Source: a virus. Taken from it: a stretch of 64,000 nt of DNA. The position numbers and the translations under genes are program-made. Numbering within the stretch: the first letter of the stretch is position 1; the number at the start of each line of letters is the position of its first letter. The stretch covers positions 1 to 64,000 of the IMG/VR virus record IMGVR_UViG_3300037340_000026; one strand, written 5' to 3'. Shown one piece after another: positions 1-64,000 of the stretch. The notes below the pieces were generated by a model. That model did not search any database. It saw nothing but the letters and a program-made list of their open reading frames with translations, and had not been told where the DNA came from.

Positions 1-198
1 CAGAACGTAGAAATCCCGCCGTATTTTCTCGAAGCTTATGCACTGGGATTAGGTTATAGACTGGCGCTCTCGTGGGCGCCAGACAGAGTACCAGTGCTAA
101 AGCCGTTGGCAGATGAAGCGTGGGGCGTCGCCACGAGACAAAATGTTGAGACCGCGCAAATTTTTATTTCTCCTATGGTCAGTGGATATTTCCGATGA
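1..198 (+). CDS. Head-tail adaptor-like protein (3' end only)
   Basis: The frame is open from the first base and ends at a TGA at 196-198, leaving 65 C-terminal residues. Residues such as PPYFLEAYALGLGYRLA followed by a conserved helix resemble the C-terminal half of small podoviral head-completion or adaptor proteins. The N-terminus lies outside the window. The next gene starts inside its stop codon (ATGA), which fits a co-translated late operon. Assignment is from sequence feel and context, so moderate. Confidence 0.55.
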   Translation, partial: QNVEIPPYFLEAYALGLGYRLALSWAPDRVPVLKPLADEAWGVATRQNVETAQIFISPMVSGYFR

Positions 199-920
199 GT
201 TATGCGTCACAAGCAGGTAGAGCGCGTGTCTCGGCGAAGCTGCCGCAGGCTCAGGCCGTTTGTGACCGCTGCGGGATCTGGCACAACCGCATCGATCTAA
301 CCTGGCAGACAGATTGGAGAGGAACGGCCCTCCAAAGTCTGTGGTTACTTGTCTGTCGAAGATGTCTGGACGTTCCAAATGAACAATTAAGAAATATCCA
401 GCTCCCCGCAGATCCTGTTCCAATTTGGCAGCCGCGCCCGGAGAACTTCGCAGACGCCGAAACAGACTACCGCTCGACGGTATCGAATGCCGTTGACCCA
501 ATCGTCGGCATCCCCATTCCATCGACCACGCTGCGCGTCACGGAGGACTGCCAGAATCGCATTACGCAGCCCATCGGCATACCTACTGGGCTCGATCAAC
601 GCGCAGTGATGCCATACAACGGCGGCGTGCAGAAAGCATTTGGCGTGCCGCTCGCGATCCTGTCTGTGATCGCCGACGGAACCGCGACGATTGTCGTGAC
701 GTGCTCTAAGGTGCATGGGTTGCAGCCTGATGACCAGATATCGGCTGCGGGGCTGACGGCGGCGAACGGTTTCTATAGCGTGACGGTACCGACCGCGACG
801 ATGTTCACTTATACGACGGCCGACAACGTACCAGCTGGGTCGCTCTTGACGCCGACGACCAGAATCGTGACGGCGCTGGTTGGGTTGCCGTACGGTTCGA
901 AGACGATTCCGCCGGGATAA
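195..920 (+). CDS. Phage head-tail region protein with zinc-binding N-terminus
   Basis: 241 residues. The N-terminal part carries CDRCG and, about 30 residues later, CRRC, a probable zinc ribbon, with the pattern WQTDWRG between them that recurs in conserved proteins of podovirus head-tail regions. The C-terminal part (about residues 160-225) holds a beta-rich motif, VHGLQPDDQI through ANGFYSV, typical of small Ig-like virion modules. ATG at 195 overlaps the upstream stop. Probably a virion component; its exact role is unknown. Confidence 0.7.
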   Translation: MSYASQAGRARVSAKLPQAQAVCDRCGIWHNRIDLTWQTDWRGTALQSLWLLVCRRCLDVPNEQLRNIQLPADPVPIWQPRPENFADAETDYRSTVSNAVDPIVGIPIPSTTLRVTEDCQNRITQPIGIPTGLDQRAVMPYNGGVQKAFGVPLAILSVIADGTATIVVTCSKVHGLQPDDQISAAGLTAANGFYSVTVPTATMFTYTTADNVPAGSLLTPTTRIVTALVGLPYGSKTIPPG

Positions 921-922
921 CC

Positions 923-1420
923 ATGGCTACATCAACTATATTACAACTCACCCCGGCTATCGCTGGTCTGCTTGGCACTGAACAGATAGAGGCCGCACAG
1001 CCCGCAGGCGTTCTTAGCGGCGTTCAGCAATGGGCATCCGTACGAATTTCTGCTGCGCAGATCGCCGCGCTCGCGTCGCTGATAGCCTCCACCGGGCCGA
1101 CCGGCGTCATCTACGCAACGCCAGCGCCAGGTGAGAACGATAATTTTACCGCTGGCGGACAGATGGGGCCCGCAGTGGGCTTCATCGAGCTCTCGCCGAC
1201 TGCGAACTGCAATATCACTGGTATTAAGGCAGGATTCGACGGGCAGATTGTCGTTGTCACCAATTTGACTACACTCCTGCTGACGCTCAATGCGCTCAAT
1301 GGTGGCTCGCTCCCCGCCAACCGATTGCGCATGGTGGCCGATTTTACTCTCGTGCAGAACGATTCGAAGTCATTCAAGTATTCGGCCACCATTGGCGCGT
1401 GGATCGCGATAGAGTTTTGA
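923..1420 (+). CDS. Hypothetical virion protein
   Basis: 165 residues, starting two bases after the previous stop. The N-terminal half is alanine-rich and helical; the second half is beta-rich and reads like the small receptor-free domains found in podovirus accessory structural proteins. No catalytic motif seen. Position between adaptor genes suggests a minor structural role. Confidence 0.6.
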   Translation: MATSTILQLTPAIAGLLGTEQIEAAQPAGVLSGVQQWASVRISAAQIAALASLIASTGPTGVIYATPAPGENDNFTAGGQMGPAVGFIELSPTANCNITGIKAGFDGQIVVVTNLTTLLLTLNALNGGSLPANRLRMVADFTLVQNDSKSFKYSATIGAWIAIEF

Positions 1421-1421
1421 C

Positions 1422-1562
1422 GTGACTGCGCCCGCCACCACTCCGCTTTCCTATAACGCCTACGTCCAACAGTTGGGCGTTATGGCGGTTGCTAGTAAAA
1501 CGGAAGATTGGTGTCAGTACGCCAGTGTTCGTAGACGTAGACGCAAGCGTAAACAAAGATGA
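1422..1562 (+). pseudogene. Truncated, frameshifted copy of the start of the next adaptor gene
   Basis: A GTG-initiated 46-residue frame that stops at the start codon of the next gene (ATGA overlap). Its first 24 residues (MTAPATTPLSYNAYVQQLG and so on) match 15 of 24 residues at the start of the adaptor encoded at 1559. After that the reading frame diverges, but a shifted frame still gives STPVFVDVDA, resembling the adaptor's STGVFGFVD. This looks like a remnant of a tandem partial duplication. It might still be translated as a short peptide. There is no good ribosome-binding site before the GTG. Confidence 0.5.
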
Positions 1563-2347
1563 GCGCTCCAGGCTTAAACCCACTGTCATTCAACGCTTGG
1601 GTCCAGACGATTGGATCGATGGCCGTCGCGCTGACGCAGGAGAGTACCGGCGTTTTTGGCTTTGTAGACCCTCCACTACAACAAATCCTGCCGCAAATCT
1701 TGTCATACGCCGAGGGGAGAATTCAGCGCGACATCGATTTCCTGAACGCGCGAGCATCGAATACGTACGCGCTCACTGCTGGCAGCAATCTGCTGTCTAT
1801 TCCGATCAATGATTTTCTCATCGTTGAAACCCTTGAAGTGACGCAGAACAATGGCACTCAGGTAGTCAACAGCACGCCGCTGACGCCCGTGTCGCGCGAG
1901 TTCATCCAGAACTGTTATTCGGGACTAGCGCAGGCAGGTCAGCCAAAGTTCTTTGCGATGGCAGGTGACAATTTTGGCGATGGTGCCGATTCGTATATCA
2001 ACGTGCTATTCGGACCACCGCCGAACTACGCCTATCCGGTGCGCGTCAATGGCGTGATTCGATTGCCGTCATTGGCTCAGTTTGCGAGCGCCGGTCCTGC
2101 GGATACGTCGTATACGTACATCTCGCAATTCATGCCAGACCTGTTGATGATGGCGAGCATGATTTATATCTCGGCGTTCCAGCGTGGGTTCAGTTCTACC
2201 AGTGATGATCCGCAGATGGGAATGACCTACGAGAAGCAATACCAGGCGCTTCGGCTAGGCGCGATCAGCGAGGAGAACAGAAAGAAATTCTTAGGATCAG
2301 CGTTCTCGTCGTACTCCACGCCAGTGTCCGCCACGCCGACTCGGTGA
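1559..2347 (+). CDS. Phage adaptor (head-tail connector) protein
   Basis: 262 residues. The pattern (N-terminal helix, PPLQQILPQILSYAEGRIQRDI, a central beta domain, and a C-terminal helical stretch MPDLLMMASMIYISAFQRG followed by YEKQYQALRLGAI) is characteristic of adaptor or tail-completion proteins that sit under the portal in short-tailed phages. The length fits. It lies directly before the gp10-like tail hub, the usual order. Confidence 0.7.
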   Translation: MSAPGLNPLSFNAWVQTIGSMAVALTQESTGVFGFVDPPLQQILPQILSYAEGRIQRDIDFLNARASNTYALTAGSNLLSIPINDFLIVETLEVTQNNGTQVVNSTPLTPVSREFIQNCYSGLAQAGQPKFFAMAGDNFGDGADSYINVLFGPPPNYAYPVRVNGVIRLPSLAQFASAGPADTSYTYISQFMPDLLMMASMIYISAFQRGFSSTSDDPQMGMTYEKQYQALRLGAISEENRKKFLGSAFSSYSTPVSATPTR

Positions 2348-2350
2348 CGC

Positions 2351-4396
2351 ATGCCACATGCGATGCTGAGATTGGTGGGTGGCGCGAATACGACTGAGAC
2401 ACCATCGCTCAATGAAAACTCTGGAATCTCCCAGACCAACCTGATTCGCTACGCGTACGATCCCAACGGCTCACCCCTCTGCCAAAAACTCGGCGGCTGG
2501 TCGAAATTCTTCCCCACAGTAATGTCCGCCATCGTCCGCGCGCTGTGGGCGTGGGAGGACATTGACGACAACGCGCATCTAGCGTTTGGCACGCAAGTTT
2601 GGCCATCCGGAACACAGTCGCAGCTTGGCGTCATCACTGCGGGCGTCCTTGCTGATATCACGCCAGTGCAGGCTAATAGCCTCATCAACCCTCCGACGGC
2701 TTTCGCGACCATCGGCAGTCCGTCGATCAAAATAGTCGATGCCGCCACGCCTGGAATTGACGGCACATGCAGCGTATACATCCCGACGCAAATTGCCGTC
2801 GGCGGAGTTGTTCTGTTCGGTCTCTACCAGTGTGATCCTGACGCGTATGCAGACGCGACGTCGTACACTGTCTATGCGAGGGATATCCTCGGGAATCTAT
2901 TGCCCGCGACCACGACCGCGGCGGCCATATTGCCAGAGTTTACTACCATTGGCGTCAACACCGTCGAAGTTAACTTCCCTGATCACGGATATTCTGTTGG
3001 CAACACGTTCCCGGTTCTCGTGCCGACTACGATCGGCGCCAGCGGCATCACTCTCTATGGCAATTACATCATCCAGTCCGTTACCAACGCCAACTCTTTT
3101 ACGATTCTGGTGCCTGGCGCCGCTTTCAGCATAAACACCGCTACGCTAAACGGTGGCGCCGCGATCTTTATTTATAACGGAAAGGGCGCATCACCGCCCT
3201 CAGCATTGCCGATTGCAACAGCAGATTGGACATTAGACAATTTCGGCCAAGATTTAATCGCGTGTCCAACTACCTCAACGGCAGCGCCATTAGGTGTCCC
3301 AATTCCGTATCAGCCGATCTATGGTTGGACGCCAGTTGGACAGTTAACTGCCGCGGTGATACCGCAGGCGCCACCGCTAAACGACGGCGTGTTTGTCGCG
3401 ATGCCGCAGCGTCAGCTCGTGGCGTGGGGCTCGACACAGACAGGCATCCAAGATCCTTTGCTCATCAACTGGTCCGACGTCAACAATCCATTTCAGTGGA
3501 TTGCGCTCGTGACCAATCAAGCTGGCTCCTATCGCATCCCGAAGGGCTCGCGTATTGTCGGCTGCGTTCAGGGCCCGCAGCAAGCGCTTGTCTGGACCGA
3601 TATCGATGCCTGGTCGATGCAGTACATCGGCCCTCCGTACGTCTACTCCTTCAACGAAGTCGGCACCGGGTGCGGCCTGATTGCGCGCAAAGCGGCTGCG
3701 GCCGTGAACGGCATCTATTACTGGATGGGGCCATCGCAGTTTTACACGCTCGGCGGCGGAGGCGTGCTGCCGCTGCCGTGTCCAGTCTGGGATGTTGTCT
3801 TCCAGAATCTGAATCAGGCAAACATGACTAAAATACGCGTTGCTGTCAATTCACGGTTCGGCGAGATTCAGTGGTTCTACCCTTCGGCGAACGGTACCGG
3901 TGAAGTCGATTCGTACGTCAAGTACAATATCTATATGAACGAGTGGGACTACGGCTCGCTTGGACGCACGGCGTGGGTAGATCAGTCGGTGCTCGGGCCT
4001 CCGATTGGCGCCGATCCTGCATCGTTGTATCTTTATCAGCACGAGACCTCGAACGATGCCGATGGCGTAGCGATGCTGCCGTTCTTACAGACCGGATACT
4101 TTACGATAGCGGAAGGGGATTTCAAGACTTTTATCGACTGGGTGTGGCCCGACGCGCGCTATGGGCAGTGGTCCGAAGCACAAAATGCTACGTTGCAGAT
4201 TTCATTCCTGTGCGTGGACTACCCAGGGGATGCGCCTCAAGTATTCGGCCCCTATTCTGTCACACAGGCAACGAAGTACTTTAACACTCGGCTTCGAGCC
4301 AGACTGATTGCTGTTAAACTCTCGTCATCGGATCTAGGAACTTGGTGGCGTATAGGGGCCTTGCGCTACCGTTTTTCTCAGGATGGCAAGATATGA
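2351..4396 (+). CDS. gp10-like packaged-DNA stabilisation / tail hub protein
   Basis: 681 residues. The start (LVGGANTTETPSL, then YDPNGSPLCQKLGGWSKF) and the repeated short beta segments fit the beta-propeller tail hub family (P22 gp10 / nozzle type) that plugs the head after packaging. It is longer than P22 gp10 because of a beta-rich insert at about residues 140-290 containing the HGYSVGNTF motif, similar to the Ig-like module in the protein at 195. The C-terminus ends in a typical propeller strand (WWRIGALRYRFS). The start is taken at 2351, four bases after the adaptor stop. Confidence 0.7.
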   Translation: MPHAMLRLVGGANTTETPSLNENSGISQTNLIRYAYDPNGSPLCQKLGGWSKFFPTVMSAIVRALWAWEDIDDNAHLAFGTQVWPSGTQSQLGVITAGVLADITPVQANSLINPPTAFATIGSPSIKIVDAATPGIDGTCSVYIPTQIAVGGVVLFGLYQCDPDAYADATSYTVYARDILGNLLPATTTAAAILPEFTTIGVNTVEVNFPDHGYSVGNTFPVLVPTTIGASGITLYGNYIIQSVTNANSFTILVPGAAFSINTATLNGGAAIFIYNGKGASPPSALPIATADWTLDNFGQDLIACPTTSTAAPLGVPIPYQPIYGWTPVGQLTAAVIPQAPPLNDGVFVAMPQRQLVAWGSTQTGIQDPLLINWSDVNNPFQWIALVTNQAGSYRIPKGSRIVGCVQGPQQALVWTDIDAWSMQYIGPPYVYSFNEVGTGCGLIARKAAAAVNGIYYWMGPSQFYTLGGGGVLPLPCPVWDVVFQNLNQANMTKIRVAVNSRFGEIQWFYPSANGTGEVDSYVKYNIYMNEWDYGSLGRTAWVDQSVLGPPIGADPASLYLYQHETSNDADGVAMLPFLQTGYFTIAEGDFKTFIDWVWPDARYGQWSEAQNATLQISFLCVDYPGDAPQVFGPYSVTQATKYFNTRLRARLIAVKLSSSDLGTWWRIGALRYRFSQDGKI

Positions 4397-5079
4397 TTTG
4401 CTCTATCTGCAAAGTCGATAAACCTGAGGATGCCTTTGGATTTCGGAGGGGAAGCGGAGCGCACCGAAAGGAATTCTGCTGCGGTTGCGCAAAGGTGCGT
4501 CGCGCTGAGATGAAACACCAGACATATGCGCAACGAGAAAGCAAAGACCCGGAGAAATGCCGTCGATCGTGGGTATATCTGACCTCCGAGGAAAGGGCGC
4601 TACCGTTCTACAAACGCCATCCTGAAAAGACCAAAAAGGAAAGCAATGAGAGAAGGTGGCGAAACATAGATATGGTCCGCGCTCACGACAGGGAGAGGCA
4701 TCACGCCGAACCAGAAAAGCAGAGAAAGCGTAAGAAATTGTGGCGGCAAGCAAACCCCCATAAGTTACGAGAGCAAAACGTACAGCGTCAGGCTGGACAA
4801 AGGAAAGCTCAGCCTAAATGGCTAACGCCGATAGACCTATGTCTGATACAGGAAATGTACGACGTAGCACGTGCCAAGACTATGCAGACCAGTATCAAGC
4901 ACAATGTGGATCACACGGTACCGTTGAAGGGACAAACCGTATGCGGTCTGCATGTGCCATGGAATTTGCAGGTAATTACAGAAGCAGAAAATAAAAGCAA
5001 AGGACACAGGTTCACTCCCCAGGAATTGGCGATGTCTGCATATCGCTTGAGCAGAGGAGACGATCTTAATGACCGATAG
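4393..5079 (+). CDS. HNH homing endonuclease with N-terminal zinc ribbon
   Basis: 228 residues from the ATG that overlaps the previous stop (ATGA); an earlier in-frame ATG at 4342 lies within the upstream gene. The N-terminus has CSIC and CCGC pairs (zinc ribbon). The middle is strongly basic and helical. The C-terminal HNH core reads HNVDHTVPLKG, GLHVPWNLQ and ENKSKG, with the DH, N and N/K positions in place. Expected to be a free-standing, selfish DNA endonuclease. It sits between two structural genes and shares zinc-ribbon style with the HNH gene at 45023. Confidence 0.85.
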   Translation: MICSICKVDKPEDAFGFRRGSGAHRKEFCCGCAKVRRAEMKHQTYAQRESKDPEKCRRSWVYLTSEERALPFYKRHPEKTKKESNERRWRNIDMVRAHDRERHHAEPEKQRKRKKLWRQANPHKLREQNVQRQAGQRKAQPKWLTPIDLCLIQEMYDVARAKTMQTSIKHNVDHTVPLKGQTVCGLHVPWNLQVITEAENKSKGHRFTPQELAMSAYRLSRGDDLNDR

Positions 5080-5476
5080 CTATACCCATCCGCCAACGGC
5101 TCCTACGCCAGCTGCCAAGAGCCCACAATCCGCAGGCGCGTCGCTCTCAGATATCCTCAGCGCGATCAAGAATCTCGTGACGGCGGTCAACGCGCTCGCG
5201 CAGAACTACCTGAACGTCGAGGGGCTGACGAACTCAGGGCCGCTGGCAGTGCCTACGGTCGTCAAAGCCTCGGCAGGGCGCGTGGCTCGAGTCAGCGTTA
5301 CCACTGCAGGATCGACGGCCGGCATGATCTATGATGGGGCGAGTTTGTCAGCTACCTCGAAACCCATGTACGCCATCCCGGATGCGGTTGGCGTCGCCGA
5401 ATTTATCTGGCCGTTTGCGTTCGGAATACTCGTTGTGCCGGGAACGGGGCAAGTTGTCGCAGTGAGTTATTCATGA
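5069..5476 (+). CDS. Small virion protein
   Basis: 135 residues, overlapping the HNH gene by 11 bases. The N-terminal 50 residues are Pro/Ala-rich and helical; the C-terminal domain (GRVARVSVTTAG through VPGTGQVVAVSYS) is a compact beta unit common in phage accessory structural proteins. No enzyme motif. Probably a tail or head accessory protein. Confidence 0.65.
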   Translation: MTDSYTHPPTAPTPAAKSPQSAGASLSDILSAIKNLVTAVNALAQNYLNVEGLTNSGPLAVPTVVKASAGRVARVSVTTAGSTAGMIYDGASLSATSKPMYAIPDAVGVAEFIWPFAFGILVVPGTGQVVAVSYS

Positions 5477-6792
5477 GCGATCCAGTCACCATAGCTTTAC
5501 ACACGGCCCGCCAGCGCCGCGACGAAGGCGGCGCGCTGAGTCCCGTAGACATGCCGCACGTTCGCACACCGAAGTTTCATAACGGCGCGATACACAGCGG
5601 GGTTGCCGGGCGCACGGACCATTTACCGATCACGGTTGAGTCAGGGAGCTACGTGGTACCGGCTGACATCGTGAGTGCTGGGGGCTCCGGCAATACTCTC
5701 GCCGGCTTCAAAGTCTTGCGCCGAACCTTCGGCGGCGAGCCGTATGGTGCGGGGTCGGGACCCTACGGCCAGAATAAAGGTGTGTATGGGCTGCCGGTCC
5801 AATACGCTGCCGGAGGGGCTGTAACGCCGGATCTGGCTACTCTAGATGGTCCTCAAAAATCTGATCCCGGTTACCTATACCACGCGACAAACCATGAGCG
5901 GGCGTCGGACATAGCGTCAAATGGTCTGAAAACGCATCGACCGTCTCAATTCACCGATCAATCGACGTGGCCCGATGGCAGCAAGGAAAAGCGCAACTAT
6001 TTTGCGCGTGCCGAAAATGCGTGGCAATTTGCCCCCGAGGAGGGGAAACCGGCTCTTTTAAGGGTTCCGATGGCAGCGCATCCATTTAAGCGTGAATCTA
6101 CCGGGGACTTCTATTCCACGGTGCCCGTACCGCCCAGCAAGATCGATTATCTGGCCGCAGACAAATCCTGGAACCCGCTTCATAGATTGCGTGGCGCGCG
6201 AGCCTCTGGCGGCCGCACCCGCGCCGCCGGCATCCTGTTCCTATCGCCCGAGAAAGAAGTGCTGCTGATGCGCCGGACGGAAAACGACGGCGATCAGGGC
6301 AAATGGGCCTTTCCGGCAGGTGGCATCAAAAAGGACGAAACGCCGGAGGAAGCCGCGCGGCGCGAGACACGGGAGGAATCTGGGTACGAGCACGAGGGCG
6401 GACTGTCGCCGTTCATGCACAGCGATGCGCAGAATGTTGATTTCACTACCTATCTAGCACATAGTCAGAAATTCGATCCGAAGCTGAATCACGAGCATGA
6501 CGGAGCCAAATGGGTGACTCTAGATGAGGCCGCAAAGCTACCGCTGCATCCGGGCGTCAAGGCTGCGCTCGAAAAACTCGCCACGCGTGCGGGTAAGGCC
6601 CACGGCGGCGAATCCTCGGGCGTGCCGATCGTCGCGGCTGGAGGCGAGTGGGTCATTTCGCCCAGTCACGTCAGGCAAGTTGGCGGCGGCGACATCGATC
6701 TCGGGCACCGCGTGCTCGACAGTTTCGTGCACCGTGTCCGCAAGGAACTGATTGGCACCCTCGCCAAACTTCCAGGCCCCAGACGTGACTGA
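5473..6792 (+). CDS. Structural protein with inserted ART-like and Nudix hydrolase domains
   Basis: 439 residues. Residues 1-115 and about 375-439 form the two halves of a known type of phage structural protein (HNGAIHSGVAGRTDHLPIT, SGSYVVPADIVSA; and GVPIVAAGGEWVISPSHV, DLGHRVLDSFV). Between them are two extra domains. Residues about 130-245 (YLYHATNHERASDIASNGL, then YFARAENAWQF) resemble an ADP-ribosyltransferase-like fold. Residues about 250-370 are a Nudix hydrolase with a near-perfect box, G-x5-E-x7-RE-T-R-EE-S-G, where T replaces the usual hydrophobic residue. Nudix enzymes cleave nucleoside diphosphates linked to other groups, including ADP-ribose. ATGA overlap with the upstream gene. 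The Nudix call is firm; the ART call is inference. Confidence 0.8.
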   Translation: MSDPVTIALHTARQRRDEGGALSPVDMPHVRTPKFHNGAIHSGVAGRTDHLPITVESGSYVVPADIVSAGGSGNTLAGFKVLRRTFGGEPYGAGSGPYGQNKGVYGLPVQYAAGGAVTPDLATLDGPQKSDPGYLYHATNHERASDIASNGLKTHRPSQFTDQSTWPDGSKEKRNYFARAENAWQFAPEEGKPALLRVPMAAHPFKRESTGDFYSTVPVPPSKIDYLAADKSWNPLHRLRGARASGGRTRAAGILFLSPEKEVLLMRRTENDGDQGKWAFPAGGIKKDETPEEAARRETREESGYEHEGGLSPFMHSDAQNVDFTTYLAHSQKFDPKLNHEHDGAKWVTLDEAAKLPLHPGVKAALEKLATRAGKAHGGESSGVPIVAAGGEWVISPSHVRQVGGGDIDLGHRVLDSFVHRVRKELIGTLAKLPGPRRD

Positions 6793-6961
6793 CTCCCCTC
6801 AAACCCAAGACACCCGCGACATTGCCGAGCACTTGGCGAGCAGGATCATCGATGATCGCGCCTTTGACGTTATCGCAATGTCGTATCTGATCGAGAATGA
6901 ACTAGACAAGTACGTGGAAGAGGGCACGATGCGACTGGCTAAGGCTGCGGATCGGCGATGA
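6785..6961 (+). CDS. Small hypothetical protein
   Basis: 58 residues from GTG 6785, overlapping the previous stop by 8 bases; an alternative in-frame ATG at 6752 would add 11 residues inside the upstream gene. Acidic and helical (IAEHLASRIIDDRAFDVI). It overlaps the GNAT gene by ATGA. Function not recognised; common as a small linker gene beside the phage acetyltransferase. Confidence 0.55.
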   Translation: MTDSPQTQDTRDIAEHLASRIIDDRAFDVIAMSYLIENELDKYVEEGTMRLAKAADRR

Positions 6962-7452
6962 GCGAGCCTACTCTAGAAATTAGACTCGCCACGGCGGCGG
7001 ATATGGATGAGGTGATGAAGTTGGCGGTAACGTGCTGCGAAGAAAACGGGTTTGTCAACGCGAGCGCGGACTTGTTAGCCAAGGAGATATACCCAGCGCT
7101 CTGCCAGGATCATGGCCTGTTCCCAGTAATTGGCGAACCCGGTGGCGCTATCGAAGGCGGAGCGCTTTTGCGAATCGGCGCTATGTGGTACTCGCACGCC
7201 TCCGTCGTTGAAGAGCGCGCGATCGTCATCTACCCGAAGTTTCGGTCGGCCAAGGGCGGCAGGGCACGCCGGCTGTGCGAATACAGCAAACATGTTGCCG
7301 ATACGCTTGGCATTCCGCTACTCATAGGGGTTTTGAGCAATACCCGCACTGAGGGAAAGGTGAGAATGTACAAGAGAATTTTTGGCGAGCCTGCCGGGGC
7401 TTTTTTTCTGTATGGCGCGCAAGCGGTTCCTGGGCATGAGGTGGTAGCGTGA
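6958..7452 (+). CDS. GNAT-family acetyltransferase
   Basis: 164 residues. Starts with IRLATAADMDEVMKLA, a typical GNAT first strand and helix; the acetyl-CoA loop region is FRSAKGGRARRLCEY, followed by IGVLSNTRTEGKVRMYKRIFG, the usual fourth and fifth motifs. Transfers an acetyl group from acetyl-CoA to an unknown acceptor. This type is frequently placed between tail-hub and ejection genes in short-tailed phages, so it may act on a virion or host protein. ATGA-coupled to the preceding small gene. Confidence 0.75.
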   Translation: MSEPTLEIRLATAADMDEVMKLAVTCCEENGFVNASADLLAKEIYPALCQDHGLFPVIGEPGGAIEGGALLRIGAMWYSHASVVEERAIVIYPKFRSAKGGRARRLCEYSKHVADTLGIPLLIGVLSNTRTEGKVRMYKRIFGEPAGAFFLYGAQAVPGHEVVA

Positions 7453-7515
7453 CAACGAATAGATTAGAGGAGTAAGCGCGTCACGGGTGGCAAGACGAGT
7501 ACCAGTCAATCATCG

Positions 7516-10500
7516 GTGGCCGTGCCTCCGCAGGTTCTGGCTGCCTACCAGTCCGTGAACGCGAAGGCGAATGATACTGCGAACACGCCATTTCAAACTT
7601 ACGGCCAAACTGCAGCCCCCGTAGCGCCAGGCTATAACGATACGAACTCTGGCACATTCGTCGCGCCGACAAATGCGGAGCAAGCTAAGGGCACCTCCGA
7701 TATAAACGCCGCCACGCAGCCGATCAGCGGCTCGGACATAAATTCGTATCTCAGCCCGTATTTGGGCGACGTGCTCGGTAGCACAGAGGCACTCCAAAAC
7801 AAATCGAACCAACAGGCGCAGGCGGGGCAGTTGGGGAACGCTATCTCTTCCGGCGCTTTCGGCGGCGACAGAACAGGCATCGCAGCGGCAAACTTGCAGG
7901 GACAAGAAAATCTAGCGAACTCGAATGTTATCGCCGGGATTGCCAATCAGGGCTACAACACCGCACAGGGTACTGCGCTGACAGAGCAGCAAGTCGGCCT
8001 CGCTGGAGGACAAGCAGAAATCGGCGCCGGCACGGTTCAGCAGCAAACGCAGCAGGCGCAGGACACTGCGGAATACAACCAGTTCCTGCAGCAGCAGAGT
8101 TATCCGTTCCAGGTCGACCAATTTCTGGCCAACATCGCTGAGGGCACGGGTTCATTGTCTGGATCGACGACCACGACAACTCAACCCGGCGGCTTCTTCT
8201 CTGACAAGCGCCTGAAGCGCGACATCAAGAAAATAGGCGAGACCTACGATCACCAGGACGTCGTGACGTACAAGATGGGAGACGACAAGCGCACGCGCAT
8301 CGGTCTCATCGCGCAAGACGTCGAGAAGAAGCACCCCGAGGCGGTCGGCGTGGCGGGTGGTTTTAAGACTGTTGACTACGGTAAGGCGACGGAGAAAGCG
8401 GCCAATCAGGGCCACTTCTATGCTGGCGGCGTCGTGCCGATTGGCAGGAAGCGTTACGCCGGTGGGGGCACTCCTGACGGTCTTGCCGGGGTGCTCCAGG
8501 CCCAACAGGCGATGTATTCGGGGATGCCCGGCGGCGGTGGTCGGAGACAGATCAATGAATCGGGCAGCGGCGGGGGCGGTCACTCGCTCGCCGTGTCGAA
8601 TGCGCCTCCCGTCGCCCAGCAGTCTGGCATCAGCCAAGTCAATCAGGGTATGGGGACCATCAATAACGCTAACAAACTGTATGGCAACCTCACCAAGCCT
8701 AGCGGCGCGCCAGCGGCGACGACCGCGCAGGATGCAAGCGCGGCGAATAGTTACAACACCGCATTGAGCGGAAACGGATTGAGTTCGGTCAACGGCGCGC
8801 CGATGTCCGACAGTTCTGGCGGTTTGTACGTACCTCGATATACGGTGAACATGCCGACGTCTGGCGTCGTGCCAAGCTCGGCGACTCAGGCGGCGGTTCA
8901 ACCCGCTGGCCTTCAGGGCGCTGGCCTGCAGGCATCAGGCGTGACCACTGCGGGCGCGCCGGAAGCGGCTGCGACGGCCGCTCCGGAGGCCGCTGCGGGC
9001 GCTGGAGCCGGAGATGCTGCAGCGGCAGGGGCAGCCGACGCGGCCGCCACAGGAGCCGCTGCAGATGCAGCCGGTACGGCCGCAGCAGGAGCCGCTGGAA
9101 CCGCTGCAGCGACCGCAGGCACCACAGCAGCAGCCGAGGCCGCCGCAGCCCTGGCGGCCGAATACGCGGCTGCAGACGTGGGTATGGCGGCCCTCATGGT
9201 GGCGAAGCGCGGCGGCAGGATCCGGCGGGCCGCTGGCGGCGCGGGCGGCACACCTTACCTTGAGGGCGGCTTGGATAGCAGCGGCGACCTGAATATACCG
9301 GAAGATCCGAATACGTCTACGCTGAAAGCGGCCCCCGGCGCCGGGAAGCAGCCGACCGGCCTTCAGACCATGATGACAATGGGGGATCCGACGAAGTGGA
9401 GCAGCCTCGCTGGCGGCATGTTCAGCAACCAGGCGCTGGCGACGGGTGGCGTCGCTGGACGGCGAGGGTACGCCGATTCCGGCGCAGTGGTCGACTCGGC
9501 TGACCTTCCGGAAGTGGATGTGACAGCGAACCGCGATCCGCCGGCGTACGACACATCCCAAGTGCCTGATCAGGGCGTTGCTGGGGTGGTGGCGTCGGAT
9601 CCGTCGGGCCCGGAGACTGCCGCGCCCGACAGTACCGGCGTGGCTGCTGCCGCGCCCACTGCGGCCACGAAATCGTTGTGGGACAAGATCAAGGGCAGCG
9701 CGCTCGCAAAACCTGAGAACTGGATACCGCTGGCGAATGCCATCAGCGCCATGGGTACGGCAAAGACGGTGCATCCTGGCGTGGCGTTGGCGGCTGGGCT
9801 GGGAGCGGGTGCGAATTCGTACCAGGGCGAGCAGACGGCCCTCGCTCAGCAGGGGAGAACGGAGGCTCAGACCGGTCTGCTAGGGGCTCAGGCGACGGGC
9901 GTCGATATCGCGAATCAGCTGAATCGCATTACTAATCAGGCGGCGGCTGATGCCCTCTCAGGGAAAGGACCCTATGCTAAGCAGCTCCAAGCGCCCGGCT
10001 CGCAGCAGACCCCAACTGCACCATCGACTGGTCCCAACGATACGGCTTCCGCTATCGATCAGAATGTTCGCACGCAATACCAGGTGCCCCCGATCACTCC
10101 GGATGAAGCCGATTTCAATAATCGCATGGCCGCGCTCGCGGCGGCTACTAAGAACCCAGCGTGGAATGACATAGCAAAACAGCGCCAAGCTCAGCGCGTT
10201 CAAGCTCAGACATTTACTAATCAGCAGGCTGCTCAGCATGAGGCTGCGGCGCTCCAGTCGGTCATGAATGATCCAACGCAGGATAAAGTGATCAGAGACG
10301 CCGCGACTGCTAGATACAACGCGGTCTCTCAGCCTCAGTGGACCGGAGCGACAATAGAAGATAAGGGGGGCTCACTACGAAGTTCGCTAACGGGTGCGCC
10401 GACAGCGGGAGCCCAAGCTCAGACATTGACGCCAGAGCAAATGTCCGCTCGCGTTGCAGAAGCACAGACCCTCGTCGAGGTGCCGCAGTCTGACGGATCG

Positions 10501-11379
10501 ACTGTCCAGGTTCCGAAATGGCGCGCAGTCGGTGCCGCGAGCCCGCAGGCTTACGCACAGCAGACTGCTGGCGCTGGCCAGACACCAACGAATGGCGCGG
10601 GCGCAGCGCCGGCACGCAGTGCGCCGTCGCGTGTTCCCAGAGTTGCACCTGCTGAGCAGCCGCAGGCCCAGGTGGCTGCGCCTTTAGCAAAGGCTCTCGC
10701 TGACACAGAGTTCAAGGTCTCCACGCCTCCCGTGCGCAGCGGAGTATCGCCTACGCCGGCAGCGCTCGAGCAGCAAAAGGCTACCGTCGGAGCTCGCACA
10801 GAGCTGCTAAAGGACTCTCAGGACGCGACATCCACTGCGGCTCAGTCCCTCACTTACCTGAATGCGGCGCAGCAGATAATCAGTGCGAAAGGCATGCCGC
10901 CTACTGGCATCCCCGGGCAACTGCAGATGGAGATCTCGAAGTGGACCGGAGGCACCGGAGTCAATGCGACCAACTACCAAGAGGTCGCCAAGTATCTCTC
11001 GAATTCCGCTCTGCAAAATGCGCGCGCAACCTACGGGGCGCGTATGACGCAAAGCGAAGTTCAGTTGCAGCTGAATGAGATGAATCCATCGCTGCACATG
11101 ACGCCAACAGCGGTCGGCGCCCTCGTGCAGGAAAATGCCCGCAATGCGCAGTACGCGATCGATAGTGCATCGCGAGCGCCGAAGTTTCTCGCTGCTGGTG
11201 GAGATCCTCAAAAGTTTGCCCAGTGGAATCAGCAATACTTCCCACGTCAGACCATTGTTAACGCTGGAGTCGCCGGTACGTCAAACAAGCCAGACCATGG
11301 CGGATTTATCGCCGGGCGCACATACAAAGACGCGAAAGGCAATACTGGCGTTTATCTTGGCAACGGGAAATGGCAGTAA
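7516..11379 (+). CDS. Large ejection-type virion protein with internal S74 peptidase domain
   Basis: 1287 residues from GTG 7516. A strong Shine-Dalgarno (AGAGGAG, 7466-7472) lies too far upstream for that start but 7 bases before an in-frame GTC ACG GGT GGC, where an ATG would be expected, so the true start may be a rare codon near 7480. Residues about 222-310 hold an S74 intramolecular chaperone domain (FFSDKRLKRDIKKIG, RIGLIAQDVEKKHPEAVG, KTVDYGKATEKA). Residues about 470-560 are almost pure Ala/Gly. The C-terminal third is helical and Gln/Ala-rich like internal virion (ejection) proteins and ends with GRTYKDAKGNTGVYLGNGKW. Likely ejected with DNA or part of the internal core (inference). 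Confidence 0.7.
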   Translation: MAVPPQVLAAYQSVNAKANDTANTPFQTYGQTAAPVAPGYNDTNSGTFVAPTNAEQAKGTSDINAATQPISGSDINSYLSPYLGDVLGSTEALQNKSNQQAQAGQLGNAISSGAFGGDRTGIAAANLQGQENLANSNVIAGIANQGYNTAQGTALTEQQVGLAGGQAEIGAGTVQQQTQQAQDTAEYNQFLQQQSYPFQVDQFLANIAEGTGSLSGSTTTTTQPGGFFSDKRLKRDIKKIGETYDHQDVVTYKMGDDKRTRIGLIAQDVEKKHPEAVGVAGGFKTVDYGKATEKAANQGHFYAGGVVPIGRKRYAGGGTPDGLAGVLQAQQAMYSGMPGGGGRRQINESGSGGGGHSLAVSNAPPVAQQSGISQVNQGMGTINNANKLYGNLTKPSGAPAATTAQDASAANSYNTALSGNGLSSVNGAPMSDSSGGLYVPRYTVNMPTSGVVPSSATQAAVQPAGLQGAGLQASGVTTAGAPEAAATAAPEAAAGAGAGDAAAAGAADAAATGAAADAAGTAAAGAAGTAAATAGTTAAAEAAAALAAEYAAADVGMAALMVAKRGGRIRRAAGGAGGTPYLEGGLDSSGDLNIPEDPNTSTLKAAPGAGKQPTGLQTMMTMGDPTKWSSLAGGMFSNQALATGGVAGRRGYADSGAVVDSADLPEVDVTANRDPPAYDTSQVPDQGVAGVVASDPSGPETAAPDSTGVAAAAPTAATKSLWDKIKGSALAKPENWIPLANAISAMGTAKTVHPGVALAAGLGAGANSYQGEQTALAQQGRTEAQTGLLGAQATGVDIANQLNRITNQAAADALSGKGPYAKQLQAPGSQQTPTAPSTGPNDTASAIDQNVRTQYQVPPITPDEADFNNRMAALAAATKNPAWNDIAKQRQAQRVQAQTFTNQQAAQHEAAALQSVMNDPTQDKVIRDAATARYNAVSQPQWTGATIEDKGGSLRSSLTGAPTAGAQAQTLTPEQMSARVAEAQTLVEVPQSDGSTVQVPKWRAVGAASPQAYAQQTAGAGQTPTNGAGAAPARSAPSRVPRVAPAEQPQAQVAAPLAKALADTEFKVSTPPVRSGVSPTPAALEQQKATVGARTELLKDSQDATSTAAQSLTYLNAAQQIISAKGMPPTGIPGQLQMEISKWTGGTGVNATNYQEVAKYLSNSALQNARATYGARMTQSEVQLQLNEMNPSLHMTPTAVGALVQENARNAQYAIDSASRAPKFLAAGGDPQKFAQWNQQYFPRQTIVNAGVAGTSNKPDHGGFIAGRTYKDAKGNTGVYLGNGKWQ

Positions 11380-13145
11380 TGGCCTTCGACCCCACTACCG
11401 CAACGTTAGCGGACGCAGCGCCTGAGTTTGATCCATCGACAGCGACGCTTGCGGATTCTGGTCGTTCCGAGGCGTCTGACGGGACTGATCCGACTGAAGG
11501 CATGTCCACGACCGATAAATTTCTCGCTGGCACCGGCAAGGGAATGGTCGATACGGGTCGCGGTGTATATCAGCTAGGCGCCTCCATCGGGCACGCCGCT
11601 GGCATGGTGTCGGATGAGAAGATGGCGTCGATTCAGCAGGACGTTGATAACTCTCGCGAGCTGGATGCGCCTCTCATGAATACGACTGCCGGGAAAGTCG
11701 GCGATGTTGTCGGAACAGCGGCTCCAGCATTACTGCTGCCCAGCGCCGGCATCGCCGGAAGCGCCGTCGAGGGGGCTGCGCTCGGTGCCGCTCAGCCCGT
11801 CCCGACCGGCGCATCCCGGTGGACAAATACTTACATGGGAGGGTTAGGCGGCGCTGCGGGAGCCGCAGCAGGGAAAGTGCTTGGCGGCGTTCTGGGCGGA
11901 TTCGGGGGGGCCGGCGACCGTCAAGCAGCTGTCGATCTCTTGGAATCCGAGGGCGTCCCGGTAAGCGTTGGTCAGGCGACGAAAGCTAAACTCGCGCAGT
12001 CGGTCGAGCGCGCATCTGCGATGACGAGCGACGCGCCGGCGGAGTTTGCAGCGACTCAAGGCCAAGCATTCAACAGGGCCGTCCTTCGGCGCATAGGCAT
12101 TGATAGTCCAGAAGTCACCAGCGCTGCTCCAGAGGTGTTAGGTCCTGCGAGAAAAGCGATCACAAACGTCATGGACGATGTAGCAAGTCGCACGAAAGTG
12201 AACTATGACCCGCAGCTTGAATCAGACCTTTCGATTATTGAACAGAACGCATCACGTCAAGTGCCGTCGAGCGAACTCGCCCCAATTCGCGCGAATATAG
12301 GCGATATTCTTGATAACGCCGCAGCGAACAATGGCGTGCTGGATGGTAACTTTTATCAGCGAGTGAATTCCAATCTCGGCGTGCTTTCCAAGAATCCTCA
12401 AGTCGGACCAGTAGCTGGCGATATCAAGGATGCGCTAACGGATGCGTTGCAGAGATCAGCAAGCTCGGACGATGTGAAGGCGCTCTCGAAGGCCCGTCAA
12501 CAGTATCGAGCGCTTAAGCAGATGGAGCCAGCGATTGATCCAGCAACTGGAAATATCAGCCCATCAAAGCTCATTAACTCGCTTGCGACGAAGACAAACC
12601 GCAGTCAGGCGCTCTACGGAAAAGGCGATCAGTCGCTCATGGATCTGGCGCGCGCCGGCAAGCAAGTCATCCCAGAAAACCTTGGGAACAGCGGGACCGC
12701 GGAACGGGCTTTGCCAGCGCTAACCGCGCTAGAGGTAGCTGCTTCCGGCGAGCCTGTTAAGGCCGGTATCAAGGCCGGCGCGGGCGTATTGGGAGTGAAT
12801 GCCGCCGGCAAAGCCTTACGAAATCAGGGCGCCCTCGGGACTTATCTCACCAGCGGCATTCCGGGAGCGCGTGCTGCAGCGCCGATCATTCGGCGTGTTG
12901 CGCCCGCGCTCGGTTACGGTGCGGCGGAATCGCAGCTTCAAGGTGACGCGACGCCTCCACAAGATGACGCAACCGCCCGCGCCACCGGCGGCAAAGTAGA
13001 TCACGAGGCTCTGGTTTCCAGATTGTTTACGAGATGGAAATCAGCCCAAAAAGATGCTGATGCCACCACGAAGCCGCTGCTGAAGTTTCCAGACGCTTCC
13101 ATTATCAAAGCGCTTGAGCTAGCGCAGAGCCATCCAATCACATGA
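11379..13145 (+). CDS. Ejection / internal virion protein
   Basis: 588 residues; start chosen at ATG 11379 because it overlaps the previous stop as TAATG. The N-terminus carries two copies of FDPTTATLAD / FDPSTATLAD. Then comes a family signature (GKGMVDTGRGVYQLG and RELDAPLMNTTAGKVGD) found in internal proteins of short-tailed phages, and a Gly/Ala-rich, membrane-active-looking stretch (PALLLPSAGIAGSAVEGAALG). The remainder is long helices. Probably delivered into the host envelope during infection with the 7516 product. Confidence 0.65.
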   Translation: MAFDPTTATLADAAPEFDPSTATLADSGRSEASDGTDPTEGMSTTDKFLAGTGKGMVDTGRGVYQLGASIGHAAGMVSDEKMASIQQDVDNSRELDAPLMNTTAGKVGDVVGTAAPALLLPSAGIAGSAVEGAALGAAQPVPTGASRWTNTYMGGLGGAAGAAAGKVLGGVLGGFGGAGDRQAAVDLLESEGVPVSVGQATKAKLAQSVERASAMTSDAPAEFAATQGQAFNRAVLRRIGIDSPEVTSAAPEVLGPARKAITNVMDDVASRTKVNYDPQLESDLSIIEQNASRQVPSSELAPIRANIGDILDNAAANNGVLDGNFYQRVNSNLGVLSKNPQVGPVAGDIKDALTDALQRSASSDDVKALSKARQQYRALKQMEPAIDPATGNISPSKLINSLATKTNRSQALYGKGDQSLMDLARAGKQVIPENLGNSGTAERALPALTALEVAASGEPVKAGIKAGAGVLGVNAAGKALRNQGALGTYLTSGIPGARAAAPIIRRVAPALGYGAAESQLQGDATPPQDDATARATGGKVDHEALVSRLFTRWKSAQKDADATTKPLLKFPDASIIKALELAQSHPIT

Positions 13146-13591
13146 ACTGCGTCGGTAACTATTCCTTTTGCATCGACCAGAACGCGACGTTTCTGCGGAT
13201 CTTCACGTGGTTCGCTGGGTCGTGTTGCGGTGCCGTGGGCTCGCAGCCCGCTCCGGTCGATCTGACCGGTTACAGGGCCAACATGCAGATCCGCCCCTTT
13301 CCGTTGTCGAGCACGATTCTCTATGACGCGAGCGCCAATATCACCCTCGGCGGCATTGCGGGCACGATTACGCTGCTGATTCCGCCTCTTAATACGGCAG
13401 GATTCACTTGGTGGACCGGCGTCTATGATTTGCTGCTGACCGACCCGTACGGTGTCGTAACGCGGCTCCTGAGCGGATCGGTTTCGGTGTGCCCCGGCGT
13501 CACGCCGCTTTCCGTTGGCGAGCAATTCGTGCTGCTGCCCGGAGGGCAGGCGGCGCTGGTGCCGGGCGGAGAGGGGGTTTTGACGCCGTGA
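13142..13591 (+). CDS. Small beta-rich virion protein
   Basis: 149 residues, ATGA overlap with the preceding gene. Contains DLTGYRANMQIRPF and AGTITLLIPPLNTAGFTW, a pattern recurring in minor structural proteins encoded near ejection or lysis genes. No enzyme motif. It ends in a Gly/Leu/Pro tail. Confidence 0.6.
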   Translation: MNCVGNYSFCIDQNATFLRIFTWFAGSCCGAVGSQPAPVDLTGYRANMQIRPFPLSSTILYDASANITLGGIAGTITLLIPPLNTAGFTWWTGVYDLLLTDPYGVVTRLLSGSVSVCPGVTPLSVGEQFVLLPGGQAALVPGGEGVLTP

Positions 13592-14025
13592 TGAACTGGA
13601 AAAAAGGCGGTGAGGATTATTTGCCGCGGCTCAATGCCGCTGAGGTGAGGTTCGGGATTCCGACCGATTTGCTCGCGCGCGTGGCGTTTCAGGAATCCAG
13701 TTGGCGCAGAGATACTATCTTTGGTCCGCCGAACCCTGAAAACTGCGTCGGCATAATGCAGCTCAATTTGAGATACTTTCCCAGTGCCGGTAAAGATTGG
13801 CAGGCTGATATAGTGATGGCTGCACAGTACCTTTCGGAATTGCATGCCCGCTTCATGGATTGGACTTTGGCGGTTGCGAGTTACGACTGGGGGCCGACTA
13901 ACGTGAGTGAATTCGAGGAAGGAAAGATCGCAGCGTTGCCTGTCGAGACAGCGAACTACGTCACGAAGGTCTTTACCGACGTTCCTGTCCTTGGTGCGCT
14001 CTCCAACCGTCAGAGTAACGTATGA
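13591..14025 (+). CDS. Lytic transglycosylase (SLT-type), candidate endolysin
   Basis: 144 residues from ATG 13591 (TGATG overlap). It has the SLT fold signature: catalytic Glu in FQESSWRR, then VGIMQLNLRYF and the later SYDWGP, matching the ES, GxMQ and AYN-like motifs of soluble lytic transglycosylases. Cleaves the MurNAc-GlcNAc bond of peptidoglycan with a 1,6-anhydro product. No signal peptide. It heads a run of small membrane proteins, so it is likely the endolysin, but a virion role cannot be excluded. Confidence 0.8.
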   Translation: MNWKKGGEDYLPRLNAAEVRFGIPTDLLARVAFQESSWRRDTIFGPPNPENCVGIMQLNLRYFPSAGKDWQADIVMAAQYLSELHARFMDWTLAVASYDWGPTNVSEFEEGKIAALPVETANYVTKVFTDVPVLGALSNRQSNV

Positions 14026-14510
14026 ACGATATTGGCCTCCACTTAGTGCTCGAAGCGGTCCTCGGAGCCTCTTTGCTCTTCCTCGGAGCAGCTTATTGGA
14101 AGCTGCAAAGCAAGAAAGAGCTTGCGAAAGCGGCTTTGGAGACAACTGCGATTAGCGTTCAGGGTCAGCTCAATTCCTTGAAGGGACAGATGCTTATTCT
14201 AGGGCAGGCGGTGCAGCCGCTCACAGCAGCAATGGCGGCCGTGCTGGTCAAGAGTCTGACGCATTTCCATCACCCGGAAGTCGATGCACTGCTAGCGAAA
14301 GTCGGACCGCCGAGCACCCTCACGCGCGCGGAAGAAACGGCGCTGGCAAAGGCAATGGAGGCACGGATGCAAGACGGAGACATTACTCTACTGGAACGCA
14401 ACTCGGCACGATTGATACTGCTATTTGTTGAACGCTCTCGGCTTGAAGATAACGGCAGCATCGAAGGCATGGACCTAGCGCTGGTCGGTGTTCCGAGGCC
14501 GCATGAATGA
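14022..14510 (+). CDS. Single-pass membrane protein in lysis block
   Basis: 162 residues. One N-terminal membrane segment (LVLEAVLGASLLFLGAAYW) is followed by a charged helical domain with coiled-coil character. ATGA-coupled to the transglycosylase. Could be a holin-associated or inner-membrane spanin-like protein; no motif distinguishes these. Confidence 0.6.
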   Translation: MNDIGLHLVLEAVLGASLLFLGAAYWKLQSKKELAKAALETTAISVQGQLNSLKGQMLILGQAVQPLTAAMAAVLVKSLTHFHHPEVDALLAKVGPPSTLTRAEETALAKAMEARMQDGDITLLERNSARLILLFVERSRLEDNGSIEGMDLALVGVPRPHE

Positions 14511-14587
14511 ATGGATTCAGCGGGCCGATAGTGATCGTGATCGTCATAGTTGTGGTCATTTCGCTCTATCTGATGTTTTGGAAATAG
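14507..14587 (+). CDS. 26-residue membrane peptide
   Basis: ATG overlaps the previous stop (ATGA). The product is a single hydrophobic helix (IVIVIVIVVVISLYLMF) with a terminal Lys. Its position and coupling suggest a real micro-protein of the lysis block. Confidence 0.5.
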   Translation: MNGFSGPIVIVIVIVVVISLYLMFWK

Positions 14588-14599
14588 GAGACTCTGGAA

Positions 14600-14842
14600 A
14601 TGAGTAAACCCCATAAGCCGCACGATCAGAAGCATAAGCCCACGGCACCGAAGTCCGATAGTCTCGCTGGCGACCCCTATTACCAAGCGCGCGCGCTGGC
14701 GTTGCATGAGAGGTCCACGCTGACCGCGACTGAGCCACCGCGCGACAGTGAACAGGGTGAAACCGGGGAAACTAAACTAAACGCCCTGCAACGCTTCTGG
14801 AACTGGTTTCTAGCGTGGCGGCGACAGCCGCCGAGGGAGTGA
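14600..14842 (+). CDS. Small basic hydrophilic protein
   Basis: 80 residues with an AGGAG-type ribosome site before ATG 14600. The N-terminal half is Lys/His/Pro-rich; the C-terminus has a short aromatic amphipathic stretch (LQRFWNWFLAWRRQPP) that could sit on a membrane. Function not recognised; it lies between membrane-protein genes. Confidence 0.55.
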   Translation: MSKPHKPHDQKHKPTAPKSDSLAGDPYYQARALALHERSTLTATEPPRDSEQGETGETKLNALQRFWNWFLAWRRQPPRE

Positions 14843-14845
14843 ATT

Positions 14846-15061
14846 ATGGATCTTTCATGGCTTGTCGAATTTCTGATCGTTGTCGTCATACTTTCGGTGG
14901 CCTTCGCGATCATCAAGTACCTCATCATGCCGGCTGTGGCTCCTGCTGCTGTGCCCTATGTGTGGGCGATCATCGGCGTCTTGATGCTGATTGCGCTGAT
15001 TGCAATCTTTGCTGGTTCTGGCGGCTCGCTATTCAACCATCACGCGATCACGGTGCACTGA
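14846..15061 (+). CDS. Two-helix membrane protein (holin candidate)
   Basis: 71 residues with two membrane segments (WLVEFLIVVVILSVAFAII and VWAIIGVLMLIALIAIFAG) and short loops. Size and topology fit a class II-like holin. It follows the transglycosylase within 1 kb. The assignment is by topology and context only. Confidence 0.55.
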   Translation: MDLSWLVEFLIVVVILSVAFAIIKYLIMPAVAPAAVPYVWAIIGVLMLIALIAIFAGSGGSLFNHHAITVH

Positions 15062-15195
15062 TGTTACTCCTCCTATTGGTCGTTTTCGTTGTGCTCTCCT
15101 ACGGAGGCGCCTTGTACCATGAGCCGTTTCGCGGTCCGGGCATTGGCCTCGGTACGATCTTGCTGATCGTGCTGATCGTGATGCTGATTCGGTAA
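15061..15195 (+). CDS. 44-residue two-helix membrane protein (DUF3309-like)
   Basis: ATG 15061 overlaps the previous stop (TGATG). The sequence has a first hydrophobic segment (LLLLLVVFVVLSYGGAL) and a second (GTILLIVLIVMLI), the latter like the DUF3309 family of tiny membrane proteins. Possibly an auxiliary lysis or stress protein. Confidence 0.6.
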   Translation: MLLLLLVVFVVLSYGGALYHEPFRGPGIGLGTILLIVLIVMLIR

Positions 15196-15198
15196 CCT

Positions 15199-15555
15199 AT
15201 GAACGCAATGGACCTATTTATTGCACGCACGCAGGCATGGACCTTCGTCCTGTGGTCGATGGCTTTTCTGGGCTTCCTGTACGTCATCGTTTTTTTCCAT
15301 ACACAGCTCGACGACACTATCGAGAAACTTGTCTACGTGATGCTTGGCGTGATCGGCTCGAAAGTCGGGGAACAGTCCTCGTTCTTTTTCCAGCGCCAAC
15401 GCGCCATCGGCCTTCCCGATCCGACCACGACCACCACGACCACCAGTTCCACTACAACGCCGACTCCATTGGTTGTTCCGCCTGGAACGACCGCAACGAC
15501 AGCGCCGGCTCAGCCGGTCGTCATCACGCCGACACCGCCAGAGGTTCACCCATGA
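15199..15555 (+). CDS. Membrane protein with Thr/Pro-rich tail (holin candidate)
   Basis: 118 residues. Two N-terminal membrane segments (WTFVLWSMAFLGFLYVIVFF and a weaker VYVMLGVIGSKVG) precede a cytoplasmic or periplasmic tail made largely of Thr, Pro and Val. Similar small proteins with this layout are annotated as putative holins in phages. It is the other plausible holin beside the 14846 product. Confidence 0.55.
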   Translation: MNAMDLFIARTQAWTFVLWSMAFLGFLYVIVFFHTQLDDTIEKLVYVMLGVIGSKVGEQSSFFFQRQRAIGLPDPTTTTTTTSSTTTPTPLVVPPGTTATTAPAQPVVITPTPPEVHP

Positions 15556-15908
15556 AAAAGTTACTCGTTATCCCATTGCTGGCGATGCTTGTCGCCTGCT
15601 CCGTCTTTGGCATCACCAAACCACTCACTTTCGATGAGCAGCTTGCGACCGCCTACACCGCACACACCACAGTCGTACAGGCGGCCACAGTAGCGGTCCA
15701 AGCTGGCTCACTCTCGAGCGCGCAGGGCGATAAGATAGTTGCCTTATCGAACACATCCAGATCGATCCTGGATGCGGCCAGAGCGGCCGAAAGCGCTGGC
15801 AATGCAACAGGTGCCAGCGCGCAGTTGATTCTCGCCACGAGCGCCCTGACGGCTATCCAGACGTTCTTGAATACCAGTAAGGCGACACCGCTCGCCGGGA
15901 GCAAATAA
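15552..15908 (+). CDS. Lipoprotein
   Basis: 118 residues from ATG 15552 (ATGA overlap). It has a lipoprotein signal: basic MKK, hydrophobic core and lipobox LVAC with Cys at about residue 20. The mature part is Ala/Ser/Thr-rich and helical. It might be an outer-membrane partner in lysis or a surface-exclusion lipoprotein; it lacks the Pro-rich make-up of typical o-spanins. Confidence 0.65.
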   Translation: MKKLLVIPLLAMLVACSVFGITKPLTFDEQLATAYTAHTTVVQAATVAVQAGSLSSAQGDKIVALSNTSRSILDAARAAESAGNATGASAQLILATSALTAIQTFLNTSKATPLAGSK

Positions 15909-15909
15909 C

Positions 15910-16128
15910 ATGGCCGCCGGAACCGCAGTTCTTGTTGCAGACGCGATCGACCTACTCGTAGCCGCGACGCAGGCCGCTGCTACCTTGGCCCCGATGATCC
16001 AGGCCGCGCAGGCTAGCGGCGCTACCACCATCACAGCCGCGCAGTGGGCTACCGTAATCGGTGCTGATGATGCGGCTGAAGCGGGGCTAGTGGCTGCGGT
16101 CGCGGCAGCGAAGCTCGCTGGGCACTGA
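15910..16128 (+). CDS. Small Ala-rich protein
   Basis: 72 residues, mostly Ala, Val and Leu with few charges; one or two amphipathic helices. It starts one base after the lipoprotein stop and its TGA overlaps the next ATG. Function unknown. Confidence 0.5.
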   Translation: MAAGTAVLVADAIDLLVAATQAAATLAPMIQAAQASGATTITAAQWATVIGADDAAEAGLVAAVAAAKLAGH

Positions 16129-16589
16129 TGTTTCTAACGGCTGTAGCATTACAGGCAGATCCAGAGCCGCGAATATGGATCGTACTCTCGCCGTTGATCT
16201 GGGAAGATCCCGTCTTCGGGCGGCTAACAACACCACAGGGATTCAGAAGCGACTTGGCCTCGGTGCCCCCGATCGTGCGTGATATTCCTTCGCTTGATCC
16301 AAACGGAATCTCACGTCCTTGTGCCCTGATGCACGATTTTTTGTACGCATGGCGCATGATCGGCAAGGACAATGCGGATGAATTTCTGAGGCAATCGCTC
16401 CTTGCCGTGGGAGCATCGAAACTGGTGTCTGACGTCTTTTACATGGGCGTACACCAGTGCGGACAGGCGAGCTGGGACAGCGACAACGGAGCCCTAGAGA
16501 CGCGTGACTTCGATACCGTCGAGCACTACCGGCAATGGCAGGCCACGCTCAGCCCAACATTTACGACCACGATACCAGGGGTAATATGA
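16128..16589 (+). CDS. DUF1353-family protein
   Basis: 153 residues with the family pattern GFRSDLASVPPIVRDI, then CALMHDFLYAWRMIGKDNADEFLRQSL, carrying the conserved Asp, His and Asp residues. DUF1353 proteins are frequent in phage lysis or tail-end regions; their activity is not established. TGATG overlap with the upstream gene and ATGA overlap with the next. Confidence 0.75.
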   Translation: MFLTAVALQADPEPRIWIVLSPLIWEDPVFGRLTTPQGFRSDLASVPPIVRDIPSLDPNGISRPCALMHDFLYAWRMIGKDNADEFLRQSLLAVGASKLVSDVFYMGVHQCGQASWDSDNGALETRDFDTVEHYRQWQATLSPTFTTTIPGVI

Positions 16590-16996
16590 GTAAACTCATG
16601 ACGGCTGTTTTTCTCACTCTGCTCGTTGTCGGTTGCGGCAAGGCTCCCGCACCTGCCACTCCACCAGAGGCCCAACAGATTCCTGATCCGTCACAGATCG
16701 CGAAACCGGAAGAAGTGCACGCGATCATGTTCTACGTGACAGTCGACCGCGAGGATGGCCACTACACGCACGCCCAAGTGGTTGGCGGGTACAAGGACCA
16801 TGAAGCATGTCAGCGCGCAGTGTCAGTGGTGGGCGCGGCGACCGCTGCCGACCTGGCGCCGACGGACATCCCGATTTTCCTTTGCCCTGAGATCAATGTG
16901 GACGGCATCAAGCGCGAGCAGGAAGAAGCGACAAAGCGGCCGGACGACGCGCCGCCGTTAGAGGATCGCCTGCGCACGCCATCAAATAAACTCTGA
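16586..16996 (+). CDS. Lipoprotein
   Basis: 136 residues from ATG 16586. The lipobox LVVGC follows a short hydrophobic segment; the mature part has a Pro-rich stretch (PAPATPPEAQQIPDPS) just after the Cys, then a small charged domain. The Pro-rich segment after the Cys is compatible with an o-spanin-like role, but no matching i-spanin gene overlaps it. Confidence 0.6.
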   Translation: MSKLMTAVFLTLLVVGCGKAPAPATPPEAQQIPDPSQIAKPEEVHAIMFYVTVDREDGHYTHAQVVGGYKDHEACQRAVSVVGAATAADLAPTDIPIFLCPEINVDGIKREQEEATKRPDDAPPLEDRLRTPSNKL

Positions 16997-17019
16997 CACA
17001 CGCACACTGAGGATCTATC

Positions 17020-19383
17020 ATGAACCGTCTACTTGTTTTGCTCGGCGCCCTGCTACTCGCCGCGAATGCCTTTGCAGCCTCCCCGAATGGCTCGACCGTT
17101 CCAATCACCGATGCCGCGGGCAATACATGGTCCCTCACCGGAGGCCAGGTCTACGAAAACGGCAAGGTCTCTGCGGTCACGAAGAATGTCACGCTGCTGC
17201 TCTACCAGAATGGCCTTATCTATCAGCGAGCGAATGCTAACAATGGCTGGTGGGTGTGGAAAGGCGGCGTTTGGGTAGCGACGACTGACCCGACGGGCAG
17301 TTCGAGCAGCAGTTCGTCGGGCTCATCGAGCAGCTCGGGCAGTGGGTCATCGTCCTCCAGCGGCAGCGCGTCATCTTCATCGTCGTCGGGTAGTTCTAGC
17401 AGCAGCGGCGCCTCTTCATCGAGCGGTGGTTCAAGCAGCAGTTCCAGCGGCGGCTCTATACCAGCGCCAGCAGCGGCTGTCGGATACAACAAAAATACCT
17501 TCAGTTCCACGACGTGGAATGCCAGCAAGGGGCCGCTCTACTCCTACAACTTCTTCGGCAACACCGAACCCGCTGGTAGCATCGTTCAGAATTCTGACGG
17601 CTCGATCACGATGGGCCAGAGCGTTAGTACCCACTACGGCGTCTCGAGCGCGCTATCTGTCCCGGTAAGTGCAAGCGCCCCTCACGGCTGGATCGGCGAG
17701 GCATTCGGCGGGGGCGGTTATTTCGAGTCAACGTTCTCGCTCGCTGGAACTCCGAACGGCTCGCAGCCCACAGCCGCAGACTGGCTCAACGATATCGAGA
17801 ATCAATCGGAAGGATATGGGACTTTAAACAACTGGATTGAGATCGATAAGCTAGAGGACAACGTCGCCAACATTACGCATTGGGGACAGGCTATCCATGA
17901 CTGGTACGGCGTGCGAGGTTCTGGCGCCCAAGTGCAGCCCAACGTTGGCAGCCCGGTCACGGTGCCCAATGGCGGGAACCTGAACCAGTCCCACAGGTAC
18001 GGATTCTTATGGGTGACCGCTACCCCAAACAGTAAAGGCTACGCTAAGTTTTTCCTCGATGAGGTGCAGGTCGGCACGACCCTATCCTGGAATCAATACA
18101 GCGCCACGCAGCCAAACCCGCCGACGATCTCTCCGCCTACAGCGGGGAACATCATGGATGCGCGCCACCTGGCGCTGATACTGGGCGGCATCACGCGCAC
18201 TCCGATGCACCTGACTTCGGTCAAGGTGTGGCAGGCATCAAGCGCCGAAAACTTGGTATATGGGGGATCGTTCAGCAGTAGCTCATCCTCGAGCAGTGGT
18301 GGCTCGTCAAGTTCCTCCGGTAGCAGCTCATCGAGCGGTTCGTCTTCATCGAGTAGTTCGTCTTCCTCAAGCGGCGGCCCTCCCGCAGCCTTCGGTATCA
18401 AGGTCAATGGAAACAAGCTCGTCAGCACCCTTAACGGCTCGACCGTCATCCTCAACGGCATGAACATGTCGGGGTGCGAGGGACCAGCTTCCCGTTGCAC
18501 CGTCATCGGTAACGCCGGCACGGGCTTCTGGGGCGGTGCGTTCAAGAACGCCCACAAGGGCACGAACGCCGTACGCATACCGCTCAACGCGGTCCTGTGG
18601 CAGGCCGCTTCCTATCAGGCTTCGGTGGCCAAGGCGGTGGCAGACGCGACGGCCTCTGGCCTCTACGTGCTGCTGGATCTGCACTGGAGCGCCCCGCCGG
18701 GGCAAGCCGTACTGGGACAGCCGGGCTTCCCAGACGCGGCCAATGCGATCCCATTTTGGAAGCAGGTTGCTGACGATTTCAAGAGCAATCCGGCAGTTAT
18801 CTTTGAGCTGTTCAATGAGCCGTTCGGGGACAATAACTACGGGAATAGTGAGAGCAGTGCCAACGGCGTCTTTAAGGCGGGGGCGGAAGCGCTGTTTTTA
18901 GCTTCTGGCGGTGCGTTCAAGCCATTCTGCCATCAGAACAACAGCGGCGGCAACGCGATGCAATGCACGTCGGATGTTGGCAAGCCATGGTCTAACTCAA
19001 ACTTTACCTACCAAGTCGCGGGCGAACTCACGCTGCTCGACACGATCCGAGGCGAGGGCGCGACCAACGTCGTGCTGGCATCCCCTTTCTGGTGGGCCGG
19101 CGAGCCCGAGACGTGGTTGCAGATTTACACTGCGAATGGCAATCCTGACCCGCTCAAGCAATTTGGCATGAGCATGCATGATTATGGGTACAGCCACGGG
19201 ACTGGTCCCTTGCTCGGCGTATTAGCCGCTGGTTATCCGATCGTCATCACGGAGTTCAGCCAAGGATCGAACGTGTCAAACCTTGGCGGCGTAGCGTGGA
19301 CGAACAGTCAGAATGTTGGCTTGATCGCGTGGGGACCGAATTGTTGGGCAGGTCCGCTAACTATGAACCCTACAGGATGGTAG
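17020..19383 (+). CDS. Modular secreted-type fibre: lectin-like domain plus GH5 glycoside hydrolase
   Basis: 787 residues with a clear Sec signal (LLVLLGALLLAANAFAA). Residues 24-92 form a small beta module. A polyserine linker (about 94-148) leads to a concanavalin-like domain (about 150-413, with YSYNFFGNTEPAGSI). A second polyserine linker (about 417-452) leads to a GH5 cellulase-like domain (456-787) showing VRIP, LLDLHW, ELFNEP (acid/base Glu), MHDYGY, ITEF (nucleophile Glu) and IAWGPN. It should cut a beta-glucan or similar host polysaccharide. Polyserine linkers are typical of proteobacterial cellulases, so host origin is likely. It ends immediately against the convergent early operon. 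Confidence 0.85.
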   Translation: MNRLLVLLGALLLAANAFAASPNGSTVPITDAAGNTWSLTGGQVYENGKVSAVTKNVTLLLYQNGLIYQRANANNGWWVWKGGVWVATTDPTGSSSSSSSGSSSSSGSGSSSSSGSASSSSSSGSSSSSGASSSSGGSSSSSSGGSIPAPAAAVGYNKNTFSSTTWNASKGPLYSYNFFGNTEPAGSIVQNSDGSITMGQSVSTHYGVSSALSVPVSASAPHGWIGEAFGGGGYFESTFSLAGTPNGSQPTAADWLNDIENQSEGYGTLNNWIEIDKLEDNVANITHWGQAIHDWYGVRGSGAQVQPNVGSPVTVPNGGNLNQSHRYGFLWVTATPNSKGYAKFFLDEVQVGTTLSWNQYSATQPNPPTISPPTAGNIMDARHLALILGGITRTPMHLTSVKVWQASSAENLVYGGSFSSSSSSSSGGSSSSSGSSSSSGSSSSSSSSSSSGGPPAAFGIKVNGNKLVSTLNGSTVILNGMNMSGCEGPASRCTVIGNAGTGFWGGAFKNAHKGTNAVRIPLNAVLWQAASYQASVAKAVADATASGLYVLLDLHWSAPPGQAVLGQPGFPDAANAIPFWKQVADDFKSNPAVIFELFNEPFGDNNYGNSESSANGVFKAGAEALFLASGGAFKPFCHQNNSGGNAMQCTSDVGKPWSNSNFTYQVAGELTLLDTIRGEGATNVVLASPFWWAGEPETWLQIYTANGNPDPLKQFGMSMHDYGYSHGTGPLLGVLAAGYPIVITEFSQGSNVSNLGGVAWTNSQNVGLIAWGPNCWAGPLTMNPTGW

Positions 19384-19719
19384 TTAGAGCGGATGTATGT
19401 CGCCTAGGCTATAACAGTTAAGAGCCGATTTCGGCGGAATGGGTGCCGCTTCAGGCGCAAAACTCTTACCCTTAAGAGCCGCTAGACCATTGGCGAGCCG
19501 GGCTTTGTCCTGGCTAACCTTCTCATCCGCCTGCTCTGCAGCGCGACGCTGTTTTTCCGCCGTCAGCTCTTTAATGACGGTCCCACATTGCTCAAAGCCT
19601 GCGGCGAACGTCCCGCGATCTGGGTCAGGCATCAAACCGTCAATGCCGAGAACCCCTTGAAAGTGGCCCGAGCACATCACGGCGACGGCTGCCAACGTGT
19701 TGAATATCGCATCAGTCAT
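19384..19719 (-). CDS. Hypothetical protein, last gene of leftward operon
   Basis: 111 residues; ATG 19719 has a GGAGAG ribosome site. The N-terminus is mildly hydrophobic; the middle is a charged helix (KELTAEKQRRAAEQADEKVSQDKARLANG) with coiled-coil character, shown here only in part by its KELTAEKQ start. No known motif. Its stop codon directly abuts that of the fibre gene on the other strand. Confidence 0.6.
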   Translation of the reverse strand: MTDAIFNTLAAVAVMCSGHFQGVLGIDGLMPDPDRGTFAAGFEQCGTVIKELTAEKQRRAAEQADEKVSQDKARLANGLAALKGKSFAPEAAPIPPKSALNCYSLGDIHPL

Positions 19720-19741
19720 GTTTCTCTCCTGCGGCTGGTGA

Positions 19742-20377
19742 TCATCTCGGCACGTCCTCGACGCACTCTGGGATGTTCGGCTGCTGCGGACTTGCTTCGG
19801 ACTGAAAGCATGCCTTTCGGATGACGCTGGAAAAGCTCTCGCAAGCGTCGCAGGTGCACTGACAGGCCATCGCCCATGTTAGCCGGGCTTGCGATATTCG
19901 GTCTAGTGCGTCGGCTGCCTCAAATGTCGGACGCGCGCAACCTTCGCGACAGTCATAAGGTAAGTATTCAAGTTTGGTATCCACGAAGGGCCAGAGATCG
20001 TATGAATAGAGCAGAGCTTTCAGGCCCTGCGGAAGTTCAGCGCTCTGAAGTCCTATCAGTTGACCAATGGCGAGACGCAGCTCCAACTCTACGCGACATA
20101 GCACGTCGTTATTGGCAGTGAGCCGATCCCGCTCCGCTGTCATCGTATCCAGACTCAGCGCCGTTTCGTGATGCAACGTGTCAAGTCTCTCAATCTCCCC
20201 CGCCTGCTCATTGAGCACCGGGCAGAGATTGACGTACTTGTCCTCGATGCGCGAGAGTTCGGCGGCGGCTTCCTCATACTTGACCCACTCGCCAGATTCA
20301 CAAGGGAACGTGGCATACCATGGGTCATATCCGTCCTCAACATCCATGTCAATGTCGTAACGCTGTAAGGTCGTCAT
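19742..20377 (-). CDS. Hypothetical early protein
   Basis: 211 residues, ATGA overlap with the upstream gene. The N-terminal 30 residues are acidic and aromatic (YDIDMDVEDGYDPWYATF); a long helical, coiled-coil-like section follows (AAAELSRIEDKYVNL, EIERLDTLHHETAL, TAERDRLTANN); the C-terminus has four Cys. Function not recognised. Confidence 0.65.
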   Translation of the reverse strand: MTTLQRYDIDMDVEDGYDPWYATFPCESGEWVKYEEAAAELSRIEDKYVNLCPVLNEQAGEIERLDTLHHETALSLDTMTAERDRLTANNDVLCRVELELRLAIGQLIGLQSAELPQGLKALLYSYDLWPFVDTKLEYLPYDCREGCARPTFEAADALDRISQARLTWAMACQCTCDACESFSSVIRKACFQSEASPQQPNIPECVEDVPR

Positions 20378-20598
20378 GGGCCTAACTTTCCTATGGCTTC
20401 TTTTAGCACCTTTGCGTCGGCCGCGTTCTTTTCGGCCAGCTTACGGTTAGATTTCTCAAAAAGTTCATCCCACGGGTCCACGTCTTCGATGCCGAAGTAG
20501 TGGCCGTTGGTCTGGACATAAAGTGCGGCGATAAACATCGTTATTGGGTTACATAGATCTCGGCCGATTCGTCCCATCACACCCCGCCACAACCCCAT
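20374..20598 (-). CDS. Hypothetical early protein
   Basis: 74 residues; a GGAG site lies 8 bases before ATG 20598. A short hydrophobic stretch (ITMFIAALYV) is followed by an acidic then basic helix. It overlaps the upstream gene by about 50 bases in another frame. Confidence 0.5.
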   Translation of the reverse strand: MGLWRGVMGRIGRDLCNPITMFIAALYVQTNGHYFGIEDVDPWDELFEKSNRKLAEKNAADAKVLKEAIGKLGP

Positions 20599-20743
20599 CG
20601 ATACTGCTCCGGGTAGCCTCGCTGCAGGCCCCTGGCGGCAGCTCCTTGGCGATGCGGCAGATCAGCGCCTCCAGCATCTGCACGCGAGCGCGCAGGCCGT
20701 AGGCGATCATGTCGCCACTGATGGGGTCGCATTGGTCAGGCAT
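20549..20743 (-). CDS. Hypothetical early protein
   Basis: 64 residues with a good GGAG ribosome site before ATG 20743. Contains four Cys and a helix RARVQMLEALICRIAKELPPG. Its last 17 codons overlap the next gene out of frame, so one of the two starts may be later than given. Confidence 0.5.
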   Translation of the reverse strand: MPDQCDPISGDMIAYGLRARVQMLEALICRIAKELPPGACSEATRSSIDGVVAGCDGTNRPRSM

Positions 20744-20752
20744 GTTGGGCTC

Positions 20753-20929
20753 CTACGTGGTGGGCGGAACAAGGCTCAACAAATCGCCAGTAGCAACATG
20801 TCCTCGATCGTAGGCACATTGTTTCTCAATTTCGGTCAGAGAGTCCCACCAAGTTTGCACGGCTGCTAGTTCGCGCTCGTAGGTCTTAAGTGTTGCTGCC
20901 GAAGGGACGGCGGGATGGTGCTTCGACAT
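20753..20929 (-). CDS. Hypothetical early protein
   Basis: 58 residues. The start is set at ATG 20929 by a strong AGGAG site; the longer open frame upstream overlaps another gene. Helical, with LKTYERELAAVQTWWDSL. Function unknown. Confidence 0.6.
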   Translation of the reverse strand: MSKHHPAVPSAATLKTYERELAAVQTWWDSLTEIEKQCAYDRGHVATGDLLSLVPPTT

Positions 20930-21048
20930 GTTAGATACTCCTGTTGCGGGTTCCAATGAGGGTAAGTCCAGGGGCTGAAAGCCAACCGCAGTCTCTCGCG
21001 CCAGTTGGAAGCGTAGAGCCACGGCGGGTTGTGCGGTTGTTCATTCAT
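20866..21048 (-). CDS. Small Trp/Pro-rich early protein
   Basis: 60 residues beginning MNEQPHNPPWLYASNWRERL, translationally coupled to the upstream gene by ATGA. Its 3' third overlaps the start of the next gene in another frame. Composition and coupling suggest it is real, but the overlap lowers confidence. Confidence 0.45.
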   Translation of the reverse strand: MNEQPHNPPWLYASNWRERLRLAFSPWTYPHWNPQQEYLTCRSTIPPSLRQQHLRPTSAN

Positions 21049-21227
21049 AGGGTATTGACCCGCCACACTATGACGGTGAAGTTCTCAATGGCATAGATGC
21101 CTTCGAGGCCGTGAGGACGATGCTCCGGGTTGTTCAACGCTTCGTTCAATTCATTGGTCGCAAATGCCTTGACATCGCTCATGCGTGTGAGGCGCGGGAC
21201 CAGTTCAACGGTAAAACGATTGCCCAT
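21045..21227 (-). CDS. Hypothetical early protein
   Basis: 60 residues with an AGGAG site before ATG 21227. Reads like a small beta-alpha-beta domain (MGNRFTVELVPRL, then IYAIENFTVIVWRV). Function unknown. Confidence 0.55.
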   Translation of the reverse strand: MGNRFTVELVPRLTRMSDVKAFATNELNEALNNPEHRPHGLEGIYAIENFTVIVWRVNTL

Positions 21228-21240
21228 AAATCACTCCTGT

Positions 21241-21333
21241 TTATCTATCACAAGGATGTCTCGCCAGAAGTAGCGGCGAAAGTAAGGCGAATAGCAGGTA
21301 CAGCGCGCCTTTTGCGACATAGGATTTTCTCAC
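21241..21333 (-). CDS. 30-residue membrane peptide
   Basis: A GTG start overlaps the stop of the upstream gene (GTGA). The product has a basic N-terminus followed by one membrane segment (ALYLLFALLSPLLLA). It fills what would otherwise be a gap in the operon. Supported by coupling and composition only. Confidence 0.4.
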   Translation of the reverse strand: MRKSYVAKGALYLLFALLSPLLLARHPCDR

Positions 21334-21857
21334 TTCTGCTCCGCGCTCACGGTTGAAGCATACGGTTTGATAACAGCTATGGCGTGATCCGCATTCATCT
21401 TTCGCCACGGACGCCGCTCAATAATGGCCGCAGCTTCGCACGGCGATAAGCCACCTCGGCTATTTAGGGTAACGAGAGACTGATCGTGATTTCTCTGCGC
21501 CCATTCTTCGTTAAGCGCATCCATGCGAACGTACAGCGGACATTTGGCGCCCATGTTACTTGCCAGTATCCGCATGACCTTCTCAGGTTCCATCGCGATT
21601 CCCTCCTGCGCTGTGCGGTGAGCATGGCTTGTCGGTAGCGTATTCCATGGCTTCTCTCTCACGGTTCCACGGTTACCTGATAGATAGCACACGCCATCGA
21701 TGCAGTCGCACACACCGGCGCGTAATTTGTTGCAGTAGTAGTCCGGATACCGGCTACTTAACTCACGGCAGCGCGTCATAAAGTCAGCAAGCGATCCACG
21801 TTCTCGCGGCGGCTGCCCAGCCCCGAATAGAGCGAATGAGTATGCGGCCGATTTCAA
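21330..21857 (-). CDS. Hypothetical early protein (possibly two in-frame products)
   Basis: 175 residues from TTG 21857, which overlaps the upstream stop (TTGA). A second in-frame start, ATG 21593, has a near-perfect GGAGG site and would give an 87-residue C-terminal protein (MEPEKVMRILASNMG). The N-terminal part contains CDCIDGVCYLSG, possibly metal-binding. Function unknown; two products from one frame are possible. Confidence 0.55.
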   Translation of the reverse strand: MKSAAYSFALFGAGQPPRERGSLADFMTRCRELSSRYPDYYCNKLRAGVCDCIDGVCYLSGNRGTVREKPWNTLPTSHAHRTAQEGIAMEPEKVMRILASNMGAKCPLYVRMDALNEEWAQRNHDQSLVTLNSRGGLSPCEAAAIIERRPWRKMNADHAIAVIKPYASTVSAEQK

Positions 21858-21976
21858 GGTGCGAACCCCTGGCCTAGCCGTGAGATTTCACGACACGTAC
21901 TCCATACGGAGCCAGTTCGGTCCAGGGGTGCGGCTTTGCTCATATTGATTTCGACCGTCTGCTCTGGTCTGTTCAT
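21854..21976 (-). CDS. 40-residue early peptide
   Basis: ATG 21976 overlaps the upstream stop (ATGA) and its own stop overlaps the next TTG start. The product is hydrophilic (MNRPEQTVEINMSKAAPLD). The double coupling is the main support. Confidence 0.45.
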   Translation of the reverse strand: MNRPEQTVEINMSKAAPLDRTGSVWSTCREISRLGQGFAP

Positions 21977-22368
21977 AGCCGCGTGTATCCGTCCTCGAAA
22001 GCCTTGCCTGGTGAGTACGATTGATAGCCATCGGCATACACTACGTAGTAGCCGCCAGTTTCTGGCTTGTGCTTTCGCATGTACGTGCCACCTACGCGGA
22101 TTGGCGCATAAACCTTGTTCACCGGGACCAGGAAGCAACTACCGTCGCTCTCATCATTCTTTGGCGTCCGATCCTCAACGGCCTCGATCTTCAGTGCCCA
22201 CACTTCCTTGTGGCACTTGTAACGCGGCATCTGCGCCGCAGGTTGCTGTTCATCCATCTCCATCTCCTTTATCTGCGATTCTGTAAACGAGCAGTAGTAG
22301 CTACCGTAATGCGTACCGCCGCACTTTGAGCAATTGCCGCGCGCATCAACATCACGATCAGAGTTCAT
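21973..22368 (-). CDS. Conserved-type early phage protein with N-terminal zinc motif
   Basis: 131 residues. CSKCGGTHYGSYYC near the N-terminus suggests a zinc knuckle. The C-terminal half (YKCHKEVWALKIEAV, YMRKHKPETGGYYVVY, DGYQSYSP) is a pattern recurrent in small early proteins of many phages with no established role. Confidence 0.7.
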   Translation of the reverse strand: MNSDRDVDARGNCSKCGGTHYGSYYCSFTESQIKEMEMDEQQPAAQMPRYKCHKEVWALKIEAVEDRTPKNDESDGSCFLVPVNKVYAPIRVGGTYMRKHKPETGGYYVVYADGYQSYSPGKAFEDGYTRL

Positions 22369-22383
22369 GCTACGAACCTTAGG

Positions 22384-22845
22384 TCAGAGAGAGAGTCGTA
22401 ATTGCCACAGCACGCGATCAACGCCGCCATTGCCAAGCGGATCTCGGATGGCCTTGAGTTTCAGACTCGATTGCGCCCAGTTGCCACGCGCCGGCAGATC
22501 CTTAACGCGCTCAAATCCCGCCGCACGCACGCTGGCGCCGGATTCGTCCGCTTGGGTATAGGTCACACAACGCCTGTAGCCCATCGCCTTGGCAGCGCGT
22601 CCACAGGCGCCGTAGAGCATCGAGTTGGCATTGCGCGTCCCATCTGTACAGGTTCGGTTTATCTCAAGCGTTAGGCCGTCATCGAAATGACGCGCCACAG
22701 GGCGCCCGGCCATGGCTACGCCGACCATCTTCTCACCATCCCAAAGCGCCACGCTGAACTTGTGCCCGCGCGGCGGCTTGTTATGTCGATGCAGTTGCGA
22801 CACGAATGCGCAAGCTTGGCGAAAGGTCACGGGCCGGATATTCAT
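22384..22845 (-). CDS. XF1762-family (GNAT-like) protein
   Basis: 153 residues with the family pattern: HRHNKPPRGHKFSVAL, MVGVAMAGRPVARHFDDG, LEINRTCTDGTRNANSML, AAKAMGYRRCVTYTQ and ESGASVRAAGFE. These proteins look like reduced acetyltransferases and are found widely in phages; the target is unknown. Confidence 0.8.
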   Translation of the reverse strand: MNIRPVTFRQACAFVSQLHRHNKPPRGHKFSVALWDGEKMVGVAMAGRPVARHFDDGLTLEINRTCTDGTRNANSMLYGACGRAAKAMGYRRCVTYTQADESGASVRAAGFERVKDLPARGNWAQSSLKLKAIRDPLGNGGVDRVLWQLRLSL

Positions 22846-22871
22846 GCTATGGGTATGTGGCCTGTCCGAAG

Positions 22872-23021
22872 CTATTCCCTGCCATCGGAAAAGTAATCAC
22901 CGCGCATCGGGCTTTGCCACCTCTCCTCCCCGCACCAGCGCAAGCACTTGCAGAAGCACCAGCCGGCGCCGAGTGAGCAGGAGATGGCGATCAGGGAGAG
23001 GAGGAAGGCGGTGAAGTACAT
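22872..23021 (-). CDS. 49-residue Cys-rich membrane protein
   Basis: ATG 23021 lies 9 bases after the upstream stop. One membrane segment (FTAFLLSLIAISCSLGAG) is followed by a Cys/Trp cluster (WCFCKCLRWC). Fills a 185-base gap in the operon. Confidence 0.5.
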   Translation of the reverse strand: MYFTAFLLSLIAISCSLGAGWCFCKCLRWCGEERWQSPMRGDYFSDGRE

Positions 23022-23030
23022 GGGGATGCC

Positions 23031-23264
23031 TCAGCGCGTTATGTGCTTGACGGCCCACATGACAGCTTCTTCCATCTTCGTCTTTGCCAGCGATAACTCG
23101 CGGCTGCTGCCGATGTGATCGAGGTACTCGACGAAGGCGAGTCCTTGATCCTTGATCTCCTTCATGCGGTGCTTTTCCTGCTCGTCGAGCACGCGATACT
23201 CATGGCGCATGACGTTGTTCACGGTGCGCGCATCGCTGGCGCTGTTCACTGTTTCGGCGGACAT
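23031..23264 (-). CDS. Hypothetical early protein
   Basis: 77 residues, charged and helical (MRHEYRVLDEQEKHRMKEI). A GGAGAG ribosome site precedes ATG 23264. The C-terminus has MEEAVMWAVKHI. Function unknown. Confidence 0.6.
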   Translation of the reverse strand: MSAETVNSASDARTVNNVMRHEYRVLDEQEKHRMKEIKDQGLAFVEYLDHIGSSRELSLAKTKMEEAVMWAVKHITR

Positions 23265-23479
23265 GGTTCTCTCCGTTTCGGTAAATCATGGTCTGCGAGT
23301 TTGCAGAGCCATTCCAATTGCTTGAGGCTCAGATAGGTATCGAGCCCGGTATCCTTGGCCTTGATGACCATTTCGGCCGCGAACTGCTGGGACGACTCTC
23401 CGCGTGCCTGCGACTGAGCATCGCCGCACAACTGTCGGAAGTCGTATTCGTCTGCGTACCAGTCTCGCGCTGTGCTCAC
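23246..23479 (-). CDS. Hypothetical early protein
   Basis: 77 residues from GTG 23479, preceded by GGAGGAGGGG and overlapping the upstream stop (GTGA). The sequence is acidic and helical (ARDWYADEYDFRQLCG, SLKQLEWLCKLADHDLP). Function unknown. Confidence 0.6.
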   Translation of the reverse strand: MSTARDWYADEYDFRQLCGDAQSQARGESSQQFAAEMVIKAKDTGLDTYLSLKQLEWLCKLADHDLPKRREPCPPKQ

Positions 23480-23847
23480 TTCCCCTCCTCCCACATCCGA
23501 TCATTCAGCCTATCCCGCCGCTCGAAGGACTCGAAGGGGGCGTCGTCTCTAAGAGGCGAACCTTCCAGCCCATGTCGCTTCAAGTAATCTAACGCCTGCG
23601 CAGCCTGTTGCGGTGGTGCGAATCTCGACAGTCGACGCACCAGCATCGCCAGATCCGTAATCTTTACTTCAGCCGCAGCGGCGCGTTCAGAAGCATAATT
23701 ACACTGCTTCGCCCATAGGTCTCGTTGCTCGATTGCTTCATTCAATGTAGGCAGCTTCTGAGCAACACGGTCCAGTTTTCGCCTCGTGCGCTCGATTTGC
23801 TTCTCATGCGCGCGGTCCTGTTCGCGGAAGTAGTGTTCACCTTTCAT
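23476..23847 (-). CDS. Coiled-coil early protein
   Basis: 123 residues from ATG 23847, chosen because a CAGGAAGG site precedes it and it overlaps the upstream small gene by 11 bases. Residues 5-80 form a basic coiled coil (QIERTRRKLDRVAQKLPTL, RAAAAEVKITDLAML). Function unknown. Confidence 0.6.
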   Translation of the reverse strand: MKGEHYFREQDRAHEKQIERTRRKLDRVAQKLPTLNEAIEQRDLWAKQCNYASERAAAAEVKITDLAMLVRRLSRFAPPQQAAQALDYLKRHGLEGSPLRDDAPFESFERRDRLNDRMWEEGK

Positions 23848-24013
23848 TGCCTTCCTGCACCTCAGATTCAGCCATGTTTTGTTCTGGGCCGGCGGCCTCA
23901 TAGAGATCGCCGTTGTCGTCACTCATCGAGATATCGTCCTCAGTAATATACACAGTCATGAGCAGCTTTCTGTCAGGGCTCCAGAACGAGCGCACGCGGA
24001 AGGGTAATGTCAC
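23837..24013 (-). CDS. 58-residue acidic early protein
   Basis: GTG 24013 overlaps the upstream stop (GTGA). An internal ATG at codon 19 begins the strongly acidic part (MTVYITEDDISMSDDNGDL). Shorter than most predicted genes but bounded on both sides by coupled neighbours. Confidence 0.5.
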   Translation of the reverse strand: MTLPFRVRSFWSPDRKLLMTVYITEDDISMSDDNGDLYEAAGPEQNMAESEVQEGNER

Positions 24014-24198
24014 TTCAAACTCCCATCTTCCATGCTGTGACGCAAGCGATCGATATCAGCCAATTCGTCGACAAAGCGCCGGATGGCTGCGGGCGGCACG
24101 CGACCGGCAAACTCTGGGTCATCCTCCATTGGCTCGATAGATCGATGTAATGCCGCCATGGCATCAATGGCTCGATCAAGTAGCTGTTTAGCGCTCAC
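24010..24198 (-). CDS. Hypothetical early protein
   Basis: 62 residues, helical (AKQLLDRAIDAMAALHRSI, IRRFVDELADIDRLRHSM), overlapping both neighbours by four bases. Function unknown. Confidence 0.6.
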   Translation of the reverse strand: MSAKQLLDRAIDAMAALHRSIEPMEDDPEFAGRVPPAAIRRFVDELADIDRLRHSMEDGSLK

Positions 24199-24470
24199 TT
24201 TTGACAGCTTGCATTGGCAACTATCGAAGGTTGCATGGCTTGCTCAATCAATTGCTGGAAGCGTTGTAGCGTAGCCCATTTCCCTTTTGGGAAAAGTTCT
24301 GGCGAATCCTCGGCGTATGTCAGCCGAAACCAAATGCCGCAGCAGGTATCAAAGTCGATCCACGATTCGCCCACATCAAAACCGCTCTCAAAAAGAGCAT
24401 CCGTAATAGCTTTCCTGGTTTCAGAGGACAGAGCATTGATATGGACCGCATCGGTTTCTGGCAATTTCAC
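24195..24470 (-). CDS. Hypothetical early protein
   Basis: 91 residues; ATG 24470 overlaps the upstream stop. A helix (SSETRKAITDALFESGFD) is followed by a beta stretch with Cys-Cys (IDFDTCCGIWFRLTY). Function unknown. Confidence 0.55.
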   Translation of the reverse strand: MKLPETDAVHINALSSETRKAITDALFESGFDVGESWIDFDTCCGIWFRLTYAEDSPELFPKGKWATLQRFQQLIEQAMQPSIVANASCQK

Positions 24471-24826
24471 TTCAACCTCCCATCTTCCATCCTCTCCCGG
24501 TATTCATCGGCATCCGGACCATCCTCCCAATCCTCAGGCTGCTCATGCGTTTCGTCGCCGCACTTGCGACAGCGCCAGAACGAGCAATCCGCAGTGCCGT
24601 TGACGACGTTTGGATCGCCGTACCAGTCGCGCACGAAGTTCCAGCGGTGATCGCAGGCGTCGGTGGCTGGTTCATCGCTCTCAAGCTCGCCCGGCCCGGC
24701 GCATCTTGCCGGATCGTCCATCAGCTCCAGATAGAGCGAGGCGACCTCAGTATCTTTGGTAATCATCGGCTTCAGCCTCTTCACGGCGTTGCGTCTGAGA
24801 TTCGCGTTCATCGTCGCGCGCCGCAT
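24467..24826 (-). CDS. Zinc-binding-type early protein
   Basis: 119 residues if started at ATG 24826; ATG 24766 has a better AGAGG site and would give 99 residues. Contains C-x2-H (ACDHRW) and C-x2-C (WRCRKCGDETH), a probable zinc site, and an acidic C-terminus (ADEYRERMEDGRL). Reads like small early phage proteins with a degenerate zinc finger; no known role. Confidence 0.6.
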   Translation of the reverse strand: MRRATMNANLRRNAVKRLKPMITKDTEVASLYLELMDDPARCAGPGELESDEPATDACDHRWNFVRDWYGDPNVVNGTADCSFWRCRKCGDETHEQPEDWEDGPDADEYRERMEDGRLK

Positions 24827-24834
24827 TGTCGCAA

Positions 24835-25005
24835 TCAGTGTTTTGCCCGCAGTAAGCCTTTCTGAGTAGAAGGCCAGTACAGGCAATTACGAGCTGCGCG
24901 TAGCTTGATGATTGCTCCATCCGTGTCGGTGGCATATCCAAAAAACACGCCCCGATGAGAAGTCGTCACAAGAACAGCTCGCTCACCTCTAACTTTCATT
25001 GCCAT
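24835..25005 (-). pseudogene. Truncated copy of a DUF6948-like gene
   Basis: 56 residues from ATG 25005 (AAAGGAG site). The sequence GERAVLVTTSHRGVFFGYAT and ARNCLYWPSTQKG nearly matches the full-length 98-residue paralogue at 31999-32295. The copies agree through CAGAAAGGCTT, then this one loses about 10 bases, changes frame and stops after ten residues. It lacks the C-terminal half conserved in the family. It may be a pseudogene or make a short form. Confidence 0.65.
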
Positions 25006-25025
25006 ATCAATCTCCTTTTTTCGTG

Positions 25026-25208
25026 TCACAACGCATCCCTCGCCCGATCCATCGCATCGTTCCAGCACGCCTCTGCCTTGTACCGCTCAATGTCCTTGCT
25101 GAATATCACGTCCTCCAGCAGAGCGATCTGGTCGAGCAAGTCTCTGAGCGCCTTGCGGACTTTGGTTTGTTCGTCCCAGGCACGGACTAGGCGGGGGTCT
25201 TCGTTCAT
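25026..25208 (-). CDS. Hypothetical early protein
   Basis: 60 residues, helical (RKALRDLLDQIALLEDVIF), with conserved-looking Trp and Arg. It starts one base downstream of the preceding stop. Function unknown. Confidence 0.55.
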   Translation of the reverse strand: MNEDPRLVRAWDEQTKVRKALRDLLDQIALLEDVIFSKDIERYKAEACWNDAMDRARDAL

Positions 25209-25209
25209 C

Positions 25210-26607
25210 TCAACTCTCGAAAATCGGCGCGTAGGCGTGGGGGTTCTTGAAATATAGGCTCATGTCCTTGTTTCTCCAAGTTGAAGTCATTGCCGCGTGG
25301 CAATCCTTGCTCGCTGCGCCATCGTAGGAATCTGGCTGCACGCGAAGAAAATAATCCTTGATTGAGCCATCAGGTTCAGGCGTCGAATTCTTGACGTGAA
25401 TCATCACGATATCGGAATCGTTGGGACGCGCCTTACGATAGAGCTTCGCTCCCTGCAATCCCTTCACGTAATAACTATCTGGCAGTTCGTGCACCAAATC
25501 GGCCCCGCTCTCGCGCACATATTTCGCGGTGCCAAAGCGCTCGATCATTACTCGACGGACTTCGGCGTTGTCCTCAGTCTCGATATGCTTGAGCGTGATC
25601 CAGTCTGGGCGAACGACGACAAAGGCCGGAACCAACACGCCGTGCCAGAAATACACGTTCTCTACATCTGATTCCAACGCCGCGTAACGATCATTGTGCA
25701 AGCGCCTGCCGTTAGGAATCTTTTCGACATGCACCGTCGGCTTTGCTACCCAAAACAACGTGTCATCGGTCCAGTGCAGCGTCCAGCAGCCTGACAGGTA
25801 GGCATCCAATACAGGCTGCGTCCACTTCAGAACATCGGGCTTTTTTTTCTGCAACGCGCCGAAATGCGTTGTAGCAAGAAAAGCCATATCGAATCGCCAC
25901 CACCACCAGCCATTAGCTTGGATACACCAAGCCGCAAAGCGGTGAATTGAACTGAGGGCGTCGCGGGCGGCGAGGGCGTCGAGGGCGTCGAGGGCGTCGC
26001 GGGCAGCGAGGGCGTCGCGGGCGGCGAGGGCGTCGAGGGCGTCGCGGGCGTCGCGGGCAGCGAGGGCGTCGCGGGCGTCGAGGGCAGCGAGGGCGTCGAG
26101 GGCAGCGAGGGCGTCGCGGGCGTCGAGGGCGTCGCGGGCAGCGAGGGCGTCGCGGGCGTCGCGGGCGTCGAGGGCGTCGCGGGCGTCGCGGGCAGCGAGG
26201 GCGTCGCGGGCGTCGAGGGCAGCGAGGGCGTCGAGGGCAGCGAGGGCGTCGCGGGCGTCGCGGGCGTCGAGGGCGTCGCGGGCGTCGCGGGCGTCGAGGG
26301 CGTCGCGGGCGTCGCGGGCGTCGAGGGCGTCGCGGGCGTCGCGGGCGTCGCGGGCGTCGAGGGCGTCGAGGGCGTCGCGGGCGGCGAGGGCGCTAGGATT
26401 TCGCTTCGCGAAATCATCGAGCACCCTATCGACATAGCGCCTAAGCGACGGGTAGTCATCCAGAGACCATCCCTGCCGCAACCGCACTATCTGGCGGGTT
26501 ACTCCCAAAGCCTTACAATAGGCCGTCAGCGCGCGTTCAACGGCACTCTCATCCAGAATGCCCGGAAAGTCGCATGCGCTGACATACCGCTCCATTTCAG
26601 TTGCCAT
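25210..26607 (-). CDS. DUF6745-like early protein with Asp-Ala-Leu/Arg repeats
   Basis: 465 residues. An N-terminal helical domain of about 72 residues is followed by about 145 residues made only of Ala, Asp, Leu and Arg in a three-residue pattern (DAL, DAR, AAL, AAR). Then comes a Trp-rich region (CIQANGWWWWRFDMAF) and a C-terminal domain with YFWHGVLVPAFVVVRPDWI, VRRVMIERFG and VKGLQGAKLYRK, reminiscent of DUF6745 proteins. The repeats come from a nonamer microsatellite (25954-26392) and likely vary in number. Function unknown. Confidence 0.65.
   Translation of the reverse strand: MATEMERYVSACDFPGILDESAVERALTAYCKALGVTRQIVRLRQGWSLDDYPSLRRYVDRVLDDFAKRNPSALAARDALDALDARDARDARDALDARDARDALDARDARDALDARDARDALAALDALAALDARDALAARDARDALDARDARDALAARDALDARDALAALDALAALDARDALAARDARDALDALAARDALAARDALDALDALAARDALSSIHRFAAWCIQANGWWWWRFDMAFLATTHFGALQKKKPDVLKWTQPVLDAYLSGCWTLHWTDDTLFWVAKPTVHVEKIPNGRRLHNDRYAALESDVENVYFWHGVLVPAFVVVRPDWITLKHIETEDNAEVRRVMIERFGTAKYVRESGADLVHELPDSYYVKGLQGAKLYRKARPNDSDIVMIHVKNSTPEPDGSIKDYFLRVQPDSYDGAASKDCHAAMTSTWRNKDMSLYFKNPHAYAPIFES
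25954..26392. repeat. Nonamer microsatellite inside an early gene
   Basis: About 48 tandem 9-base units; on the plus strand the units are GCGTCGAGG, GCGTCGCGG, GCAGCGAGG and GCGGCGAGG in mixed order. Changes in unit number keep the frame. Several frames stay open across it as an artefact of the repeat. Confidence 0.95.
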
Positions 26608-26610
26608 CGC

Positions 26611-26937
26611 TTAGTCCTCCACTTTCCTGGGCTCGTTGGCGTCTGTCCACTCAACCTGCGCCGGCAGATCGTAGATGCCCGGCTCAACGGTCGGCGGCGA
26701 GTGCTCCTCGTGTAAAAGCGCAGCTGGCACATTCACGATGAGCTGCCTGATGACAGAGCCGGTAAGAGCCTGGGCTTCTGAGGCGCGCTCGAAGCGGTGG
26801 CGATGCCCGGTAACCTCGCCGTGTGCTAGCACCACTGAGCCATCGCTGGCGATGGGTTCAGCCTCGCCTGCGGCAACCTTCGCCGCCACCAGCAAAACAT
26901 CGCCCTGGCGCACTTGACCCTTGTTCAATTTCGACAT
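26611..26937 (-). CDS. Conserved-type phage protein with GEVTGHRH motif
   Basis: 108 residues. QGDVLL near the N-terminus, VLAHGEVTGHRHRF in the middle and LLHEEHSPPTVEPGIYDL later form a pattern seen in many phages next to DUF6745-like genes, as here. The His residues could bind metal. No established activity. Confidence 0.75.
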   Translation of the reverse strand: MSKLNKGQVRQGDVLLVAAKVAAGEAEPIASDGSVVLAHGEVTGHRHRFERASEAQALTGSVIRQLIVNVPAALLHEEHSPPTVEPGIYDLPAQVEWTDANEPRKVED

Positions 26938-26999
26938 TTCAATCTCCTGTTAAAACCTATGCTTCCTGATCCAATTCTAATCGCTCATCGCCGCGTCTT

Positions 27000-27242
27000 T
27001 CATCTCTCACCAAACGTCTGCCGCGGTATCAGCGTAAGCCCGCGCGCCTGCGGCGCAAAGCGGTCGTCCGCAAACGCATTGAACACCACCGCACGCGTTG
27101 CACTGTGTCCGCGCCGCGCCTCGAGCCTCGCCTCGATCTGGCCGTTGATCAGGCCGTGCAGAATCTTGAACTGACGGTACTGCAAGCGGCAGAGCTGCTC
27201 GATTAGAGCCTCGAGGCGAGCGGTGTCTTCGGCGTGGGTCAC
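27000..27242 (-). CDS. Hypothetical early protein
   Basis: 80 residues from GTG 27242. Helical N-terminal half (LEALIEQLCRLQYRQFKIL) and a basic second half (IEARLEARRGHSATRAV). Function unknown. About 60 untranslated bases separate it from the next gene. Confidence 0.5.
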   Translation of the reverse strand: MTHAEDTARLEALIEQLCRLQYRQFKILHGLINGQIEARLEARRGHSATRAVVFNAFADDRFAPQARGLTLIPRQTFGER

Positions 27243-27245
27243 GGC

Positions 27246-27542
27246 TTATTGCATCCGCTCCGCTGACTCGGCACCCGGTGCCGGCACATGCGTGATCGCC
27301 AGCAGCTTGGCCTTGGCGTCCTTGAGTTTGTCGATAGCCTCGGCGAACACCTGCGTCTTCTCCGCGATCTCGGCATCGAGCAGGTTGATTTCCTCGGCCA
27401 CCGCTTCGCTGCCGATCCTTGGCGAAAACTCCACATTCACCGCTTCGCTAACGCGGACTACGCAGGACATGTACGGCTCCATGCTCACGTCCCTAACGAC
27501 TGTGGTGTCACAGCCTACGATTTTGTAGAGGGCGATTCTCAT
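27246..27542 (-). CDS. Hypothetical early protein
   Basis: 98 residues. A beta-rich N-terminus (RIALYKIVGCDTTVVRDV, CVVRVSEAVNVEF) is followed by a helix (AEEINLLDAEIAEKTQVF). Overlaps the upstream gene by ATGA. Part of the recombination-type pair's operon; function unknown. Confidence 0.6.
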   Translation of the reverse strand: MRIALYKIVGCDTTVVRDVSMEPYMSCVVRVSEAVNVEFSPRIGSEAVAEEINLLDAEIAEKTQVFAEAIDKLKDAKAKLLAITHVPAPGAESAERMQ

Positions 27543-27985
27543 GAGGTGGACTCCTGTGGGTGTGGCTGCGCCGTAATTTTGTGCATGACTTTTTTGAACG
27601 GTCGGCGGCGCGGAAGCGTGACCGTCACCTCGAATTCTTCCTGAATGTCAGGCGAGCCCCAAACCCGTATGCAAGGCTCGCCGTTCCAGACGTCCTCGAA
27701 TAGCGTGATCCGTTTCCCGATCCAGTTGGCGATTTCCTTGCCGAACATTTCCTTTAAACACCAGCCATTAGTCTTACATGCAACGAGTTTTTTCTCTGTC
27801 TGCTTGAAAGAGATTATGGCCTTTATTTTCTTCGCGCCGTCGTCGCCCTGGAGCTCTTCGATATCGACATCGCTAATCGCTAGCGTGACCTTTTTGCCGA
27901 GCAGTTCGGCGGCGCGGATGAATCGGCCGGGGTACAGTTCGTCGTATACGCTCGGCTTTTTGAGTTTTCGCGGCTCGTCGTTCAT
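27539..27985 (-). CDS. Exonuclease-partner protein (possible DNA-binding)
   Basis: 148 residues: YPGRFIRAAELLGKKVTLAI, GDDGAKKIKAIISFKQTEKKLV, CKTNGWCLKEMFG and WIGKRITLFEDVWNGEPCI. This family is regularly encoded next to PD-(D/E)XK phage exonucleases, as here, and its fold pattern resembles single-stranded DNA-binding accessory proteins. ATGA overlap with the exonuclease-like gene. Confidence 0.7.
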   Translation of the reverse strand: MNDEPRKLKKPSVYDELYPGRFIRAAELLGKKVTLAISDVDIEELQGDDGAKKIKAIISFKQTEKKLVACKTNGWCLKEMFGKEIANWIGKRITLFEDVWNGEPCIRVWGSPDIQEEFEVTVTLPRRRPFKKVMHKITAQPHPQESTS

Positions 27986-28866
27986 GAATTCCCCCTTTCT
28001 GCGCCAATGAGTCCTAACTCTTCGATATCGTCATCGCCGCCGGTATATGCCCATGTCGGAAGCGTCAAATCTTCTTCCTGCGGAACAGGACCGGGCCAAT
28101 AATTTTCGGCCTCACACCTCGCGAGCAACTCGAGCAATCGCAGGTATTCCTCGCGCCCTTGCGCCAGCACATCGTCAGTAATGCGGTAGACGGCAACGGC
28201 ATGTGGGGGTGCCGATTCCACGACTATCTCAACGAGAGTCGGCCGCACACTAGAGATCGCCTCATACCCGTCGTGATAGAACGCGAATTGCAGATGATAG
28301 CCAAGCTTCGCACATTGCGCACCGAATACAAATGGCCGGCAGTCGCGTGCCGTCTTCAGCCCGACGATGTATGGCTTGCCGTCAATACGCGTAAGCCAAT
28401 CGGAGCGACCCTTGCACTGTCGGCCCATCGTCTCCCACAACAACGTGACCTCTGGGTCGCCGCTCGCTAAATACTTCATGGCAAGCGCATCGTTACGGAC
28501 TGCCCCCGCAATCTGCTGACACAAGCCGGCCTCTTTTGGAGTCAGGATTGTTCTGTCTGCATACGATGCGCGAAATGCGTCCCAATGCTGACCGCGTCGC
28601 GGAGCCATGGCGCCAGCATCGGTAATGCGCTCCCAAATTGCGAACTCATTTGCGAATCGATCCGGTTCAAGCACAGCGATGTGGGCAGCTATGCCCAAGG
28701 TGAGAGCGCCGGACTTCTTCGGATGCTCAAGCGAGTACTGATAATGCTGCGGCGAGCGGCGCAGCTCCTTCAGCCGAGTGATGCTCACGCTCTTGATGGG
28801 ATCGTACTCGGCGCGAGGAATCCGCGATTCGACGCCGACGCGGATGGGTTCGGCTGCGGTATTCAT
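27982..28866 (-). CDS. PD-(D/E)XK exonuclease-like protein with altered motif
   Basis: 294 residues. The layout fits the RecE-like phage exonuclease family: SITRLKELRRSPQHYQY, GALTLGIAAHIAVLEPDRF, EVTLLWETMGRQCKGRSDWL (metal-binding Asp) and YIVGLKTARD followed by KLGYHLQFAFYHDG. In most relatives the third motif is DLKT; here GTC GGG CTG AAG gives GLK, so the acidic residue of (D/E)XK is Gly. It would normally resect double-stranded DNA for recombination with the 27539 product; here activity is uncertain. Confidence 0.75.
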   Translation of the reverse strand: MNTAAEPIRVGVESRIPRAEYDPIKSVSITRLKELRRSPQHYQYSLEHPKKSGALTLGIAAHIAVLEPDRFANEFAIWERITDAGAMAPRRGQHWDAFRASYADRTILTPKEAGLCQQIAGAVRNDALAMKYLASGDPEVTLLWETMGRQCKGRSDWLTRIDGKPYIVGLKTARDCRPFVFGAQCAKLGYHLQFAFYHDGYEAISSVRPTLVEIVVESAPPHAVAVYRITDDVLAQGREEYLRLLELLARCEAENYWPGPVPQEEDLTLPTWAYTGGDDDIEELGLIGAERGNS

Positions 28867-29060
28867 GCCGTCCTCGCCGGCGGCCGCCGCTGCATCCCGT
28901 CAGCGCACGCCGCCGTCGCCGCATGTTCGGTGCGGCAGTACACGCATATCTGCGGCCGATCGACTTGCGCCTGCGCGTAACCCTCAAGCCATGCGGCATC
29001 CCAGCTGGTGACGGGATAGCGGCCGTAGTGGGCGACGAAGGCTGAGAAGGGAAGGCTCAT
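28863..29060 (-). CDS. Hypothetical early protein with Cys pair
   Basis: 65 residues. FVAHYGRYPVTSWDAAWLEGYAQ then ICVYCRTEHAATAAC, a possible zinc site, and a basic tail. The Y/W-rich start recurs in small early phage proteins. Function unknown. Confidence 0.55.
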   Translation of the reverse strand: MSLPFSAFVAHYGRYPVTSWDAAWLEGYAQAQVDRPQICVYCRTEHAATAACADGMQRRPPARTA

Positions 29061-29266
29061 GGAAATATCCGGTCGCGGACTGACTGAAGCATCTTTTGTG
29101 TTATCGCCTCAGCCATCATGCGCTCGCCGTTCCAACTGACTTTGATGTAGCTACTTCCCGTAGCCATTGTGGCGAACACCGCATTATCGATCATCGCGTT
29201 CAAGTCCTCGATCATCTTTAGCATGGCGGCATCTGGCTCTTTGAATGGGAGTTCGTTTACGGTCAT
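29057..29266 (-). CDS. Hypothetical early protein
   Basis: 69 residues, acidic N-terminal half (FKEPDAAMLKMIEDLNAMID) and a small beta-helix C-terminus (SYIKVSWNGERMMAEAI). ATGA-coupled on both sides. Function unknown. Confidence 0.55.
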   Translation of the reverse strand: MTVNELPFKEPDAAMLKMIEDLNAMIDNAVFATMATGSSYIKVSWNGERMMAEAITQKMLQSVRDRIFP

Positions 29267-29493
29267 GGCCCCTCCACGGTTTGTGCGGATGCCAGCTTTT
29301 CAGGCTCAAGATCAAGCTGCATCAGCCGGCCATTCGCACGCCAAAGAGTTCGCTCGTAACGCGCATGGGCTTCATGTTCACGCTGAAGCTGGCGCGCCAG
29401 TACCCGCAGATCGTCGTCAGGATCGGCATTTGGTTCGTCCAGCAGCTTGTCAGCCAGCTTAAGGGCATCATCTAGTTCGCTTTCATTTGCCAT
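29263..29493 (-). CDS. Hypothetical early protein
   Basis: 76 residues, mainly charged helix (ELDDALKLADKLLDEP, LARQLQREHEAHARYERTL). An AGGAG-like site precedes ATG 29493. Function unknown. Confidence 0.55.
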   Translation of the reverse strand: MANESELDDALKLADKLLDEPNADPDDDLRVLARQLQREHEAHARYERTLWRANGRLMQLDLEPEKLASAQTVEGP

Positions 29494-29692
29494 CGTTGAC
29501 TCCTGCGCTGGGAGTCAAGCTCATGTCCGATTCGACGCCTGGGGCTACTTGCACGCCAAAGCCATCATCCCAAAGCCGATATACACCGTATTCGCATGCT
29601 ATGACGAGAAAGTCTCCACGGTATGAGGCCACACCCACGATCTTTCCAGCGCGTGCTGGGATCAGATCGCTATAGTCCTCAATGCAGATCAC
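29483..29692 (-). CDS. Small phage protein, paralogue of 34066 product
   Basis: 69 residues from GTG 29692, which overlaps the upstream stop (GTGA). Core: ICIEDYSDLI, AGKIVGVASYRGDFLVIAC and YGVYRLWDDGFG, probably a small beta barrel. A close relative lies on the opposite strand at 34066. Small proteins of this type are common in phage early regions; no role is established. Confidence 0.65.
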   Translation of the reverse strand: MICIEDYSDLIPARAGKIVGVASYRGDFLVIACEYGVYRLWDDGFGVQVAPGVESDMSLTPSAGVNDGK

Positions 29693-30015
29693 TTCGCTCT
29701 CTCCCGAGGCGCGGAGTCCGGTGCCATTACAACCTGCGGAATCGGCAGCAGATTCCACAACTTACGCAGTTCCTTGTGCTGTTTTTCAGCCATGACGAGC
29801 GCGTGGTAAGCCAGATAGGTGTACTTGTCCTCGCCAGAGAATCCATGAATCTCGGCGGTAATCATTGCGTTGCGAATGAGCGCGCTATCTTGCTGGCCCT
29901 TCAGAATGGCTTCGCGCATCCGGTTGAGATTCGGGCAACCGTTGATGGTCTCAATTAACGATTCAGCGAATGCTAGTTCCGGCAGCCCTACTCGAATTTC
30001 ATCATCCCAAGTCAT
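29689..30015 (-). CDS. Hypothetical early protein
   Basis: 108 residues, mostly helical (LAFAESLIETINGCP, LNRMREAILKGQQDSALI, YLAYHALVMAEKQHKEL). ATGA-coupled. Function unknown. Confidence 0.6.
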   Translation of the reverse strand: MTWDDEIRVGLPELAFAESLIETINGCPNLNRMREAILKGQQDSALIRNAMITAEIHGFSGEDKYTYLAYHALVMAEKQHKELRKLWNLLPIPQVVMAPDSAPRERAK

Positions 30016-30209
30016 GACTGTCCTCCGTCTCTAGGAGACAACGCTGCACCCGCAGGCGCCCTAAGCGCAAGCCCAAGTTTCTTGCGCCAATGAAATACCT
30101 GATGGCGGTTGAATCCGTTTCGGCGGCAGAAATCTGACCAGCGGCCAAGGTAATCGGGGAACTTGGACTCATCGATGATCAGTTGCGCGATGTCTTTGGT
30201 GTTAGTCAT
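30012..30209 (-). CDS. Small HTH-like DNA-binding protein
   Basis: 65 residues; start set at ATG 30209 by an AGAGG site. The segment FCRRNGFNRHQVFHWRKKLGL reads like a helix-turn-helix recognition region of the transposase or Hin type; only part is quoted. It may regulate early genes. A longer upstream frame overlaps another gene. Confidence 0.5.
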   Translation of the reverse strand: MTNTKDIAQLIIDESKFPDYLGRWSDFCRRNGFNRHQVFHWRKKLGLALRAPAGAALSPRDGGQS

Positions 30210-30213
30210 GGGT

Positions 30214-30417
30214 TTACCTCTGTCTGGGGACTGACCGCAAATGCCGATACTTCGCCTCATGCGCCGGATCTTCAGGCGTCGGTGGTGGGCGTGAGGCCAT
30301 GAATTCATCGAACTGGCGGTTACGGTCTTCGTAGAAATCCAGTTCCGCTTTGATCGACAACACGACCATTGCGACAATGCCCACCACGATCCCGATGATG
30401 GCGATAATGTGGATCAC
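30214..30417 (-). CDS. Single-pass membrane protein
   Basis: 67 residues. The first 22 residues are one membrane helix (IIAIIGIVVGIVAMVVLSI) and the rest is a charged cytoplasmic tail. It overlaps the lipoprotein gene stop by four bases, which suggests an envelope-directed pair. Confidence 0.6.
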   Translation of the reverse strand: MIHIIAIIGIVVGIVAMVVLSIKAELDFYEDRNRQFDEFMASRPPPTPEDPAHEAKYRHLRSVPRQR

Positions 30418-31315
30418 GGCATCCCCAACGCGATCAGCGACTGATTAAGCGCGCCACCGTCGCCGGTATCGGCCACACCGCCGCCCAGCAGTTCTGCCGG
30501 CGTCACGTCAGAATCCAGCGCGAGAAACCCCGTCCATGTCTGCCCCTGCTCGCCAGGGCCGGACGGACAGTTAGTCCACCGCACGACGAAACTGTAGAGG
30601 TTGAACTGCGCATTGATGATCGAAATCTGACCCGTAACGGTGCATCCGGCATAGGTAGAAACCACATTGCTTACGGAAACTGCGCCCCCTGAATCGATGC
30701 TCCAAATACTGGAGTCCGACATCTCCCATTGGCCGGCTAGGCCCGCGAGGCTCGAGGGGTGTAGGTAGAGGCTGTCGAAGGCCCAATTGATCGTGGACTG
30801 CGCGCCGATACTGTCGATGATCGTGAGTGTGAGGGAGCGCCCTGGAACGATTGTTCCCTGGAACTCATCGGCGGTATCGATGGGCGCCGAGCAGTCATTA
30901 TTGCTCTGCTGCCCTGTACCGTTGAGGGCGTTTCCATTGGCGGTGAGTTTGCCAGTGAATCCGACGTCGGTGGTCCCGCAGGCGGCGACGAAGGCTTCGT
31001 AATAGAAGTCGAGCGGCCCAGACCACTGCGCCTCCTCAGTGGCAGGACTGGTGAATAAGAGATCGCTGCCCGTCGACGTCCAAATGCCGCCGGTGCCGGT
31101 GGCTGGGATGGGGGCAACGGGGGGCTTAGGAGCCGGCGCAGGCGCTACAGGGGGCGCTGGGGGAGGCGCGGGGGTCGGGGTTGGGGCACGCGTAGGGGTG
31201 GGAGCCGGCGCAGGCGCAGCGGCCGCTGTGGGGTCCGCAGGGGCCGACCCACTGCCCCCTCCGCCGCATCCGGCGAGGAGGAGGGCGAGTATAGCGGCGA
31301 TTGAGAGACGCGCGT

Positions 31316-31319
<4 letters not shown>
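30414..31319 (-). CDS. Lipoprotein with Ala-Pro-rich spacer
   Basis: 301 residues from ATG 31319 (ATGA overlap; a longer frame upstream overlaps another gene). Signal peptide and lipobox LLAGC, then GGGGSGS, then about 60 residues of Ala/Pro/Thr spacer, and a beta-rich, Cys-containing globular domain to the end. Expected to be anchored in the outer membrane with the domain held away from it. Early expression would suit surface exclusion of other phages (inference). Confidence 0.65.
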
Positions 31320-31998
<679 letters not shown>

Positions 31999-32011
<13 letters not shown>

Positions 32012-32295
32012 GGAGCTTTCTCCCAAGCAGCGATAGCTTCAGACGTGCACACCGACACGCTGGTGATATCGCGCAACTCGATATCTGCCGATGGCCCGAT
32101 GCGAGCGCCGCTCACTGGCCCGTTTGCAGCGAGCCCGATAAAGCCTTTCTGTGTTGCGGGCCAGTACAAGCAGTTACGTGCAGCCCGCAGATGGATAATT
32201 GCACCGACTGTGTCGGTGGCATATCCGAAAAACACGCCTCGGTGACTGGTCGTTACTACCACTGCGCGTTCGCCACTAGATTTTTTAGTCGCCAT
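31999..32295 (-). CDS. DUF6948-like protein (full-length copy)
   Basis: 98 residues from ATG 32295, set by an AAAGGAGA site. Pattern: VVVTTSHRGVFFGYAT, LRAARNCLYWP, FIGLAANGPVSGARIGP, ELRDITSVSVCT and AAWEKAPW, as in DUF6948 proteins of phage early regions. Probably a small beta-barrel. A truncated duplicate is at 24835. Function unknown. Confidence 0.75.
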
Positions 32296-32309
32296 ATCGG
32301 TCTCCTTTG

Positions 32310-32624
32310 TCACTCCGTCTTCTCGCTCGCCGCACTGCCAAACGTCAGCGTTGCCGTGGGCTTCGGATTGGCGCCTGCGGTCTGTTGCCCCTTCGTCACA
32401 TCGACTACCGGATGATCTAGTCGCCCGGATGTCATCATGTCTTCGTAACTGGCGGCGCGGAGCGTGACTAAGGCATTGATAGCGTCGGCCTCGGACTTTG
32501 CGACGACGATGACTGGCGTCTCGGCGCCGTATAGCTTGGCGAGATAATGCTTGGCGACGGCAGTGCGCGGCTTGCGGGCTTTCTTCTCGGTCGTCAATGC
32601 GGTGGACTGGGAACGGATGGCCAT
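32310..32624 (-). CDS. First gene of the leftward early operon, hypothetical
   Basis: 104 residues from ATG 32624 (GGAG site). A Ser/Thr/Lys-rich start, then KHYLAKLYGAETPVIVVAKSEADAINAL, whose centre resembles a small alpha/beta domain; only part is quoted. It is the promoter-proximal gene of the leftward unit. Function unknown. Confidence 0.55.
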   Translation of the reverse strand: MAIRSQSTALTTEKKARKPRTAVAKHYLAKLYGAETPVIVVAKSEADAINALVTLRAASYEDMMTSGRLDHPVVDVTKGQQTAGANPKPTATLTFGSAASEKTE

Positions 32625-32638
32625 TGGTGTCTCCGGTG

Positions 32639-32698
32639 CGTGTAGGGTGAAACTGTTTGCGGACGCTACACGAAGCATTGCGATATGTCAACACTTGA
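32639..32698. promoter_or_regulatory. Candidate operators between divergent promoters
   Basis: An inverted repeat CGTGTAG (32639-32645) / CTACACG (32666-32672) flanks the leftward -10 side, and a short palindrome TCAA-CAC-TTGA (32688-32698) overlaps the leftward -35. Both are placed where a Cro-like repressor would act. Confidence 0.4.
32663..32691 (-). promoter_or_regulatory. Leftward early promoter
   Basis: On the minus strand a perfect -35 TTGACA (32691-32686), a 17-base spacer and -10 TAGCGT (32668-32663) lie 39 bases before the first early gene. It overlaps the rightward repressor promoter, so one bound repressor could switch both. Confidence 0.65.
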
Positions 32699-32706
32699 TG
32701 TATGGT
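32678..32706 (+). promoter_or_regulatory. Rightward repressor promoter, possibly leaderless
   Basis: TTGCGA (32678-32683), 17 bases, then TATGGT (32701-32706). Initiation would fall about at ATG 32713, giving a leaderless message like that of lambda cI from PRM. No ribosome site is present before the ATG, which agrees. Confidence 0.5.
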
Positions 32707-32712
32707 CGGCTC

Positions 32713-32895
32713 ATGAACATCGTCACAGAACGCGCACGTGCCGCCGTCAAAAAGCATGGGGGGCTGCGTAAAGCAGCGCGGGCGCTGGGTGTGAATTACA
32801 GCACTTTGTCATTGTTGCAGAACGGCAAGAGACCGAGCGCGAGTGAGCGAACGTTGCAGGCGTTGGGTCTGACGCGAAAGATACGGGATGCGTGA
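32713..32895 (+). CDS. Cro/C1-like HTH repressor
   Basis: 60 residues from ATG 32713. One helix-turn-helix domain: RAAVKKHGGLRKAARALGVN, then STLSLLQNGKRPSASERTLQ, close to lambda-type Cro and to prophage XRE regulators. It binds operator DNA as a dimer. Divergent from the early operon and separated by 88 bases that hold both promoters, it is the likely early switch. There is no integrase here, so it may control timing and not lysogeny. Confidence 0.8.
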   Translation: MNIVTERARAAVKKHGGLRKAARALGVNYSTLSLLQNGKRPSASERTLQALGLTRKIRDA

Positions 32896-32897
32896 GC

Positions 32898-32974
32898 GCC
32901 GCGGTAGCTCAGTGGTAGAGCAGTTGACTCGTAATCTCCTGGTCGCTGAGTTCGATTCTCAGCCCGTGGCACCA
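32898..32974 (+). tRNA. tRNA-Thr(CGT)-like, atypical
   Basis: Acceptor GCCGCGG/CCGTGGC with one G-U, D-arm GCTC/GAGC, anticodon loop CTCGTAA (anticodon CGT, Thr ACG), T-arm CTGAG-TTCGATT-CTCAG and an encoded CCA. Two of five anticodon-stem pairs (T-C and T-T) fail and the T-stem can extend to six pairs, so it has 77 bases. It may be decayed or recently altered. Confidence 0.7.
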
Positions 32975-32992
32975 ATATGAAAGGACCCTAAG

Positions 32993-33358
32993 ATGGCCAA
33001 GTTATTTGAGATCTCCCCAGAGCAGCGGGCATGGCTTGATAGCCGGCCGCCAGTCATCAAGGCAATGACCGACCGATGGCCGCCGAATCTGCTCTATCGC
33101 CTCAAGACGACCGATCAGCGCGTAACGCTGTATTCGTACTCCGAGGGCGGCACAGTTACCGTGGACGTGACGGGAGACTTCAACCTGCACATTATGGACG
33201 TGCAAGTATTTGGCATCGACCCGAATGACCTTGAAGAATGCGATCTTCCAGGCGGCGAGCCGCTAGGCACAATGCTCGTAGAGGATAAGGACGTGGAAGA
33301 CTACATCGATAAGATCCGCCCGCTGATACTGGCACAAAGAAAACGAGGAACGCACTAA
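32993..33358 (+). CDS. Hypothetical phage protein
   Basis: 121 residues. ISPEQRAWLDSRPPVIKAM, RWPPNLLYRL, TLYSYSEGGTVTVDVTGDFN, VFGIDPNDLEECDLP. The pattern recurs in small early or middle phage genes. No enzymatic motif. The AGGACC upstream of ATG 32993 could serve as ribosome site. Confidence 0.6.
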   Translation: MAKLFEISPEQRAWLDSRPPVIKAMTDRWPPNLLYRLKTTDQRVTLYSYSEGGTVTVDVTGDFNLHIMDVQVFGIDPNDLEECDLPGGEPLGTMLVEDKDVEDYIDKIRPLILAQRKRGTH

Positions 33359-33359
33359 C

Positions 33360-33524
33360 ATGACCGACTGGCTCGAGGTTCAGGTCTTCGATGAAGAAGA
33401 GATCAACGCCGTGCGTAGCGGAGAGCTTGACGGGACGGTGTACAAAGATGCCGTCTATGCCGACGTTCAAGCGCTTGCGAAGTGGCGGGAGAGGGCGGCG
33501 ATGGGGCGGATGAAGAATGAATGA
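33360..33524 (+). CDS. 54-residue hypothetical protein
   Basis: ATG 33360 lies two bases after the previous stop; the frame overlaps the next gene start by eight bases. Acidic first half (WLEVQVFDEEEINAVRSGEL) and a helical C-terminus. Function unknown. Confidence 0.5.
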   Translation: MTDWLEVQVFDEEEINAVRSGELDGTVYKDAVYADVQALAKWRERAAMGRMKNE

Positions 33525-33795
33525 CATTACTCAACGTCTGAAGTCCGAGGCACGCCGCTGCTTCACTGGCGATTGCGGTGTCTGCGCTAGTTGCAATGCG
33601 GTCAAGGAAATCACTACGCTGAGGAAGCACATTGTGGAAGCAATCGAGTTACTGATCGAGGCTCGACAGTGGAAACGGAAAGGCTATCCGGTTATGCGTG
33701 ATCGAGTCGATCACTTCATCAGGAATGTTCCGTATCCTCCGTGTGATCGGTCGCTTCGGAAACAATGTTTGCCACAGGGAGAAAAGCATGCATGA
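33517..33795 (+). CDS. Hypothetical protein with CxxC motif
   Basis: 92 residues. CFTGDCGVCASC near residue 15 suggests a metal site; helices follow (KEITTLRKHIVEAIELLIEA). Overlaps both neighbours. Function unknown. Confidence 0.55.
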   Translation: MNDITQRLKSEARRCFTGDCGVCASCNAVKEITTLRKHIVEAIELLIEARQWKRKGYPVMRDRVDHFIRNVPYPPCDRSLRKQCLPQGEKHA

Positions 33796-34069
33796 CGGGA
33801 TGGTTAGATGCCGTAACTGCATCGGCGGTCGATGGGAAACCGAGTGCTGCAACGGTTCAGGGGGCTGCGACTGCCGGGGCCAGCCTATTGACATGGGCCC
33901 GTGCAATGTCTGCGGTGGAACCGGCTGGCATGGTCCTGATGCGAATACGCGGGCCAATCTGCGGCAGATCGAGGGACAGTGCTTCATCGGCAACGGGCCC
34001 AGCTCTGGTGAATGGGCTGATATCGGCACGCGCGGCCACTACCCACTCCACGGAGGAGAGAAACCGTGA
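33788..34069 (+). CDS. Zinc-finger protein, DnaJ-like Cys repeats
   Basis: 93 residues from ATG 33788 (overlap with the previous stop); a longer upstream frame overlaps the 33517 gene. CRNCIGGRWETECC, CDCRG and CNVCGGTGW resemble the CxxCxGxG repeats of DnaJ-type zinc domains. Probably a small zinc-binding early protein. Confidence 0.55.
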   Translation: MHDGMVRCRNCIGGRWETECCNGSGGCDCRGQPIDMGPCNVCGGTGWHGPDANTRANLRQIEGQCFIGNGPSSGEWADIGTRGHYPLHGGEKP

Positions 34070-34263
34070 TTTGTACTGAGGATCTGAGCGACATCCTACC
34101 GCTGCACATTTGCGGGAAGATCGTCGGCGTTGCCTCGTATCGCGGCGACTTTCTAGTCGTTGCATGCGAACGCGGCCTTTTCAGGGTATGGGATGACGGG
34201 CTCGGATTTGGTCCGCGCGCAGCAGCGGATAACGAATCTGAGCGCGGCAACCTTCCCGCCTAG
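34066..34263 (+). CDS. Small phage protein, paralogue of 29483 product
   Basis: 65 residues from GTG 34066 (GTGA overlap). ICTEDLSDILP, CGKIVGVASYRGDFLVVAC and FRVWDDGLG match the minus-strand relative at 29483-29692 nearly throughout the core. Probably a beta barrel. Function unknown. Confidence 0.65.
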   Translation: MICTEDLSDILPLHICGKIVGVASYRGDFLVVACERGLFRVWDDGLGFGPRAAADNESERGNLPA

Positions 34264-34273
34264 GAGAAAAGCC

Positions 34274-34516
34274 TTGAATACGCAGACTGCCGATAGAGCT
34301 TGGAAGATCATTCAAGATCATGCCGATCTTGCCCGCGCTCGCAAGGTTTTATCGGTGCATGAATTCCGCCAGATCGTCGGCATCATTGGCACTGCGATGG
34401 AAATGCAGTCTTGCGACAAATGCGGCGCCGAGTGGACGGCAAATGAGAAGGTTGCTTGCCCGGTATGTCCATCTGATCCGGGTTGCAGACCGGGATGGCT
34501 CTATGAGCACAATTGA
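34274..34516 (+). CDS. Zinc-ribbon protein
   Basis: 80 residues from TTG 34274, chosen for a strong AGGAG site 9 bases upstream; an earlier frame overlaps the preceding gene. Helical first half (ARARKVLSVHEFRQIVGII) and a zinc ribbon CDKCGAEW...CPVC. Function unknown. Confidence 0.55.
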   Translation: MNTQTADRAWKIIQDHADLARARKVLSVHEFRQIVGIIGTAMEMQSCDKCGAEWTANEKVACPVCPSDPGCRPGWLYEHN

Positions 34517-34529
34517 GTAACGCCTGAAT

Positions 34530-34727
34530 GTGATTTTTACGTGGCAAGATAGGACGCTGTGTCTTTCAGACTGGGCGCGCTATTTGGAAATACACGTGCA
34601 AACGTTATTGGGTCGCATCCGGCGTGGATGGCCGATGGAGAAAGTGCTTTCTGTCACACCAGTCATTGGCCGCAATCAGCACGGTGACCCATGCTCCAGC
34701 CGTACGATCATCAACAATCCAACATAG
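34530..34727 (+). CDS. Orphan homing-endonuclease-type DNA-binding domain
   Basis: 65 residues from GTG 34530. LSDWARYLEIHVQTLLGRI then RRGWPMEKVLSVTP aligns with the C-terminal DNA-binding segment of the endonuclease at 41592 (LADWAKRFDIPYSVMLWRY, RKGWTEAKLMQP). No nuclease part accompanies it, so it is a relic or a free DNA-binding protein. It overlaps the helicase start. Confidence 0.5.
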   Translation: MIFTWQDRTLCLSDWARYLEIHVQTLLGRIRRGWPMEKVLSVTPVIGRNQHGDPCSSRTIINNPT

Positions 34728-36070
34728 ACGCGATCCGCGAGCATTTCCGGCGCGGGGTAAAATCTGTATTGTGGTATCTACCTACAGGCGGCGGTAAAAG
34801 CCTCGCCACCGGATTCATGCTGCTCAAGGCATCTAACGCTGGCCACCGTTGCTGGTTCATTGTCCACAGGCGCGAATTGATCCGCCAAACCGAGAACGTA
34901 TTTAAAGAACTCGGTTTAGACTACGGCGTGATCGCTGCTGGCCGAACAATGCAACCGTGGAAACTGGTGCAGATATGCAGCGTTAATACACTCGCGCGTC
35001 GAATAGACAAACTTGAGAAGCCGCACCTAGTTGCCCAAGACGAGTGCCATCACCTGCCCTGCAAGTCCTGGTCCGATGTGCTCACGAAAATAGGCCGTTG
35101 CTACATGGTGGGATTATCGGCGAGCCCGATTCGTTTAGACTCGCGCGGGCTCGCCGACTACTTTGGCGCAATGGTAGTTGGGCTCTCGATTCGCGATCTG
35201 ATTGCAGAAGGCTATTTGTCGCCATTCCGTACCTTTGTGCCGGCGACGGTAGATGTGTCTGGACTGCACACTCGCATGGGCGATTATGTAACCGCCGAAG
35301 CCACGCAGTTAATGGACAAGCCGTCTATCACTGGATCAGCGGTCGCCGAGTATCAAAAGCTGTGCGACGGCAAGCGCGCGATTGTGTTCTGTGTCTCCAT
35401 TGAGCACAGTAAGCATGTGGCGGCGCAGTTCCGCGATGCAGGCTATGCAGCGGTTCATATTGACGGAACATTTGCTGATGAAGTGCGCGACGGGGCCATT
35501 GCGGATTTTGAGCGCGGCGCGATCCAAATTTTGTGCAACGTTGATTTGTGCGCGGAGGGACTCTCGATCAATGCTATTGAGTGTGTGATACTTTTGAGGC
35601 CGACGCAATCGCTCGGTCTATATATTCAGCAGGTCGGGCGCGGACTGCGCACATGGCCGGGAAAAAAGGAGCTTACTATCCTCGACCACGTTGGTATGAC
35701 TATCAAATTTGGATTGATAGATGAGCCGCGCGAATGGGCGCTGACATACAGTGAGGACAAGAAAACGAAAACGGCATCTCTATCAGTCCGCGTCTGCCCC
35801 AAATGCTTCGCCGCCAGCTCAGCCCGCGCCCTCTCGTGCTCCAACTGCGGAGAGCCGTTCGCGGTCGCGCCGCGTTCAATGGTTGATGAGCGCGAAGGAG
35901 AGCTCGTCGAGATCACGCCGGAAATGATTGCTCGCAAGGAAGCGCGGCACGAACAGGGCATGGCGCAATCATTAGAGCAGTTGCGCGAGATTGCGCGCAG
36001 GAAGGGATATTCGAGTTTTTGGGCCGACCACGTTTATGCGGCACGAATGGCTAAGAGGGCGGTGAGATGA
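34691..36070 (+). CDS. DEAH-type superfamily 2 helicase with C-terminal zinc ribbon
   Basis: 459 residues. Motif I LPTGGGKS (about residue 32), Ia FIVHRRELIRQT, motif II QDECHH, motif III GLSASP, motif V LCAEGLSINA and motif VI QQVGRGLR are all present. Residues about 366-395 hold a zinc ribbon (VCPKCFAASS...CSNCGE). This type couples ATP hydrolysis to duplex unwinding and resembles UvrB/RAD25-like phage helicases used in replication or repair. It ends 8 bases before the tRNA-Pro gene. Confidence 0.85.
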   Translation: MLQPYDHQQSNIDAIREHFRRGVKSVLWYLPTGGGKSLATGFMLLKASNAGHRCWFIVHRRELIRQTENVFKELGLDYGVIAAGRTMQPWKLVQICSVNTLARRIDKLEKPHLVAQDECHHLPCKSWSDVLTKIGRCYMVGLSASPIRLDSRGLADYFGAMVVGLSIRDLIAEGYLSPFRTFVPATVDVSGLHTRMGDYVTAEATQLMDKPSITGSAVAEYQKLCDGKRAIVFCVSIEHSKHVAAQFRDAGYAAVHIDGTFADEVRDGAIADFERGAIQILCNVDLCAEGLSINAIECVILLRPTQSLGLYIQQVGRGLRTWPGKKELTILDHVGMTIKFGLIDEPREWALTYSEDKKTKTASLSVRVCPKCFAASSARALSCSNCGEPFAVAPRSMVDEREGELVEITPEMIARKEARHEQGMAQSLEQLREIARRKGYSSFWADHVYAARMAKRAVR

Positions 36071-36078
36071 GCGAATCG

Positions 36079-36153
36079 CGGGGTGTAAGTCATTGGTAGA
36101 CATCCTGGCTTGGAACCAGGGAGTAGCTGGTTCGATTCCAGCCACCCCGACCA
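36079..36153 (+). tRNA. tRNA-Pro(TGG)
   Basis: 75 bases. Perfect acceptor CGGGGTG/CACCCCG with discriminator A and encoded CCA, anticodon stem CCTGG/CCAGG around loop CTTGGAA (anticodon TGG), T-arm GCTGG-TTCGATT-CCAGC. The D-stem is three pairs. Reads Pro CCA and wobble codons. Confidence 0.9.
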
Positions 36154-36167
36154 TTTAGGAGGGCGAT

Positions 36168-37394
36168 ATGCCGATTCAAACGACTTTCAAAGATGATGGC
36201 TGCGCGCGAGTCAAGGTGTGGACGACTGACATTGAGGAATCCGCGCTCAAGCAGTTGCATAACCTTTCGACGCTGCCGTTCATCCATAAGCACATCGCTG
36301 TCATGCCAGATGTTCATTGGGGTATGGGCTCGACCGTGGGCAGCGTGATACCTACCATCAAGGCAATTGTCCCGGCTGCGGTCGGCGTAGATATTGGCTG
36401 CGGGATGGTTGCGCATAAGCTGAACCTGCGAGCAGACCAACTACCGGATAGCCTCCACGCTGCGCGTACTGCGATTGAGGCGGCGATCCCACATGGCCGT
36501 ACCGATAACGGCGGCAAGGGAGATCGCGGCGCCTGGAACGATGTACCGCCTGCTATCTCCGAAATCTTCAAGGGACTGGCCGAGGACAAGCGTTTCCGTG
36601 CTATTGCCGAGAATGAGCCAAAGGCGATGGCCGGGCACGTCAATGCGGAGCGCCACCTTGGCACCCTCGGGACTGGGAACCACTTCATCGAGCTTTGCCT
36701 GGATAAGAACGACGGCGTGTGGCTGATGCTGCATAGCGGGAGCCGTGGTATCGGCAATCGGCTTGGGACTTATTTCATCGCCAAGGCGAAGTCCGAAATG
36801 GAGCGCTGGCACATCAATCTGGCCGACCCTGATCTAGCCTACTTGCCGGAAGGCACCGATGCGTTCGGAAACTATTGGAAGGCGGTGAGTTGGGCGCAGG
36901 ACTTCGCGCAGGCCAATCGATCGATCATGATGGATAGTGCTATACGCGCCGTCTCCGAGGCTCTAGGCGTAGCCGTGGTGACCAGCGAGCACGCAGTTAA
37001 CTGTCACCACAATTACGTCGCGATTGAGAACCACTACGGCCAGAACGTCTATGTGACGCGCAAAGGCGCTGTCCGCGCACGCGAGGGCGACATGGGGATC
37101 ATTCCTGGCTCAATGGGCGCCCGCAGTTTCATCGTACGTGGCAAGGGCAACCCGGAATCGTTCTGCTCGTGTTCGCACGGCGCGGGTCGGCGAATGAGTC
37201 GTGGCGAAGCAAAGCGCCGATATAGCGTAGCGGACCTTGAGGCACAGACCGCTGGCGTCGAATGCCGCAAGGACGCTGATGTGATCGATGAGATTCCTGA
37301 GGCGTACAAATCTATTCAGGAAGTCATCGATAATCAGAGCGATCTGATCGATGTAGTTGCTGAGCTGCGGCAGATCGTGTGCGTGAAGGGATGA
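36168..37394 (+). CDS. rtcB: RtcB-type RNA ligase
   Basis: 408 residues, full length for bacterial RtcB. Catalytic and metal motifs are all seen: MPDVHWG, VGVDIGCGM (metal-binding Asp, Cys), GTLGTGNHFIE, LHSGSRGIGN, HAVNCHHNY, IIPGSMGARSFIV and CSHGAGRRMSR (the His that carries GMP). RtcB joins 5'-OH ends to 2',3'-cyclic-phosphate or 3'-phosphate ends using GTP and manganese, as needed to repair cleaved tRNAs. An AGGAGG-like site lies before ATG 36168, 14 bases after tRNA-Pro; tRNA-Gln begins at the base after its stop. Confidence 0.95.
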   Translation: MPIQTTFKDDGCARVKVWTTDIEESALKQLHNLSTLPFIHKHIAVMPDVHWGMGSTVGSVIPTIKAIVPAAVGVDIGCGMVAHKLNLRADQLPDSLHAARTAIEAAIPHGRTDNGGKGDRGAWNDVPPAISEIFKGLAEDKRFRAIAENEPKAMAGHVNAERHLGTLGTGNHFIELCLDKNDGVWLMLHSGSRGIGNRLGTYFIAKAKSEMERWHINLADPDLAYLPEGTDAFGNYWKAVSWAQDFAQANRSIMMDSAIRAVSEALGVAVVTSEHAVNCHHNYVAIENHYGQNVYVTRKGAVRAREGDMGIIPGSMGARSFIVRGKGNPESFCSCSHGAGRRMSRGEAKRRYSVADLEAQTAGVECRKDADVIDEIPEAYKSIQEVIDNQSDLIDVVAELRQIVCVKG

Positions 37395-37469
37395 TCGGAG
37401 ATCGTCTAATCGGGAGGACACGAGACTTTGACTCTCGTAACGTTGGTTCGAACCCAACTCTCCGAGCCA
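37395..37469 (+). tRNA. tRNA-Gln(TTG)
   Basis: 75 bases. Acceptor TCGGAGA/TCTCCGA with U1-A72 as usual for Gln, discriminator G and encoded CCA; anticodon stem CGAGA/TCTCG, loop CTTTGAC (anticodon TTG); T-arm GTTGG-TTCGAAC-CCAAC. Starts directly after the rtcB stop codon. Confidence 0.9.
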
Positions 37470-37482
37470 GCGCACAGCCACC

Positions 37483-37851
37483 ATGACCGCCTCCGACCTC
37501 CAGGCCGAGATCATGCTGGCGCTGTCGACAGGCCCCCACGTTCGGCTGTGGCGCTTCAACAGCGGATCGGCATGGGGCGGCTCGATTGTGAGGCGCACAG
37601 CGACGCATCTCACGCTCTCGCCTTACTATCCCGTCAAACTCGGGCCCACCGGCTACCCGGATTTATCGGGTTGGAGTGTCACCAACGGCATCGCGGTGTG
37701 GAGCGGCGTGGAAGTAAAATTCGGCCGCGACCGCATCCGCCCCGCGCAGCAAGCCTTCATCGACCTAGTGTTGGCGTCTGGCGGACGGGCTGGGGTCGCG
37801 CGGTCGGTTGAGGACGCGCGACGGATAATTTCGTTGGAAGTTCGAACGTGA
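37483..37851 (+). CDS. VRR-NUC domain nuclease
   Basis: 122 residues. Typical stand-alone VRR-NUC: an N-terminal Glu (LQAEIMLALS), RLWRFNSGSAWGG, GYPDLSGW (metal-binding Asp), VEVKFGRDRIRPAQQAFID (E-x-K) and ARSVEDARRII. Such enzymes are PD-(D/E)XK nucleases acting on branched or flap DNA in replication and recombination. It starts 13 bases after tRNA-Gln. Confidence 0.85.
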   Translation: MTASDLQAEIMLALSTGPHVRLWRFNSGSAWGGSIVRRTATHLTLSPYYPVKLGPTGYPDLSGWSVTNGIAVWSGVEVKFGRDRIRPAQQAFIDLVLASGGRAGVARSVEDARRIISLEVRT

Positions 37852-38093
37852 AAAAGGAAGTTATGACTTTACATGCAAAGGTCTGCCAAACGTGCTGGGC
37901 TGCGAATTCAGAGCGTGCATTCGTTTGTACCAATTGCGGCGAGCGCTTCAAGGAATCCCCGCGTTCAATTTTATGCTGGCTTGGAATTCATAAATGGTAC
38001 ATCCCGTGTCCGGGTGCTTTCTTTGGACCGGATAAAATACAAGCGGTGGAATGTCGGCGATGTGGCTTAACCAAATGGAGCAAACCGGCATGA
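37848..38093 (+). CDS. Stand-alone zinc-ribbon protein related to the helicase tail
   Basis: 81 residues, ATGA-type overlap with VRR-NUC. VCQTCWAANSERAF then CTNCGERFKESPRS matches the zinc ribbon at the end of the 34691 helicase at 17 of 29 positions. A second Cys/His cluster follows (CWLGIHKWYIPC, ECRRCG). Possibly a DNA-binding accessory. Confidence 0.65.
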   Translation: MKKEVMTLHAKVCQTCWAANSERAFVCTNCGERFKESPRSILCWLGIHKWYIPCPGAFFGPDKIQAVECRRCGLTKWSKPA

Positions 38094-38109
38094 AGGGCAG
38101 CTGCGCCCA

Positions 38110-38138
38110 TTGACCTAAACCCCCCGACGGCCTATAAC
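38110..38138 (+). promoter_or_regulatory. Sigma70-type promoter
   Basis: TTGACC (38110-38115), 17 bases, TATAAC (38133-38138), 48 bases before the RHH-like gene. Likely drives the replicative helicase unit. Confidence 0.6.
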
Positions 38139-38185
38139 TGTCCCTGCTAGGCACTGACAGCCTATGACAGACAGGGAATATAACA

Positions 38186-38377
38186 ATGGCCACGGATTTA
38201 CCTGGTTTTACCGTGTATGTGACGCCGAAGCTGTTTGCAACACTGCGGACGCTGTCAGCGAAAGAGGGGCGGAGCCTGTCGAATTTCGTCGCCGTGCATT
38301 TGCACGGTCAGTTTGGCAGCGGGGACGTACCGCTGCGCAAGAAACCCAGAACCACGAATAATAGCACAGCGGCGTAG
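38186..38377 (+). CDS. Ribbon-helix-helix-like small protein
   Basis: 63 residues. A strand (GFTVYVTPKLF) followed by two helices (ATLRTLSAKEG, SLSNFVAVHLHG) fits an Arc/MetJ fold. It stands directly after a promoter and before the VapE-type gene, so it may regulate that unit. Confidence 0.6.
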   Translation: MATDLPGFTVYVTPKLFATLRTLSAKEGRSLSNFVAVHLHGQFGSGDVPLRKKPRTTNNSTAA

Positions 38378-38385
38378 TTCCCGCC

Positions 38386-39993
38386 GTGGCCAAGGCGCGT
38401 GTCGCGCTTGACGGCGTTGCTATTCTCGTTAGCGAGCCTGAGGCTCAAGTGCTGTTTGTTTCATCGCCTAAGGCCCGGGGCGCCGCCACACTCCTACTTC
38501 CGCACTACGTGAGCGTGTGCTGCGACGGCCCCCCCACGCAAACCGACTTTCGCGAGCTTAAGGGTCGTCAAATCGATATCTGGGCGCCTGGCGGTGCGGA
38601 CGGCGCGACATGGGCTGCGGCGATAGCGGGCTGCGTCTTCGACATCGCGCAGCGGGTGCGCATCATCAACGCCAGCGATGAGCCCGTCGGCCGAGACCTC
38701 CCGCATTACGTCGCTGAGGGCTGGGATGAAGGTCGCGTGGTCCAGTGGGCAGCGGACCACGCCCGGGTGGTTGAGGAGCCGAAGACTGGTCGCAAACATA
38801 ATGGCGTGGCGCCGATCGCACAAGCCGGCGAATCAGTCGCGGTAACTTGGCAATCGCTCGCGCTTGAGTGCAATAGCGGCGGCGTGCCGCATCCTACTAT
38901 CGGCAACGCGGCGCGCGTGCTCGCACAGCACCCGATGACTGCCGGTAAAATCTGGTTCGATTCGTTCCGCAATAAAATCATGCAGACACATGACGGCATC
39001 GCAGGGCCATGGCGCGACGTCGATGATCTGCGCCTCCTAGAATGGCTGCAGCAATCTCTGAAGCTCTCGAAGATCGGGCTGCAAGTCGTGCAACACGCTG
39101 TTGAACTCGCCGCTTTCAACAACGCACGCAACTCGGTCGTTGACTGGCTCGAGTCGCTTGCTTGGGACCGCGAGCCAAGGTTATCCAATTGGCTCAGCGA
39201 TTTCCTCGGCGCACCAAATACTGAATACGCCCAAGCCGCAGGCCGCAACTGGCTCGTCAGTATGGTCGCCCGCGCTTACAAGCCCGGCTGTCAGGCTGAT
39301 CACATGCCGGTGCTCGAGGGCGCCTCGGGGCGCGGCAAATCCTCTGCGCTTGCGGTGCTCGGCGGCGAGTGGTATCGCGCTGCGCCGCAGGCATTTGGTT
39401 CGAAGGAATTCCTTGAAGTCATTCAAGGCGCATGGCTGGTCGAAATCCCAGACATGGTCGGCTTCGGCCGGCGCGAGCACACGCAGATTATTTCGGCCAT
39501 CACGACGCGCTCGGATCCGTATCGAGTTGCCTACGGCAGACACGCCGAGGATCACCCGCGCGTGACTATCTTCGTGGCCACTTCGGAAAATGACGAATAC
39601 CTAAAGGATTCACGCGGAGTGCGCAGGTATTGGCCGGTTCGCTGTGCCGATATCAATCTCGATGCGCTCAGCAGCGCGCGAGCGCAGTTGTTCGCGGAAG
39701 CAACCTCCGCCTTCAAAGCCGGCGCTTCGTGGCACGAGATGCCTGTCGACGAGACCGCAGCAGAGCAGGCAGAACGCCAGGAGATTGATATGTGGCTCGA
39801 ACCAATCCAGTCATTTTGCATAGGGCGCACCATTGTTACGGTCTCGGACCTAGCAACAGAATGTCTTAAGATCGAACGGTCAAAACAGTGTCAGTCTGAC
39901 GCCATACGAATAGCTAAGTGTTTGAGAGCTATAGGGTTTTCGTGTCGCGTAGAACGCATCAGCGGTGTGATTACTAGGGTCTATAGGCGATGA
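38386..39993 (+). CDS. VapE/VirE-type replicative helicase (primase-helicase-like)
   Basis: 535 residues from GTG 38386. The C-terminal two thirds contain the virulence-associated E P-loop: Walker A LEGASGRGKSS, Walker B AWLVEIPDM, sensor VATSEND and Arg finger KDSRGVRRYWPV. The N-terminal 120 residues follow the path of the Toprim primase domain seen in relatives but its acidic positions are replaced (VSSPKARGAATLLLPHYV, IWAPGGADGATW). It should unwind phage DNA at the origin; priming would need another protein. The candidate origin lies immediately downstream. Confidence 0.8.
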   Translation: MAKARVALDGVAILVSEPEAQVLFVSSPKARGAATLLLPHYVSVCCDGPPTQTDFRELKGRQIDIWAPGGADGATWAAAIAGCVFDIAQRVRIINASDEPVGRDLPHYVAEGWDEGRVVQWAADHARVVEEPKTGRKHNGVAPIAQAGESVAVTWQSLALECNSGGVPHPTIGNAARVLAQHPMTAGKIWFDSFRNKIMQTHDGIAGPWRDVDDLRLLEWLQQSLKLSKIGLQVVQHAVELAAFNNARNSVVDWLESLAWDREPRLSNWLSDFLGAPNTEYAQAAGRNWLVSMVARAYKPGCQADHMPVLEGASGRGKSSALAVLGGEWYRAAPQAFGSKEFLEVIQGAWLVEIPDMVGFGRREHTQIISAITTRSDPYRVAYGRHAEDHPRVTIFVATSENDEYLKDSRGVRRYWPVRCADINLDALSSARAQLFAEATSAFKAGASWHEMPVDETAAEQAERQEIDMWLEPIQSFCIGRTIVTVSDLATECLKIERSKQCQSDAIRIAKCLRAIGFSCRVERISGVITRVYRR

Positions 39994-40200
39994 ATTGTTA
40001 CGGTGTTACACGTTTCACCCCTGTTCGCCTAGAGTGCTCTGTGCGCGTGCGTAGGCGCGTGCGGGTGCGCGTATGTATACGGATATATATACTGTAACTA
40101 CTGTAACACTGTAACAAGAGTGTAGAATCAATGGCTTGGGAGTTACGGTCTTGTTACGGTTTGTGGCCTAGACCGTAACGCCTGTGGCTGTCGCTCTCGG
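39994..40200. other. Candidate replication origin with GTTAC elements
   Basis: Eight GTTAC or GTAAC pentamers: 39997, 40005, 40094, 40103, 40111, 40142, 40153 and 40175. Four extend to GTTACGGT or its complement. Between them is an AT-rich segment (40074-40093, with ATATATAT) beside a GTGCG-rich stretch. No gene is convincing here. Position after the replicative helicase fits an origin or its regulatory site. Confidence 0.5.
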
Positions 40201-40596
40201 ACAACACTCTGTGAACATTGTTTATAATCATAGTCTTAGAGTGAAATGCAACTATGTGATTGATTTCATTACATTGTTCATCGCAGCGATACTACGCATA
40301 AGATCTATTATGTCAAACCGACTAGCGTGGGTGGCTAAGCGAGCGCGCCGCGCCGGCTTGCGCCCTCTCGCGCTCGGCTGCATCCTAAGCCCTAGGCAGC
40401 TGAGGGATAGACGGATGGGAAAGCAGCCCGCAGTGTGTGGCAGGCATTCGAGGGGTACACCCCCCCCTTTGGCAGGATCGAAGGACCCAAAGACCGGTCC
40501 TGTGCCCCATATCAACATACCCAAAAACTTCGGGGTGAAATGGTGCGATGCAGCAACAGCACCAGAGTGAAATAAACGCTGCGCCTATACAGCATA
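40201..40596. other. Intergenic stretch, no convincing gene
   Basis: An Arg/Pro-rich open frame (ATG 40310 to 40570, 86 residues) lacks a ribosome site and resembles nothing known to me. A run of nine C lies near 40459. The rest shows no clear structure. Confidence 0.4.
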
Positions 40597-40624
40597 TTGA
40601 CAACGCCGACACATCATCTATGAT
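40597..40624 (+). promoter_or_regulatory. Strong sigma70-type promoter for the packaging/head genes
   Basis: Perfect TTGACA (40597-40602), 16-base spacer, TATGAT (40619-40624), 28 bases before the first gene of the late unit. Confidence 0.7.
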
Positions 40625-40652
40625 GAAGTCTCACAGCTTATGAGAGGCGTAA

Positions 40653-40919
40653 ATGATGCGAATCACCGTCACATTGCCAGATCCGCTGCTTAAACGCTGC
40701 GAAATGGATGCGGAAACGCTACAGGTGAGCTTGTCGATGTATTTTCGACGGCTGGCGGAGGACCGTCACGGCCTTTCGAAGATCACGGTGCCCCCGCCGA
40801 GGGGAGTAGCGCCGGTTGCCACGCCGCCATATTCTGCGGTTCGAAACAGCAGGAATCCCGCCGAGGAGGCTGAGCGTGCCATGGCGTTACTTGCGCAGGT
40901 GAGCGGCGATGGCCGGTAG
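40653..40919 (+). CDS. Ribbon-helix-helix-like small protein
   Basis: 88 residues from ATG 40653 (or 40656). RITVTLPDPLLKRCEMDAE then SLSMYFRRLAEDR fits a strand and two helices; the C-terminal half is Pro/Ala-rich. First gene after the strong promoter and just before terS; perhaps a regulator or DNA-packaging accessory. Confidence 0.6.
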   Translation: MMRITVTLPDPLLKRCEMDAETLQVSLSMYFRRLAEDRHGLSKITVPPPRGVAPVATPPYSAVRNSRNPAEEAERAMALLAQVSGDGR

Positions 40920-41592
40920 ACCTAAGCGCCGGGCCAAACTTGAGGCCGAGGCAGCGAAGGCCGCGAGCGATCCTTGGGCTGGCGCGCCTGATCAATGGGC
41001 GGCGTCGGCGCCTGTTGACCCTTGGGTGACTCCCCCGGAGTCCGACCGCGAGTTTCTTGATCAATGGTGGCGCTCACAAGTAGCCGAGATCGAACGCGCG
41101 GGCGCCGAGCGGCGAGAGTTGCTGGCCACCGCCGGCGAGCACCCTTCACCGATCTTCGCGCGGCAGGCGAAGACGTTCGGGGCGCTGGGGATACCGCGCG
41201 ATGTCGTGGCCGTGCTGCTGGAGATGTCGCAGCCGGAGATGGAAATGTACTATGGGGCGGAGTATGCCGCGGGGAGTGCGGAAGTCGTGTCGCAGGTCGC
41301 GGCGAATCTGTTGCGCATCGCAACTAGCACGAATGATCGCGTAGCGGTGAAAGCCGCCATTGAAGTGATGAACCGCCGCGGTGGCGAGGAGTGGCGCCCC
41401 CCGGCGCAGAAGCTGGAGGTGACGGATGATAGGAAGGGGAGGGGGAATGTGATTGATTCGTCGAAGCTCTCATGGGAACAGCGAGCTCAACTTCGGATGA
41501 TCATTCAGAGCGCCGTTTCTTCACCCGCAGGGCTTGTCTCTCTGGAAACATCAACTATAATAGAGGGAGATTCAGCCGCAGAAGAAATGTAA
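40909..41592 (+). CDS. terS: Terminase small subunit
   Basis: 227 residues. An N-terminal basic/Ala stretch, then ARQAKTFGALGIPRDVVAVL and SQPEMEMYYGAEYAAGSAEV, the helix-turn-helix and oligomerisation pattern of small terminases; ends in a charged tail (NVIDSSKLSWEQRAQL). It recognises the packaging site and feeds DNA to the large subunit at 43316. Four genes, including an HNH-type endonuclease, separate the two subunits. Confidence 0.7.
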   Translation: MAGRPKRRAKLEAEAAKAASDPWAGAPDQWAASAPVDPWVTPPESDREFLDQWWRSQVAEIERAGAERRELLATAGEHPSPIFARQAKTFGALGIPRDVVAVLLEMSQPEMEMYYGAEYAAGSAEVVSQVAANLLRIATSTNDRVAVKAAIEVMNRRGGEEWRPPAQKLEVTDDRKGRGNVIDSSKLSWEQRAQLRMIIQSAVSSPAGLVSLETSTIIEGDSAAEEM

Positions 41593-42296
41593 TGCCGAGA
41601 GTCAGAAGGACCCAGCCGATTGTTGCCGGAAGAAAGTTTGCGCGCTGGACGGCACTCGATCAGATCAAGACCAAAGGGAAGGCGATCTACCAACTATGTG
41701 TTTGTGATTGCGGGGTAACCAGCTTCGTTGCTAAAGGGAGTTTGCTTCGAGAAGAAAGTTTGAGCTGTGGCTGCTGGAAAAACGAAAGAATTTCTAATTC
41801 TCGAACTAGACACGGGCACACCAAAAGATCTTTGCCAGGAAAGCGTACTAAGACATATGGCGTGTGGAATCATATGCTCAGTCGGTGCAGAAATCCCAAC
41901 GTGATCAATTACGAACGTTATGGAGCGCGCGGGATTAAAGTCTGTGAACGTTGGCAAATTTTCGACAATTTTTTAGAGGACATGGGCGATCCTCCGGAAG
42001 GCACTTCGATTGATCGAATAGACAATAATGGAAATTATGAGCCCGGTAATTGTCGTTGGGCAACTTTGAAGGAACAGAATCGAAACCGACGCAACAACAT
42101 CAAGATCGATTTCAATGGTGAAACGTTAGTCTTGGCGGATTGGGCGAAAAGATTTGATATCCCATACAGCGTTATGCTTTGGCGGTATCGTAAAGGCTGG
42201 ACAGAAGCTAAGCTAATGCAGCCGTCAAGAAAAATGACCTTCGCAGTGGGAACGGGCGTCGTGCCGCAGATTGAGGCGGAGGGGGAGGAGGGGTGA
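41592..42296 (+). CDS. HNH-type homing endonuclease with zinc N-terminus
   Basis: 234 residues from ATG 41592, overlapping the terS stop (TAATG). N-terminal CVCDCG...CGC zinc site. Central family signature: YGVWNHMLSRCRNPN, YGARGIKVCERWQIFDNFL, SIDRIDNNGNYEPGNCRWAT and EQNRNRRNN. C-terminal DNA-binding segment LADWAKRFDIPY...RKGW. Codon use is more AT-rich than its neighbours (for example AATTTTCGACAATTTTTTAG), which suggests transfer. Confidence 0.85.
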   Translation: MPRVRRTQPIVAGRKFARWTALDQIKTKGKAIYQLCVCDCGVTSFVAKGSLLREESLSCGCWKNERISNSRTRHGHTKRSLPGKRTKTYGVWNHMLSRCRNPNVINYERYGARGIKVCERWQIFDNFLEDMGDPPEGTSIDRIDNNGNYEPGNCRWATLKEQNRNRRNNIKIDFNGETLVLADWAKRFDIPYSVMLWRYRKGWTEAKLMQPSRKMTFAVGTGVVPQIEAEGEEG

Positions 42297-42706
42297 ACAT
42301 GCGTTATATGCCAGAGATGGGGCAGATGATATTCGGCCAACCTTGTGGCGCTTATGCACTTCCGGACTGGGTGGAGTCCATGTTTCATGGGATCATTGAT
42401 GAGTGGGATCGCGTCTATTGGAACGTGAACCAGAAGCAAGCCAATCATCGAGCCGACAACGCTGATTTAGGCGCAGTTCATTTTCGATATTACGTGTTCG
42501 ATTATGAGGACGACCCGCAAGACCACGGGCCGAACTTCTGGCTGAGCGGTAAGGATCAAACTATTCGCTGGTACAAGGGCCCGTGGCGCGGGCTCTCTTG
42601 CACTAAGGATTTCGCTAACGAAGACTGGATTGTGTGGCACGACGCGGTGATGGCTGAGCTTCGCCGTGTAGGCTCCGAGCCTCGCAAATTGATGGAGGAG
42701 ACGTGA
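42293..42706 (+). CDS. Hypothetical phage protein
   Basis: 137 residues, Trp/Tyr/Asp-rich (FHGIIDEWDRVYWNVNQ, FWLSGKDQTIRWYKGPWRG). GTGAACATG start region overlaps the HNH stop. Such proteins are found near terminases in some phages; role unknown. Confidence 0.6.
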   Translation: MNMRYMPEMGQMIFGQPCGAYALPDWVESMFHGIIDEWDRVYWNVNQKQANHRADNADLGAVHFRYYVFDYEDDPQDHGPNFWLSGKDQTIRWYKGPWRGLSCTKDFANEDWIVWHDAVMAELRRVGSEPRKLMEET

Positions 42707-42768
42707 GCGTCTACGACTGGACGACCGAGGCGGCGGTCGGGTTTGGGTTGGCGAAGGAGGAGGCGTGA
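42703..42768 (+). CDS. 21-residue peptide (tentative)
   Basis: GTG 42703 overlaps the previous stop and its own TGA overlaps the next GTG. It may only serve to carry ribosomes to the next gene (its end contains AAGGAGGAGG, the next ribosome site). Confidence 0.3.
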   Translation: MSVYDWTTEAAVGFGLAKEEA

Positions 42769-43016
42769 ACCCCCTCCCGGTCATCGGCGCTCCAGTCTGG
42801 TTCTGGCCCCCGCGCCCATCGAACCTGTACGGCCTGATTAATTCAGGCTGCGCGTTTGCCGCGACGATAGTGTTCGTTCACGACGGCTTTGAAGTCTCGC
42901 TCGCCGGGTACGATCACTTCGGTAAGCAGTTCAGTTGCTCGCACATCCTATTGTGGGATGGAAAATCGGACCGCCCTGATTTTGGGCGCGGGCAGTGCTG
43001 GCAGTGGATACCGTGA
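42765..43016 (+). CDS. Hypothetical phage protein
   Basis: 83 residues from GTG 42765 with an excellent GGAGGAG site. VWFWPPRPSNLYGLINSG, FVHDGFEVSLAGYDHFGK, GRGQCWQWIP: a small beta domain. Function unknown. Confidence 0.6.
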   Translation: MNPLPVIGAPVWFWPPRPSNLYGLINSGCAFAATIVFVHDGFEVSLAGYDHFGKQFSCSHILLWDGKSDRPDFGRGQCWQWIP

Positions 43017-43058
43017 GCGACTTCCGCGATGCCCCGTCTCCCTCGGAGAGCGCCGCTC

Positions 43059-43319
43059 ATGACTAACGTCCACGAGATCAAGCGCACATCGTTTCTAGAC
43101 GTGCCAGCTAAACTGCGCGAACTAGCCACGATGCTGGAATCGCGCGGAACGCCCACGAAGACCGTCATCATCATCACGGCCGACGGCTCCAGGATGGAGG
43201 TGCGCGGATTCGGCGAGCGCACCAGCGGCATCGAGGTCGCAGGCTATTTGTCGCGTGCGCTGTGGATGCAGAACGATCTGCCGACCGCCGACGCAGTCGA
43301 TGAGCCGCCAGCGGCGTGA
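43059..43319 (+). CDS. Hypothetical phage protein upstream of terL
   Basis: 86 residues from ATG 43059; an ATG at 43029 would add ten residues. DVPAKLRELATMLESRG, KTVIIITADGSRMEVRGFGE and GIEVAGYLSRALWMQND form a compact alpha/beta domain common just upstream of terminase genes. Role unknown. A 17-codon GTG frame (43013-43066) bridges it to the previous gene. Confidence 0.6.
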   Translation: MTNVHEIKRTSFLDVPAKLRELATMLESRGTPTKTVIIITADGSRMEVRGFGERTSGIEVAGYLSRALWMQNDLPTADAVDEPPAA

Positions 43320-44953
43320 GCGCCGCCTTCAACCCCCGCGAGTTCGACCCCCGCTCGGTGGACGCCGAGGCGCAGCTAATTGATTTGGATCGTGCCGATT
43401 TCGAAGAGAGTCTGTATCAGTTTTTGAAGGCGGCGTGGAGGTACATTGACCCAGCGCCGTGGATCGACGGCTGGCACATCGACGCGATCTGCGAGCATCT
43501 GCAGGCGGTGGTCGACGGGAAGATACGGCGGCTGATCATCAACATGCCACCGCGCCACGGCAAGTCAGTTTTGTTGTCGGTCGCGTTTCCCGCGTGGGTC
43601 TGGGCGCAACCTCTCGATAGCCCAACATCAGGGCCTGGCGTGCCGCTACTGTACGCATCCTATGCCGATAAACTATCGTTGCGTGATTCGGTGAAGTGCC
43701 GGCGGCTGATTGAGTCGCCGTTCTATCAGAAATTATGGGGGCACAGATTTCAGTTAGCATCCGATCAGAATACAAAAAGCCGTTTCAGTAACAGCAAAGG
43801 CGGCGAACGACTGATCACTTCAATCGGAGCAGGCGTCACGGGTGAGGGCGGAAATATTATTTGCATAGACGATCCAAACGCTGCCAATGATGTGGCTAGC
43901 GAGGCCGTCATGGCCACGACTATCGACTGGTGGACGACCGCGATGCCCACACGCGCCAACGATCCTGAGCACGCGGCTTGGGTCATTATTCAGCAGCGCC
44001 TTGCCGAGGATGACCTCACCGGGCACATTCTCGAGCACGAAGCGGACGGCTGGACGCACCTGTGCCTGCCAGGCAGGTATGAGCCGGAGCGATCGTTTCA
44101 CACGGTGATCGGTTGGACAGACCCGCGCACTGAAGCGGGTCAGTTGTTGTGGCCCGAGCGGTTCAACGAAGAATCATTGAAGCGCCTTGAGCGCACGATG
44201 GGGCCGTACATCTTCGCCGGCCAGATTCAGCAGCGCCCCGAGCCGAAGGGCGGCGGAATTATCAAATCTCAATGGTGGATCAAATGGGATCGAGAAGGTT
44301 ATCCGAAGAATATTGATTTTGTGCTGGGAGTCGTCGACACGGCCTTTACAGAGTCGGAACTGAATGACCCAAGCGGCATGATGATATGGGCGATTTACTC
44401 GGATGACAGACCAGACGCCCCAACTCAACTTTTGGGTCCCGATGGGCAACCTATGCGGGTAAGCACTACTTATTCGGAGTTCGCGCCGAAGGTCCTGCTA
44501 ACTTATGCATGGGACGAGCGCCTAGAGTTGCACGATCTTGTGACGAAGGTTGCGTCGACGTGTATGAAATACAAAGTCGATCTACTGGTGATAGAAAACA
44601 AAGCATCCGGTATCAGTGTTGCTCAGGAAATTCGGAGGCTCTATAGCCGCGAGCGCTTCGGCGTTGAATTGTTCGATCCTAAGAGCCAGGACAAAGCGGC
44701 GCGACTCTATAGCGTCCAGCATCTGTTTGCCGAGGGCATTATTTACGCACCGGATAAGGCGTGGGCCGATCGGGTAATCAAGCAGGTCGGCCAATTTCCA
44801 AAAGGTCGCCACGATGAATATGTAGATTTGACGTCTATGGGTTTGCGAAAATTACGAGACATGGGATTGTTGGTTAGAGGCCCAGAGCGCGAGGCCGATA
44901 TTGAGGAGCAGCGGGCCTTCAGAGGCAGAGACGAGCCGCTTTATACCTGCTAA
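43316..44953 (+). CDS. terL: Terminase large subunit
   Basis: 545 residues from GTG 43316 (GTGA overlap). N-terminal ATPase: Walker A-like MPPRHGKS (about residue 80), Walker B IICIDDP and coupling motif. C-terminal RNase H-like nuclease with three acidic sites in VVDTAF, VIENKA and HDEYVD. It pumps DNA into the prohead and cuts concatemers. Followed at once by a terminator. Confidence 0.9.
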   Translation: MSAAFNPREFDPRSVDAEAQLIDLDRADFEESLYQFLKAAWRYIDPAPWIDGWHIDAICEHLQAVVDGKIRRLIINMPPRHGKSVLLSVAFPAWVWAQPLDSPTSGPGVPLLYASYADKLSLRDSVKCRRLIESPFYQKLWGHRFQLASDQNTKSRFSNSKGGERLITSIGAGVTGEGGNIICIDDPNAANDVASEAVMATTIDWWTTAMPTRANDPEHAAWVIIQQRLAEDDLTGHILEHEADGWTHLCLPGRYEPERSFHTVIGWTDPRTEAGQLLWPERFNEESLKRLERTMGPYIFAGQIQQRPEPKGGGIIKSQWWIKWDREGYPKNIDFVLGVVDTAFTESELNDPSGMMIWAIYSDDRPDAPTQLLGPDGQPMRVSTTYSEFAPKVLLTYAWDERLELHDLVTKVASTCMKYKVDLLVIENKASGISVAQEIRRLYSRERFGVELFDPKSQDKAARLYSVQHLFAEGIIYAPDKAWADRVIKQVGQFPKGRHDEYVDLTSMGLRKLRDMGLLVRGPEREADIEEQRAFRGRDEPLYTC

Positions 44954-44960
44954 AATGAAC

Positions 44961-44997
44961 GGGCCTCGGCAGCGTCATCAGCGCCCCGAGGCCCTTT
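44961..44997 (+). terminator. Rho-independent terminator after terL
   Basis: A 9-pair stem GGGCCTCGG / CCGAGGCCC (44961-44969 and 44986-44994) with a 16-base loop, followed by TTT. The T-run is short, so efficiency may be partial. Confidence 0.7.
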
Positions 44998-45022
44998 GCC
45001 CATATACGGAGTCTAAACGGCT

Positions 45023-45817
45023 ATGGACGGAACAGAGTCTAGCGTTGAGACGCGCAAATGCAAGGCTTGCGGTATCGAGAAACCGTTAACCACGGAAAAC
45101 TTCACCCTATGCATGCGCTTAGGTCGAAAGCGCTGGTGGATGACATGCCTTGTCTGCGCAGAAGAAAAACGGCGACCAGCATCTCGTAAATGTTCAGTGT
45201 GCGGTGCAGAAAAACCGCTGACGACTGAGTATTTTAATCTGTGCGGGGCAACTAGATATGGGATCAGGTATTTTGAATATCGCTGCTTGGCTTGCTGGGC
45301 CGCTGAGCGAAAGATGTGGCGCTCCGAAAACAAGGAAGAGTTCCTGGCTAAGAACAACGCCTACGTCGAAGCGAATAGAGAGTCTGTCAATAAATCCAAG
45401 AAAGCATATCGCGTTAGGCACGCGGAGCGACTGAAGCAGGGCGCTAGACAACGCTACAGCGCGAACAGGGAGACTCTCAGGCCGTACTTTCTGGAAAGGG
45501 CTCGCATTTGGAGAGAAAATAACAGGGAGCAGTCTAGGCTAAATGCGAAGCGCCAACGCGCCATACGCAAAAAAGCTAAAGTCGAAACCGTCACCAAGGA
45601 ACAGATTCGGAATCTGTTCGCTAAGCAGCGCGGTCGCTGCGCCATCTGCCAATGCAAGATCACGATGGATAACAAACACATCGATCACATCCAGCCGCTA
45701 TCAAAGGGGGGCGTGCACGCGATCAGGAACCTGCAACTGACCTGCCGACCGTGCAACATGGAGAAGCACGCAGAAGACCCCATTGACTTTATGCAGAAAC
45801 TAGGGTTTCTGCTCTGA
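45023..45817 (+). CDS. HNH endonuclease with two N-terminal zinc ribbons
   Basis: 264 residues. Two successive ribbons start with CKACGIEKPLTTENF and CSVCGAEKPLTTEYF. A long basic helix region follows. The HNH core is at the C-terminus: RGRCAICQCKI, KHIDHIQPLSKGG and NLQLTCRPCNMEKH, with DH, N and H in place and CxxC pairs. Free-standing homing endonuclease between terL and the portal. Confidence 0.85.
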   Translation: MDGTESSVETRKCKACGIEKPLTTENFTLCMRLGRKRWWMTCLVCAEEKRRPASRKCSVCGAEKPLTTEYFNLCGATRYGIRYFEYRCLACWAAERKMWRSENKEEFLAKNNAYVEANRESVNKSKKAYRVRHAERLKQGARQRYSANRETLRPYFLERARIWRENNREQSRLNAKRQRAIRKKAKVETVTKEQIRNLFAKQRGRCAICQCKITMDNKHIDHIQPLSKGGVHAIRNLQLTCRPCNMEKHAEDPIDFMQKLGFLL

Positions 45818-45848
45818 CTGAGGTAGGATTAGGCTGAGGAGGGCTTTT

Positions 45849-45926
45849 ATGTCCTGGTTCTTCATTGCAATCGCGATCTGGACGACTTACACGGCGCTGA
45901 GTGACTGGCGAGGGCGCAAGCGATGA
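45849..45926 (+). CDS. 25-residue membrane peptide
   Basis: ATG 45849 has a GAGGAGGG site. One membrane segment (WFFIAIAIWTTYTAL) and a basic tail. First of a chain of ATGA-coupled mini-genes. Confidence 0.45.
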   Translation: MSWFFIAIAIWTTYTALSDWRGRKR

Positions 45927-45979
45927 TCTGGCTCTTACTCGCCTTTGCCGTACTGATCGCGGGCGGATCGCATCGATGA
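45923..45979 (+). CDS. 18-residue hydrophobic peptide (tentative)
   Basis: Begins within the previous stop (ATGA) and ends within the next start (ATGA). The sequence is a hydrophobic helix (MIWLLLAFAVLIAGG). Confidence 0.35.
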   Translation: MIWLLLAFAVLIAGGSHR

Positions 45980-46233
45980 TCGTAACGCCGCAGAGCGTGA
46001 CGCCGAGATGCACCGCCGTGGTCGATCTGCTCTCGCGCGTCTTCCGACCGTACAATTTCCTGGTGACCGTTCGCGGCGAGCCCCCCCATGCAGTCGTAAG
46101 GCGGTACAAGATCGCGGCGCCCACGGATGACGAGGCGGCAACTTGTGGGATGCAGTTATTTGTCAAGGAGTTCATGCCGAAGTTGGTGGCTGACGACATG
46201 GCGCCGCTAGCGCCTAGGGCGGTGTTGCAGTGA
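45976..46233 (+). CDS. Hypothetical phage protein
   Basis: 85 residues from ATG 45976, coupled upstream. TAVVDLLSRVFRPYNFLVTV and AVVRRYKIAAPTDDEAA, an alpha/beta domain. Upstream of the portal gene; function unknown. Confidence 0.55.
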   Translation: MIVTPQSVTPRCTAVVDLLSRVFRPYNFLVTVRGEPPHAVVRRYKIAAPTDDEAATCGMQLFVKEFMPKLVADDMAPLAPRAVLQ

Positions 46234-46391
46234 GCCCAAGCATCGGGCCAAAACGCTTCAGTCGCCAGTTGCAGCGGATGCTGATCAAGTCGTATTGGGA
46301 TCGCGGTATCAGGCCGGCCGCGCGGCAGTACCGTGCTGAGCTGCCGGCTATGGTCGCCGCGTTCAAGGCCAGCGCCCCATGCCCGGCCTAG
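46230..46391 (+). CDS. 53-residue basic protein
   Basis: GTG 46230 overlaps the previous stop (GTGA). Basic helical (KRFSRQLQRMLIKSYWDRG, ARQYRAELPAMVAAF). It overlaps the portal start by 13 bases. Similar small basic genes sit before portals in several phages; function unknown. Confidence 0.5.
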   Translation: MSPSIGPKRFSRQLQRMLIKSYWDRGIRPAARQYRAELPAMVAAFKASAPCPA

Positions 46392-48757
46392 CCCCCAACA
46401 CCGCCCTGCGCCTAGTCCCGTCCCCCGAGCCGGGGCTGCCGCCCCCTGCTGACGTCCAGGTTGAGATCGCGAACACCGACGATGCCCCGGTCATTGATGA
46501 AAAAAACAACATCGTCCGTATCGAGCACGGTGACGGCTCGATCACTGTCTCGCTCGACGGCAAACCGCTGGGTAGCGCGGCAGAGCCAGAGAAGCCGGTC
46601 GAATGGTTCGACAATCTCGCCGACCGCATCGACAAGGACGAACTATCCCGCATCACCGAAGATCTGCTGCGCGGTATCGCCGATGATCTGATCTCCCGTC
46701 AGGAATGGATCGATGACCGGGCAATGGGCATCAAACTTCTAGGACTTAAGATCGAACTGCCGAACGTCCAGGGCGCTTCAGATGGCGCGCCCGTGGAGGG
46801 TATGAGCAAGGTTCGACACCCGCTGTTGCTCGAGGCAGTCGTGAGATTCAACGCCAACGCCCGCAGCGAGTTCCTGCCGACAGATGGGCCGGTCAAGATC
46901 AGGAACGACTCGACCTCGCCTGACGTGCAAAGTGATCAATTGGCGAATGCGCTCGAGAAGGATTTTAATCACTACCTCACGGCGGTGGCGACCGAGTATT
47001 ACCCTGACATGGACCGCATGTTGCTGATGGCAGGCTTCAGTGGCGACGGCTTCAAGAAAGTCTACAAGTGCCCGCTGAGGAATCGCCCGGTCTCAGAATC
47101 CGTCGACGCTGATGACCTGATCGTCAACCAATCGGCCACCGATCTGGCCAACGCTCAGCGCGTCACGCACAAATCGATGATGAAGCCCTCGACCGTCAAG
47201 CGCATGCAGATTCTGGGCGTCTATCGCGACATCACGCTCTCCGATGCTGTGATGCCGCAGACCGATGCGTTGCAGGAAGAAGTGCGAGCGCAGCAGGGCA
47301 TCGCTGTGGACTCGATGCAGCGCCCTGAGGATCGCGAGCGGGAGATCTACGAGACCTATTGCGAACTCGACATCAAGGGCTTCGAGCACCAGCACAAGCG
47401 CAAAGATAGCGGTCTCGCAGTACCCTACGTGGTGACGATGGACAAATCCTCGCGCGAGGTGCTGTCAGTCGTGCGCAACTACGGTGAGGACGACGCGCCA
47501 CTGCCGATCGCCCGCAAGCGATTCGTCAAATACCCGTTCATTCCAGGCTTGGGCTTCTATGACATCGGACTGCTGCACGTACTCGGAAACACCACGAACG
47601 CTGTCACTGCCGCATGGCGCGAGATGCTTGACTGCGGCATGTTCGCAAACTTCCCCGGCTTCCTGATGGCCGACGGCGGGGGGAGGCAAAACACCAACAT
47701 ATTCCGCGTGCCACCTGGAGGCGGCGCGCCGATCAAGACCAACGGCCAGCCGATCCGCGATGCCGTGATGCCGCTGCCGTACTCGACACAGGGCATGGCG
47801 GCCCTGATGCAGCTCGTTGAGAACATGGCCGAGACCGGTCGGCGCATCGGCGGCACGGCCGAGGTCCAGGTCGGCGAGGGGCGTGCTGACGTGCCGGTGG
47901 GCACCGTCATGGCGATGATCGATCAGGCCATCAAGGTTATGAACGCCGTGCACAAGAGGATGCACTCAGCGCAGGCAGAGGAATTCCAACTGCTCAAACA
48001 GTTGTTCCGCGAGAACCCGGAGACGTTTTACCAGCACAAGTGCAAGTCGAAGACGCAGTGGGACAAGCAGAAATTCCTGATGGCGCTGAACAATTGCGAT
48101 TTGGTACCGCAGGCGGACCCGAATACCTCATCGGCCGGTCAGCGAATGCTGAAAATCATGGGGTTGATGCAGCTTCAGGGGCAGGCGCCCACGCTGTACG
48201 ACCCGATCAAGATACACACCGCAGCGCTCGCGGCGATGGGTTGGGCGAATCCGGAGGAGTTCTTCGTGCCCCCGCAGGCGCGTGCGCAACCGCCGCCGCA
48301 ATTGCTGGAGATGCAGGGGCAGATGGAAAACGAGAAGAAGGCGGCCGACGCCAAGACGGCCGAGGCTCAGGCTCGCACTACGGAAGCGAACGCGAGGGCT
48401 CAGGAAGCACAGGCCAAGGTGGACACAGGGCACTTCGCGCCCAAGCAGGAAGGCGGCGTGGCAGGGGCTGCGCAGCCGGAGGAATCGGTGCTCGACATCG
48501 CGACGGCGCAGAGCAAAATATTAGACGCGCATACACGGGAACGTGAAGTAGCAATCAAAGCACGCACAGCCGCTGTTGAGGATCAGAATCGCGACGAGGA
48601 CCGGCGTGCACGCGAGCGCGATGCGAGGATCGGACTGGCCAAGGCCGTGATCTCGGCGCCCGCTGCGGGTGAGTCGGGTAAGCAGGTGGGCGTGGGCGGC
48701 GTTGGTAAGAAGACGCTTGGGATAATTAAAGACGTGGATCGGGGGATAGGGACGTGA
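46379..48757 (+). CDS. Portal protein (P22-type)
   Basis: 792 residues, the large size seen for P22-like portals. Features: acidic N-terminus, SRQEWIDDRAMGIKLLGLK, PDMDRMLLMAGFSGDGFKKVYK, TVKRMQILGVYRDITL, the conserved barrel/crown section and a very long charged coiled-coil C-terminus (EKKAADAKTAEAQARTTEAN). It forms the dodecameric DNA gate at one head vertex. Confidence 0.85.
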   Translation: MPGLAPNTALRLVPSPEPGLPPPADVQVEIANTDDAPVIDEKNNIVRIEHGDGSITVSLDGKPLGSAAEPEKPVEWFDNLADRIDKDELSRITEDLLRGIADDLISRQEWIDDRAMGIKLLGLKIELPNVQGASDGAPVEGMSKVRHPLLLEAVVRFNANARSEFLPTDGPVKIRNDSTSPDVQSDQLANALEKDFNHYLTAVATEYYPDMDRMLLMAGFSGDGFKKVYKCPLRNRPVSESVDADDLIVNQSATDLANAQRVTHKSMMKPSTVKRMQILGVYRDITLSDAVMPQTDALQEEVRAQQGIAVDSMQRPEDREREIYETYCELDIKGFEHQHKRKDSGLAVPYVVTMDKSSREVLSVVRNYGEDDAPLPIARKRFVKYPFIPGLGFYDIGLLHVLGNTTNAVTAAWREMLDCGMFANFPGFLMADGGGRQNTNIFRVPPGGGAPIKTNGQPIRDAVMPLPYSTQGMAALMQLVENMAETGRRIGGTAEVQVGEGRADVPVGTVMAMIDQAIKVMNAVHKRMHSAQAEEFQLLKQLFRENPETFYQHKCKSKTQWDKQKFLMALNNCDLVPQADPNTSSAGQRMLKIMGLMQLQGQAPTLYDPIKIHTAALAAMGWANPEEFFVPPQARAQPPPQLLEMQGQMENEKKAADAKTAEAQARTTEANARAQEAQAKVDTGHFAPKQEGGVAGAAQPEESVLDIATAQSKILDAHTREREVAIKARTAAVEDQNRDEDRRARERDARIGLAKAVISAPAAGESGKQVGVGGVGKKTLGIIKDVDRGIGT

Positions 48758-49116
48758 GAGTACGCGTTGTCAGCAGAACCCTTGGCGATCCGCCCCGCGG
48801 TTTCCTAGTTGTCCAGAAGTGGATCCGTACCGCGCCATCGCTCGATGATGCGTGGCAAGACGTGTTGAACTTTCAGGCGCACGAATATGCCGAGGCGTGC
48901 GAGTTTGCTATGAACCTAAGCCGGAGCAAGGAATCGGCAACTCAGGCGGCTGTCTTCGAGGATGGCGCTGAGGTGAAGCCTGGGCTAAAGGGCTGCGACC
49001 CAAACTCCGTCCGGGCGCAGCAAGATTGCTCAAACGCCGTCGCAGGCGTAAATTCGGTGCAACCGTCACCGTTTTCCAGCGCGGAGAGACCTATGACAAC
49101 CGGCCCAGACGCATGA
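48754..49116 (+). CDS. Hypothetical protein
   Basis: 120 residues from GTG 48754 (GTGA overlap). VVQKWIRTAPSLDDAWQDVL and ACEFAMNLSRSKESATQAAV are helical; the C-terminus is Ser/Pro-rich and disordered. Role unknown; lies between portal and a Gly-rich head protein. Confidence 0.5.
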   Translation: MRVRVVSRTLGDPPRGFLVVQKWIRTAPSLDDAWQDVLNFQAHEYAEACEFAMNLSRSKESATQAAVFEDGAEVKPGLKGCDPNSVRAQQDCSNAVAGVNSVQPSPFSSAERPMTTGPDA

Positions 49117-50093
49117 GCAAACTGTCCGAAGAAGCCCGCGCCGCGGCAAAATCCAAAGCCGAGCGGCTAGTGCGTTCGGATCCTCGCGAACGCTGCGATG
49201 CGTCGGGGTACTCCCCAGACGGCGCCATGGACGCCAACATCCAAACCGGCGAGCGCCCGATATCCCGCCGCCAGTTCCGGACAGGCGGGAAGGTTGCAGG
49301 CGAGGCAGTCGGCGCCCGAGCCGACCGCAAACCCCGCGCGAACGGCGGCCGCACCCTGACCGCCGATTCGCTCATAAACCGAGACGTGCGAACTGCCAAC
49401 GAGGAACGGCCTGGAATCAAGCACGTCGGCGGCATGAAGACCGGCGGCCGCGCCCACAAAACAATGGGCGGCTTGGCACTGCCGAACTGGGCCGATGCTG
49501 TGGCGCGCAAGTCCGGGGGACGGACTGGGAAACTGATGGGCGGCGCAATGAGTCCGCAGGCGCGTATCGGATTACAGCAGCCACCACAGGCTGCGGGAGC
49601 GCCCCCCATGTCGCGTGGCGCAATGGCGCGCCCCATGATGCGCAAGGACGGCGGCAAGGTTCATGCCGCGGGCTGTGAGTGCGCTAAGTGCGGCGGTGGC
49701 CGCGTCGGCAAGAAAGCCGGTGGCGCGATCAACGACGGCACGCGTCCCGTCGCCGGGCGCCTCGCGCGCAAGGGCGGCGGACGCACGAAGAAAGGCACGA
49801 ACGTCAATATCATCATCACTCAGCCGGCGCAGAAGCCGCCGATGCCGATGCCCCCGATGGGCGGCCCGCCTCCGGTTGGAATGGGGCAGGGAATGCCTCC
49901 GGGGGGCGCCCCCGGAATGCCGCCGCAGGGAGCACCGCCGGGCATACCGCCAGCGCAGCCCATGATGCCGCGGGCGAGTGGTGGGCGCGCCAACGATGGC
50001 AAGCTCGCGAAGCCACGCGCGTATCCGATCGATGCAGGCGCTGGCGGAGGACTAGGGCGACTGGAGAAGGCCGAACGCGCGGCGCGCGGATAA
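49113..50093 (+). CDS. Gly/Arg/Pro-rich head-region protein
   Basis: 326 residues from ATG 49113 (ATGA overlap). Low complexity with repeated Gly-Gly-Arg (NGGRT, SGGRT, KGGGRT), a Cys cluster (AAGCECAKCGGG) and a Met/Pro-rich stretch (MPMPPMGGPPPVGMG). Basic and probably disordered, it may bind DNA or scaffold the prohead. The Lys/Gly-rich 56364 product is similar in style. Confidence 0.6.
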   Translation: MSKLSEEARAAAKSKAERLVRSDPRERCDASGYSPDGAMDANIQTGERPISRRQFRTGGKVAGEAVGARADRKPRANGGRTLTADSLINRDVRTANEERPGIKHVGGMKTGGRAHKTMGGLALPNWADAVARKSGGRTGKLMGGAMSPQARIGLQQPPQAAGAPPMSRGAMARPMMRKDGGKVHAAGCECAKCGGGRVGKKAGGAINDGTRPVAGRLARKGGGRTKKGTNVNIIITQPAQKPPMPMPPMGGPPPVGMGQGMPPGGAPGMPPQGAPPGIPPAQPMMPRASGGRANDGKLAKPRAYPIDAGAGGGLGRLEKAERAARG

Positions 50094-50281
50094 TGCGTTT
50101 CGAGGTCGAACTCAAGAAGCTAATCGAAGCCGATCTCGTGCGATTGCATGAAGAACTCGGCCTCGGATTAGCCGTGAAAGATTACGGTCAATACCGAGAA
50201 TACGTCGGAAGAATCTCGGCTTTAAATAAAGTCTCTGGCGAGTTCTTCAGCGAAGTTGAAACCAAAGTAAACAAGGACTAA
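50093..50281 (+). CDS. Small coiled-coil protein
   Basis: 62 residues from ATG 50093 (TAATG overlap). FEVELKKLIEADLVRLHEEL and YREYVGRISALNKVSGEFF: helical, charged. Similar small proteins accompany head genes; role unknown. Confidence 0.55.
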   Translation: MRFEVELKKLIEADLVRLHEELGLGLAVKDYGQYREYVGRISALNKVSGEFFSEVETKVNKD

Positions 50282-50284
50282 CGC

Positions 50285-50719
50285 ATGCCGGTCACGGCCA
50301 TCAAACAGGCGGAATTCGACCCGAAGCGGGAAATTATCGACAAGCTGGGCGATATTTCGCAGGTTGAGATTGCTCAGAACGAAGTTCTACTTGCAATTTA
50401 TATGCGCCCGGAGAAATCCGCTGGCGGAATCATCCTCACCGACAACAATCGGAAGGAAGATCGCTATCAGGGTAAGGTCGGATTGGTCGTGAAGATCGGC
50501 GGCGCGTGTCGATTCAAGCGCGTTGATGCGAAAACCGGCATCGAGTACGGGCTGGACATTCAATTGCACGATTGGGTGGTCGTCCGGCAGTCCGATACCT
50601 GGACGCTTGATATTAACGCTGACCAAAAGGCGCTCAAACTTGAAGATTTCGTCGCATGCCGACTGGTGTACGACGATCAAATTCGCATGCGAGTTCCTTC
50701 GCCAGGGATGGTCTGGTGA
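50285..50719 (+). CDS. GroES-like (Cpn10 fold) head-region protein
   Basis: 144 residues. VLLAIYMRPEKSAGGIILTD, then RYQGKVGLVVKIGG, follows the GroES barrel pattern including the mobile-loop-like insertion (EKSAGGIIL) and the GKV strand; the end VACRLVYDDQIRMRV completes the barrel. It may help capsid folding or act as a structural barrel. Not a canonical GroES: the C-terminal strand and DWVVVR section diverge. Confidence 0.65.
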   Translation: MPVTAIKQAEFDPKREIIDKLGDISQVEIAQNEVLLAIYMRPEKSAGGIILTDNNRKEDRYQGKVGLVVKIGGACRFKRVDAKTGIEYGLDIQLHDWVVVRQSDTWTLDINADQKALKLEDFVACRLVYDDQIRMRVPSPGMVW

Positions 50720-51678
50720 TGGCCACTGAAAACGACGAAGTCACCCTCGACATCGACGCTCTCGACGCTGCAAAGGCCAAGAAAGAGGCCGACAGGGGTA
50801 AACCAGCCGATTCCGAGCCCGAAGTCGTCGTCGATGCTGAATTGGCGCCAAAAACTGACGACAAAACGGTCCTCACACCAGAAGACGGCCTTGATAAGCT
50901 GAAGAAACAGCTCGAAGCCGAGCGCAGCGGGCGCATTGCGGCGGAAGCACGCGCTAACGAGTCCGCTAACGCTGAGGCTGCGGCCCGCGGTGATGTCCAG
51001 AAGAGCCACCTGGAGCAAATTCAGGGCGCGATTGAGAACGCGAACAAAACCAAGGGCATTCTGAAGGCAAAATATGCCGAAGCGGCCGCCATTGGCGATT
51101 GGGGCGCCGCTGCCGAAGTCCAAAGCGAGATGGCCGACAACGCCGCCGATATTCGGCAGCTAAAGACCGGCGAAACCGCGCTCAAAAACGCGCCGAAGCC
51201 GATGCCGCGCGCGCCAGTTGACCCCGTGGAGGCGTTTTGCAAGCAACTCTCGGGGCCATCCGCCACATGGGTGCGCGCGCATCCGGAATTCGTGACGGAT
51301 CCGCACAAGCAGCGGCAAATGTTGGCTGCGCACGAACTCGCCATCGCGCGTGGCAACACGGCGGATACCGATCCGTACTTCAAGTCGATCGAGAAAACCC
51401 TCGATCTGACGGCGCCCGCAGCACTCGTGCCCCCGCACGTCGACGACCCGGAACCCATGGTCGACACCGCTGCCAAAGCCACCGGCGGCCGCAGCGCCGC
51501 GCCAGCCGCAGCCCCAGTCAGTCGCAGCGGCAATGGCGCTGGCGGTCGGCCTGGTGTCGTGAAACTCGGCCCGCAGCAGCGCGAGATGGCAAGAAATCTG
51601 TTCCCGGATTCCAAGGATCCGGATCTGGAATACGCGAAGAATATGACGCCTGAGGAAAGAAAGAGAGGTCCCGTATGA
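50719..51678 (+). CDS. Scaffolding protein
   Basis: 319 residues from ATG 50719 (TGATG overlap). Acidic, highly helical N-terminal two thirds with coiled coil (LDKLKKQLEAERSGRIAAEA, LEQIQGAIENANKTKGIL), then a Pro/Ala linker and a basic C-terminal tail (REMARNLFPDS...EERKRGPV). This composition and its place between portal and capsid fit a prohead scaffold. Confidence 0.65.
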   Translation: MATENDEVTLDIDALDAAKAKKEADRGKPADSEPEVVVDAELAPKTDDKTVLTPEDGLDKLKKQLEAERSGRIAAEARANESANAEAAARGDVQKSHLEQIQGAIENANKTKGILKAKYAEAAAIGDWGAAAEVQSEMADNAADIRQLKTGETALKNAPKPMPRAPVDPVEAFCKQLSGPSATWVRAHPEFVTDPHKQRQMLAAHELAIARGNTADTDPYFKSIEKTLDLTAPAALVPPHVDDPEPMVDTAAKATGGRSAAPAAAPVSRSGNGAGGRPGVVKLGPQQREMARNLFPDSKDPDLEYAKNMTPEERKRGPV

Positions 51679-52268
51679 GCACCGAAAACCCCGTTCCCCA
51701 GCGTCGTCCCGGTCCGCATGCGCCGCTGCCTACTGCGGGCGCCCCCGCCGAAGTAGCCGCCGCGAGTCCTGCGCCTCACCCTGACGCCCCAGTCACGGCC
51801 CGCGAGGAAGACCCGCGCGCCCGAGCCGCCCGTCGCGCGCTCGAGCTGCGCGAGCATGGGTCACTCGAGGAGGGCACTGACAAGTTCTACATCGACCCGC
51901 GCGTCATTCCAGACGGCTGGTCGTACGAATGGAGAACGCTGACGGTCCTCGGTAAGGAAGATCCGTCATACGCAGTCAACTTAGCGCGCAAGGGCTGGGA
52001 AGCGGTTCCCCGCGCGCGTCACCCGGAGATGATGCCTGAGAACTATCCCGGAAACACCATCGTGCGCGATGGGCAAATGCTGATGGAGCGTCCGAAGGAA
52101 ATTACCGACGAGGCCAAGGCAAAGGACTATCGCAACGCGCGCGAACAGGTACGGGCCAAAGAAACGCAGCTAGGCGCGGCACCGGTCGGTCAGTTCGAAC
52201 GCGACAACAAGGGCGCGCCGATGGCTGCCGTGAAGAAGAGTTACGAGTCAATACCGATCCCGGAATGA
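51675..52268 (+). CDS. Head-region structural protein
   Basis: 197 residues, ATGA overlap. A Pro/Ala-rich disordered start, then FYIDPRVIPDGWSYEWRTLTV, YAVNLARKGWEAVPRARHPE and MLMERPKEITDEAKAK, a conserved pattern in phages of this type close to the capsid gene. Role not established. Confidence 0.65.
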   Translation: MSTENPVPQRRPGPHAPLPTAGAPAEVAAASPAPHPDAPVTAREEDPRARAARRALELREHGSLEEGTDKFYIDPRVIPDGWSYEWRTLTVLGKEDPSYAVNLARKGWEAVPRARHPEMMPENYPGNTIVRDGQMLMERPKEITDEAKAKDYRNAREQVRAKETQLGAAPVGQFERDNKGAPMAAVKKSYESIPIPE

Positions 52269-52408
52269 GCCATGATCAAACCAACGATCACCGTGAGACC
52301 ATGAGAGAAATTCTCTCTTACGCCGCTGGTGGACTCGTAGCTATGGGGATCTACCTCGGCTATTGGTGGTGGCGCAATTATTTTGGCAAACCATCATATT
52401 GGGATTGA
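52265..52408 (+). CDS. 47-residue membrane protein
   Basis: ATG 52265 overlaps the previous stop. A membrane segment (ILSYAAGGLVAMGIYLGYWWW) followed by an aromatic tail. A membrane peptide inside a head operon is unusual. Confidence 0.5.
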   Translation: MSHDQTNDHRETMREILSYAAGGLVAMGIYLGYWWWRNYFGKPSYWD

Positions 52409-52444
52409 GAAGGTTAGTCAGGAACTAATGGAGCACTCCAGAAC

Positions 52445-52882
52445 ATGAACGCACTCGCTGCTAAAAATACGCGCGGCCTTCCAAATCTGCTGACTCCTGA
52501 GATGCAGACGCAGTGGATGCTGGAATTCCTCAATCCGAAAGGAATCACGTGGGAATTCGGCCCTCCGGCACGATTCGATCAATTCGGCAACGAATATGTA
52601 GAACTGCTGTTGTGCGGTCCAGTGCCATCCCGCTTGAACCTTAGCGAGTGTCTAGTGACGTTTGCGCGCAGTCCTGAAGGCGCGCTGCGAGAATACGAAC
52701 GCGTATTGCTCAATTTCTTGGGGGGCAGCCGCCATATTGTCTGGCGGATAGAGCCGGAAGTTCATCAAGAAGGGAGCCGCCAGCGCGATCTGTACTACGT
52801 GTATTCGCGCTTATCGGCCTACCCAGAAAAGGCTACACAAAGGTCCCCAGTCCTACTTGAGTCTGTCACAGGCTCGGCGTAG
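52445..52882 (+). CDS. Hypothetical virion-region protein
   Basis: 145 residues. MQTQWMLEFLNPKGITWEFG, GNEYVELLLCGPVPSRLNL and ALREYERVLLNFLGG suggest a mixed alpha/beta fold. No motif recognised. Confidence 0.5.
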   Translation: MNALAAKNTRGLPNLLTPEMQTQWMLEFLNPKGITWEFGPPARFDQFGNEYVELLLCGPVPSRLNLSECLVTFARSPEGALREYERVLLNFLGGSRHIVWRIEPEVHQEGSRQRDLYYVYSRLSAYPEKATQRSPVLLESVTGSA

Positions 52883-52925
52883 GCTTCGCGTCGGAGCGTC
52901 TTCCCAACTATTTAAGGAAATTCCC

Positions 52926-53300
52926 ATGTCAGCTAATCTCGTCTCCGTTATCGTCGCTATCGCCAAAGGCGCCAGCGTCAACAGCCCAACTGGTGCGGCC
53001 TTCGCCTCGACCAGTGTTGTCGTTACCGATTCCAGCGGCACGCCGCAGCCGGCCGTGCTTCTGACCGGCGCCGAAACCCCTACCCCCTGGGCATTCTCGA
53101 CCAGCGTCAATGTCGGAGCTGGCGCAGCAGTGGCCACCGATCTTGATGCCAACGGCGCAACGCTCGGTACGCCGGTGTCTCAGTCGTTCACCGAAGCCGG
53201 CTCGCCGCCGACCTTCCTGCCGACCACGGGAATTTCCGTAACGCCAGTCACGGCATCGGTCGCCGCGTCGGCTTCTCTCAAGAGCGCCCTCAAGCGCTAA
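52926..53300 (+). CDS. Beta-rich virion protein
   Basis: 124 residues from ATG 52926 (AGGAA site). Ig-like beta composition (VSVIVAIAKGASVNSPTG, VNVGAGAAVATDLDANG) like small decoration or fibre-base proteins. Function by context only. Confidence 0.55.
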   Translation: MSANLVSVIVAIAKGASVNSPTGAAFASTSVVVTDSSGTPQPAVLLTGAETPTPWAFSTSVNVGAGAAVATDLDANGATLGTPVSQSFTEAGSPPTFLPTTGISVTPVTASVAASASLKSALKR

Positions 53301-53310
53301 GCCGCGCGCC

Positions 53311-53529
53311 ATGACCCGGCAGACATGGGAAGAGGAACTCGATTCTCGCCGTTTGGCGCGGATCGAGTGTCTTCTTGAAGAAATCCGGAATCGACTGCCC
53401 CCACCTCCTCAATACAAGCCGACGACGGCGATTGTCGTTGTCGTCGATCAGGCAGTTCCATCAATTCAACGAACAGATTTCCGGTCCTTACCGGAAAACA
53501 CCGACGCGCAATTCCCCCGCGCGCGGTAA
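53311..53529 (+). CDS. Small hypothetical protein
   Basis: 72 residues. A charged helix (WEEELDSRRLARIECLLEEI) then Pro-rich and basic C-terminus. Ends just before a strong terminator. Confidence 0.5.
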   Translation: MTRQTWEEELDSRRLARIECLLEEIRNRLPPPPQYKPTTAIVVVVDQAVPSIQRTDFRSLPENTDAQFPRAR

Positions 53530-53534
53530 ACCTG

Positions 53535-53558
53535 AAGCCCGGTTCGCCGGGCTTTTTT
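53535..53558 (+). terminator. Rho-independent terminator
   Basis: Stem AAGCCCGG / CCGGGCTT with a TTCG tetraloop followed by a run of six T, a textbook hairpin. Confidence 0.9.
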
Positions 53559-53567
53559 ATGTCCCGC

Positions 53568-53595
53568 TTGACATTCGACGCGTCTCGTATAAATA
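53568..53595 (+). promoter_or_regulatory. Promoter before the capsid genes
   Basis: TTGACA at 53568-53573 followed by TATAAATA at 53588-53595; the spacing is 14-16 bases depending on the hexamer chosen, slightly short. It lies just past the terminator and 104 bases before the decoration gene. Confidence 0.5.
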
Positions 53596-53698
53596 ATCCG
53601 CGCCTACGGACTGCCCGGCGCAGTTCTTGATTACAAAAGTTTTCGGTCCTCCATAGTCTCGGCGACCATGCGACCCCTGATCATCAGGAGTCCTTCGC

Positions 53699-54319
53699 AT
53701 GGCTTCGAATGTAAGCGGACCTTTTGGCTTCACGCAGCGCTCAGGAACTGGCAGTGCGCCGACCTATGAGCAGGTAGGCTACCGCAACGGCGGCATTGCC
53801 TACAACGCGGCCGCCATCTACTTCGGCGATCCGGTCGTCCCCACGAGCACGAGTGCTGGGACGCTTGTGCAAGCCGCAGGCGCAGCAGGCGCCAGCACGC
53901 TCACGATGGCCGGCATCTTCTACGGCTGTAAATATCTCTCGACCGCGCAGAAGCGCGTCATCTGGTCGAACTACTGGCCCGGCTCAGATGTCGTCGTTGG
54001 TGCTCAGTCCAGCATCGAAGCCTACGTCTGCAACGATCCGAACGCGCAGTTCCTTTGCCAGAGCGACTCCACCGGCGTGACGCAGACGGATGTCGGCGCA
54101 AACTTCGATTTCAACATCGGCACTGGTAACGCAGCGAATGGACTCTCGGGAGCCTATCTGTTGCATACCGGCGTCGTAACGGCAGCCTACCCGTTCCGCC
54201 TCGTGGCTCTCGTCTTGGAACCGCCAGGGGCGCCTGGCACCGCAAGTGGGGCGTACAACTACGCGGTCGTGGCGTTTAACAACGTCCAGACCAAAGTCAC
54301 GTTGGCCTACAACGCCTGA
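53699..54319 (+). CDS. Head decoration / cement-like protein
   Basis: 206 residues with an AGGAGT site. GPFGFTQRSGTGSAPTYEQ, FYGCKYLSTAQKRVIWSNYW, AYVCNDPNAQFLCQSD: a beta-rich fold matching small head proteins that precede the major capsid gene in related phages. Probably decorates or stabilises the capsid. Confidence 0.65.
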   Translation: MASNVSGPFGFTQRSGTGSAPTYEQVGYRNGGIAYNAAAIYFGDPVVPTSTSAGTLVQAAGAAGASTLTMAGIFYGCKYLSTAQKRVIWSNYWPGSDVVVGAQSSIEAYVCNDPNAQFLCQSDSTGVTQTDVGANFDFNIGTGNAANGLSGAYLLHTGVVTAAYPFRLVALVLEPPGAPGTASGAYNYAVVAFNNVQTKVTLAYNA

Positions 54320-54321
54320 TC

Positions 54322-54855
54322 ATGAGCAATTCATTCGACATCGATCTCTCCGAATACGTGCCGTTTGAGCGCGTGTCGGATGAGGATTTGGCCAAATACA
54401 GGCTGCTGAACAGATGCCGCATGTCGGACACGGGTTGCTGGATCTGGACTGGCCCTACGAACGGTAAAGGGTATGGCGTGTTCTACATCGGAACGAAGAA
54501 TCGCCACGCACACCGCATCAGTTATGAGGTTTTCAAGGGCGCGATACCAGTTGGTTTGCATGTACTGCACGCATGCGACAACCCGTTATGCGTGAATCCA
54601 GCGCATCTGCGTGCTGGTACGCCAAAGGACAACGCGATTGATCGAGAAACTCGCGGACGCCGCGACGTGCGTGGCGAACAGATTGGAACGTCGAAGCTGA
54701 CTGAGCAAGATGTTCGCGAGATCAAGGCGTCTTCAGGCGTCTCGCAAAAAGTATTGGCTGAAAAGTATGGCGTCAAGCCGACGCACATTTGGCGCATTCG
54801 GACCGGCAAAAGTTGGGCGCATGTTAGCGCCGTGGAGAACATAGATGGCCGTTAA
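54322..54855 (+). CDS. HNH_3-type homing endonuclease
   Basis: 177 residues. CWIWTGPTNGKGYGVFYIG, HRISYEVFKGAIPVGLHVLH and ACDNPLCVNPAHLRAGTPKDN carry the HNH_3 signature (H-R, C-D-N, N-P-x-H-L). A C-terminal helix-turn-helix (KVLAEKYGVKPTHIWRI) binds DNA. Inserted between decoration and capsid genes and overlapping the capsid start by 11 bases. Confidence 0.9.
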   Translation: MSNSFDIDLSEYVPFERVSDEDLAKYRLLNRCRMSDTGCWIWTGPTNGKGYGVFYIGTKNRHAHRISYEVFKGAIPVGLHVLHACDNPLCVNPAHLRAGTPKDNAIDRETRGRRDVRGEQIGTSKLTEQDVREIKASSGVSQKVLAEKYGVKPTHIWRIRTGKSWAHVSAVENIDGR

Positions 54856-55759
54856 TCTCGCTGCTATCAAAGACCTACTGTTGCCGGGTCTCCGTGGAAT
54901 CACGGGAAAATATCAGCAAATTCCGTCGCAATATGACAAAGTTTTCACCAAGTTCAACTCGAAGCTCGCCCTCGAGCGCACCGCCGAGATGCGCTACCTC
55001 GGACTCGCGCAGCTCAAGACCGAAGGCGGTCAGACGCAGTTCGACAACAACGCCGGTGAGCGCTACGTCTACAACCAGGAGCACATTGAGATCGCGCTCG
55101 GCTACGCGATGACCCGCAAGGCGATCGACGACAACCTGTACAAAACTCAGTTCCATCCGTCGAATCTCGGCCTGATGGAGTCGTTCCACCAAACGATGGA
55201 AATCTACGCGGCGAACGTGCTGAACACGGCGACCACGTACAACGCCAATGTCGGCGGCGATGGCGTTGCGCTATGCGCGACCACGCATCCGATCGACGGC
55301 GTCACGATTGCGAACACGCCGACCACGCAGGTTGACCTGAACGAGGCGACGCTGCTCAACGGAATGATCGGGATTCGCACGAACTTTCGCGATCAGGCGA
55401 ACCTCAAGGTATTCGCGCGTGGCCGTAAGCTGATTATTCCGCCGCAACTGGAACCGGTGGCGATTCGCCTGACCAAGACCGAGCTGCGCCCCGGCACGGC
55501 GGACAACGATGTCAACGCGATCCTGTCCACGGCCGGCGGCATCCCTGAGGGCTACATGGTCATGGACTTCCTGACCTCAGCATTCGCGTGGTACCTGCTG
55601 ACCAACATCGCGGGACTGGCGTTCATGGACCGCATTCCGTTCGAAACGGATATGCAGGTGGACTTCGTGACTGACAATTTGCTCGTCAAGGGCTACCAAC
55701 GTTACTCGTTCAACTATTTCAATTGGCGCGCACTTTTCGGCTCGTTCCCGACGTCGTAA
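54845..55759 (+). CDS. Major capsid protein
   Basis: 304 residues. ALERTAEMRYLGLAQLKTEGG, RYVYNQEHIEIALGYAMTRK, ALCATTHPIDGVTIANT, GRKLIIPPQLEPVAIRL and VMDFLTSAFAWYLLTNIAG match Mu F-like / HK97-fold capsid proteins of this size. The start is at 54845, inside the preceding HNH gene. Confidence 0.85.
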   Translation: MAVNLAAIKDLLLPGLRGITGKYQQIPSQYDKVFTKFNSKLALERTAEMRYLGLAQLKTEGGQTQFDNNAGERYVYNQEHIEIALGYAMTRKAIDDNLYKTQFHPSNLGLMESFHQTMEIYAANVLNTATTYNANVGGDGVALCATTHPIDGVTIANTPTTQVDLNEATLLNGMIGIRTNFRDQANLKVFARGRKLIIPPQLEPVAIRLTKTELRPGTADNDVNAILSTAGGIPEGYMVMDFLTSAFAWYLLTNIAGLAFMDRIPFETDMQVDFVTDNLLVKGYQRYSFNYFNWRALFGSFPTS

Positions 55760-55774
55760 CGGTAGGAGTCCTCA

Positions 55775-56353
55775 ATGGCCTATCTTCCAGGAACGAGCAG
55801 CGCCTACCCGGATATCACGGGTGGGCAGCTCACGCAGACTAACGGCGACCCCATCACGCCTGGGACCGTTTTCACTGGTCCGGTGATTGCCGGCAACATT
55901 CTGGCAAGCGACGGTTCGAACGTGCTCGCTGGCGCGGGTTCCTCTCAGGGCACCGCGAATGCTGGCTACACGCTGATGGCGCAGTCGTGCGTCGTCAAGC
56001 AGGCTACGAACAACGGCATTGCCGGGCAGTTCGTGTGCCCAATCGTGATTCCGGCGCAGTCGCAGATACTGCGCATCACGCTGAATGTGACGACTGCCTT
56101 TACTGGAACTGCGACAACGCTCGGTGTTGGCACGAGTGCATCCGCGACCGCACTGACGGCGGCGAATGCCGTCGTGACGTCCGGAGCATTGGGCCAAGTT
56201 TCGGTGTCTCCCAGCACTGGCGCGACGCAGATCGGAAACTGGGACAACGTCGGAAATACCGACGTGCAGATCGTTTTGCTATCGACCAACACCGGAAGCG
56301 GCGTTGGGACGCTGACAGTTGAATACGTTCAAGGTATCAATCTCGCAAGCTGA
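55775..56353 (+). CDS. Beta-rich structural protein (decoration/fibre base)
   Basis: 192 residues with an AGGAGT site. GGQLTQTNGDPITPGTVFTG, FVCPIVIPAQSQILRITLNV and TLTVEYVQG suggest an immunoglobulin-like virion domain. No catalytic motif. Confidence 0.6.
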   Translation: MAYLPGTSSAYPDITGGQLTQTNGDPITPGTVFTGPVIAGNILASDGSNVLAGAGSSQGTANAGYTLMAQSCVVKQATNNGIAGQFVCPIVIPAQSQILRITLNVTTAFTGTATTLGVGTSASATALTAANAVVTSGALGQVSVSPSTGATQIGNWDNVGNTDVQIVLLSTNTGSGVGTLTVEYVQGINLAS

Positions 56354-56363
56354 GGACTGAATT

Positions 56364-56693
56364 ATGAAAGGCGGCAGAAAACATCGAGAGGCCGGCGGCG
56401 AGAACGAGGCCGAAGAGGACATCAAGGAAAAGCCCGAAGCGCGTACCAACGCGAAGAAGATCGACGACGAGGCCGAGGAACTCAAGAAAGGCGGTCGCGC
56501 GAAGAAAGCCCGCGGCGGCAAGCTCGTCGGCAAGGTAGAGGGCGAGAAGGGCGCCATGCACGCCGGCCGCAAGCCGCGCAAGTCGGGTGGCCGCACTGGC
56601 TCCGAGGCACAGCCGTTCACCGGCGCGCGTAGGGGTACCGATGCTCCGGGCCGCAAGATGATGAAGGGCGAACTCGAGGGCGGCGAGGATTGA
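56364..56693 (+). CDS. Lys/Gly-rich small head-region protein
   Basis: 109 residues made largely of Lys, Glu, Gly and Arg (RKHREAGGENEAEEDIKEK, KKGGRAKKARGGKLVGKVEG). Probably disordered and nucleic-acid-binding. Similar style to the 49113 product. Confidence 0.55.
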   Translation: MKGGRKHREAGGENEAEEDIKEKPEARTNAKKIDDEAEELKKGGRAKKARGGKLVGKVEGEKGAMHAGRKPRKSGGRTGSEAQPFTGARRGTDAPGRKMMKGELEGGED

Positions 56694-56773
56694 TCTGAAT
56701 GGTGTAGGGCGATGGCCCACTGGTTGACGGACGGGCCTCTTCACGAGGCTCGTTCCATTTTTGGAGTACGTGA

Positions 56774-57418
56774 ATGCGTCCGATAATTGCCACAGTAGGG
56801 CCTCTCGCAGCGGCTAACACCAGCAACATAGCGGCCTCGCAGACGCCAGCCGGCGCCGGTGCGATGACGCTGAACGGATCGCTGGTCGCCAGCGGCATCG
56901 CGATCCTCGACAATCCGCGGCGCGTGCTGATCACGACGGCCGATACGACGACGGTGTTTACAGTCACGGGCACCACGCCGACTGGGACAGCGATCTCGGA
57001 TGCGTTCAAGGTCGTCGCAGGTGCCTCGTACACCGGTCAAGATTTCAAGACCGTAACGTCCATCACGACTAACCAGGGCACGACGGCTGCCGTAACGGTG
57101 GGCACGAACGGGATCGGATCCACCCCTTGGGTGCGCACGGATGAGTGGGCCAATCCGGCGCTGTCGATCCAGTGCGACGTGTCTGGCACCGTGAACTACA
57201 CCGTTCAGGCTTCGAACGACGATCCGAACGATCCGACGAATCCCGTACTGCCGAGTGCGATGACGTGGATCAGCACGAATGATCCGGCAGGCGTCGCCGC
57301 GACGGGCGCGATCTTGACGAACTACCTGTTCGCGCCGCGGTACGTGCGAATTTTATTGAACAGCGGGACCGGATCAGTAACCGCGACGGTGACTCAATAC
57401 AACGTGGTGAACCGATGA
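56774..57418 (+). CDS. Beta-rich structural protein
   Basis: 214 residues. MRPIIATVGPLAAANTSNIA, then long Thr/Val/Gly beta strands, WANPALSIQCDVSGTVNYTV and FAPRYVRILLNSGTGSVTATV. Resembles virion proteins placed after capsids. It is the last before the fibre genes and overlaps the next start (ATGA). Confidence 0.6.
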   Translation: MRPIIATVGPLAAANTSNIAASQTPAGAGAMTLNGSLVASGIAILDNPRRVLITTADTTTVFTVTGTTPTGTAISDAFKVVAGASYTGQDFKTVTSITTNQGTTAAVTVGTNGIGSTPWVRTDEWANPALSIQCDVSGTVNYTVQASNDDPNDPTNPVLPSAMTWISTNDPAGVAATGAILTNYLFAPRYVRILLNSGTGSVTATVTQYNVVNR

Positions 57419-60400
57419 AACGTCTGATATGGATTCTGCTAGCGCTCCCGGTCCTGGCTTGGGGGCAATCCACAAGCAGTGGAAACGCGTATCTTCCAGG
57501 CGTCCCCAGCAGCAACGGCTACGGCACGACCGGGTTGTGTCTGACGAGCAACGGGCCGTTTCCCAATATTCCGTCGTTCCAGGCTTGCGGTGGCGGCGGA
57601 GGCATCACAGCGCTGACCGGCGTAGTGACTGGAACCGGCCCCGGCAGCACGGCTACTTCGTTTGGGTCAAGCACGGGCTCTGGCGCGGTTGTGCTTGCCA
57701 CATCGCCGGCCCTGGTGACTCCGGCTCTCGGTACGCCGGCATCCGGCGTTGCCACGAATCTCACTGGCTTGCCGATCAGTACTGGCGTCAGTGGCTTGGG
57801 CACGAGTGTGGGGACATTCCTGGCGACACCGTCCAGTGCTAATCTCGCCTCAGCGATCACAGATGAGACAGGGTCCGGCGCGGCTGTATTCGCGACTTCT
57901 CCAACGCTGGTAACGCCAGCTTTGGGCACCGTGGCTTCCGGTGAAGTCTCGGCGGGAACGGCTGAGGCCACAGGCGGCAGCGCTGAGATCACGAACGCCG
58001 CCCGCTACGCTCAGACAATAAACTTCATCGACTACGGCGCCAAGTGCGACTACACCCAAAAGAGTGATGGCGCGATCACCGGCGCCGCTGCAATCCTGAC
58101 TAGCGCCTCGACCACGTTTGTTACAGCCGATATCGGTAAGCATGTCGGAGTCGTCGGTGCGGGCACCAATTTCACGCTAGCGAAATTTACGATTAATGCT
58201 GCCGGCACCGGCTATGTGCCGGGCGATACCATCACGCTCACCGGTGGCACCTCAAGCGTGGGCGGCGTAGCCGATGTCACTGCCACTAAAGTTGTCTCTG
58301 CCACAGTGGCTGCTGGTGGCTCAGGTGGCACAAACGGCACTCAGACGGTTACTGGTACAACCGGCAACGGTACGCGCTTTCAAGCAAGCGTAACGGTCTC
58401 AGGCAACGCCATCACGGCTGTTCTGTCGATCACAGTGGCCGGTGAATACACGACCAACCCGACGACGATTGCCACCGAGCCCGTGACTGGTGCCAGTCTT
58501 GTTGGCGCGCAACTCAATGTCGTGATGGGCGTTATAAAGGCCGCCCCTCACACGCAGGGCACCTACACGGTGCTTCCAAGCAATCCGATCGCGCAGGGCT
58601 CGACTTCTGGTTCCGGAACTGGCGCGACGCTGAACGCCACATGGTTCAACGAACTCGACACCACGATTTCATCGGTTTCCGGTACGACCGCAACGTTGGC
58701 TGCGAACGCTGCCAATACCGTATCGAGCGCAGTCTGGTTCTACGCCACGGACGATTCGACCGCTGACAACTCGGCGATGACCGCCGTGCGAGCGCTGGCG
58801 AATCCCTCCAATGGGCTGCCCTCCGTACTCATCAAGGGCTGTAAGGGCAATTCTTACATTGCCAATCCACTGAACTTCACCCAGCTCACCGCGGGCGGGG
58901 TGAGTTTCGATGGCAACGGCGGGACATTTGTCGGGCAGACCAACGGCTATCCGATCGTGGATGCGTTGGGCTCCAGGTTCGTGCATTTCACAGATCTTAG
59001 GATGCACGGGATGTGCACGCTACCGCCGAATGTCGGTATCCAGATTGGACGCATAGTCGGAAGCGCAGATCAGTTTGACTTTGAGGATGCTTGGGCTAAC
59101 GGCTGTTTCGCTCCTTCTGCGCAGGCCAATGCGACTACCGTCGGTGCTGCGTTCTACAACTTCGCCTCTGAGCAGACAGTTAAACGCCGCTATCTGTTCA
59201 ACAACTCATGGCCGAATGCTAACGCCTTTGCAACGGTAGAGGATGGCTATAACCACTGGGCTGCGGCTTCGACATTTGTGACGCAGACGCTTGCCACCGA
59301 TTCCCCGCAGAGCTTTGAGGGCAATGTCGCAACAGCCGGATGGAACGGAATCGATGTTCCAGTCAAAGGTTCCGCCCCGATCTGGATGGGTTACACCACC
59401 AGCTTTAGCTTTCAGCGAGGCTATGCTGAGGGCGGCCAATACTGCGCTATCCTTTATTTCGAGGGCACTCTGTGGACTTCGGCATTGAATGCCGATCTTC
59501 ACTGCGAGACCGTCCCCAGCTTAACGGACATGTTCCTGATTACGGGGACTCAAGCATTTCCGACAATCAGCGGAATGACCATTGCTGACGGAAATGTTCA
59601 GGCGACCAATTCAGTATTTAAGTTGGGTGGCAGTGTCACCAACCCCAATCTGTTTCTCGCCAACGTCACGGTGCAGAACTTCAGCTACGCATCTGCGAAA
59701 TTCTGGGACAGTTCTGCGGCATGGGGCGCATCGGGAAACTTCTTCATTGCTGATTCTACGCGATGGACCGTGCCGCCATTTTGGTCTGGCGAGCTTTGCA
59801 TCAACAATCTTTGTGATAACTACAAGAATACAGGTAGCAGTCTCACCAATATTGCCATCGGAAACGGCTCGATGGTCGGGGCTTCTGTCTCAGGGACTAA
59901 CAGCACTGTCATTGGCCAGGGCGCTGGTGCGATATTGAGTTCTGGCGGCTCCAATACGTTCGTTGGAGAGGCCGCAGGGGCCAAGGATACCAGTGGGGGC
60001 GACAATACATTTCTCGGTTATCTTTCCGGGTCACAGGTTTCTACCGGAGCGGATAATGTCTTCATCGGTGGATTCACCGACTGGAATGCAGCTTCAGTTC
60101 TCACCGGAAATAGCAATGTTCTGATTGGTGCGGGCTCAGGAAGCGTTATCCAGGGTGCGGCTGCCAGCAATACTATGATTGGCCAGCACACGGGCCTAGT
60201 GACAACCACTGGATCAAGCAATACGATTCTAGGCTATCAGGTAGGAGCCACAACGCTCACGACCGGCTCCAGCAACATCCTGATTGGCACTTCCAATGCT
60301 ACGACCACAGCAGCGGCAGCGAGCACCAACGAGGTAAACATCGGCGGATTGCTGTTCTGGAATACGGTATCCCTCGCAGCCCCTGTGGTCAGTGCCTGCG

Positions 60401-60645
60401 GTACAACTCCATCTATTGATAGCAAAGCAAATAACAGATCAGGCACCGTTACCGTCGGTACAGTAGCCGCCGCATCATGCACAGTTACATTCGCGGGCGG
60501 GGGATACACGACATGGAACCACTGTCGCGTAACCTCTCAGACGACCCTGGCGGCGTTCGCTTACAGTTACACAAAGACAGTTCTCACGGTGACTGGCACC
60601 TCGCTGGTCGGAGATTTGTTCGACTATGACTGCGATGGCTATTGA
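57415..60645 (+). CDS. Tail spike: pectin-lyase-type and YadA-like repeat domains, with export signal
   Basis: 1076 residues. A Sec-type signal (KRLIWILLALPVLAWG) is followed by two collagen/beta-repeat units (SPALVTPALGTPASGVATNL and SPTLVTPALGTVASG). From about residue 202 (INFIDYGAKCDYTQ) a pectin-lyase-like beta-helix begins. Residues about 815-970 hold recurring NTF(V/L)G, NVFIG, NTMIG and NTILG units, as in YadA-type heads. The C-terminal domain has paired Cys. Likely a trimeric receptor-binding or depolymerase spike. A signal peptide is unusual for a virion protein. Confidence 0.7.
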   Translation: MKRLIWILLALPVLAWGQSTSSGNAYLPGVPSSNGYGTTGLCLTSNGPFPNIPSFQACGGGGGITALTGVVTGTGPGSTATSFGSSTGSGAVVLATSPALVTPALGTPASGVATNLTGLPISTGVSGLGTSVGTFLATPSSANLASAITDETGSGAAVFATSPTLVTPALGTVASGEVSAGTAEATGGSAEITNAARYAQTINFIDYGAKCDYTQKSDGAITGAAAILTSASTTFVTADIGKHVGVVGAGTNFTLAKFTINAAGTGYVPGDTITLTGGTSSVGGVADVTATKVVSATVAAGGSGGTNGTQTVTGTTGNGTRFQASVTVSGNAITAVLSITVAGEYTTNPTTIATEPVTGASLVGAQLNVVMGVIKAAPHTQGTYTVLPSNPIAQGSTSGSGTGATLNATWFNELDTTISSVSGTTATLAANAANTVSSAVWFYATDDSTADNSAMTAVRALANPSNGLPSVLIKGCKGNSYIANPLNFTQLTAGGVSFDGNGGTFVGQTNGYPIVDALGSRFVHFTDLRMHGMCTLPPNVGIQIGRIVGSADQFDFEDAWANGCFAPSAQANATTVGAAFYNFASEQTVKRRYLFNNSWPNANAFATVEDGYNHWAAASTFVTQTLATDSPQSFEGNVATAGWNGIDVPVKGSAPIWMGYTTSFSFQRGYAEGGQYCAILYFEGTLWTSALNADLHCETVPSLTDMFLITGTQAFPTISGMTIADGNVQATNSVFKLGGSVTNPNLFLANVTVQNFSYASAKFWDSSAAWGASGNFFIADSTRWTVPPFWSGELCINNLCDNYKNTGSSLTNIAIGNGSMVGASVSGTNSTVIGQGAGAILSSGGSNTFVGEAAGAKDTSGGDNTFLGYLSGSQVSTGADNVFIGGFTDWNAASVLTGNSNVLIGAGSGSVIQGAAASNTMIGQHTGLVTTTGSSNTILGYQVGATTLTTGSSNILIGTSNATTTAAAASTNEVNIGGLLFWNTVSLAAPVVSACGTTPSIDSKANNRSGTVTVGTVAAASCTVTFAGGGYTTWNHCRVTSQTTLAAFAYSYTKTVLTVTGTSLVGDLFDYDCDGY

Positions 60646-60682
60646 CTCGCGGTGGATGAGGAAGCGAAGTAAGGAATTATCT

Positions 60683-61750
60683 ATGAAACGACTGCTGCCA
60701 CTCCTCGCTCTCCTCTTGCCGCTCGCATGTTTAGCGCAAGCTCCAGGCGTCGGCCTCGACACGCTGAACCCAGCAAATGCCCTCGCTGGCGGCGAATTAC
60801 TGTTCGGCTATCAAGCGGGTTCTGGCGGCAGTGGCGCCCTAGCGTGCGCACGCGGCTGGTGCCCGGTCTCAGTTACCCCTCTTCAACTGAGAGCCTTCGG
60901 CATGGCCGCTACGGGTGGATCACTGCAGGGCAATGGCGCGAGTGCCACTCCGGTGCAATTAATCGGTGACATTGCCTCTCCCGGCAACAGCATGCTGTAC
61001 GGGACCAATGGCTTCGGCGTTAAGGGATGGTACGCACAAGCGGGAGGGGGTGGCGGAAGTTCCGCATTCGACGCGATCACATCTGGATCGAATACTTCTG
61101 CGACTATGGTGGTAAGCAGTGGCGCGGCGCTCGGGCCGTCCGGATCTGGCGTCCTCAGTGCGAATCAAGTCAACGGCGCTGCGGTGCCGATCTCCGCAGC
61201 GCTGCTGAGCACGAATGGTTCGGGTCAACTGCTGCCAATGACGCTAGTCCCTGCGGCCAACGGTGGCACAGGTGTCGCCAATTCCTTCACCGCAACTTTC
61301 GGTGGCGCGTTGGTCACGGCTGGGCCGTTCGCCACGTCTGGCTCGTCTTCATTGACTCTGACGACCACGGGGGCTACGAATGCGACGCTGCCAGCGGGCA
61401 CCGTTTCACTCGGGTATCTGGGCGTCCCGCAAAATTCTCAGGCGCTCGGCTACACGCTACTGCTCACGGATGCCGGCAAGCACATCTACAATACCAACAC
61501 GGGGGCTTCGACAGACACCATTCCTGCGAATGGGACCGTAGCGTTTCCAATCGGGACCACAGTGACATTCGTCAATTGCCCGACCTGCGCGAACGAGACG
61601 ATTTCGATCACTACCGACACGATGTACTGGAGTACGACGGGTGTTTCAGCCGGCACTACGGGATCTCGGACGCTGGCGCCTTTTGGCACGGCGACCATTC
61701 TCAAGGTCACGGCGACATCATGGTACATAAGCGGGCCTGGGGTAAGCTAA
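60683..61750 (+). CDS. Fibre-type protein with export signal
   Basis: 355 residues from ATG 60683 (GGAATT upstream; an earlier in-frame ATG is less likely). It has a Sec-type signal (KRLLPLLALLLPLACLAQ), then TLNPANALAGGELLFGYQAG and Ser/Thr/Gly-rich beta segments, ending with WSTTGVSAGTTGSRTLAPFG. Reads like a tail fibre body without catalytic residues. Confidence 0.6.
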   Translation: MKRLLPLLALLLPLACLAQAPGVGLDTLNPANALAGGELLFGYQAGSGGSGALACARGWCPVSVTPLQLRAFGMAATGGSLQGNGASATPVQLIGDIASPGNSMLYGTNGFGVKGWYAQAGGGGGSSAFDAITSGSNTSATMVVSSGAALGPSGSGVLSANQVNGAAVPISAALLSTNGSGQLLPMTLVPAANGGTGVANSFTATFGGALVTAGPFATSGSSSLTLTTTGATNATLPAGTVSLGYLGVPQNSQALGYTLLLTDAGKHIYNTNTGASTDTIPANGTVAFPIGTTVTFVNCPTCANETISITTDTMYWSTTGVSAGTTGSRTLAPFGTATILKVTATSWYISGPGVS

Positions 61751-61751
61751 G

Positions 61752-64000
61752 TTGAAGCTCAGGACTCTCTCTCTCGTGCTCGGCGCGCTCTACGCGCTGT
61801 GCGCGGTCGTGCCTGCTATGGGCGGTCCTCAGCAGATGCTGTTGATGTCCTACAGGGCACAGGTGGTCTCAGCCCCTCCGGCATTCGTTCAGGCCAATAG
61901 CAGTCACACCTCAGCCGGCGTGACTTCTCAGACCGTGGTATTCAGCGGCGCACAGAGCGCGGGCGATCTGAATGTTATAGCGATTGGATTTTGCAATTCG
62001 ACTTCCACGATCAGTTCGGTTGCCGATACCGAAGGCAACACTTATGCGGTAGCGGCCCCAGCGACATCAGCCTCAACCAATCTGACGCAGGTGATTTACT
62101 ACGCTCCGAGCATTGCTGCTGCTGGAGCTGGTGCGAACACCGTAACAGTCACATTCAATGTATCGACGCCCTGCTCAGATGTACGCATAGCCGAGTACAG
62201 CGGAATTTTCCTAGCCTCGCCGGTCGACACCACCGCCAGCGGTAGTGCCACTACGGGCACTGCGATGAGCAGCGGTTCTGCGAGCACGTCCAATGTGGTC
62301 GATCTCCTGGTCGGCGCCTCCTATAGCGCCGGCGGATTCGCGAGCGCAGGATCCGGCTACACCAATCGTGTTACGAGTTCCGGGCCCAACAATCTTCAGG
62401 ATGAGATTGTAAATTCCGCCGGCCCATATAGCGCTACTGCGACGAATGGCAGTTCTGGCTATTGGGTCATGCAGATGGCGGCCTTCAAAGGCTCGAGCGG
62501 AGCGCCTCCTGCTCCCCCGACAACCCTTGCAGGTCTTGCCGTCAGCGGCAACCATTTCATCAATAGCGCCACGGGCGCGACCGTCCAACTCGCCGGTGCC
62601 GCGATCAGCGGCATGGAAGGGCAGCAAGGTAGCTGGACAGCACTCGCCCAAGTCACTACCTCGCAGTGGGGGGCTATTGCCGCGAAGTACGGCATCAACA
62701 TGCTGCGCTTCCCGATGAACTCTGCGTACTGGATCAACAATACCGTCTATGACGATCCAGCCGAGCCCGGCGGCGGCTCGTGCTGCTATACCTCGAGCGG
62801 CACCAATCAGTACACGCCAGATCCGAGCGGGACTTACCAAAGCGCGATACAGACAATCGTCGCCAATGTCACGGCTGCGGGAATCGTCGCCGATCTTGAT
62901 CTGCACTGGGATGGGCCGAAGAACACCTCGACCAATAACCCCATCGCACCCATCGGTCAACCGGGACTGGCGAGTGGTGACTACGCGCCGGTCTTCTGGA
63001 CGCAAGTCGCGAACACCTTTCTGAGTAACCCGCTTGTTGTGTTCGAACTCTTCAATGAGCCGTTCGGTGGTGCGAACTACAACAGCAGCTGCCCGAACTG
63101 CGCGCTCATTGGTAATAACTCAAGCGCTGTGCCGAGCGGTTATGCGATCAGCATGATTGCTGGCGGATCCTTCTCCCCATACCAGATGCAGATGCAGAAG
63201 AACAACGCCAGCAATGCGCTGTTTAATCTCACCGGCTGCGGGACCGCCTGCAATGGCGCTGGCATGGAGCCTCTGATCACGGCGATTCGCGCGACCGGCG
63301 CGACCAATGTCATCCTTGCCGCACCGATCTGGTATGCCGGAGGGATTCAGACGTGGCTGGCCAGCTATACGACCACCACCTACGGCGGATTGACTACTGG
63401 GAATCCAGACCCGCTCGGACAACTCGGAGTCTCTTGGCATCAGTACCGATGGAATGGCGGAACGGCGCCCGTCTATAACGTGCTGTCCAACGGCTATCCG
63501 ATCGTCATCACCGAGACACAGGGCTTTAATGCTGCCAACGATGGCGGTACTTTTAGCAATAACGCCTATCCGTGGGCCTTCAGCCACAACATAGGGGTTG
63601 AGATCTGGGCCTGGGCGACCTGGGCCGATGGCGGCTGTTCGACGGGGACGTGCTTCTACAATTACATGAACTCGACGCCGCCGTGGTCACTCAATTCAGT
63701 TCCCGCGCCTGCCGGCAACACCTTCGGCCAAAGCGTGCTCACTGGTGGTAGCAATGCGCCTGGTCCGGCTGCGGCGGTCGGTTACACCACGCAGACATTC
63801 AATTCAATCACGGTAGGCACAAGCATAGGCCAGCTACAGAGCTACACATTCTTCGGCAACACCGAGCCCGGTGGGTGCATTGGCACCAGCGGCGCGAATC
63901 TGCTCCTCGGAGCCACTGCAAACTGCAATTATGGCGTGAGCACTGCACATTCCACTGGAGGGAGCAACTGGGCTGGCATCGCCTTCGGTGGCGGCGCTTA
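61752..64000 (+). CDS. Modular fibre: GH5 glycoside hydrolase then lectin-like domain (3' end missing)
   Basis: TTG 61752, two bases after the previous stop, opens a frame to the window end (749 codons). An export-like start (KLRTLSLVLGALYALCAVVP) is followed by a beta domain (about residues 40-250). The GH5 domain (about 258-650) shows LRFPMN, DLDLHWDG, ELFNEPFGG (acid/base Glu), SWHQYRW, ITET (nucleophile Glu) and IWAWATW. Past residue 673 a domain begins with SYTFFGNTEPGGC, as in the 17020 protein. The two fibres hold the same parts in opposite order. Confidence 0.8.
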   Translation, partial: MKLRTLSLVLGALYALCAVVPAMGGPQQMLLMSYRAQVVSAPPAFVQANSSHTSAGVTSQTVVFSGAQSAGDLNVIAIGFCNSTSTISSVADTEGNTYAVAAPATSASTNLTQVIYYAPSIAAAGAGANTVTVTFNVSTPCSDVRIAEYSGIFLASPVDTTASGSATTGTAMSSGSASTSNVVDLLVGASYSAGGFASAGSGYTNRVTSSGPNNLQDEIVNSAGPYSATATNGSSGYWVMQMAAFKGSSGAPPAPPTTLAGLAVSGNHFINSATGATVQLAGAAISGMEGQQGSWTALAQVTTSQWGAIAAKYGINMLRFPMNSAYWINNTVYDDPAEPGGGSCCYTSSGTNQYTPDPSGTYQSAIQTIVANVTAAGIVADLDLHWDGPKNTSTNNPIAPIGQPGLASGDYAPVFWTQVANTFLSNPLVVFELFNEPFGGANYNSSCPNCALIGNNSSAVPSGYAISMIAGGSFSPYQMQMQKNNASNALFNLTGCGTACNGAGMEPLITAIRATGATNVILAAPIWYAGGIQTWLASYTTTTYGGLTTGNPDPLGQLGVSWHQYRWNGGTAPVYNVLSNGYPIVITETQGFNAANDGGTFSNNAYPWAFSHNIGVEIWAWATWADGGCSTGTCFYNYMNSTPPWSLNSVPAPAGNTFGQSVLTGGSNAPGPAAAVGYTTQTFNSITVGTSIGQLQSYTFFGNTEPGGCIGTSGANLLLGATANCNYGVSTAHSTGGSNWAGIAFGGGA

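What the first reader, a model, noticed from the sequence alone, without database searches (positions are those of the whole stretch)
5473..6792. Virion-type protein interrupted by an ART-like domain and a Nudix hydrolase
The first 115 and last 65 residues read as one structural protein; the middle 260 form a YHATN...NGL domain resembling ADP-ribosyltransferases plus a canonical Nudix box. An enzyme that moves ADP-ribose beside one that hydrolyses such compounds suggests control of NAD or ADP-ribose signals, perhaps delivered with the virion against NAD-depleting defences. The Nudix motif is seen directly; the ART call and role are inference.
Basis: partly seen in the sequence, partly recalled or inferred. 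Interest (0 to 1): 0.72.

Follow-up and report, generated by a model that had tools for sequence, protein, structure and literature searches.

The report
Phage tail-region protein carrying swappable enzymes
A small protein made next to the tail and DNA-injection proteins of a short-tailed bacterial virus has picked up two enzyme domains, first a Nudix hydrolase and then an ADP-ribosyltransferase, in the flexible joint between its two halves, which suggests it is a carrier that swaps tools probably meant for the infected cell.

Summary
ORF 5473-6792 (439 aa) is one conserved phage protein with two enzyme domains in its middle. Its flanks are two tandem copies of a small beta-beta-alpha-alpha module joined by a disordered linker. 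Most relatives (121 of 165 sampled) carry only a short linker, 13 carry a Nudix domain, and only this genome carries an ART-like domain in front of the Nudix. The ART is a 396-bp in-frame insert (5812-6207) relative to a phage 84-93% identical on both sides. Its model (pLDDT 93.5) matches ART-superfamily structures (KptA/Tpt1, then ExoA and DarT) and has the H-Y-D triad of ARTs in phage "polyvalent" proteins. Its close relatives sit in giant multidomain phage proteins. The proposed coupled NAD/ADP-ribose control is not supported: the Nudix came first, and no Nudix box lies near any of the other 31 ART loci examined. A ParB-like module at a second site in sister proteins likewise also occurs in giant polyvalent proteins. 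Best reading: an interchangeable enzyme carrier of the podovirus tail/ejection gene block, whose ART probably modifies host molecules early in infection. Delivery with the virion, targets and activity are inferred, not shown.

The parts
5473..6792 (+). Whole ORF: carrier protein with ART-like and Nudix cargo, 439 aa
5608..5736 (+). N-terminal repeat of the carrier (GRTDHLPITVESGSYVVPADIVSAGGSGNTLAGFKVLRRTF; beta-beta-alpha-alpha)
   Evidence: Conserved in hundreds of viral contigs; AF2 model of relative L053; aligns with the C-terminal repeat, hhalign E 2.7e-5, 36% identity over 33 positions
5737..5811 (+). PYG/GG-rich linker; disordered in the carrier model; cargo site B
   Evidence: pLDDT below 50 at residues 112-136 of the L053 model; all site-B inserts fall here
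5812..6207 (+). 396-bp (132-codon) in-frame insert holding the H-Y-D ART-like domain; absent from every relative examined
   Evidence: blastn to L004 is contiguous across the site: window 5816 = L004 5347, window 6208 = L004 5343
5872..6189 (+). ART-like fold core; H137 (5881-5883), Y176 (5998-6000), D212 (6106-6108) invariant
   Evidence: AF2 pLDDT 93.5, pTM 0.85; PDB top 19 all KptA/Tpt1; alignment A3 of 23 sequences
6214..6564 (+). Nudix hydrolase domain
   Evidence: Pfam PF00293 E 3.3e-22; nearest solved structures are MutT/Nudix pyrophosphohydrolases
6319..6384 (+). Nudix box, catalytic glutamates intact
6598..6789 (+). C-terminal repeat of the carrier (SGVPIVAAGGEWVISPSHVRQVGGGDIDLGHRVLDSFV...)
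1559..2347 (+). Upstream virion structural protein (P22 gp4-like position), syntenic with the carrier in 174 of 208 carrier loci
   Evidence: phrog_2941 E 0.0044; synteny
2351..4396 (+). P22 gp10-like tail stabilisation protein, upstream in 199 of 208 carrier loci
   Evidence: phrog_3287 E 1e-59; annotated 'phage stabilization protein' in MW202675.1
5069..5476 (+). 135-aa protein directly upstream, conserved in 160 of 208 carrier loci
6958..7452 (+). GNAT-like protein directly downstream in 174 of 208 carrier loci
   Evidence: phrog_1249 E 0.004; 'putative acetyltransferase' in MW202675.1
7516..11379 (+). 1287-aa virion protein with Peptidase_S74 chaperone domain, downstream in 154 of 208 loci; syntenic protein annotated 'internal virion protein D' in MW202675.1
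11370..13145 (+). DNA ejection protein
   Evidence: phrog_26400 E 1e-35

Best explanation
The ORF encodes a small carrier protein of the tail/ejection gene block of a podovirus (P22-like tail genes). The carrier is two copies of a beta-beta-alpha-alpha module joined by a flexible, GG-rich linker. Enzyme modules are accepted, without loss of frame, at GG-linker sites: site B between the two repeats and site A just before the first. In this lineage a Nudix hydrolase entered site B in an ancestor, and later an H-Y-D ADP-ribosyltransferase module entered in front of it. The ART comes from the pool of modules shared with giant phage polyvalent proteins. Most likely the protein is built into or ejected from the virion. 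The ART then transfers ADP-ribose from NAD to a host macromolecule early in infection, and the Nudix independently hydrolyses a nucleoside-diphosphate compound. Shown by computation: the architecture, the insertion, its order and origin class, the ART fold with its triad, the intact Nudix box, and synteny with tail and ejection genes. Inferred: packaging, ejection, catalytic activity and targets.
For: Empty carrier in MW202675.1, Nudix-only carrier in nine contigs. 396-bp in-frame ART insert relative to L004, which is 84-93% identical on both sides. Tree: 11 Nudix rows plus the window form a group with SH-aLRT 97 among cargo-free rows, the ART row nested beside L003/L004. ART model pLDDT 93.5; PDB hits all KptA/Tpt1 for ranks 1-19, then ExoA and DarT; best viral-model hits are mycobacteriophage ParB-like proteins, TM 0.84-0.86. 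H in strand 1, Y in strand 2, D beginning a late strand, invariant in 23 sequences, the configuration reported for polyvalent ARTs (PMC5512222). ART relatives lie in proteins with MuF, Acb1-like 2H, ParB, GGACT, InPase, ART-PolyVal, LPD23 and LPD38 domains. The ParB-like cargo of sister carriers (L113, L249-L251) also occurs in 1,100-2,000-aa proteins, two of which were scanned and hold ddrB-ParB. GG linker before the C repeat in 160 of 179 ORFs versus 21% background. Synteny with gp10-like, GNAT and large virion proteins in 154-199 of 208 loci.
Against: No proteomics shows the carrier in a virion. The ART at this site is known from one metagenomic contig only. No Pfam model for polyvalent ARTs matches the domain. 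The GNAT neighbour call is weak (E 0.004). The samples of carrier relatives were seeded with Nudix-type members, so the counts are not frequencies. Cargo at other sites in L070 and L072 was called ART-like by eye only.
Confidence: 0.6

Rival explanations
1. The ART and Nudix work as a pair: the ART makes ADP-ribose or ADP-ribosylated products and the Nudix clears or recycles them, controlling NAD-derived signals.
For: Both domains are in one polypeptide and plausibly share chemistry. A KptA-type ART fused to a Nudix is reported in Bodo saltans virus (PMC9503650; the protein also appears). Phage Nudix proteins are proposed to counter ADP-ribose signals (PMC9503650).
Against: The Nudix precedes the ART in the lineage and is kept without it. 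No Nudix box near the ART in 31 other ART loci. Nudix substrate unknown; nearest solved Nudix proteins are mixed MutT-, Ap4A- and CTP-type enzymes.
Confidence: 0.17
2. The protein is not delivered: it is a tail or assembly component made late, and the enzymes act in the producing cell or on other virion proteins during assembly.
For: No direct evidence of ejection; late structural genes are expressed in the producing cell; cargo is absent from most carriers, so it is not needed for structure.
Against: The carrier lies immediately upstream of a GNAT-like gene and ejection-type proteins. The ART module's other hosts include a MuF head protein, and polyvalent proteins are argued to be injected (PMC5512222).
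Confidence: 0.17
3. The ART domain is a KptA/Tpt1-type RNA 2'-phosphotransferase that repairs RNA together with the RtcB ligase of the same genome.
For: Closest solved folds are KptA/Tpt1; the genome carries an RtcB-like ligase at 36168-37394.
Against: The domain is about 120 aa against roughly 180 aa for KptA. Pfam listed no KptA family for any of 23 members at E up to 1; phrog_5470 only at E 0.3. It has the H-Y-D set. No gene linkage to RtcB.
Confidence: 0.05
4. The ART segment is an assembly chimera rather than a real part of the gene.
For: One contig only; L004, otherwise 84-93% identical, lacks it.
Against: The insert is exactly 132 codons, in frame, bounded by the same GG linkers used elsewhere in the family, with every invariant ART residue intact.
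Confidence: 0.03

Closest known systems
Phage polyvalent proteins (Iyer et al. 2017, PMC5512222) and their H-Y-D ART domains
   Same: Several conflict-type domains in one polypeptide; the ART module is shared by sequence with giant phage proteins holding MuF, ParB, InPase and LPD domains; H-Y-D active-site pattern
   Different: The host here is a small two-repeat protein in a podovirus tail/ejection gene block, with cargo in the hinge between repeats; no Pfam polyvalent model matches the ART or the carrier
Virion-fused phage Nudix domains (PMC9503650: fused to MuF, portal, head protease)
   Same: Nudix domain embedded in a protein of the structural gene region; this Nudix also hits PHROGs for portal and head protease proteins
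   Different: Carrier is a different protein family; ART added beside the Nudix; podovirus rather than myovirus
Bixzunavirus (mycobacteriophage C1) ParB/ART protein, phrog_3147
   Same: ART domain 45% identical, TM 0.84-0.86
   Different: Fused to a ParB-like domain; no Nudix; no carrier repeats
KptA/Tpt1 tRNA 2'-phosphotransferase
   Same: Best solved-structure fold match to the ART domain
   Different: Smaller domain, no Pfam KptA match, different conserved residues
T4 Alt (injected ART)
   Same: General idea of an ART delivered with the phage genome
   Different: Alt belongs to the R-S-E type ART clade (PMC5512222); here H-Y-D and embedded in a carrier

Membership tests
ART superfamily, H-Y-D type (polyvalent / Tox-ART-HYD) | ART fold | tested here: met
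   AF2 pLDDT 93.5; PDB ranks 1-19 all KptA/Tpt1, probability 0.97-1.00, though E is only 3e-3 to 3e-2; then ExoA and DarT
ART superfamily, H-Y-D type (polyvalent / Tox-ART-HYD) | H in strand 1, Y in strand 2, D in a late strand | tested here: met
   H137, Y176, D212 invariant in 23 sequences; strand positions from the model. Geometry of the three residues in the model was not measured
ART superfamily, H-Y-D type (polyvalent / Tox-ART-HYD) | Match to curated profiles (ART-PolyVal, Tox-ART-HYD) | tested here: inconclusive
   No Pfam hit for the window domain; 4 of 23 relatives hit Tox-ART-HYD1 and 1 hits PARP, best E 0.029 and 0.061
ART superfamily, H-Y-D type (polyvalent / Tox-ART-HYD) | NAD-dependent ADP-ribosyl transfer | not testable with these tools
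   needs purified protein
Nudix hydrolase | Nudix box GX5EX7REUXEEXGU and fold | tested here: met
   Pfam E 3.3e-22; box intact; one position of the box (T where a bulky hydrophobic is usual) departs
Nudix hydrolase | Acts on ADP-ribose or NAD | not testable with these tools
   Sequence neighbours are of mixed specificity
Polyvalent protein | Two or more conflict-type domains in one polypeptide | tested here: met
   ART and Nudix
Polyvalent protein | Domains shared with recognised polyvalent proteins | tested here: met
   ART relatives with MuF, InPase, ART-PolyVal, LPD23, LPD38
Polyvalent protein | Delivered into the host with the element | not testable with these tools
   Only genomic position supports it
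KptA/Tpt1 | Full two-lobe KptA protein recognised by the family profile | tested here: not met
   No KptA family in Pfam at E up to 1 for 23 members; about 120 aa against 176-187 aa for the KptA targets
MuF-type toxin/head protein | MuF domain in the same protein | tested here: not met
   No MuF hit in the ORF

The most novel reading that the evidence does not exclude
The two-repeat protein is a general, swappable cargo carrier of a large uncultured podovirus group. At two GG-linker sites it accepts enzyme modules (Nudix, several ART-like, ParB-like, others) exchanged with giant polyvalent proteins, and it takes them into the host with the ejection proteins.
Probability: 0.4. Interest if true: 0.72.

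Novelty: new variant of a known kind. Interest (0 to 1): 0.55.

Why it matters
Polyvalent phage proteins are known as giant proteins, mostly from larger phages. Here the same modules turn up in a small two-repeat protein beside the ejection genes of a podovirus group, with empty, one-cargo and two-cargo states preserved, so module gain can be followed step by step. If the carrier is injected, it gives a compact natural system for asking which enzymes phages deliver and against what, and a marker (two repeats around a GG linker) for finding such modules in uncultured phages.

Tried and rejected
Sequence search of the ART profile against PDB found nothing credible. Plasmid search with the ART found none; the single scan of genome contigs found one locus. 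Fold search of the carrier model against PDB gave no meaningful hit, best E 3. Phage-collection search with the Nudix alone gave no match at 1e-8. Literature searches for virion proteomics of related phages (Pag-Yong1, Bxz1, podovirus terms) gave nothing usable, and none for domain insertion plus Nudix. Relatives of the L070 and L072 inserts were not found, so their ART-like look stays an impression. GC content does not mark the ART as foreign: 55% against 58% for the window, 27th percentile; its GC3 is lower than the flanks, 53% against 69-73%. For the substitution counts and the tree the carrier's two sides were laid end to end inside the script for counting only, and not printed.

Full report
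What is there. The ORF 5473-6792 encodes 439 aa. Pfam places a Nudix domain at aa 248-364 (E 3.3e-22), with an intact box at nt 6319-6384, the only one in the window. Residues 116-238 match the C-terminus of phrog_3147 (E 7e-20). The window is 64 kb of a 70,219-bp virus record. Terminase, portal, major head, tail-spike, gp10-like tail and DNA-ejection proteins were identified, which points to a podovirus with a P22-like tail module.

The flanks. In MW202675.1 the N and C flanks form one 193-aa protein with neither enzyme; in nine viral contigs (63-96% identical in the best segment) they surround a Nudix but no ART. The N flank alone recovers more than 580 relatives in viral contigs. Of 165 non-redundant carrier ORFs examined, 121 have the short spacing between repeats, 18 a longer one, and the rest were cut by a contig end or not scored; the searches were seeded with Nudix-type members, so these are not frequencies. 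The model of a cargo-free relative, L053, shows strand-strand-helix-helix twice, with residues 112-136 between the copies at pLDDT below 50. Profile comparison of the halves gives 36% identity over 33 positions, E 2.7e-5. So the 'structural protein' is a tandem repeat with a flexible hinge, and the cargo sits in the hinge. No solved structure resembles the repeats.

The insertions. Contig L004 is 84-93% identical to the window on both sides of the ART and runs straight through: window 5816 aligns to L004 5347 and window 6208 to L004 5343, which gives a 396-bp, 132-codon, in-frame insert at 5812-6207. A tree of 140 carriers puts 11 Nudix rows plus the window together (SH-aLRT 97) among cargo-free rows, with the window beside L003 and L004; one further Nudix row, L052, falls elsewhere (quick tree, few columns). 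The order is therefore empty, then Nudix, then ART. The Nudix evolves under constraint (dN/dS 0.12-0.14).

The ART. Twenty-three aligned sequences share 19 invariant columns, among them H, Y and D at H137, Y176 and D212 of the window protein. The model has pLDDT 93.5 and pTM 0.85. Against PDB, ranks 1-19 are all KptA/Tpt1, followed by exotoxin A domain III and DarT lower down; E-values are modest (3e-3 at best), but the consistency is strong. Against viral models the top two hits are mycobacteriophage ParB-like proteins at TM 0.84-0.86, then ParB/sulfiredoxin proteins and RNA 2'-phosphotransferases. Four relatives hit Tox-ART-HYD1 and one PARP, only weakly. The H-Y-D arrangement is the one described for polyvalent-protein ARTs (PMC5512222).

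Where the modules come from. The ART's other hosts are large phage proteins with MuF, Acb1-like 2H, ParB, GGACT, InPase and ART-PolyVal domains or LPD23 and LPD38. None of the 31 ART loci carries the carrier or a Nudix box. A second cargo site lies before the N repeat. There L113 and L249-L251 carry a ParB-like module (GHEGRHR) that also occurs in proteins of 1,100-2,000 aa, two of which hold ddrB-ParB. L250 and L251 carry two modules in a row bordered by RASGG or RATGG, and the window's ART ends in the same RASGG. A GG linker precedes the C repeat in 160 of 179 ORFs against 21% of positions at large. L070 and L072 carry inserts that look ART-like by eye but match no profile and have no relatives found.

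How it most likely works. In 208 carrier loci a gp10-like tail protein lies upstream in 199, a GNAT-like gene downstream in 174, and the large S74-domain virion protein downstream in 154. The related cultured phage Pag-Yong1 has one copy of the repeat motif (VADGEYVIPADVVSGIGNGSTEAG) at the end of the second protein after its gp10-like protein. The simplest reading is a virion or ejection-associated carrier whose hinge tolerates folded domains; the ART would modify host macromolecules early and the Nudix would act on its own substrate. Packaging, ejection and activity are inferred. The paired NAD/ADP-ribose idea is weakened by the separate histories but not excluded: a KptA-Nudix fusion exists in Bodo saltans virus (PMC9503650).

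What is known and what is new. Polyvalent proteins and virion-fused ARTs and Nudix domains are described (PMC5512222, PMC9503650). A text search of the held papers found none describing this carrier or an ART-Nudix insertion in a podovirus virion-region protein, though figures and subscription papers were not searchable. The finding is filed as a new variant of the polyvalent kind.

Noticed in passing
window 4342-5079 (+): Endonuclease VII/HNH-like gene (phrog_26577, phrog_1035) between the gp10-like gene and the 135-aa gene. Homologues sit at other places in relatives (L005 before gp10, L006 and L053 after the carrier), as expected of a mobile free-standing endonuclease.
   Followed up: partly
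window 36168-37394 (+): RtcB-like RNA ligase (phrog_1075, E 1e-145), a possible RNA-repair gene in a phage that also carries an ART.
   Followed up: no
window 6958-7452 (+): GNAT-like gene directly after the carrier in 174 of 208 loci. GNAT or acetyltransferase-like genes also lie in the tail/ejection block of CRP-901 and HTVC023P, so another possibly delivered enzyme.
   Followed up: partly
L250:3309-4844, L251:3338-4975: Carriers with two modules in a row at the N-terminal site; the first module (FEVGTRFTTPHSR...GHWADKNGKYGYNVV) has no Pfam match.
   Followed up: no
L070:695-1900, L113:3736-4974, L139: Short motifs phrog_2423 (MPLKKGSSQKTISKNI...) and phrog_16028 (GLYANIHAKQERIAHGSHEHMRKPGSQGAPTA) recur as separate pieces around the cargo.
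   Followed up: no
L016:251-4672: 1474-aa MuF protein with Acb1-like 2H, ParB, the same ART and a GGACT domain: a large multi-enzyme head protein.
   Followed up: no

Follow-up and report, generated by a model that had tools for sequence, protein, structure and literature searches.

Why would a phage encode an RtcB RNA ligase packed between two tRNA genes? The arrangement lies in a stretch of 64,000 nucleotides (hereafter, the window; positions 1 to 64,000 of IMG/VR record IMGVR_UViG_3300037340_000026), which sits within a viral record of 70,219 bases. A near-identity search with 24.9 kb of the window returned short matches only, in two phage records, indicating that the window phage has no close isolate. 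The locus was annotated as follows.

34691-36070, plus strand: helicase gene, left flank (Pfam ResIII and Helicase_C)
36073-37394, plus strand: block of tRNA-Pro and rtcB common to the window and viral locus L005 (4405-5724 there; blastn)
36079-36153, plus strand: tRNA-Pro(UGG) (ARAGORN; Rfam tRNA, 56.8 bits against a gathering score of 29)
36157-36162, plus strand: AGGAGG, likely ribosome-binding site of rtcB (read from the sequence; inside the 14-bp gap between tRNA-Pro and the ATG)
36168-37394, plus strand: rtcB, 408 aa (PF01139, E = 1.7e-128; phrog_1075, E = 1.4e-145; aligned conserved residues)
37395-37469, plus strand: tRNA-Gln(UUG) (ARAGORN; Rfam, 60.5 bits against a gathering score of 29)
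37483-37851, plus strand: VRR-NUC nuclease gene, right flank (Pfam VRR_NUC, 6.3e-9)

The position of rtcB between two tRNA genes, reported in the first-pass annotation, is correct. ARAGORN and ORF coordinates reproduced both of its details: the gap between tRNA-Pro and rtcB is 14 bp, and tRNA-Gln begins (37395) directly after the end of the rtcB stop codon (37394). The stop codon ends exactly at the 5' end assigned to tRNA-Gln by ARAGORN (window 37392-37395), so that processing of a joint transcript at this point would leave an mRNA ending at its stop codon. The helicase gene ends 8 bp before tRNA-Pro. The neighbours of rtcB encode the helicase, the VRR-NUC protein and a VapE-like protein (Pfam), and the third tRNA gene of the window, tRNA-Thr(CGU) at 32898-32974, lies 3.2 kb upstream of the cassette (ARAGORN). 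The tRNA-Pro of the window has the anticodon loop CTTGGAA with adenine at position 37 (A37), a C1-G72 pair, A73 and an encoded CCA end.

The window RtcB covered the full PF01139 profile (1-426 of 426) with 429.9 bits (cut-off 27). According to alignments to Thermus TTHA1785 and PH1602, residues D75, C78, N171, H172, H189, H281 and H337 correspond to conserved residues of solved RtcBs. The earlier statement that all catalytic residues are present thus stands as far as the conserved residues are concerned; which of them bind metal, accept guanylate or act in catalysis is presumed here. By its sequence, the protein belongs to the family of ligases that connect 5'-OH ends with ends bearing a cyclic phosphate or 3'-phosphate. 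Phage RtcB as such is not rare, with relatives encoded in 659 of 50,697 phage records.

The tRNA neighbours of viral rtcB were then characterized in a first set of loci, found with the window protein alone (the best 80 of 120) and all scanned with ARAGORN. A tRNA gene lay within 300 bp of rtcB in 25 of these best 80 of 120 loci, and in 20 it was tRNA-Pro; the five loci with other neighbours (L010, L013, L018, L027 and L053) belong to a single RtcB cluster at 90% RtcB identity. With the window uncounted, 19 of the 66 clusters in this set had a tRNA within 300 bp, and proline was found in 18 of the 19. Two more RtcB query families (P0002 and P0003) contributed 49 loci, or 47 after the query loci L322 and L338 were dropped; nine of the 47 had a tRNA within 300 bp of rtcB, eight of them tRNA-Pro and the other tRNA-Ser (L328). 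tRNA-Pro had served to find both families, which makes their relatives a biased sample even without the query loci. For all sets and the window together (the first set being the best 80 of 120), a tRNA within 300 bp of rtcB was present in 29 of 111 RtcB clusters, and it was proline in 27 of the 29. This answers the question posed in the first-pass annotation of whether relatives keep rtcB beside tRNAs: a part of them does, nearly always with tRNA-Pro. The remaining 82 of 111 clusters, with the same scope of the first set, had no tRNA within 300 bp, a figure that is an upper bound because the sequence of a few loci stops within 300 bp of rtcB.

The proline identity of the tRNA beside rtcB is not due to chance. 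Of 96 distinct tRNAs in the same loci that were separated from rtcB by more than 500 bp, proline accounted for 2. In fetched stretches of 17 records, all picked for showing the pairing except G008 and that of the window, it accounted for 3 of 64 tRNAs more than 300 bp from rtcB, all three in G008. Relatives of the window terminase (the best 80 of 170 stretches), none of which contained an rtcB frame (80 of 80), had proline in 2 of 28 tRNAs and in 1 of 10 lone tRNAs. A control with relatives of the VapE-like protein yielded one tRNA in 46 loci and was uninformative, and a second isotype background (26 proline tRNAs among 1,818) was set aside, as pattern-selected proline tRNAs were missing from it. 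In six fetched records the tRNA-Pro beside rtcB was the sole tRNA found, and there it is not one of a large set; these records were all picked for the pairing and so provide no test of it.

The tRNA-Gln of the window appears to be incidental and is probably outside the recurring unit. It lies beyond the block shared with L005, and in terminase relatives (the best 80 of 170 stretches, where no rtcB was found) tRNA-Gln makes up 5 of the 10 tRNAs that occur alone. Gln(UUG) was present within 300 bp of rtcB in 3 of the 29 clusters with a nearby tRNA.

The link between rtcB and tRNA-Pro is frequent, not general, as shown by the clusters without a nearby tRNA and by cultured phages. Among 21 isolate rtcB loci, picked from hit lists and thus not random (one of them, L507, ends 19 bp past rtcB), 20 had no tRNA within 300 bp of rtcB, and Rfam at a relaxed threshold found none within that distance in the first 12. 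The sole exception was Tunturiibacter phage Tunturi_5, with tRNA-Pro(CGG), G37 by reading, in a stretch holding eight tRNAs; a tRNA-Pro model, R1, likewise placed tRNA-Pro beside rtcB in this one of the 21 loci. Rhodococcus phage Weasels2 has tRNA-Pro(UGG) 1.3 kb from rtcB. In the L010 group, Lys, Glu or Met tRNAs adjoin rtcB and there is no proline tRNA, and in L018, where 40 tRNAs were found in 40 kb, three proline tRNAs lie far from rtcB and all have G37. A permuted tmRNA gene, alphaproteobacterial in type, lies 1.3 kb away from rtcB in Mesorhizobium phage Cp1R7A-A1 (L372:280-665, minus strand); a phage tmRNA is also described in the Lacusarx paper, in the part of it available.

Bacterial rtcB was considered as the source of the pairing and is not favoured: any tRNA was present in 8 of 80 bacterial loci of up to 5 kb each (the best 80 of 170). 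Four of these best 80 of 170 had a tRNA within 300 bp of rtcB, namely L440 (Pro), L441 (Pro), L443 (Arg) and L456 (Gln and Met). The tRNA-Pro of L441 has G37 and lies on the strand opposite to rtcB, while L440 and L456, short contigs with 13 and 4 tRNAs, may be viral.

The pairing occurs in many arrangements. In an orientation count with one locus per cluster (28 proline tRNAs), tRNA-Pro was on the same strand as rtcB in 24 cases, upstream in 12 and downstream in 12, and on the opposite strand downstream in 3 and upstream in 1. On a tree of 148 RtcB rows, of which 29 carry proline (a quick search, for which the program warns of long branches), the proline label required 26 changes compared to a mean of 26.8 for shuffled labels, and the supported branches alone force at least 15 changes, gain or loss alike. 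By this tree, the pairing is scattered. The two nearest ORFs on each side were compared for 31 paired loci (123 ORFs), with the near-identical pairs L054/L055 and L076/L077 set aside: no third gene recurred around the pairing, and only two ORF families linked different paired loci (window/L028 and L032/L356). The spread of orientations, the scatter over the tree and the differing neighbours indicate that rtcB and tRNA-Pro join repeatedly in different settings. The IMG/VR loci are fragments, and they may have a common ancestry that is hidden from the RtcB tree.

One such junction could be followed at the DNA level. A blastn comparison of window 33001-40000 with the 7,517 bases of L005 gave a shared block in three pieces of 71-81% identity, which begins 6 bp ahead of tRNA-Pro and finishes at the rtcB stop codon; the two tRNA-Pro genes are identical at 72 of 75 positions. 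Nothing in this window segment beyond the block matched L005, and among nine window proteins the sole other match was the terminase, at 28% identity. Since the two viruses share the DNA from tRNA-Pro to rtcB while their flanks are dissimilar, these genes make up a two-gene unit, and we infer its transfer as such. In L514, a relative of the window backbone, tblastn matches to the helicase (42%) and VRR-NUC (30%) are separated by 11 bp, and neither a tRNA nor rtcB was found. In L518, L523 and L546 both genes are present at a spacing of 0.7 to 1.2 kb, and these loci gave neither an rtcB match nor a tRNA. The simplest reading of these alignments is that tRNA-Pro and rtcB entered between the helicase and VRR-NUC genes, the alternative being loss in the other lineages.

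Model R1 was run on 100 sources, comprising loci that lack the pairing, certain isolates, and L503. It revealed a 3'-truncated tRNA-Pro with A37 directly after rtcB in L025 (6177-6266) and L342 (6317-6405). Both break off in the T arm, as though a different stretch of DNA continued from within the tRNA, which could reflect either recombination at this point of the tRNA or a join made during assembly. These truncated tRNAs were excluded from the counts.

Proline tRNAs beside viral rtcB share a feature at position 37: 26 of 28 (one locus per cluster) have A37, and that of L016 has G37. In bacteria the methyl group of m1G37 is added to G37 by TrmD. G37, methylated to m1G37, is the state described for bacterial proline tRNAs (PMC13191261, available part). 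Consistently, a bacterial tRNA-Pro(UGG) pattern gave G37 in 15 of 16 hits from 15 genomes encoding RtcB; two genomes gave no hit, and a backward control hit once, so one of the 16 may be due to chance. The sole bacterial A37 hit (G040:C14) belongs to a 25-tRNA array (L503:70-5786) that includes five proline tRNAs, this UGG one among them. L503 is a stretch of the genome that also holds L452 (a Polyangia assembly), and no phage sign was seen among the listed ORFs around this hit.

A viral scan with a pattern allowing A or G found 13 A37 and 67 G37 among the 80 rows listed of at least 120. With the same pattern, the neighbours of rtcB comprised 11 A37 versus 1 G37 (Fisher's test against the 80 listed rows, p = 4.8e-7). 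Viral rows being mostly G37, A37 beside rtcB is not simply how viral proline tRNAs look. In the reverse search, an rtcB frame was found in 7 of at least 120 viral stretches matching the A37 pattern versus 0 of at least 120 matching G37 (p = 0.014), and in six of the seven it lay within about 200 bp of the tRNA. Where tRNA-Pro was the sole tRNA in the stretch, the counts were 5 of 15 for A37 and 0 of 19 for G37 among the matches listed (p = 0.011). These stretches were 1.3 to 15 kb long, and the contig that yielded one of them, L152, had also yielded L049 in the first set. The A37 form also occurs apart from rtcB: no rtcB frame was found in 113 of the at least 120 A37 stretches, and the terminase relative L557 (among the best 80 of 170) has tRNA-Pro with A37 as its lone tRNA and no rtcB in its 5.8 kb.

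The proline tRNAs beside rtcB look sound by sequence. A C1-G72 pair together with A73 marks proline identity. All 30 distinct tRNAs start with C1 and 29 have G72 and A73, the exception being that of L347, cut short by ARAGORN; 27 of 30 have a CCA end. In a cloverleaf alignment of 27 of them (L016, L079 and L347 were omitted, as their ends looked cut), compensatory changes occurred at 18 of 21 stem pairs.

We consider it somewhat probable that tRNA-Pro and rtcB form a phage counter-defence cassette, one that sustains the decoding of proline codons during cleavage of proline tRNAs. A host or a competing element would cut proline tRNAs, and the enzyme responsible would be a metal-independent nuclease acting on the anticodon loop and leaving 2',3'-cyclic phosphate and 5'-OH ends. 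RtcB would rejoin the halves of tRNA-Pro, and the phage would at the same time supply a replacement tRNA-Pro with A37 beside the anticodon. Because A37 replaces G37, this tRNA is probably cut poorly, and it would be independent of m1G37. In principle, all four proline codons can be read by one UGG tRNA, and a single gene would then be enough. That a ligase is paired with tRNA-Pro suggests that proline tRNAs suffer damage. A37 adjoins the anticodon, and this is the loop in which phage tRNAs are reported to differ from those host tRNAs that are cut (PMC10264068, available text); in Salmonella, YrlA, a tRNA-like RNA encoded with rtcBA, gave no fragments when the nuclease acted (PMC7790460, available text). 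Together these may point to repair combined with a resistant replacement. The first-pass annotation had set RtcB and tRNAs against host anticodon nucleases in general: the anatomy fits this proposal and supports it in part, the isotype specificity pointing to proline tRNAs, with tRNA-Gln seemingly incidental. The data hint at bacteria that may defend themselves against viruses through cleavage of proline tRNAs, although the open-licence literature searched contained no defence nuclease specific for proline tRNA. A ColD-like CDI toxin domain is reported to cleave tRNA-Gln as well as tRNA-Pro. A broader version, in which phages of many lineages repeatedly assemble and pass around an antidote of RtcB and A37 tRNA-Pro against a widespread, as yet undescribed bacterial immune nuclease reading GGG at positions 35-37 of proline isoacceptors, is possible but doubtful. 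If the counter-defence reading is true, genome anatomy alone predicts the target of the nuclease (proline tRNA), the chemistry of the ends (cyclic phosphate and 5'-OH) and the letter by which the immune nuclease is escaped (position 37). The loose idea of phage tRNAs plus a ligase would then become a specific, testable pair, and rtcB beside tRNA-Pro with A37 would serve as a signature for finding the phages and hosts concerned.

Other explanations account for parts of these observations. Genes for rtcB and tRNAs might merely gather in a permissive spot, a generic translation island, the proline excess reflecting the shared ancestry of a few cassettes. Some tRNA-rich phages do hold rtcB among many tRNAs (L007, with 29), the L010 group has no proline tRNA beside the gene, one cassette is common to the window and L005, and closely related RtcBs, L340 and L344 for example, have the same arrangement. 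An island of this kind predicts mixed isotypes, however, and proline was found in 27 of 29 clusters (all sets and the window, the first set being the best 80 of 120). The proline label is also no more clustered on the tree than shuffled labels, and in terminase relatives, in whose stretches no rtcB was found, proline is infrequent (2 of 28 tRNAs, 1 of 10 lone ones; the best 80 of 170), which makes this account unlikely. Codon compensation, the most widely accepted account of phage tRNAs (PMC10264068, available text), would have tRNA-Pro(UGG) serve CCA-rich phage genes and lie near rtcB by chance, but it predicts no link with rtcB. Comparison of 31 paired with 99 unpaired loci, in phages only, showed no difference in the CCA share of proline codons (p = 0.44), nor did proline content differ between these loci (p = 0.13). 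Codon usage as a driver of the pairing was accordingly ruled against, and the account is very improbable.

Two further accounts separate the roles of the two genes, RtcB repairing other RNAs in both, and we give each a low probability. A37 might free tRNA-Pro from dependence on host TrmD or S-adenosylmethionine, as would suit its prevalence beside rtcB and the report, in the available part of PMC13191261, that m1G37 suppresses +1 frameshifting by tRNA-Pro. This leaves rtcB as the partner unexplained, yet among the matches listed rtcB was the largest family of ORFs flanking A37 tRNAs that is not homing-endonuclease-like (5 A37 loci, 0 G37); the families were labelled by reading the sequences, and two-locus A37 families exist too. 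Alternatively, the phage tRNA-Pro might act as a decoy that occupies the nuclease, as suggested for YrlA: when an anticodon nuclease was induced in Salmonella, no YrlA fragments appeared, and competitive inhibition was named as possible (PMC7790460, in the text available). Against mere binding, the phage tRNAs keep C1-G72, A73, mostly an encoded CCA end and paired cloverleafs, which suggests that they are charged and used in translation.

The counter-defence reading has precedents. Action of RtcB together with tRNAs against tRNA damage has been proposed for jumbo phages (PMC7824862) and Rhodococcus phages (PMC13313380), and tRNA repair alone for phage RtcB (PMC5648845). The ligases belong to the same family as that of the window and the general repair proposal is the same; in their available text, the three papers treat tRNAs generally and name neither proline, nor position 37, nor a two-gene unit. 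The general idea is thus known, whereas no report of a proline or A37 link to phage RtcB was found in the open-licence literature searched.

In phage T4, which also has tRNAs, Pnkp and Rnl1 likewise provide RNA repair against tRNA cleavage, in that case by PrrC. The T4 enzymes heal the ends before joining them and repair tRNA-Lys (available parts of PMC10264068 and PMC12409363), whereas the window has one RtcB and tRNA-Pro. The T4 ligase is an ATP-grasp enzyme (PMC7824862, available part), unlike the RtcB of the window unit, and neither Pnkp nor Rnl was detected when 20 window proteins were compared with Pfam and 10 with PHROGs. Phage tRNAs with changes in the anticodon loop have been proposed to escape tRNases (PMC10264068 and PMC11555353, as far as available). 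The window tRNA-Pro may resemble them, its A37 contrasting in that loop with the G37 usual in bacteria; the main text of PMC10264068 does not contain the words RtcB, Pro or proline, and the A37 resistance of the window tRNA-Pro is putative. The bacterial rsr-yrlBA-rtcBA operon similarly combines RtcB with a tRNA-like RNA left uncut by an anticodon nuclease, its fragments not being seen during nuclease action in Salmonella (PMC7790460, in the available text). According to the same text, this operon has a Y RNA, RtcA and control by RtcR, and in a Salmonella pnp mutant fragments of two other tRNAs became slightly more abundant when RtcB was lost. The window has a full tRNA-Pro instead, and the Pfam scan of 20 window proteins found neither RtcA nor RtcR.

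Several other features were observed elsewhere in the window. An Rfam DUF3800-IX RNA motif is located at 21860-21930 on the minus strand (47.1 bits against a gathering score of 36.8). A gene at 22384-22845, also on the minus strand, encodes a Mom-like DNA modification protein (phrog_1384, E = 2.7e-39) and is a possible anti-restriction gene. At 17020-19383 on the plus strand, a 787-aa protein contains a cellulase domain of glycosyl hydrolase family 5 (E = 3.5e-17). A long low-complexity repeat extends over 31316-32026 (minus strand) and 31567-32245 (plus strand); it reads as runs of Gly/Ser/Tyr/Asp on one strand and of Arg/Ser or Ala/Val on the other.
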